Below, piece by piece: positions 1 through 28,630 of a DNA stretch of 28,630 bases. Below the pieces are notes generated by a model. That model did not search any database. It was not told the DNA's origin and saw only the letters and a program-made list of their open reading frames with translations. The position numbers were made by a program, and so were the translations under genes. The stretch comes from Thamnocephalis sphaerospora. Lineage: Eukaryota > Zoopagomycota > Zoopagomycetes > Zoopagales > Sigmoideomycetaceae. The number at the start of each line of letters is the position of its first letter. Positions within the stretch are counted from its first letter, which is position 1. The DNA lies in the NCBI GenBank assembly GCA_003614735.1, contig KZ992579.1:1-28630 (forward strand). Direction: 5' to 3'.

Positions 1-432
1 ACGGAGAGATATAGAATATACAGGCGCTAATCAGCGCACCTCAACTCGACCGACTAGACGCACACAGCCGTAGCGGGCTCAAGCGTCGCCTCCCGGTAAG
101 GAGAGGGTCAGCGAACCCAGCCAGGCGCGCACGCCGTCAAAACGCCCATCGAGGAAGCGCAACCGACAGCTCGTTCTGGTGATACGTTGGCCAGAATTCT
201 ACACCACACCGGCTCCCAGAGGGTGCCGACAGGATGCACGTACTGGATGCACAAGCATCGTTCCGCGCCCGTGTGCTTCACAAGGCGGCCAATATGGCCG
301 CGCCGTTCGCAAGAACAGCAGCGGCACCATATCCGTGTGTGGAAACAGAACAGCGGCGGCCTGGGCACGGCGATGGTTTTGATACGCACTGCTACTTTAT
401 GGGATTGGCCGGTTTTTCCACCCACCACTGCC
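1..432. other. Window edge downstream of the HECT gene, unassigned
   Basis: There is no recognisable gene here. A donor-like GTAAGG at about 96 and an acceptor-like CAG near 169, followed by plus-strand open frames ending at 382 or running to 522, could be the last exon of a convergent plus-strand gene entering from the left. No frame resembles a known family, and all three frames stay open by chance for a while, so this is not called as a gene. Confidence 0.2.
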
Positions 433-3400
433 TCAGACAAGCCCAAAGCCAGCGTGGTTGTGCACAGCAATAAGCAGCCTGTCGCGCAACTTTTCAAACG
501 TTGCGTACTCGGGCAGCAGTAGACGTCCAAAACAGGTATACGCGCTGGGCAGGCTGCAGAGTGGTGGTACGCCAGCGCACAACAGGTGATCAACAGCACG
601 GTCGTATTGCTCCGTCACGCATGCATCGTGCGTCTTACCGATCTGTGTCGGGTCCGTTGCGCTGCACCGAAAAGCGCACATCCTTGAGACCACGGGGCGG
701 CGCGCGATCGCTGGCTGTGACGAACCGTAGAAACTCGCGCTGTTGCTCGGCAGTCATTGCATGCACCACCTTCCAAAAGTTGCTGTAGGCAAGCAGAGTC
801 CGCGTGAGTGCAGCTAGTACGCAAAACATTCATCGCCATGGACACTCACAGTATCGTCGGGTGCTGTGCGGAGAACCCGTCCTCGTACGTGGTGTTCTCC
901 TCCAGAACGGTAAAGTCCAGCTCGGTGGTGCCACGCAATGCCCAATACAGGTCAGCTGGCTGGAACAGACGCTGCGTAGGAGGTGCGTTAGACCAATGTG
1001 CGCTTGCAAGGCACGGTGTCTGCTGCGCTTCACCTTGATAAACACTTCGTCGCACAGTGTGAAAAAGCCGCGCTTGAACGCCAAAAACTTTGCGCCAAAG
1101 TACTGTGCATCCAAGTGTTCAATGTAGAGCCGGACAAACTCTACGAGTGCAGGAAGCGGCATGCTGGCCGTTAGCGCGACACTGGGGAGCTACAAAAAAG
1201 TATGGACACACCATCGCGGTTTTCCTCAGTCACTGGTGTCGTGCTGCCGCCTGACCGTAGTGGCACCTCTCGCACCTGCCCATAGCGCTCCACATCCACG
1301 GCAAAGGTCAGGCCAAACACATTCTCCACATCGCCCTGGTCCCATTCCAAAAGCTGGCGTAGACTTCGGGCCACCGTCTGATACGCAGCATTCAATGGTA
1401 TGTTAGCGACAGTTGTCTAGAGTTGCTGCTTGTGTATGCTGGCATACAACTTACTGGAAGCATGTCCCCAACGTGAGCAAGCGTCAAAGGTTGGCCGAGT
1501 AGACGCTGGTCAAATGCCAATGGGAATCCGACATCGAGAACAATTCCGTTGTAGAAGGCTAGGCCAACAAAGTACATGCGCGCACATACATATAAGCGTC
1601 AAGGATGACCGGCATAAATGTGTGGAGTCTCGCAGCAACAGCAGCCGTGCGCTGAAAAGGATATAGCACCAAAGAGCTCAAATTGATCGTCGCTCTCTAG
1701 CGAGTTTTCGTTGAAGAGCGTGACGCGTGTATCCGGATCGTACAGAAACATGCCTACAAATGGGGTACGGAGATGTTACAGTCATAAACATGCTGCAAAG
1801 CGGTGGCGATGCTGATGGTAGCTGCATCTGTGTCTCCAGCCGTATACTGGTGCTTACCAAAGGCAGGGTCGAAGAGTTCACGCGCGGCCATTTGGAACAT
1901 CTCCTTTTGCAGACCACCCTGGTCGACGCCCTCCTCGCCGCCATGAACAAATTTGACGCGCAGTGGTCGATGTAGCGCATCCATGCGCAATAGCATCTGT
2001 GAAGACAGCCGTGTTAAAGGAGGAACGGTTGCACCCATGAGTGGTACGCTTACCTGGTCGAGAATGTCGCGAATCATGGATTCACGGCGAAGCTCAAGGG
2101 TCAAATGCGACTCAATCATGGACTGCAGCTGGTTTTCGTACTCTGCAAGTAGTGTCGTATTGCTCGACAGGTGACGCTGGCACAGAGAATACATTCCCTG
2201 CCATCCGCTCACATCCTATCAAAGCCAGCTGCATTAGCGGTGGACAGTGCGTTGCGGTGTCTCAGCATGAACACACCAAGCTGGCTTGCTGCATGCGCGT
2301 AATGGCATGCACACGCATAAAATAGCTCTTAAAGTTGGCGTCGAAAATAAACGGCCAGTCCAAGAAGGTAAACACATTATCGTCGCCACTAGCAGCATCG
2401 CACATTAGAGCCGGACCAGCACGATGAGATCTCCAGCTGTCAACGCACCTTTCTCGTTTGGCAGCCCAGCGCAGGTACTCTTTGCGGAAATCAATCATCC
2501 GCGAAAGATCGCTGCTTTGAAAGTCTTCTGGTCTGCCGGGGGCATTTTCGTCGCTGCACCCCACGGTATCTAAGGCCACAGACGAGTTACGGCACGTAGG
2601 CAGCTATAAGCTTGCGTCGTACAATAGCAAATTGAATGACGAAAGGATACAGAGTAGCTTGAGCACAACAAGTGTCTCGTAGACTTCTCGTCCTGGGCAC
2701 TCGTCCGCAAGATAGATGCGAACCAGATAGTCAATTAGGATAAGTACTAGACGCTGAAATCTCTCGCGATTGTAGCTGATCGTAGCGACAACGAGCAGTC
2801 AGTCACCAAGCATGCTGCGCAACTATGCTACAAATGAGAGCTTACTTGCAAAGACACTGATTAGCAACAAAATCGTGGTCGTCACCGACAGCGCTTGCCA
2901 ATATGTGAATAAGCTGGCTGAGCGTGTCGGTCATTTCTGGCTCAAGAATGAACGGATTCTATCCAGTGTGACAAATGTAAGCGATGTTCTAAAAGCCTCG
3001 TAAACAGCTAAACTCACTTCAAGCAAAATCAGCACTGCCAACATTCGCGAGCGGCCAAGTGTTCCTGGACTCATGGCCGCCAGCTCTGCAGAGAGCTTTT
3101 CCATGGCTGTGCGCATGGGAATGGTTACCACATGCGAAGGCTCCTGCAAGAGCAGCGTCAAAACCAGCATTGGAACAGCATGCGCTGGCATGTTGGGTGC
3201 TTAAACGTACAATTTCGAAAAGCATCTTGTATGTATCGCGTGTTCTTGCTAAATCATATACTTTGGCGGTACATCTACCCGTCAGTCTGCGCAAATATGT
3301 TGATTATACCACGCTACACTCACTCTGACCACCCTTCCCTTTGCCATCGCCCTCCTGCGTCAACAAGGTTAGCTACCATCAGGGTGGATGGTGTGCACAG

Positions 3401-4480
3401 GTACGTACGTGTAGAGCGACAACACGCTGCTCGGCTTGGCTCTCATCGGTCTGAAAGCGCATCGATCAGCACGGTACCGGCGATGCACTCTTTTGCTTCG
3501 GCTGCCTACCAGAAATATACGGCACAAGTCGGCGTGTGTGCGAAATACCGCCGTTACCGTGTCTTCGATGAAGGCAAAATCACGCGCGACAAACGGTGCG
3601 TCCTGGACTCCTGCTGGCGTTGATGCCTGCACACACACCCATACTGCGCGCTCTAGTAGCGGCTTGGTGATTCGCTTCAAAGAGTAGTGCCATCGCTTTG
3701 AGTCTGAGTTCCGCTCGCTAGAGTCTGTAGCATCCAGCACACGTGTTAGCCAAATCTTGAGCGGCCAACATATGTACCTACATACCGGCAGTCTCATTCG
3801 TTGGCGAGTCAAACGCAGTGGCCATATTCAGAGAGATGATCCCGAGGCTCTCTCCTGTGTCCGCTGCCTGCATTGACCGGGCTATTGTGCGTTGGTCTGA
3901 CGGCCTTCGAAAGGCGTTGGTATGCGCAATCGACTCGGCAACCGTTCTGACCGAAGCGTCGGCGTTTTCGGTGCGGTTCGCCGCCATACATATGCGCCGT
4001 GCCCTTCGTAGCGCGGTCCACACATTCTCGCAGTCAGAACAGAGTGCATCCTGGCCTTGAAACGCGGCAAGCTGCGATGCCAACATGCGAATTCCAGCAC
4101 CTGACAAATGGACACCGTCTGACAACAGAACCAGCCGAGTTAGTAGCCGCTAGGATACCACGCTCCTTACAGCATCGTCGCTTACTCGGATGCGAGCGAC
4201 ACCACTGCTGCGGACACGCTTCCCGGCCACAGCCTACAGTCAATTGGTGCGCAAAACTGGATTGTCACCCAATGAGATACAGCATAGCGTGCTGGACCCC
4301 ATGCTGCGCGTCTTACCGCTCCTCCAGCTCGGCCAGCTGGCTCGTCTCTGACGCGTCGTCCTGCCCCGAGATGCTCATGGCAATGTTTTCAACCAGCAGT
4401 GGGTCCTGAAGTGCGAGCAGCACCGACCTTGGCAGCTGTGCGTCAGCCGTCGGCCAGGCGCCCCCGTGCAGTTCCGGCAT
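433..4480 (-). CDS. UBE3A: UBE3A-like HECT E3 ubiquitin ligase with AZUL zinc finger, 21 exons
   Basis: E3 ligase that forms a ubiquitin thioester on its own cysteine before passing it to substrates. Exons (descending): 4480-4317, 4256-4186, 4118-3786, 3724-3510, 3450-3409, 3354-3324, 3248-3211, 3143-3018, 2940-2846, 2775-2651, 2569-2449, 2388-2277, 2215-2054, 1996-1858, 1753-1665, 1571-1455, 1377-1212, 1140-1034, 971-850, 782-639, 553-433. They sum to 2640 nt (879 aa). An N-terminal AZUL zinc module has cysteines at 64, 69, 74 and 105, within [12 protein letters not shown], as in human E6AP. The HECT domain covers about residues 525-879: [56 protein letters not shown], and the catalytic Cys847 in AYTCF, about 32 residues from the end as in E6AP. 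Length matches UBE3A (about 875). Introns 1572-1664 and 2570-2650 look U12-type. The exon 12/13 junction is the least certain. The start is the ATG facing the divergent neighbour. Confidence 0.93.
1572..1664 (-). other. U12-type AT-AC intron in the HECT ligase gene
   Basis: On the minus strand the intron begins ATATCCTTTT (1664 down), matching the U12 AT-AC donor consensus ATATCCTTT. It carries a branch-like TCCTTGAC (1605-1598) and ends in AC (1573-1572). Removing it joins ...FELFGA to FVGLAFYNG, restoring the HECT block with no gap. No GT-AG solution works: the exon 3' of it is preceded in frame by a TGA, and no AG lies between that TGA and the exon. The branch-to-AC distance (27 nt) is somewhat long. 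Confidence 0.85.
2570..2650 (-). other. U12-type GT-AG intron in the HECT ligase gene
   Basis: The minus-strand donor is GTATCCTTTC (2650 down), an exact match to the U12 GT-AG donor GTATCCTTT and unlike the GTAAGN/GTGNGT donors of the neighbouring introns. The branch candidate is TGCCGTAAC (2594-2586), an imperfect match to TTCCTTAAC. The acceptor is CTTAG (2574-2570), 17 nt after the branch A. Splicing restores a continuous helix (LKLLYTVG... then [16 protein letters not shown]). The nearer acceptor TATAG at about 2605 would put a stop in frame. Confidence 0.72.
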
Positions 4481-4619
4481 GACGACGATGTAATAGCAGC
4501 GTAATAGTAGCAGTGCTGGAATGAGTCACACGGAGGATGAACATTTGGCTACGCTTTGTTGTTGCATGACCCAACTTGTTCTTGTTACCAACGCCCCACT
4601 CTACGCCACTGTCGTTATC
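4481..4619. promoter_or_regulatory. 139-bp divergent promoter region
   Basis: This holds the whole interval between the minus-strand HECT ligase ATG (4480) and the plus-strand D-box protein ATG (4620). Both promoters must lie here or in the 5' ends of the genes. I see no TATA box. An in-frame upstream ATG at 4521 could lengthen the plus-strand protein by 33 residues. Confidence 0.55.
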
Positions 4620-5777
4620 ATGCCACGTACACGCTCTACCACGGCTAGCGCACATCGTACAAGTGTACAGGACGAGAATGCCCCGCCAGCGTTGCAGAGT
4701 GTTGTGCATTCGTCCAAGCGTTCACGCACACGCACAACCACCCCAGCCACCAAGCACATAGTCTCGCCACATGCCACCCTGGCGAACACAAAAAGCGCCA
4801 CCAGACGCACGGTGCTTGGACCTATCAATGGCGATAATCGCGTTAACAAGCCAAGCACAACTAGCAGTAAGCGTCAACCAAACACGGACGCATTGAAACA
4901 ACCCAAGCATGCTGGAGCTCGCCGCGCAACAATCTCTGCTCGAGCAGATGCAAATACAGATGCGCATATACCGACACCCCTACTAAAGCAACCGTCAAGT
5001 ACCGCAAAGAAGCAGGACATTGAGAGCGTGACGGATAAGCATGTCGATTTGGAAACGCCATTGCCATCACGATGCATCGCACAACCTTTTGCATCGGTGC
5101 AGCCCGCCAGAGCGTCTCAGAGTGGCGCCGTCGCAGCAGCAGAACGTCGTGGAGTGCAGAGCGAGGCAGCTGTCAAGGATCTAGCAGTAAATCAGGCGTC
5201 GCTGGATGGTAACGATCCATTTGGCTTTACGGCAGCAGAGCAACGCGTAAGTCACAAGCGCCAGAAAGGCATCTACTTTTCGCCTTTGCTAGGTCGCGCA
5301 CATCCGAGACTGCCACCACAAGCAGTCCAGTTGGATCATGGCATGGCGTCGAAAGCAGCTGCCATTTCCCTGCCAGCTGCGCAAGTTGTCCGAGAAGACG
5401 TGCCGTCATCTGAGCCAGAGGAGGATACATCATCTGAACCGAGCCAAGATGCACTGTCGTCGCCAGCTTCAACAAGTGATGCGGATCTACAGCTACCCAA
5501 ATCGCTACAGCCAAAGCCGACTGAGCCAGCCGGTAGCATCCTAGCAGGCGAGCTTGCGCATTTGCCTCAGCGGCGGTCGGCCACCATCCAGCCTCGTCGC
5601 CACCGTGCTAGCAAACAGGCAACGGATACAACAAGAAAGCGCACAATGCCGAAACGCAAAGGATGTGTTAAAGCAAAGACCGCTGCTGCCGTAGAGTCCA
5701 CGCCTACCTCGCCCAAACGCGTTCTGGACGACATTGACGCCTACCAGCTGGAGGAGGAAGTAGTGATTTCGCTCTAG
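4620..5777 (+). CDS. Disordered basic protein with D-box and FGF motif, putative APC/C substrate (securin/sororin-like?)
   Basis: Intronless frame of 385 aa from the ATG at 4620 (an in-frame ATG at 4521 is possible but adds a cysteine-rich stretch that looks like leader DNA). The protein is low-complexity, rich in Ser/Thr/Pro/Lys/Arg/Ala, with no globular domain. Visible motifs: RTVLGPIN at residues 63-70, very like cyclin B and securin destruction boxes (RxxLxxxN); NDPFGFTAAEQRV with FGF at 201-203, of the kind used by cohesin regulators to bind Pds5/SA; a CDK-type site SPKR near residue 365; an acidic-hydrophobic C-terminus DIDAYQLEEEVVISL. Known: securin and sororin are short disordered mitotic proteins with D-box/KEN signals. 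Inferred: a mitotic or cohesin regulator turned over by APC/C. It could be another chromatin protein; the motif evidence is short. It is divergent from an E3 ligase gene but no functional link is implied. Confidence 0.6.
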   Translation: MPRTRSTTASAHRTSVQDENAPPALQSVVHSSKRSRTRTTTPATKHIVSPHATLANTKSATRRTVLGPINGDNRVNKPSTTSSKRQPNTDALKQPKHAGARRATISARADANTDAHIPTPLLKQPSSTAKKQDIESVTDKHVDLETPLPSRCIAQPFASVQPARASQSGAVAAAERRGVQSEAAVKDLAVNQASLDGNDPFGFTAAEQRVSHKRQKGIYFSPLLGRAHPRLPPQAVQLDHGMASKAAAISLPAAQVVREDVPSSEPEEDTSSEPSQDALSSPASTSDADLQLPKSLQPKPTEPAGSILAGELAHLPQRRSATIQPRRHRASKQATDTTRKRTMPKRKGCVKAKTAAAVESTPTSPKRVLDDIDAYQLEEEVVISL

Positions 5778-6096
5778 TTTTACATCCATGGCATGCACAT
5801 CTCTGTTGTACAGCATCATTATTTCAGTAAATTACTACCGCGCGTATAGCAGTAACGGTAGAGTGCGCGAATGTTGCTTGCTGCTTGCCAGTGCATCGGA
5901 GCAAACATTCAGACGCTTGCTCTTTTAACGAGATAGTGCACAAGTGTACCAGGTCCAGAGCTGCCTCTATGCTAACCCCAGACAACCATAGCGTCTGCAA
6001 TCTTTGTTATTACCACACACACACACACTTCTGCCTATTGTCTACTCTGACCGATCGTCGAGGTGCGGCAACGATACTGCCGCTGCTGTCGGATCC
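5778..6096. other. Intergenic region with (CA)n, before CWC22
   Basis: 319 bp holding the 3' end of the D-box gene and the CWC22 promoter. A 15-nt CA run lies at 6014-6028. There is no TATA box and no open frame that I believe. Confidence 0.5.
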
Positions 6097-9000
6097 ATGC
6101 CGTCGTCCACGTCCAGCATGGACGAGCACCCTGCTCGGGAAAAGATCGAGCAAGCGTAAGTGGTTGGGCTTTCAGACGAGAGGGCACAACTAGCGACTAA
6201 CATGCACGGCCAGCGATGCGGACCAGCCCATGGAGGATGTCTCGCATACTGTCCAGGAGAGCGATGCGCGGAAACGGCAAGTGTGCAGAGTGCACTGGTG
6301 GAGGCGATGAGCCGGTGCAGACGGGCGGCTAACGTGCAGGCACAGGACGCGCTCTAGGTCTGCTAGTACCAGCTCTTCGGTGTCTACGCGTTCACGTTCA
6401 CGTTCACGCTCGCCAGCGCACCGCCGGAGACGTGAGCGCCGCGACTCGCGTTCGCGTTCACCTTCGCCGTCGCGCTCTCGATCTCGCGACCGCCGCCATG
6501 GTCGTCGTTCGCAGCGCTCAACCTCGCGCAATAGGTCACGCTCCCCACAGCCTGAGCTACCGCGCGTGTTTGACATTGATCCCGTGCGCAGACGTGAGCG
6601 CGAGCGGCAGCTGATGGAGCAGTACAACGAAGCGGAGCCGGCGCGTGCTCCTGCTGCTGCGGTGGATCCGGCGGAGGAGCGGATTCGATTGGCGTTCACC
6701 ACACGTACGGGCGGCGCCTATATTCCACCGGCGCGTCTGCGGGCGATGCAGAGTCAGATCACGGATAAGAGCAGCCGTGAATACCAGCGGCTGGAATGGG
6801 AGCAGCTGAAGAAGAGCATCAACGGCCTGGTGAACAAAGTCAACACATCCAACATTAAGCTGATTGTGCCCGACCTGTTCAAGGTCAACCTGATTCGCGG
6901 TCGTGGTCTATTTGCACGTTCCATCATGAAGGCACAGGCAGCGGCGCTGCCGTTTACACCAGTCTATGCAGCATTGATCGCGGTGTTGAACGCAAGGATG
7001 CCGCAGATTGGTGAACTAGTGCTTACTCGGCTGCTTGTCCAGTTCCGGCGTGCTTACAAGCGTAACGACAAGGTACCGTCTTGTAGCTGTAGCTGTAGCT
7101 GTAGGACTGATGTTGGTGTTGCTAACGCGCTTTTGCCACCATTTACAGACCGTGTGTCTGTCCTCTACCACGTTCATTGCCCATTTGTGCAACCAACAAG
7201 TTGCTCACGAGATTGCGGTGCTGCAGATGTTGTCGCTATTGCTGGACCGGCCTACCGATGACAGTGTGGAAATTGCTGTTGGCGTCATGCGCGAGTGCGG
7301 CGCTTTTCTCTCCGAGGCATCGCCGCGTGCGTTCAGCATTGTCTTTGATCGGTTCCGTGCAATCCTGCACGAAGCGCAGATCGACAAGCGTATTCAATAT
7401 ATGATTGAGGTGCTTTTCCAAGTGCGTCGCGACAAGTTCAAGGATAATCCGGCCATGCCCGAGGAACTGGATATTGTCGAGGATGATGACCAAATCACGC
7501 ATACACTTGATCTGGATGACGACAATCTGGACGTGCAGGAGGGACTAGGTAGGCGTTTGTAGACAGCATTGCTCACATGCATGCTGCGCAAGAAAGGTAT
7601 GTGTAGCGTACTGACGGGTGTTTGCAGGCGTGTTCAAGTTTGATCCCGAGTTTTTGGAGAATGAGGAAAAATATGCGCAAATTCGTGCGGAGATTCTGGG
7701 CGAAGACTCCTCGGGAGAGGAGGGAAGCGGCGATGAGGATTCGAGCGAGGAGAGCGATGAGGAAGACGAGGCGGGATCTGCAACCGAAGGTGCAACACAG
7801 GGTAGGCGCATGCGGACAGTGTACCAACGCGGGACTTTTACTGACTTGCACGATTTGACACGCGTTCAGCTCTGGCCAGCCAGCTCAAGATCCAGGATCG
7901 CACGGAAACTAATCTGATCAACCTACGACGCACCATCTATCTTACGATGATGTCGAGCGTGGACTTTGAGGAAACAGCGCACAAGCTGATGAAACTGCAG
8001 CTACAGGAGGGCGATGAGGTAGGTGTGCGGTGCGTGGTGTGCCCAGAGACCAGCGTCTGTGCTAGTTTAGTTGCGCTGATACACGATGGCCTGTTCACCC
8101 GGCATTAGGTTGAGCTATGCAGCATGATCATTGAGACATGCTCGCAGGAACGCACCTACCTAAAGTTTTACGGCCTGCTGGCGGAGCGATTCTGCAGGCT
8201 GAATCGCGTTTGGGCAGAGACGTTTGCGCGTCTATTTGCCGAAACGTTCGATACCATTCACCGCTACGAGACAAACAAGCTGCGCAATGTGGCGCGACTA
8301 TTTGCGCACATTCTTTCCAACGACGCCATCAGCTGGTCGGTGCTTTCTTGTGTGAAGCTGAACGAGGAGGACACCACCGCTAGCTCGCGCATTTTCATCA
8401 AGATTCTGTTTCAGGAGATGTGCGAGGCGCTTGGTCTGAAGCAGCTGAACGATCGACTCAAGGATCCCTACATGGCTGACGCGTTTTCCGGCATCTTTCC
8501 GGTGGACAATCCCAAGAACACGCGCTTTGCCATCAACTACTTTACAAGTATTGGTCTTGGTGGTCTAACGTAAGTGCAATGCGCCGCCCGTTCAATGCAG
8601 ATGCGACACCCACACTCACACCCACCCACACGCTAATATTACAATCCTGTAGCGAGGAGTTGCGTGAGCATTTGAAGAATGCACCCAAGCTGATTATGGC
8701 ACAGAGGCGACTTATGGAAAGCGATTCAAGCGACTCGAGTAGCGACTCGGATAGCGACTCTAGTAGTGACTCGGACAGCAGCTCGGACAGCAGCTCGGAC
8801 AGCAGCTCGGACAGCAGCTCGGATAGCAGCTCGGATAACGATTCTAGCAGCAGCATTTCCTCTTCCTCCGACTCGGATAGCGACTCGAGCCGGGGCCGAG
8901 ATCGACGCCGTAGCACTCGTCGCCGCAGCCTGTCGCGTTCTCGGCAGTCCAGCCGTGCACGGAGTGATCGCAGCAAAAATCGCAGCCAGAGTACAAGCCG

Positions 9001-9358
9001 TCGACCTGACCGGACCCGAGAGCGGAGTCTAGGACGGACGCGTAACGGAGACGCTGGCGGAGACCGACGTGACCGTTCTGGACGGTACCGCAGCCGTGAT
9101 CGCTATGAAGCGCGATCGCCAGCACGCCGTGATAGTCGCTCGTACCGCAGTGAGGTAGACCGGCGGCGGCGACGCTCGTCGTCTCGTTCTCGCCGTGATG
9201 AATCGGGCCGCCAGCGCTCCATGTCGCGCTCGCAGTCCCGCTCCCGTCGCGGCGGAGCAAGCCGCCGGCGTTCGCAAACACGCTCCCCCGCTCGATCTCG
9301 ATCGCCACGTAGATATTCGCGATCGCGCAGCCGCGGCCGTGGCAGCGATCGCCGCTGA
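6097..9358 (+). CDS. CWC22: Pre-mRNA-splicing factor CWC22 (MIF4G and MA3 domains, RS-rich ends)
   Basis: Spliceosome component that in animals also loads eIF4A3 onto exon junctions. Exons: 6097-6155, 6214-6276, 6346-7072, 7149-7548, 7628-7801, 7870-8018, 8109-8569, 8653-9358. They sum to 2739 nt (912 aa); acceptor 6339 instead of 6345 gives 914. Order: an Arg/Ser-rich head (about 40-115); MIF4G from about 187 ([20 protein letters not shown]); an acidic linker; MA3 from about 475 with [31 protein letters not shown]-like block ([20 protein letters not shown]) and [20 protein letters not shown],  nearly identical to the human protein; then a Ser/Asp run and RS tail (about 690-912). The yeast protein lacks such tails. 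Intron 2 appears to be GC-AG. The ATG is the first in frame and uses a clean 59-nt first exon. Confidence 0.95.
6277..6345 (+). other. Probable GC-AG intron in CWC22
   Basis: The donor is GCAAGT, with exon ending AAACG. A branch-like CTAAC lies at 6329-6333, and acceptors CAG are at 6339 and 6345; both keep frame and differ by two residues. The nearby GTGTGC donor at 6281 would be out of phase with either acceptor. Confidence 0.6.
7082..7105 (+). repeat. (TGTAGC) microsatellite inside CWC22 intron 3
   Basis: Three perfect TGTAGC units plus a nearly complete fourth, just after the donor GTACCG of the intron at 7073-7148. Confidence 0.85.
8773..8832 (+). repeat. Coding minisatellite, five 12-nt units, Asp-Ser-Ser-Ser
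   Basis: Five head-to-tail copies of GGACAGCAGCTC (the last has T for C) inside the last CWC22 exon, encoding an alternating acidic/serine run. The frame is kept because the unit is a multiple of three. Confidence 0.9.
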
Positions 9359-9587
9359 TGCTGTTTCACGTGGCCTAACAAGGCTGGCGCCAGTAATATA
9401 GTGCTGGCTACTTGGTCGTTTTGCCAACCTGCGCGTAAAGTATCACGTCATTTAATGCAAACTATGGGAGGTGATTGGCGAGCGTCTTGTTGCACAGACC
9501 GATGAGAAGGACATGGGGACAATGGGCGGAGAGCGCAGACCAACGGAAGCGGAAATGGATACAACATTGGTCTGGGTGACGTATCGA
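9359..9587. other. Convergent intergenic region
   Basis: Lies between the CWC22 stop and the furthest possible end of the minus-strand gene. No feature is visible beyond short chance frames. Confidence 0.4.
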
Positions 9588-10382
9588 CTAGCGCGCCGTT
9601 GCCTGACGTTGTGCCCAGAACTGACACATGCGCTCGATACAAGCGGCCTGCCGCTGCATGCGCTCGAGTTCGCGCCTATCCGCGCCGGCTCTAGAAGTCA
9701 TGCCGTCTGAAGAGGCAGCGGCGGCGACGGTGCCAGCTGGGCGAATGATGCGGACTGAACGTGCCGACCGTCACATGACCCGATCAGTTGATGCCATTGG
9801 TGCGACCCGATGTGCTGGTGGGCTGGCGGCCACCTCGTGTGCAGGCGCTATAGGTATTGGATTCCGGCGGGCCGCGGCCGACTGTGGGCGCGGTCGGGCC
9901 ACTCGGGCGTTGTTGCGCCGCGACTCTCGTGTACGGAGTGTCTGCGGTGAAGCCAAGCCTGGTTGTGATAAGGACACGGGTGGCAGTGCCGGCTGTGTCT
10001 GAGGCCGAAGAATGCTCCGTGGCGGACCCGCCGAAGATGAGGCCACGCCAGTACTGATGGGCGGTGAAGGCCGGGGAGCAATAGGCCGTAGTACAAGGCC
10101 GCTGCTGACCAGCGTGCAGCGTTGTGTTGGCGATGCTGTAGCGCTTGCTGACGTGATTGTGTCAAAAGGACTGCTTGATACTGCACGTGTGGTGTCTTTG
10201 GCGGACGACGTCATGGCGGAGATGGACGTATTCGCGCAGGACCGTTTTACGTCGATACTCTGGGAGGGATCTAATGGTTTGTTTGGCTGGCCATGTTGCC
10301 AAACGGCATACTCTTCATGCAGCGCCAGCAAGGCCTCAGCAGCCTCCCAGTGACTGTGCGAATCCCGCTTGGGTGTGTCCAT
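9588..10382 (-). CDS. Hypothetical protein; 3' end ambiguous because of an in-frame TGA
   Basis: I do not recognise this family. From the ATG at 10382 the frame runs 203 codons to a TGA at 9773-9771. It starts MDTPKRDSHSHWEAAEALLA and is otherwise Ser/Pro/Ala-rich with a basic stretch near the end (RESRRNNARVARPRP), suggesting a disordered nuclear protein. After the TGA the same frame stays open for another 60 codons to TAG at 9590-9588 and contains a coiled-coil-like ELERMQRQAACIERMCQFW. Either an intron removes the TGA (TTCAG at about 9747 is a good acceptor, with a CTGAT branch just before, but no strong donor is visible), or the gene simply stops at 9771. Pyrimidine-rich DNA on the minus strand at about 10620-10680 would be its promoter side. 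Confidence 0.45.
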
Positions 10383-12190
10383 GTTGCAGCAGTGGGGCAG
10401 CCGTTGAGCGTGATCGGCGGTGGATGACGGTGCTGAAGCAAAAGAGCGCGGAGCGTACGATCTATGGTTGGCTGAATACAATTGGATGAGTAGGACTGGT
10501 GTGGTCTGGCGGTCAATGCAGATATGACGGCAGAGCGTACTATTCCAGGAGCTAGTGCAGCAGTTGGCAGAGACAGTCGACAGTCGGATAGCGTGGAGCT
10601 AGGTATGCTTTACTACGGCAGAAACGATAGGGAGAGAGATGGAGAAGGCAAGAGCAAGAGAGCAAAGGAAATCAAACAGTACGAGGCCAGGATACAGCGG
10701 CGGTAGACAGCTAGACTTTGCGGGCACAGGAAAAAGACACCGTTAACGTCGCTGTTGGCAGCGCCAGCGGCCTTGGACTTGGATGTAGCGTGATGACGGG
10801 GTGGCGGAGTAGGTCGACGGTGCGCGGCGCCAATGTGCGCGGGCACCAGGGGAGGCGTGCTGGCGGCGCGAGGACAGGAAAGAATGGAGAAAAGGATAGC
10901 GGATGGGTGAGCGAAAGAATGGAGCAGTCCAGTAGGCAAGTGGCGTGTCCAAGATAATATGGAGAGCAAGATGCCCAGGACGCGATTGGATTGGGCAGCT
11001 CGCCGTTAGAGAAGAGCCGGTAGCGCAAACGGACAGCAGCTGAGAAGGACAGCATCCATGCGGAAAGGGGTCGGTACACTGGCGCGGCGAGGAAAAGGGG
11101 ATGGCTGCCGAAAGCGGGCGCCTGAAGAGTCGCCTGCCGATGCTACGATTCGCTGGGGACGAACCAACGCTGAACGGCTGCATGCAGGCTCGCGAAGACG
11201 CAAGGCAGTCTCCGCCGGCGAAGCAGCGCGGTCAGCTCCAACCCGCTAGAGCATGCATCCACAGCATATGGTAGCAGCGGTGCATATGCATGCTAGCTGC
11301 TGTGATCTGGCTCCCTACGTTTGATGCACGGGCCGGCCAGGAGTGGCAGCGTCGGCAGCAGCAGCAGCAGCGCCGGCAATAGCGGCGTGTAGACAATATA
11401 GGAGCGTCGGAGGTTGTGGCATCGCGCACATCCAGCCGGTGATTGGCCAGCGTGCAAGGCACCAATCAGTCGGCCCAATGGTGCAAGCCCGTTGGCCAGC
11501 CCACAACCAGTGGAGAGCAAGGGACGCAGGGTACGCATGCGCACACGCTGGCGCGCACCTCAAAGCAGGCAACGTTTTCTTTTATGTGTATAAAGCAGCG
11601 ACAAAACGAAACTAGTTGTATGCTGCAGTCCGGGCAGGCAGCAGTCATGACAGACCGCTTGGTGACGAAAATGTTGGATAAAAATAACAGGACAAGTGAA
11701 AGCCAAGCAGGGAAACATGATGGGCGATGCACGGCAAAAGCAATCGGACATGTCGATGCTGGCGGCAGCGGCAGCAGAGCGCGTTTTCAACCTGGGTGGG
11801 CAGCGATGGAGCAAGGCGTGTGCGCGCAGCAGCGCTGCTGATGCCTGGTCCGATCATGGTGCCAGTGGAGAGCGGTCAGCCACGACACACCAGATAGCTG
11901 GACCCGGAACTTATGCTTTGGTGGTGCAAGGGGGAGAGGGAGAGAGGAAAGTGGGGAAGCAGTGCATGTGCAGGATGATGTGGAGAGACATGTAGCAGTC
12001 GGACAACGGATAAGAGGAAAGAAGGCGCACGCGCGCGTCGTGAGAGTGAAAGAAAAGCGAGATAAGTCATGCGGTCGGTCAACAAGAAAGCATGGATAAT
12101 AGGAAAATCTGCGGCGCAGCGGCTGGGCTGCGACAGTCGCGCATCCGCACTGGTACAGTTGGGCGGCGTGGATGGCTGGGCGCGGGTGCA
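10383..12190. other. Unassigned 1.8-kb region, minus strand pyrimidine-rich
   Basis: No confident gene. The minus strand is markedly pyrimidine-rich at about 10620-10680, 10860-11080 and 11920-12060, like fungal 5' flanks. Weak minus-strand candidates are a frame 11538-11293 (about 81 aa, hydrophobic segment PLLPALLLLLPTLPLLAG, tail CIKRREP) preceded by a TATA-like ACATAAAAG near 11580, and a frame from the ATG at 11857. A (GCA)5 run lies near 11356. None matches a family I know, so none is called as a gene. Confidence 0.3.
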
Positions 12191-13933
12191 CTATTGCAAC
12201 GGCTGGGCGTGCTGCTGGGCGCGCAGCTGCGACACGAGAAAACGGAAGCGAGCCCGCATCTGTTGCGCGGTCGGCACATCCATGTCGGAGGTGTGCAGAT
12301 ACGACGCGAGATACTGGCGGGCCTCTTCGCACTGCGAGCGTGCATCGGTGCTATTTTGCATCGCAGGTGGATGCGCGGTTACGCGCACCACATAGTCTGC
12401 ATCCTTTTCGCTGGCGCTTGACGGTTGCTGATCCGTGGCAGAGCCGGCCTGGCTTGCGCGTGGCAGCAGGCGCGCGCACAGCAGCTCTGTGATGCTGATC
12501 ACATATACGCCGCAGTCGCTGGCTGCAGAGAAAGAGGGCCGGGTGCGGCGGGTAAGCTGAGCGTATCGGCTGCAGCCACATCGCAGCCACTTACTGTTTT
12601 CTTGCTGCGGCGTCTTCATCATGAGGAATCTAGGCGCTGGTGACACATGACAGGGTGCAGCATGCAGCGTCGTTAGCAAACGCTGGCGCCCCTGCCGCAG
12701 CCGATGCATGGCACGTACGTTGTGGGCCGGTACACAGCACGCGGGCCATCTTCTCGGCGGTTTGACGAGCCATCGGGAGGTTATAGTCGTTCAGAGAGTC
12801 GTAATAGTAAAAAGTATTTGTGCTGCGTATGTACACCATCAATGACCTGAACCGGCGCTCGTTAGCGGCCGTGTTGCCAATGCTGGGCTGCGGTTCGCTC
12901 AGGCGCGTACCAGTGGGTCCCGCCGACGGTGTCGCCTCGCGTGTGGTTGTTGATTGGGAGAAACACCATTTTGCGCTCGTTCAGCCGCGGTGGCAGCACT
13001 TCGATAAACTGATATGGATCTGCACGCGCACCTCCGTCAGCACCAAGCCACCCGCTTACTCACTACTCGTGCGTGCATCCGCTGCCACCGTCGCCGCTCA
13101 CCTGCGTGCTGCGCGACCATATGGACCATCAGCGGCCGCATCAGCAGAATGGCGTCGGACCGAATCACCTCCCGCTCTAGGTACCTGCAAACGACGTGAT
13201 GTGAGCCACCGACCACCGAACGCATCGTCTGCAGACCGATGGCATGGCCGCGCTTGCGCCGGAATAGCCGACATTGCGGAGGCGCAGGCAAAAGCAGAAC
13301 ACACGTGGACCCAGCCTGTGCCAACCACAGTACACAAAGTCCTGCACCCGAGGCAGCGGCGACGCAGACGCCATCGACAAGCCTTTGCACGAATCGTCGC
13401 CGTGCCAACGGTGCACTCGCCGTTGGCCTGGAGCATGCTATCCCGCGCACGGTCCACACATGTCTCGGCCGTTATGCCGGCGCTGACCCCGGTCAGCGTG
13501 GCGCTACTGGTTCTCTGACAGCCCCCGACCGCGGCAGACGCCCCTTGACCACGCGGTCGTCACGGTGCAGCAGCGGCTAGCGAGGGACCTTGTGGCCATG
13601 ATGCCACGACTGCGATTGGTCGATTACTGCATGGCAAATCGACCGATGGCGAGTCGCGGTCAGCATCGACTAGCCCGCGCCGCCAGAGGCCGCGGTGGGC
13701 GGCCAATGTTTTCGTTTCTCCCACCACACGCCGCATGCGGTGTGCATCCAACAAAGGAGAGGACATGCAGCGGATGGAGCCACTTACTCGTAGTAGAACT
13801 CGATACAAGTGTCGTTCAGCCACTCGCCCGGCTGCAGTGTGTTCAGGTCTCTATGACGCAGTACGACATCGTGATAGCAGAGCATGATTTCGTCGCTCGA
13901 GGGGATCGGCCCGCCGTCGGTGCTGTCGAGCAT
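12191..13933 (-). CDS. SENP8: NEDD8-specific protease NEDP1/SENP8 (Ulp1-type cysteine protease)
   Basis: Processes NEDD8 precursor and removes NEDD8 from non-cullin targets. Exons (descending): 13933-13788, 13184-13102, 13019-12911, 12846-12719, 12636-12595, 12522-12191; sum 840 nt, 279 aa. The catalytic set lies at His112 (GGTHW), Asp129 (FYYYDS), Gln167 and Cys173 (TPQQENTSDCGVYV). The His-Asp, Asp-Cys and Gln-Cys spacings (17, 44, 6) equal those of human NEDP1 as I know it. Other family blocks: LQPGEWLNDTCIEFYYE and VFLPINNHTRG. The N-terminus is uncertain: the frame stays open upstream and an ATG at 14113 would add 60 residues, but the family normally begins just before the first block, so 13933 is preferred. 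The first intron (13185-13787) is about ten times the local norm. The human enzyme has 212 residues; the excess is N-terminal and in the last exon. Confidence 0.93.
13185..13787 (-). other. Unusually long (603 nt) intron in the NEDP1 gene
   Basis: Donor GA|GTAAGT at 13787 and acceptor TTGCAG at about 13185 join EFYYE directly to YLERE, matching the family without a gap, so both ends are well supported. I found no known gene inside on either strand. Confidence 0.75.
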
Positions 13934-13994
13934 GCTGTCTGCGTACACGCCGTGTCCCAGTCCGCTGTCTTCGGCAGCAATCACACCAGTATGT

Positions 13995-14411
13995 CTATGC
14001 TCCACGGTGGTGTGTACTGTGCAGTCGCGGGTCGGTGCGGGCATTTCCGGACAGTTGACCGATGTCGCTGTAGCCTGTGGCCGGGTTGCGTCTGGCGCCG
14101 TGCTGGATGTCATAGATGGCAGCGACAGCGTACGAATAGCCGCGTTCTCTACGCGAGTCGGCAATGCACACCCACACACAATGGCGTGTGCTAGTGCGTG
14201 CGGTGTTGGCGGCAACAGCACCGGTGGCGTCGGCGATAGCGGCTAGTAAAGGCTGTCTAGCGGTAAGTCATGGTGTCGCAGAGCATTACGCACCATATCG
14301 GAAGCCGGCATCCGGCTAAACGACTTACTTTGTAACACTGGCGTCAACGCCAACAATGGTGTCTTCTACCGTAACAAACACGCGTGTGTAGCCACACTGT
14401 GTGGGCGGATG
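13995..14411 (-). other. Two coding-like exons of an unidentified minus-strand gene
   Basis: Segment 14411-14329 is framed by an AG (ATAG) and a strong GTAAGT donor and reads through TRVFVTVEDTIVGVDASVTK. With acceptor CGCTAG at about 14257 (a 72-nt intron) it continues in frame from 14256 to a TAG at 13997-13995, including CVWVCIADSRRERGYSYAVA. The composition looks like real protein, but I recognise no family and found no start exon. It would end only 62 bp before the preferred NEDP1 start and would overlap an N-terminally extended NEDP1, so one of the two readings may be wrong. Confidence 0.3.
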
Positions 14412-15290
14412 CTATCTGAATGGCTTGTGAACTGGTCGCGCCCGATGGCGTCCTCGTTAGCGTATGCCTGCCAACAACACGCTCACATCTGCCTCAAACT
14501 ACGACGGCGACACGCCACTCACATCAGATCACCCTATGTGGCACCGGTGGTAGCGACAAGCGCAGGGGACGAGGCGGCTGGAGTGGGCGTAGACGGAATG
14601 TGGCCCTAGAGCTATGACTACACGCAGACGCATTCGCCAACACACGTACACGTACAAGCGCGGGTTAGCCATGGTCGCAACGTCCATCTATGCGTTGCAG
14701 CAACGCGTAGATAGCGTGTTCAGTGCGACACCTACGCATTCACGTGCAAAAGCTATTTACGCAGTCGAATATCAGCGCCGCATACAGGCAAGTATGTACA
14801 GGAGTAGAACGAAAAACGCAGCCCACTGCAGCACGCATGGTCTCGGCAGCCGCCTTTTACATGGCCATCGGGGCACATGGCCATCGGCCCTTTGACGAAG
14901 GCATTACGTTCATCACGGATTTTCACCTTGCTCTGCATGCTAGCATGCATAAGCGCGCGTGAAGATACGAATGCGAGCGAGCAGCGCCAACAACGTGCAC
15001 GCTGTGTGGAGGCAGACACTCCGTATATTCTACCGCATACACATGCAGAAGGCCACGCACACATACCGCACCTGCCCATATCGGTATGTGCTCAGACAAG
15101 GCGACCGCCGCGCTTTGCACACCCGCAAAGTGCATTGCCATCGCTCTAACCTCGGTGCATACACCCATGAATGCATACAGACCCTCGACGCGCTGCACGT
15201 AAATCGCTCTTGGCCAACCTAGACAACCTCGCACGCATACACCCACACACTAACCGACGGCACGGATCGATAAACGGCAGTGGCGAGTTA
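14412..15290. other. Unassigned region
   Basis: Nothing safe to call. A duplicated CATGGCCATCGG(G/C) motif lies about 18 bp apart at 14860-14890. A minus-strand segment near 14930-14780 reads protein-like (KIRDERNAFVKGPMAM and, in a shifted frame, AAETMRAAVGCVF), but no single intron joins the two frames. Confidence 0.25.
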
Positions 15291-16180
15291 CAACGAGTCA
15301 AGAGATGCACAGGTGGCTGCAGTGCGTATCTGCTGGGACCACTGCTGCTGGCCCGGGAGAGAGCATCACCGCACCCGTGCCAACACACCCATGCAGCAGA
15401 CGCGCACTAGCACGCCGTAGTGTCCGCTCTGGTCCCAAGCTTCCATCCATGGCTTTGACCAGGGGCCACTAGGCTGGTTGAGATACAGCAGCATGCGGAG
15501 GTTGCATTCACCAGTAAGCGCCAAGCATTGCCAACTATGACGCAATGAGCGTTGCCAGAGGCCAGCAAGGTGTCACACGTACCCGCCCACTACACACACC
15601 ACACCGACCACCGGTCCGGTTAGCTGCTGCCACCGCCACACGCCGCGCGCCGACGCAGCTAGTGACAGGTGTCGTAGCCAGCATGCCCACCCGTGGCCTA
15701 TGGTACACGGTCGCAGGCATGGCATCATCCTCAAACACGCCGCATTGGCGGGATGGGGCGTACAGGATCGCGGCGCATACGCACGCGCCCGGATACATAC
15801 GCAGTATTCGTCGGCCAATACAGCGGTCGCAGGCACAGGGACAGATGAACGGGCCTGGATGTGGTCGGGAAAGGGAAAGAAATCGACGAGGGTGCAAGCG
15901 ACCGGTGGTCTGCGACGGCAAAGAGATAGGAAAGGCGGGGTGTGGGTGTGCAGTGTGCGACCGACGCAGACGACCACAGCGAAAGGAATGCTAGGACGGC
16001 AATGAAAAAAAGTGCAAAGAGAGTACGAGCGCAGTAAGAGCAAGAGAGTGCGAGGAAGGGAGTGAGGAGGGGAGGAGAGAGAAGGAACGCGCGAGGGAAA
16101 GAGAAGGAGGAAATGGGCATGCCATCGCTGGAGCAAGGCCGCTACACGGACAGGGACAAATCATACGACCACGGATGTGG
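15291..16180 (-). other. Exon-like segments and purine/pyrimidine tract, probable unidentified minus-strand gene
   Basis: The clearest exon-like segment is 15534-15408, between a CATAG acceptor and GT donor candidates. It reads CLALTGECNLRMLLYLNQPS and then PWMEAWDQSGHYGVL. Upstream, about 15720-15640 reads FEDDAMPATVYHRPRVGMLA. The minus strand at 16010-16115 is strongly pyrimidine-rich, as expected of a fungal promoter or 5' UTR. I could not build a complete model or name the protein. Confidence 0.3.
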
Positions 16181-16186
16181 GGGTTA

Positions 16187-17320
16187 CTAGGTGATGGGGC
16201 AGGGCAGCGACAATGGCAGCGTCAACAAGCCGACCAGGAAGGCTGATGCAGCAGCACCGGCAGCGCCACTGGCCAGGTCATCGAAGCGCGTGTATGTATG
16301 TGGGTACGCATGTGTGTGTGTAAGACACGGGCATCGGCACAGCCCATGAGCAGCGCATGTCGTGCATATGCTGGACATTGGTCAAGGCGAGAGGCAGCTG
16401 CCATCCCGGATACAGGCGCAGCGGTCTGCACACGCACACTGGTTTTCAGTGTTGTCGCCGCAGGGGGAGGCGCGACCACCATGACGGCAAGAACGACAGT
16501 CATCTAACGTTGCACATACCAAAGCACGGCAGGTCCCGTACGACACCACTTTGCGATCGCTGACGGTGGCGGTAGCGGACATGAACAGAGCCACGTTGCG
16601 TGGTGAGCGTCGGTCAACGACCATGCCATGCTTTACGCTTTTGGTGCCAGGGTTGCTCACCTTGACAGACGGCCGATGCTTACGACCGCCGCGACCGATG
16701 CTCCTACGCTGCTACTGCAACTGCTGCAACTGCTGCTGCTACTACTGCTGCGGATCTGACTGCAGCGGCAGCTTGCGTGAAGGGGCGTGCCGCGTGGAGT
16801 CACCAAGACCGCGTGGAGGGCCAAGGCCGGTCAAGCAATGATAACGCCGCGTGCGCGCAAGTGCGTGTGGGAGGCGTCAGTACGCGCGGTACCTTCCGCG
16901 TCACCAGAAACGACGCACGCTGGTGCGATAACGGAAACGGCACAGGCAGTAAGTCCAGACGACCGGTGCTTTAAAGGCAAACGGTACACGCGTCGCTGCC
17001 GCCGCAGCAGAACCACCGTGTGCCGACCCGTTTGGCGTAACGATAATCGCCGTAACAGCGATGAATATGACAACACGACAATAATATTAGAAAGACAGTG
17101 CAGCGTTGGCGGGCGCAGTGAAGCTTGACAAGATAGGGCGCCAGACGACGACTGACGCAGAGAGAGAGAGATAGGAAGCGTAAGCGTGATGCAGGACCTT
17201 GCTGTAGTGGCGGCGATAATGACGAGCCAAAGCTTGGCAAGAAGAAACGACGATGGCGCAGAAACGGCTTGGATGTGGGGCGAGGGTGGAGAGTGGAAAA
17301 GGGCAGCGTCCAAACGGCGA
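16187..17320 (-). other. Unresolved region; possible GPI-anchor tail at the 3' end, pyrimidine tract at 17100-17310
   Basis: The minus frame ending at TAG 16189-16187 finishes with LASGAAGAAASAFLVGLLTL and a short tail, which resembles a GPI-attachment signal (small residues then a hydrophobic end). Upstream, about 16680-16530 holds a basic protein-like stretch (RKHRPSV, NPGTKSVKHGMVVDRRSPRN). The minus strand around 17150-17310 is pyrimidine-rich. An imperfect CTG/ACT repeat lies at 16709-16751. No complete gene could be assembled. Confidence 0.25.
16709..16751 (+). repeat. Imperfect CTG/CTA trinucleotide repeat
   Basis: CTGCTACTGCAACTGCTG and similar units in a row. It is short and interrupted and may be coding or intergenic. 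Confidence 0.7.
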
Positions 17321-17406
17321 GTATGTCAGCACCATCCGCGGCTGCACGACCGGTCGTGTTGCCAGCGCTGTTGCCACGGCTGAGTTTGCAGCTTGCTTGT
17401 TTTAGT

Positions 17407-18234
17407 CTAGCAGGCCAAAAGCGGTCGGCGCCAACATGAAGCGGCGGAGGACACGCGGACAAGCGGATGCTGAACATTGCGGAACGTGATCATGGTCGCT
17501 TCTACGGGCATGACAAGCACAATTTGGCCGCTTGCCAATTTCCCTCCACCAATGGCACCGGCAAACCGTCGATCACCACGGCACATACCATATTGGTGAT
17601 GCTGGACGGAGTAGGCATCGGGTGGCAGAGAGGCCGCGTAGGCGGATGGCATGCGCACGGCCTGCCACGCTGCCACTCGGCGGACAAATGACGTAGGTTG
17701 CCGCCCACGCTGCCTTTCCATTTGGCCTGTCGTCGTACCGGCGTATGCGTGCGCGTCAGCCGCCAAAACCACTGCACCGCCCTGCCTGCTTTTTGCCCAT
17801 GCCCGGGGTCAGATGGGCCGCCGCAGCACCGCCGCCGCACGTAGCCCTTGCCTTGCGCTCGCCTCCTGACGGTGACGTTGCGTGTCTATTTTGAAACGAA
17901 TACGCCCAAGCTGGATGAGACTAGGCCGTAGTGCGAGTGGCTGCATGCAGGAGATGCTGTGTTCGACATCATCAAGCTCGTAGCACGCTGGCAACGCGTA
18001 TTGCGGTGTGCCAATCACAGACTGGCTGCATGTATTTTTCCACAGCTCAGAGAGCATTGTCGTGCGGTTTGTGTGTTGCTGCAACGCGTTGGCTGATAGG
18101 TAAAAAGTGCAAGCCACCCCGCCCAGTTTGTCTGCCCGCACCGACTTGCTCCTCTTTCCCTTGCTCATCACCGTCTCCGTCGCTTGCACTCTGGCGCTCA
18201 TCTTTTGTTGGTCTCGTATAATTAGCCAATTCAT
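17407..18234 (-). other. Unresolved minus-strand open frames
   Basis: The frame 18234-17809 includes TTMLSELWKNTC, ACYELDDVEHSI and PSLIQLGRIRFKI, faintly like a ubiquitin-like fold of the TUG/ASPSCR1 type; I would not rely on this. Its first third is antisense to the pyrimidine-rich promoter of the plus-strand gene at 18280, so at least that part is probably not coding. A second frame, 17772-17407, has GGGKLASGQIVLVMPVEATM. The two are not joined by an intron I can support. Confidence 0.25.
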
Positions 18235-18279
18235 ACTGCTATCCCCTGGTCTCGTGCCGCTGTCGCCTCTGCAAACATC
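18140..18279 (+). promoter_or_regulatory. Pyrimidine-rich promoter / 5' UTR of the GPI-protein gene
   Basis: The plus strand is C/T-rich from about 18140 to 18200 (CTCCTCTTTCCCTTGCTC), then a TATAATTAG-like AT patch at about 18217, and CAAACATC immediately before the ATG, the usual A-rich start context. Confidence 0.5.
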
Positions 18280-18856
18280 ATGAAGTTTACCGCCGCCTTT
18301 GTTCTCTCGGCTCTGGTTGCCTCGGCTGCCGCTCAGGTGGACGACGCTCCCGCAACACCGACAACGCCTGCGGCGCCGCCCAACAACTGTGTCAACTATG
18401 TAAGTCGAGTGGGATGGCCTGCACGCTCGTGCTTGCTTCCACGAATGGAAGGCCTCAGCATGCGTGCGTGGGTTGATACTGACGCCTTATCATGGCCTCG
18501 CGCAGAATGTCTATGCGCGCTGCCGTGAGGACAACCAAAACTTCATCAATGCTTGCAACCCGACCGACCACGCCTGCCTCTGCAGCACCAACAAGGATCT
18601 GGCTCAGTGCTACGATCAGTGCAAGGATGACAAGATAATCTTTGGTCAAAAGGAAGCGGTTCTGGCTGCGGCTCAGGCGCACTGCGCTGCCGCTCCCAAG
18701 ACGACGTCGACGCCGACGTCGAGCAAGACCAGCTCCAGCACGTCCACCTCCACCAACACCCCGACTTCGAACTCGGGTGTCAACGGCCGCCAGACGTCTG
18801 GCCTGATGGCCGGTGTGGTCGCTGCAGTCGGTGGCGCGTTCGCCTACTTTGCCTAA
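18280..18856 (+). CDS. Small secreted GPI-anchored eight-cysteine protein
   Basis: Exons 18280-18399 and 18506-18856 (intron 106 nt, GTAAGT...CGCAG) give 156 aa. Signal peptide about 1-19 (MKFTAAFVLSALVASAAAQ); a short Pro/Thr spacer; a domain with eight cysteines at 37, 46, 57, 64, 66, 75, 79 and 100, with CNPTDHACLC and LAQCYDQC; a Ser/Thr-rich stalk (about 105-130) likely O-glycosylated; and a C-terminal hydrophobic GPI signal (SGLMAGVVAAVGGAFAYFA). It resembles the common fungal family of GPI-anchored Cys-rich surface proteins and is related in pattern to, but not clearly a member of, CFEM. The likely site is the plasma membrane or cell wall. No enzymatic role is suggested. Confidence 0.88.
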
Positions 18857-19607
18857 GCGCTGCTGTCGCCATCGCCATTGGCAGTGCAAAAGCCGGGCGT
18901 GGGGCCGCGCCAGACCTGTTTCTGGCTTGCCCGCCCGTTGTCTGCGCTATGTGTCCCATCGTCTCTTGAATACATATACATGCGAAACATTTAAAGGCGT
19001 GTTTGTGCACGTGGTGGGATCAGGATCACCCGAACGCGCCCATATGTAGCAGGCCTTATCGAACAGGACAGGGTGATATTTCGGCTACTTTTAACGCGCG
19101 ATCCTCACTTGTGCTTTTACGGCAAGCCTCAGCGTGCTTGTAGAACCACGGGGATGCGTCACGGGATGCGCACAACGCGTCCGAGGCCAAAAGTGCCGCC
19201 CTGGCGTCGCACCGATGCGCGTGCATCATTAAGCTCTAAGCAGTACTATCCGACTGCTACTTGGCTCCGCGGGTGGACTGCTCATGCGCTGTATATAAAC
19301 CATGTCCACGTTGGCGCCACGTACACTGACGACACACACTCACGCGCACATTCACGCACCTCCCGCCCCATCCTCGCCAACCCTGCTAACGTCTTCTGAC
19401 CCGCTACCTACGCTGCTTCGCCTCGATTACGTATCTGTTTTCTTTTGCTTTCTGGCCTGTGGTTTACGATCTCCACAGTCTATTGTTTCTTTGCGTTCTG
19501 CCATTCGTCTCGCTCTCGTTCTCACTCCCTCCATCTCTTTTACTCGTCTTTGACACATTATTCACGTTCAGACATTGTACTCGTTGCCTCCCGCCTACCT
19601 CGACATC
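18857..19607 (+). promoter_or_regulatory. Fungalysin promoter region with TATA box
   Basis: A TATATAAA box lies at 19292-19299, about 310 bp before the ATG, followed by pyrimidine-rich DNA from about 19410 to 19570 (TCTGTTTTCTTTTGCTTTCT). The first part of the interval (18857-19060) is the 3' flank of the GPI-protein gene. No gene is seen in it. Confidence 0.55.
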
Positions 19608-21527
19608 ATGCGCATGAATGCCTACCTAGCCTTTGTCGTGCTGGCCCTTGTTGGCAGCCTGGGCACGTTCCCAGGCGCTACATCCACCACCACTCCCAGT
19701 CGTCTGCATGTCAAGCCGTTCAGCCCAAAAGTGAACACCAAGGCTGAAGTGCGCGTTCGTTCAAAGACGCTGCAAGGCTATCGGCCGCCGGTATCACTGC
19801 TCCCAAAGGATCCCAAGGACATTGCTCTTGCATTCATCAAGTCACAGTTCAAGATTGAAAGTGCCGACTGTGTTATCAAGAACGTGTACAGGACCGAAGC
19901 CACCGGTGTCACCCATGTATATCTGCGCCAGGTTGTCAAAGGCATCGAAGTTGGCAATGGCGATCTGAGCATCAATATCGACAAGCAGGGGCATGTGGTC
20001 GCCTACGGCAACAGCTTCTTTCAGCTGCGCGACAAAAAGCTGGCCAGACGTGCACAGCTCTGGGATGGCCATCAGACCGCTGGGTTTGTCAAGCCAAGCG
20101 AGGCACTCCGCGTGCTTGCCGATTACATTGGACAGCCGCTCAACGCGGGCGCAATCACCTTGTCGTCTAGCGAGTCGCGCAAGTATGTGCTCAAGGGTGT
20201 GCCTTTTGCCGTCCAGGATGTCACGGCAACGCAGGCGTACCTCCAGCTTGCTGGTGATCAGCTGGTACCTGCATGGGAGTACACGCTGCGCATGCCGCAC
20301 AACTACTTTCACGCCCACGTCTCTGCCGACGGTAAGCAGGTGCTATCTCTGGTCGACTGGGTCAAGGATGCTAGCTACCGTGCGATCAAATTCGGCAACA
20401 ACAATCCGATCGACACGCCGACCGAGCTGATTGACAACCCTGCGGACAAGATAGCCTCTCCTCACGGATGGCACGACCAGGGCGAGAAGCAGTTCACCAC
20501 GACGATCGGCAACAATGTCTACGCCCAGGAGAATATTGCAACCAGCTCTGAATGGGAGAACAACTACCGGCCTGATGGTGGCAAGGGGCTCAAGTTTGAC
20601 TATGCCGCAGATCTGACCAAGGAACCGGCCGAGAGCAAGGATGCGTCCATTACCAATCTCTTCTACATGAACAACATCCTGCACGACCTGTTCTACCGCT
20701 ACGGCTTTGACGAGCCTGCTGGAAACTTCCAGGAAAACAACTGGGGCAAGGGTGGCCAGGGCGGCGATGCTGTTCAGGCCAATGCCCTCGACGGCAGCGA
20801 AACCAACAACGCCGACTTTACGACACCGCCCGACGGCCAGCGCCCAATGATGCGTATGTTTATCTTCACCACAGTTTCGCCAAGCCGTGATGGCGCCCTG
20901 GGGAACGACATTATCACGCACGAATACGGCCACGGTGTCTCGAACCGACTGACGGGCGGCCCGGCCAACTCGGACTGCCTAAGCGAGGGCCAGTCGGCCG
21001 CGATGGGCGAAGGTATAAGCGACTTTTTCGCCATCTGGTCTCAAATGAAGGAGGAGGATACTCCGGCCAAGGACATGATCATTGGCAAGTATGTCACGAA
21101 CACCGGCATCCGCACCTATCCGTACTCCAACAACAACGGCACCAATCCGCTCGCCTTTGGACACTTGAACGACCCCGAGTGGAGCGATTGGCACAAGTCG
21201 GGTGAAATCTGGGCCAACACGCTCTACAAAATGTACTGGAATCTCGTCACAAAGCTTGGCTTTAGCAAGGACATGCACTCGGCCGATCTCACCAAGGGTA
21301 ACACGCTTGCACTCCGGCTGGTGATTGACAGTCTCAAGATACAGCCATGCAACCCGTCATTTCTCAACGCCCGCGACGCCATCCTCCAAGCGGAGCAGCA
21401 GCTGACGGCTGGCAAGCACAAGTGTGCCATCTGGAGTGCATTTGCCAAGTCAGGCATGGGCCTGAACGCCAAGTCCGACGCCAACGGTGTCGTTGAAAGC
21501 TTCGATATGCCGAGCGACTGCGCATAG
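19608..21527 (+). CDS. Fungalysin, secreted M36 zinc metalloprotease
   Basis: Intronless, 639 aa. Extracellular elastinolytic-type protease made as a preproenzyme. Signal peptide about 1-24; FTP propeptide about 66-120 (PKDIALAFIKSQF, VYLRQVVKGIEVGNGDLSIN); long inhibitory propeptide; mature M36 domain with zinc motif HEYGH at 438-442 (Glu439 catalytic) and third ligand Glu468 in AMGEGISDFFA. SNRLTGGPANSDCL is the family signature after HEYGH. The usual family sequence around the third ligand is GEGWSDF; here Trp is Ile. Length agrees with known fungalysins (about 630). The first ATG after the pyrimidine tract (MRMNAYLAFV) gives a proper signal peptide. Its stop is 202 bp from the convergent HDAC stop. 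Confidence 0.96.
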   Translation: MRMNAYLAFVVLALVGSLGTFPGATSTTTPSRLHVKPFSPKVNTKAEVRVRSKTLQGYRPPVSLLPKDPKDIALAFIKSQFKIESADCVIKNVYRTEATGVTHVYLRQVVKGIEVGNGDLSINIDKQGHVVAYGNSFFQLRDKKLARRAQLWDGHQTAGFVKPSEALRVLADYIGQPLNAGAITLSSSESRKYVLKGVPFAVQDVTATQAYLQLAGDQLVPAWEYTLRMPHNYFHAHVSADGKQVLSLVDWVKDASYRAIKFGNNNPIDTPTELIDNPADKIASPHGWHDQGEKQFTTTIGNNVYAQENIATSSEWENNYRPDGGKGLKFDYAADLTKEPAESKDASITNLFYMNNILHDLFYRYGFDEPAGNFQENNWGKGGQGGDAVQANALDGSETNNADFTTPPDGQRPMMRMFIFTTVSPSRDGALGNDIITHEYGHGVSNRLTGGPANSDCLSEGQSAAMGEGISDFFAIWSQMKEEDTPAKDMIIGKYVTNTGIRTYPYSNNNGTNPLAFGHLNDPEWSDWHKSGEIWANTLYKMYWNLVTKLGFSKDMHSADLTKGNTLALRLVIDSLKIQPCNPSFLNARDAILQAEQQLTAGKHKCAIWSAFAKSGMGLNAKSDANGVVESFDMPSDCA

Positions 21528-21729
21528 CCACCGTGCTAGCATGTCCTCTCCACCGTCAGCCACTATCCTATGTATTCGCACTATGTTTGCATCTGCCGCG
21601 CAGTTATTGACCTTTGAATTACGCTTACCACTAATGAATTGTTCATGCTTGTGATGCACGATAATGTTTGCTGTATTACATTAGAGTACATGAATACGCC
21701 ATGATAGTTGTGTAAGCGCGTCACTTGCT

Positions 21730-23483
21730 TCATACATCCACGTCCATCGACTCGGACTCGCCGGCACTGTGGCCGGCTGATTTTCTTGACCGGCGGCGGC
21801 GCTCATTGGTGCCATCTTCAGCGTCCTGGTCTGCTTCGTTTTCGTACCATTCGCCTGAAGTTGGTGCGGCCGTGGAAATGGTTGAGCTGCCGTTGCCCTG
21901 CCGAGCGCGAAACTCGGCGCCGCCTCCTCGCCCGTGCTCCGTTTCTTCCTGTTCCACATGACGATCCTCCTCACGCTCACGCTCCGCCCGTTCCTCATCC
22001 TCCATAAACCCTTGAATGTCGGGCGGCACCTCTTGCATCTGCACACTTGGTGCGCCTTTTAGGTAGCGCAGGCGCTCTAGAATACCAACGCGCACCTCCT
22101 GCAGATACGCTTGTGTATTCTGATTCTCCACGCGACCGTCCAGTCGTGGATGGAGTCGATAGTCGGGTGCGAAATATTCCCGGTATATGTTCTCCGGAAG
22201 ACGGTCCGGTAGTCGCTGGTCCACAACAACGCTTGTCTCGTACGTCCAACAGCGGCTAACATTCCTGATCGTGTAGCCGCCGCCGCCGAGCACCAGCGTG
22301 GGGAGCTTAAAGTCTTTGATAAACCGAACGCACTCACCGTGCGCGGCAATGCTCAGGTTGAAGCAGCCAAGGCGATCGCAGCCGAGAGAGTCGGCACCGC
22401 ATTGCAGCACAATTGCAGCCGGCCGGTATGACTGCAGCACACCTTCCATCACAGACTTGAACAGCTCCAGGTACCGCTCGTCGTCGATGCCATCGCGGAG
22501 CGGCACATTCAGCGCAAAGTGCTTCCCCTGTCCGCTACCCGTCTCCTCTAGTGCGCCGGTACCTGGGAAAAAGTCGCCGTTGTACTTGTGAAAGCTGACC
22601 GTCATCACGCGGTCAGTTGTGTAGAACGCCTCCTGTACACCATCACCGTGGTGGATGTCTATGTCTATGTAGAGGACACGCGGATAGTATCTGCATTGCA
22701 CCGAATGGGCGTTAGTAGTGGGCAGCAGTTTGGCATGCGCTATACCAACGCTACCTGAGCAGTTCCAGAATGGCGAGAACAATGTCGTTCACATAGCAAA
22801 ACCCGCTTGCCTCAAACTTTTTCGCGTGATGCAATCCGCCGCTCCAGTTCACGGCAATGTCGGCGGTCCCAGCGCACAGTCTCCGTGCTGCCTCGATGGA
22901 TGCACCGGTGTATGTTTTGCAAAAGTCGTACATGCCATCGAAGATCGGGCAGTCGTCGCCGATGTTGTACTTTGGAAACGACTCGGCAAATGTGTGTGCG
23001 TTGTCTGGAGTTACCCTGCAGAAAAATCGTCAGCTGTGCCATGTGCGCACGATATCACTACCACCAACAAACATCGCGTACCGCTTCAGAAAATCAATGT
23101 AGTCGCTCGAGTGAAACTGCGTAATCTCCTCCTCTGTGGCGCTTCTTGGCTGGTAGACCTCCATTTTCCGATGCAGCCCATAAGACATGACTAGATGGTT
23201 GGTGAGCGTAAGTCGATGCGGTTTCATTGGATGTCGCTCCTGCAACGAAGATAGGTGTCAGTCGGAAGTGCAGCGCCATGGCAGCCGCCGTCTGCACCTA
23301 GCCAGTTTGTGCAGGCGTGCCTACCCCGTAATGATAGTTGCCGACGCCCTCATCGTGAAAGTAGGAGACGCGCGTGCGTGAATGCGCCTGTGTGGGCAGA
23401 TCGTCGGCCGGGTAGTGCAGATAGGTGTGCGCGTTGGAGCGTTGTGAGGCGCTAAACGTAGGACCCCAGTCCTCGCGTGGCAT
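21730..23483 (-). CDS. HOS2: Class I histone deacetylase, Hos2/HDAC3 type
   Basis: Catalytic subunit expected in a Set3/SMRT-like complex, deacetylating histone tails. Exons (descending): 23483-23325, 23239-23082, 23015-22755, 22690-21730; sum 1539 nt, 512 aa. Complete active site: His168/His169 (GGLHHAKK), zinc ligands Asp204, His206 ([10 protein letters not shown]) and Asp293 ([10 protein letters not shown]), and Tyr332 (GGGGYTIRN). [16 protein letters not shown] and [19 protein letters not shown] fit Hos2/HDAC3 better than Rpd3. The start at 23483 gives a leader ([10 protein letters not shown]) and [16 protein letters not shown] as in Hos2. The C-terminal tail from about 425 is acidic then basic, ending ESMDVDV. 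It follows the MARVEL-like gene on the same strand after 207 bp. Confidence 0.96.
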
Positions 23484-23690
23484 TTTGCGGTGGAATAGCG
23501 TGGAGTCAAAGACGACAAGCAGCAAGTGTCGGCGGGTTGGTGTTTTGGGAAGAAGCGGTGTTGTTGGCTAGAGTAACTGGGTCAGACCGCCTTTATTCGA
23601 ATTCCTTAGCATCACAGACTAATTGGTTCGAAACGGATTCGATCATGTACACGTAGTCGTTGAGAAAAAGTGCGCTGCCAGCCGCTACGT

Positions 23691-25361
23691 CTAGCACTTG
23701 TCGATGAGCTCCGCGAGCCGTCGTCGCCGAATATGTAGGAGGCTGCTGCCAAGAAGAGCGATATGCACCACGGCCGATAGAAACGTAAGTATGGAACCTG
23801 CAGTCAGGCGCTTGCAGGTGCTGATATGGTTATAGGACGGATTGCAGACGAACGGGCGCGGCGCCACCGGATCGTCCGTAGGACTAAGAATGATGATGCC
23901 CGCCACCAGCCAGCAGGTCATGACGACACCGTCTGCCATCGCTAGCGCGCGGTAGATTTGAGTTGGTGTGCGCCAGATGAGCGTCGGCACCGCAAGTCCA
24001 GAGATCAGAAATGCCAGCAGCGCTGTTGCTGCGGCATACAAAATTGGCGCCAGCGTGATGCCGTATGTGTGCACCTTTGGATCTGCATCGAGAGCATAGT
24101 ACGACGTCAGGAACAGTATAGATGAGGCGCCCGCCAGGCAAATGGCGATGGCACGAATCCAGATGCTGTATCTGCGACATAGGCGCACGATGCAGTGGTA
24201 TCGCTTTTTCTGTGGTTGATACGACTGCATGGCTTGCTTCTGAGACTTGCCATCTGCTTTTTCCAGACCACTGGATCCTTGGGATGCTTGGCCGCTGGGC
24301 CTTTCGCCCCATGGCATAGGAATAAAGTTTTTGCTCAGTAGATGCGAAGCATCGATTCCAGACATGGGGACATCTGCCGGCAGTGGACGCACGCCCGGGG
24401 CCAGAATACGCGTGTTTTTGCCCATACGTTCCAGATGGGCACACATGTCCTGTGTTTGTGGTGATAGGTAATGAGGAAGCGCAATCAGCGGATGTCCCAG
24501 TGCGACCAAGTCGTCGCGATGACTTGGCAGGCGCTCTTTGGTAGCGTTTGACGCTGACGATGGCTGCGAGGAGGCGGATGCAGACGCCTTGCGGTTGTCT
24601 AAAGCTGCAGTGGTTGCAGATTCGCTACCCGAATTCTTCTTTGCATTGGTGTGGTAGCTGCTTGAAGCTGACGGCACGACAACAGTGTCGACACGTTGCT
24701 TGGTCGTGCTGCGCGATTTCTGTGGCTGCTCATGGCACATATTTGGTCGACGGTGCTTTCTGCCGCTCTTGCGCGATCGATGGCGGATGAGCGGGGCATG
24801 GTGCCGCGCTAGCTGGTTCATCAGCACGCGCGATTGTAACGACAATGAAAGAGACGGCGCCGGGGGTTGCTGGCTACTAGACAAGTTTGATGCAGGATGG
24901 CGGCGTCCTGCTGCGTGGTAGGAAGGCTGTGGATAGCTGTCTGGGAGTTCGGCCAACTGCTCGGTGTGTGATGCATGCAATGCACGTTGTGGGTATTGGT
25001 ACTGGCGTGGCGACTGCAGAGGTAAATGTTGAGGCCCACGTGACTGTTGCGGAGACAGACTTTGTATTGAAGGGGCTGGCGTATAGTAATACTGTGGTGG
25101 CGGTGACTGTGCACCATGCGTGCCAAGCATAGCAATGTTGGCAGGTCGCTGTAGCTGCCACTGACGCGTTCTATGCGGCGTTGCGGCGGCTTGATACGGC
25201 GAACGCTGGTGCGCGCCGGCATACTGCGGTTGGTTTGGCAGAAAGTACTGCTGGTGCGCCATGGACCGACTTGTGCTTGTCTCGTCCGGCTTTCGATAAC
25301 CTATAGCCCCAGATGGCTGTTCTGAAGCAGTAAGCGCTGGATTTCGGGTAATCTTCCGCAT
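23691..25361 (-). CDS. Membrane protein with four TM helices (MARVEL-like) and long disordered N-terminus
   Basis: Intronless, 556 aa. Residues 1-380 are disordered, rich in Gln/Pro/Ser/Tyr early (PPPQYYYTPAP) and basic in the middle (RHRSRKSGRKHRR). Residues 384-556 hold four hydrophobic helices at about 402-424, 434-462, 470-492 and 519-541, with two cysteines (506, 516) in the last outer loop and a basic tail (HIRRRRLAELIDKC). This arrangement is like fungal MARVEL-domain proteins of the plasma membrane or endomembranes; the fold is inferred from topology, not from a signature. The tail is too short for signalling domains; the long N-terminus is presumably cytosolic. No function can be assigned. 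Confidence 0.8.
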   Translation of the reverse strand: MRKITRNPALTASEQPSGAIGYRKPDETSTSRSMAHQQYFLPNQPQYAGAHQRSPYQAAATPHRTRQWQLQRPANIAMLGTHGAQSPPPQYYYTPAPSIQSLSPQQSRGPQHLPLQSPRQYQYPQRALHASHTEQLAELPDSYPQPSYHAAGRRHPASNLSSSQQPPAPSLSLSLQSRVLMNQLARHHAPLIRHRSRKSGRKHRRPNMCHEQPQKSRSTTKQRVDTVVVPSASSSYHTNAKKNSGSESATTAALDNRKASASASSQPSSASNATKERLPSHRDDLVALGHPLIALPHYLSPQTQDMCAHLERMGKNTRILAPGVRPLPADVPMSGIDASHLLSKNFIPMPWGERPSGQASQGSSGLEKADGKSQKQAMQSYQPQKKRYHCIVRLCRRYSIWIRAIAICLAGASSILFLTSYYALDADPKVHTYGITLAPILYAAATALLAFLISGLAVPTLIWRTPTQIYRALAMADGVVMTCWLVAGIIILSPTDDPVAPRPFVCNPSYNHISTCKRLTAGSILTFLSAVVHIALLGSSLLHIRRRRLAELIDKC

Positions 25362-26456
25362 GGCTGCGCAGTGCTACTGCAAACTGTGCACCGTCGACTG
25401 TCGATAATGGCTGGTCCCTGCGTTTTACAAAGTAGTGCTAGCCACAGAGCTCTTGGAAACGTGGACAAGTTACGGTGAAGAGAGGATGCATCGCAGGCAC
25501 CTAGCAGCAGGGCGTATTTGCGCTGCGCAGCAACCCTGTGGAGGGGCAAGCCAGCAACCGCTTGCCTTGCCCCTTTTACGCTAGTTACGCCTCCCTACCG
25601 CCGGTGTAGGCTGGGCAACAGCCACCGTGACCTAGCCGACTGGGCACCAGGTGCGGTTACCTAGGTGTCGACGATTACCCGCCAATACACCGTTTCGCGT
25701 AGCTAATCCGGTCAACTCACCGCCGTGCTAACTTGCGGTCGTGCCGAGGCCTCAGCTGGCGCGCATCTGAGAATGGCCGAACGGGACAACCGCCCTCATC
25801 TCATTACGTCAGTCGAAGATAACGTGCAGCCAGTCGGGGCTGCTTTTGCCGGTGCCTTCGCGGGAAGGTTCGATTTGGCGCAGCACGGGATAAAGCGGGC
25901 GGAAGGCAAGCGGGATAAGCTAGTTCCGTAATTGTAGGTTGTACTACACTGGAATAGGAAGACAGGCAGGCAGACGATGAGATTGGCGCTGTCACACATG
26001 CCTAGCTAACGTTGCACGCGCACGGGATTGCATCTAATGTTGGGCACTGCACACATGTCTGGTGAGCCCAAATCCACTTGCGGAGGGAGCGGCGGCGAGT
26101 GCTGGGTAAAGCGACTTGCTACATTGTACCCGCTTGTGACATAGTCGTGGGTCGGTGTTGCCGCAAAACGCAAGACTACTCGACGGCGCACAACGCCAAT
26201 GCGGCGCACATCTCGTCCGTCGAATCGCCGCTACCAAAAGCGATGGCATACTGCACGAGCGCGTGATGCCGCGACATATAAGTTGCCGGTACGCAGCACA
26301 CGCCGCCAGCGTCAGCCATCATCCTCAACACGTCAACCCAGTCACAAGCACATCGCTACGCACGCATTCTGTCACCCAAAGCCCAGCACGTCCCAAGGCT
26401 GCACCACGTCCCAGAAACTCCTTTACGCCACCAGGATTTAATGATTTAAGCGCACC
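25362..26456. promoter_or_regulatory. 1.1-kb intergenic region with the S1/P1 nuclease promoter
   Basis: Divergent spacer between the MARVEL-like gene and the S1/P1 nuclease. CATATAAG (26275-26282) is a TATA box 182 bp before the nuclease ATG. Short GC-rich inverted segments near 25560-25670 show no tRNA cloverleaf. No believable gene. Confidence 0.5.
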
Positions 26457-27359
26457 ATGTTCAAAAAGACCATTCTCCTTGCCGTTGCTGGCGCCATTGT
26501 CAGTCTGCCGGCCGTCCATGCCTGGGGTAAAGATGGCCATACCGCCGTTGGCCTTCTCACGCAGCGTCTGCTCAACACAAAGGTGCGCAGCACACTCGAA
26601 CGGCTGCTTGGCAGCGATCCGTCCGTGCATGGCGACTTTGGTCTTGCCGGCGCCTGGGCCGACAACATCAAGAGCAACTCGAGCTACAACTGGGCCAGTT
26701 CACTGCACTATGTTGGACTCACCGGCACAACACCCGACACCTGCACAACCTACGTGCCATCCCACTGCGCAAATGGCAGGTGTGTCGTTACCGGCATTGC
26801 CAACTACACCGAGCGTGCCGTCGCCCAGGCATCGGAAGCTGATCGCCAGGAGGCCGTCAAGTTCCTGCTGCACTTTCTCGGCGACATTGCACAACCACTA
26901 CATGCCACAGAGGTAGAGCGCGGAGGCAACGGCAACAAGTGCCACTGGAATGGAGCCAAGACCAGTCTTCACAGCGTGTGGGATAGCACCATTCTCGTCA
27001 AAACGATCAACCACAACTTTGATGGCTATGTCAACCAGCTAGAGTACGATATTGTCAAGGGCAAGTACGCTAGCAGCACAGCGTCATGGGTGTCCTGCTT
27101 CAAAAAGACCGGCGCCACGCTTGATTCGTGCGTTGTAGAGTGGATCAATGAGGCCAACCAGTTCAACTGCAACTACATTTTCCCGACGTACTATGCCGCC
27201 AAGCAGCGTGATGATCTGGAGCTGGGCACCAGCTATTACGCTGAGAATGCGGAAAACATCAACCGTTTCATTTCTCGTGCCGCTGTGCGTGCTGCCTACT
27301 ACTTCAACACCTTGTTCAAGGGCAAATCCAGCAAATGCCTTTCCTGTACTATTAGCTAA
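26457..27359 (+). CDS. Secreted S1/P1-type zinc nuclease
   Basis: Intronless, 300 aa. Single-strand-specific nuclease/3'-nucleotidase using three zinc ions. Signal peptide 1-22, cleaved before Trp23 so that Trp becomes the N-terminus, which is itself a ligand in this family. All nine expected ligands are present: Trp23, His28 (AWGKDGH), Asp69 (AGAWADN), His84 (SLHYV), His139, Asp143, His149 (LLHFLGDIAQPLH), His172 and Asp176 (LHSVWDS). Cysteines are mainly in the P1-like disulfide positions and at the C-terminus (KCLSC). Length is as in the family. A second copy begins 1.2 kb downstream. Confidence 0.96.
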   Translation: MFKKTILLAVAGAIVSLPAVHAWGKDGHTAVGLLTQRLLNTKVRSTLERLLGSDPSVHGDFGLAGAWADNIKSNSSYNWASSLHYVGLTGTTPDTCTTYVPSHCANGRCVVTGIANYTERAVAQASEADRQEAVKFLLHFLGDIAQPLHATEVERGGNGNKCHWNGAKTSLHSVWDSTILVKTINHNFDGYVNQLEYDIVKGKYASSTASWVSCFKKTGATLDSCVVEWINEANQFNCNYIFPTYYAAKQRDDLELGTSYYAENAENINRFISRAAVRAAYYFNTLFKGKSSKCLSCTIS

Positions 27360-28580
27360 ACAGCTTTATGCGTTAGTAAATCCGTTCCCCCACTAGCAGC
27401 GGCATTGGACTCGCTATATGGCATTAAGGTGTGACTGTACAAAGCGTTACATGTCGCATCTTGCCAATCGGTGTCTAATAGAGGGTCCATTTTGCCGACA
27501 ATGACGTGTCGCAGCCGCTCGGTAACTTGCTATGATCTAGCCGATGGTCGACGCGCATGCGAATGTTGCTGCTTGTTTTTTCCTGCATGATATAGCGGCC
27601 GTGGTGGTGGCTGCCAACACACACACACACACACACGGCCAAATCCCCTTTTTGCCACACCGATTTCCTGCTCTTCGTGGGATTGCGGCGTGTTGGATCG
27701 GAACAAGAGAGAAAGCTTGCCGATCTGGCCAAGGGTCTCCAGGTCGGGGTCATCTTCAGTGCGTTATACCGAGCCAGCCCATCGGGGCTTGGATACTGCT
27801 CACGCTACTCTGTCACGGGCAACCTCTGGTCTGCCGACGGAGTTTTCATAATTGTCGCATAATATGCGCATGGACCTTGTTTTGCGGAAATGCCACTCGC
27901 GGTCTTCTTGCATCTCAGCAGCGCCACCCTGTCCGCTTGATCTCAAACGGACCAATCATCCACTTGCCGCTGGGCACGATGCCATGGCATGTCTCTGGCA
28001 TACACATGATAGTCATCTGCTATTCTGGTAGACTGGTTTTAGGCACAAGTATGGACTGAAGATGCTGTCCTAATGATCAGAGCCATACTCCCTGACAGTC
28101 GTTCATAATTGACAGTGAGCAGCGCCATTTAGCTGCTGTCGTCTATACTGGTCATCAGCTATTTGACGATGATCCTAGAGTCATTTTGCGGTAGACTAGG
28201 CAATGGCAGGCGCTATAGAGTAGTCACTGTGTGCAGCACCTTGCAAAAGATTGTCTGTCGGCACCACTGCCAATCGACTGCAGACAGCTGCAAGAGCACC
28301 GTAGTTTCTTGCTTCAGGCGCCGCAAACATCTCCGTGCCTCCGCACAACGAGTGCTCCGACGCGCAGCGAATTGTCGGGCAGGAACGCCGTGGCGTTAGC
28401 ATCCTGCGTCCTGCAGCGGAGGAGGCTTCTCAATTCAGCGCATGCAGCAAAAGGCATTACAGCATGCGCATGCTCTACAGTGCACGTCAGCATATAAGCC
28501 ACCTGTACAGTGTGCGCATCGTTTGTGCAAAGGCATCATCTTGCATTGCTGGCGACGAACCCCCTAAACCTGACGACATC
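27360..28580. promoter_or_regulatory. Intergenic region between two S1/P1 genes, with TATA box and CA repeat
   Basis: A TATA box CATATAAG lies at 28491-28498, 90 bp before the next ATG, followed, as at the first copy, by GTAC six bases further on. A (AC)10 run lies at 27617-27636. The open frames here are interrupted or repeat-driven and are not believed. Confidence 0.5.
27617..27636 (+). repeat. (AC)10 microsatellite
   Basis: Ten perfect AC dinucleotides in the spacer between the two nuclease genes. Confidence 0.95.
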
Positions 28581-28630
28581 ATGTTCAAGAAGGCCTTCTG
28601 TCTTGCTCTTGCCGGCGCCATTGCCGGCGC
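28581..28630 (+). CDS. Start of a second S1/P1-like nuclease (partial, cut by window end)
   Basis: Sixteen codons are visible: MFKKAFCLALAGAIAG, against MFKKTILLAVAGAIVS in the complete copy at 26457. With the matching TATA-GTAC promoter block, this is very probably a tandem paralog, although only the signal peptide is seen and a different secreted protein with a similar leader cannot be excluded. Confidence 0.6.
   Translation, partial: MFKKAFCLALAGAIAG

Follow-up and report, generated by a model that had tools for sequence, protein, structure and literature searches.

A very probable minor-class AT-AC intron interrupting the HECT-coding region of a UBE3A-like gene in an early-branching fungus

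The UBE3A-like gene and its AT-AC intron

The window (the whole stretch of 28,630 nt that was analyzed, contig 156 of the assembly) carries at 433..2214, on the minus strand, the 3' part of a gene for a UBE3A-like HECT ligase. Nine exons were placed by hand on the minus strand (2214-2054, 1996-1858, 1753-1665, 1571-1455, 1376-1210, 1169-1033, 969-848, 780-638 and 556-433), and their boundaries are approximate except those of the intron at 1664..1572. Based on the hand-spliced protein, a complete HECT domain was found (Pfam PF00632, 255 bits, Pfam positions 2-305 of 306), and the best solved relative was UBE3A (E 3.4e-83, as against 5.6e-50 for NEDD4). The likeness to the UBE3A (E6AP) HECT ligases consists of this complete domain and this best match among solved structures, and it bears out the UBE3A-like identity given in a preliminary description of the locus. 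Elsewhere in the window, a fungalysin M36 metallopeptidase (19554-21524, plus strand), an S1/P1 nuclease (26445-27356, plus strand) and an exon of a histone deacetylase (21733-22788, minus strand, 184 bits) were observed, together with an RS-rich frame (6311-7258, plus strand) that has a weak MIF4G match below the cut-off and is perhaps a CWC22-like splicing factor.

Between the upstream HECT exon at 1665..1753 (ending ...FELFGA) and the downstream HECT exon at 1455..1571, both on the minus strand, lies the predicted U12-type (minor-class) AT-AC intron of 93 nt in phase 0 (1572..1664, minus strand), which reads ATATCCTTTTC...TCATCCTTGAC...GCATGTAC on that strand. Its donor ATATCCTTT (1656..1664, minus strand) meets the U12 donor consensus RTATCCTT, its branch motif TCCTTGAC (1598..1605, minus strand) meets the U12 branch consensus TCCTTRAC, and its acceptor AC (1572..1573, minus strand) is the earliest AC or AG past the branch motif; the U12 match of donor and branch and the AC end are as first described. 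The branch motif begins 59 nt from the start of the intron, and the acceptor ends 26 nt past the motif. The neighbouring placed donors are of the ordinary GT kind, namely GTAAGC at 2053 and GTAAGT at 1454, the latter directly following the downstream exon. Both strands of the window were scanned for a donor RTATCCTT followed 30-114 nt later by a branch TCCTTRAC, one mismatch being allowed over the pair; the intron at 1664..1572 was the sole match, and none was found in the reversed window. The predicted fold of the intron was no more stable than that of shuffled sequences (z 0.30), and Rfam gave no match over the whole window at gathering scores.

Removal of the intron left a single open frame across the joined exons on translation. 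The resulting HECT junction was gap-free against the best database match, Syncephalis fuscata P0001 (...YELVGAFLGLAFYNGAWLDVGFP).

Recurrence of the intron class in the genome

The genome search covered 14.46 Mb in 594 contigs. The 9-mer donor ATATCCTTT had 105 matches, compared with 29 for the reversed 9-mer. The strict AT-AC pattern gave 23 matches in the genome and none in the reversed genome, corresponding to 17 distinct introns once nested and duplicated rows were merged, and the strict GT-AG pattern gave 17 matches and none reversed (16 distinct); because of these counts against zero, the window intron is not regarded as a product of chance. The window intron does not figure among the 17, since it runs further from branch to acceptor than the pattern allows: its branch A stands 27 nt before its end, compared with 10-23 nt in the 33 strict candidates, a range that the pattern capped and for which some candidates offered several acceptors, chosen by hand. 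Identical intron matches were seen on the contig pairs C408/C532, C425/C500 and C147/C441, and the assembly looks partly duplicated.

Joining the flanks of the 33 candidates gave, in 32 of them, one or more frames that stayed open for 10 residues either side of the junction. The Pfam input comprised 33 peptides from these 32 loci (two for L019), chosen by eye among 80 open frames (1 to 8 per locus). A Pfam domain spanned the junction in 15 of the 32 joined candidates (13 clear, one marginal and one weak), an uncalibrated figure that counts the best eye-chosen frames. The domains were ELP4 (PAXNEB), syntaxin 6, SMC hinge, CNH (weak, below the cut-off), molybdopterin-binding, BRCT, VPS51/EXO84, GAA1, deaminase, PIG-U, ELP1 (marginal, four residues), vezatin, CBM48, eEFSec and Gryzun. 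A domain adjoined the junction in three further cases (Det1, RINT1 and PQ-loop, the last below the cut-off), and no Pfam match was obtained for the remaining 14 of the 32; among these, L047 was identified by eye as UBL5/HUB1, L048 as SCYL2-like and L027 as RTF1-like. The remaining candidate (L039), whose joined flanks gave no such open frame and which was left out of the Pfam input, is LSM5 by eye. The 15 domain-spanning introns were distributed over phase 1 (10), phase 2 (3) and phase 0 (2).

The elongation-factor gene (L041, contig 253, about 9.5-12.6 kb) was recognized as that of a selenocysteine-specific elongation factor (PF21208, 91 bits; PF21131, 47 bits); it carries a candidate U12-type GT-AG intron, and the presence of the gene suggests that this fungus may make selenoproteins.

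A less selected sample consisted of the ATATCCTTT sites listed for contigs C3 to C65, 31 in all. When up to one mismatch was allowed, the branch motif was found 35-114 nt downstream at 10 of the 31 sites, compared with one of 31 in the equal upstream stretch, and the exact motif occurred at three sites downstream and at none upstream. An AC followed the motif in eight of the 10 sites with a downstream branch and was missing in two; four of the 10 belong to the strict set. At L106 (C56) and L108 (C62), the ATATCCTTT donor and CCTTGAC are present with no AC 3-30 nt after the motif, and these may be AT-AG minor introns. The firm count is 33 candidates and the window intron; for the whole genome we infer a total of roughly one hundred minor introns.

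Minor-spliceosome components and the origin of the assembly

One U6atac match above the Rfam cut-off (38 bits, cut-off 33, E 4.6e-7) was found on contig 139 (L032:1501-1656, minus strand). Some 31 nt ahead of the gene stands TATAAATAG (TATA), its end is marked by a T-run, and the stability of the fold did not exceed that of shuffles (z 0.86). SNRNP35 (35K) gave three consecutive matches on contig 41, the first of which spanned the N-terminal block at 62% (34 residues); the genome query was the lungfish row P0135, with no fungal-named row among the best 120 of 1518 homologues. When hand-spliced from six exons, 35K aligned to the solved structure of U11/U12 35K with E 6e-47, compared with 3e-17 for U1-70K. 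SNRNP25 (25K) was detected with PF18036 (37.5 bits, cut-off 22.8) and, when hand-spliced from three exons, aligned to the solved structure of U11/U12 25K with E 2.2e-10. The raw frame of the 25K match and of two of the three 35K matches contains an in-frame stop, which falls inside introns in the spliced models. U6atac, 35K, 25K and the further introns support the presence in this genome of a minor splicing system, as the preliminary description had expected from the intron.

U12 and U4atac RNAs and the 65K protein (RNPC3) did not appear in the limited searches made for them, so that the search for components proposed with the intron succeeded for U6atac, 35K and 25K and came back empty for these three. 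For U12, Rfam gave no match among the 42 of 162 candidates scored, with no signal in the control genomes; a 20-mer with three mismatches had no match in the genome and two in the control, and a 16-mer with two mismatches had four, compared with seven in the control, none of the four loci having an Rfam match up to E 5. One locus (L050) was considered as U12, since it carries GCAAGGA, which could base-pair with the TCCTTGAC branch that is common here, yet no U12-like sequence was recognized by eye and it was rejected. For U4atac, Rfam gave no match among the 48 of 156 candidates scored, and one control genome, an archaeon, matched below the cut-off. A U4atac pattern built on the genome's own U6atac had 19 matches, near the chance level given by the 12 in the control. 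When 18 of the 19 loci were analyzed by cmscan (L061, nested in L060, was excluded), four matches were obtained, all below gathering scores and none to U4 or U4atac. At L062:2729-2990 (minus strand) an isrG-like match was noted (39 bits, gathering score 100), which is most likely an effect of composition. The best of four matches in the 65K search (L073) was rejected as U1A-like (U1A E 4.4e-21, compared with 1.8e-4 for RNA-binding protein 40); the remaining three stood at E about 0.006, and introns may split the domain. These negatives for U12, U4atac and 65K weigh little, because the genome search scored part of the candidates and the U12 controls were silent.

The HECT protein was nearest to that of Syncephalis fuscata (67%), followed by Paraphysoderma, Basidiobolus and chytrids (43-49%), and named Dikarya stood far lower than Syncephalis (e.g., Aspergillus oleicola, 43%). 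For 35K, the nearest proteins were those of Syncephalis plumigaleata (60%) and Basidiobolus (61-62%), with the kin of Mucor at 49-53%. On these protein likenesses, the source fungus is placed near Syncephalis, in the Zoopagomycota; NCBI taxonomy lists Syncephalis in the Zoopagomycota and Basidiobolus as a phylum of its own. The surprise voiced in the preliminary description, which took the loss of minor spliceosomes in most Dikarya as its frame, therefore falls away, as the nearest named proteins belong to Syncephalis and Basidiobolus.

It is quite improbable that the assembly is mixed, that is, that the minor-spliceosome parts come from a host or companion fungus while the intron itself is real. 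Syncephalis and such relatives grow on other fungi, and some of the intron matches lie on contig pairs (C408/C532, C425/C500 and C147/C441), both of which speak for a mixture. Against it stand the placement of 35K nearest to Syncephalis and Basidiobolus (60-62%) rather than to the kin of Mucor, and the base composition: the three machinery loci have a GC of 0.555-0.592 and the 40 intron loci one of 0.52-0.60, compared with 0.567 in the window. As the GC of the machinery and intron loci agrees with that of the window, no sign of a mixed assembly is seen at these loci.

Reading of the intron and comparison with other fungi

A set of 2788 stop-free, frame-keeping cuts of the two HECT exons was scored against Syncephalis fuscata P0001. 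The AT-AC cut at 1664..1572 had the top score (253), and the exact repair of the HECT block reported earlier was thereby reproduced; shifting the cut by one base (1665..1573, TA-TA) gave an equal peptide and score, the only tie, but such ends have no splice-site logic. It had also been claimed that no GT-AG alternative keeps the frame, which was wrong, since the GT-AG cuts 1639..1559 and 1669..1559 both do. They leave some room for an ordinary U2-type GT-AG intron in which the minor-class motifs stand by chance, yet 1639..1559, the best GT-AG cut, scored 222 (extra residues, with FVGLA lost) and 1669..1559 scored 211 (conserved residues lost). The strict combination of motifs was, moreover, absent from the reversed genome and the relaxed one from the reversed window, and the U2-type reading is accordingly held to be very improbable. 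Handling of the AT-AC intron by the major spliceosome, which is known for a few AT-AC introns of the ATATAAG type and which AT-AC ends alone are insufficient to dismiss, is equally improbable in view of the full U12 consensus of donor and branch and of U6atac, 35K and 25K in the genome. The intron at 1664..1572 is, with little doubt, a true minor-class intron that interrupts the HECT-coding part of a UBE3A-like ubiquitin ligase gene, and it is probably spliced out in the living cell. What speaks against this reading is its long stretch from branch to acceptor, the frame-keeping GT-AG cuts, the empty searches for U12, U4atac and 65K, and the stops in the raw 25K and 35K matches.

Under the minor-class reading, the U11 snRNP, with 35K and 25K, would be the first to recognize the donor; U6atac would follow, its AAAGGA pairing with the TCCTTT of the donor; the branch site would be read by U12, and the intron would be cut out at AT and AC. 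The steps of U11, U12 and U4atac belong to general knowledge of minor splicing, and these three RNAs are presumably encoded in the genome.

The U6atac gene has an oddity. It has GAGAGACAGUUGGCG instead of the GAGAGAAGGUUAGCA of the Rfam consensus (GUUGGC versus GUUAGC), and this sole match shows an intact donor-pairing segment, the 5' stem GUGUUGA/UCAACAC, the upstream TATA and the T-run. The AGC of the U6atac consensus is what we take to be the catalytic triad, which is generally regarded as nearly invariant. The GGC may be either an adapted triad or an assembly error. As a tentative proposal, possible although we lean against it, the minor spliceosome of this fungus might run on a U6atac in which GGC replaces the AGC triad, and its U12 might have diverged beyond the reach of the searches made; in that case, a G-C pair with U12 would stand where the normal pairing lies. 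Across the 33 strict candidates, the branch form was CCTTGAC in 29 and CCTTAAC in four, a preference that may point to a changed U12. If true, the change of the U6atac triad would be a natural test of the rigidity of the catalytic core of the spliceosome. A literature search for U6 A59G found nothing, and the genome paper of Lichtheimia reportedly names U6atac.

The intron is of a rare kind, whose removal depends on a second spliceosome; most yeasts, moulds and mushrooms no longer have it. PMC10639083 counts 249 minor introns for Basidiobolus meristosporus and 205 for Rhizophagus irregularis, and gives Ascomycota and Basidiomycota as without a convincing case. The same paper places Basidiobolus in the Zoopagomycota and infers a pronounced loss in the ancestor of that group, which it finds notable because the minor-intron-rich Basidiobolus is counted there. 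The minor introns, 35K and 25K of a Syncephalis-like genome would bear directly on this inferred loss (PMC10639083). A literature search for Zoopagomycota with minor introns returned PMC10639083 alone, in the available text of which Syncephalis is not named, and searches on introns in Syncephalis or Zoopagales genomes and on minor introns of early-diverging fungi since 2023 found nothing. As minor introns have already been published for Basidiobolus, Rhizophagus, Rhizopus and Phycomyces, the window intron would be a further instance, and an early-branching fungus with a compact genome (14.5 Mb assembled) would join the few fungal lineages that retain the minor spliceosome.

The likeness to Basidiobolus meristosporus and Rhizophagus irregularis lies in minor introns in early-branching fungi with the U12 donor and branch consensus; the difference lies in lineage, the nearest relative here being Syncephalis, and in the lower count here, at least 33 in addition to the window intron. 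The phase order 1 > 2 > 0 reported for Rhizophagus in PMC10639083 is that of the domain-spanning introns here (10/3/2), whereas of the four minor snRNAs that the same paper gives for Rhizophagus, U6atac alone was found here in searches for U6atac, U12 and U4atac. Rhizopus oryzae, with few U12-type introns, and Phycomyces blakesleeanus, with up to about 20, have AT-AC and GT-AG minor introns, as here, supported by ESTs there; they are other fungi, called Zygomycota in PMC2846911, in which such introns number only from a few to about 20.
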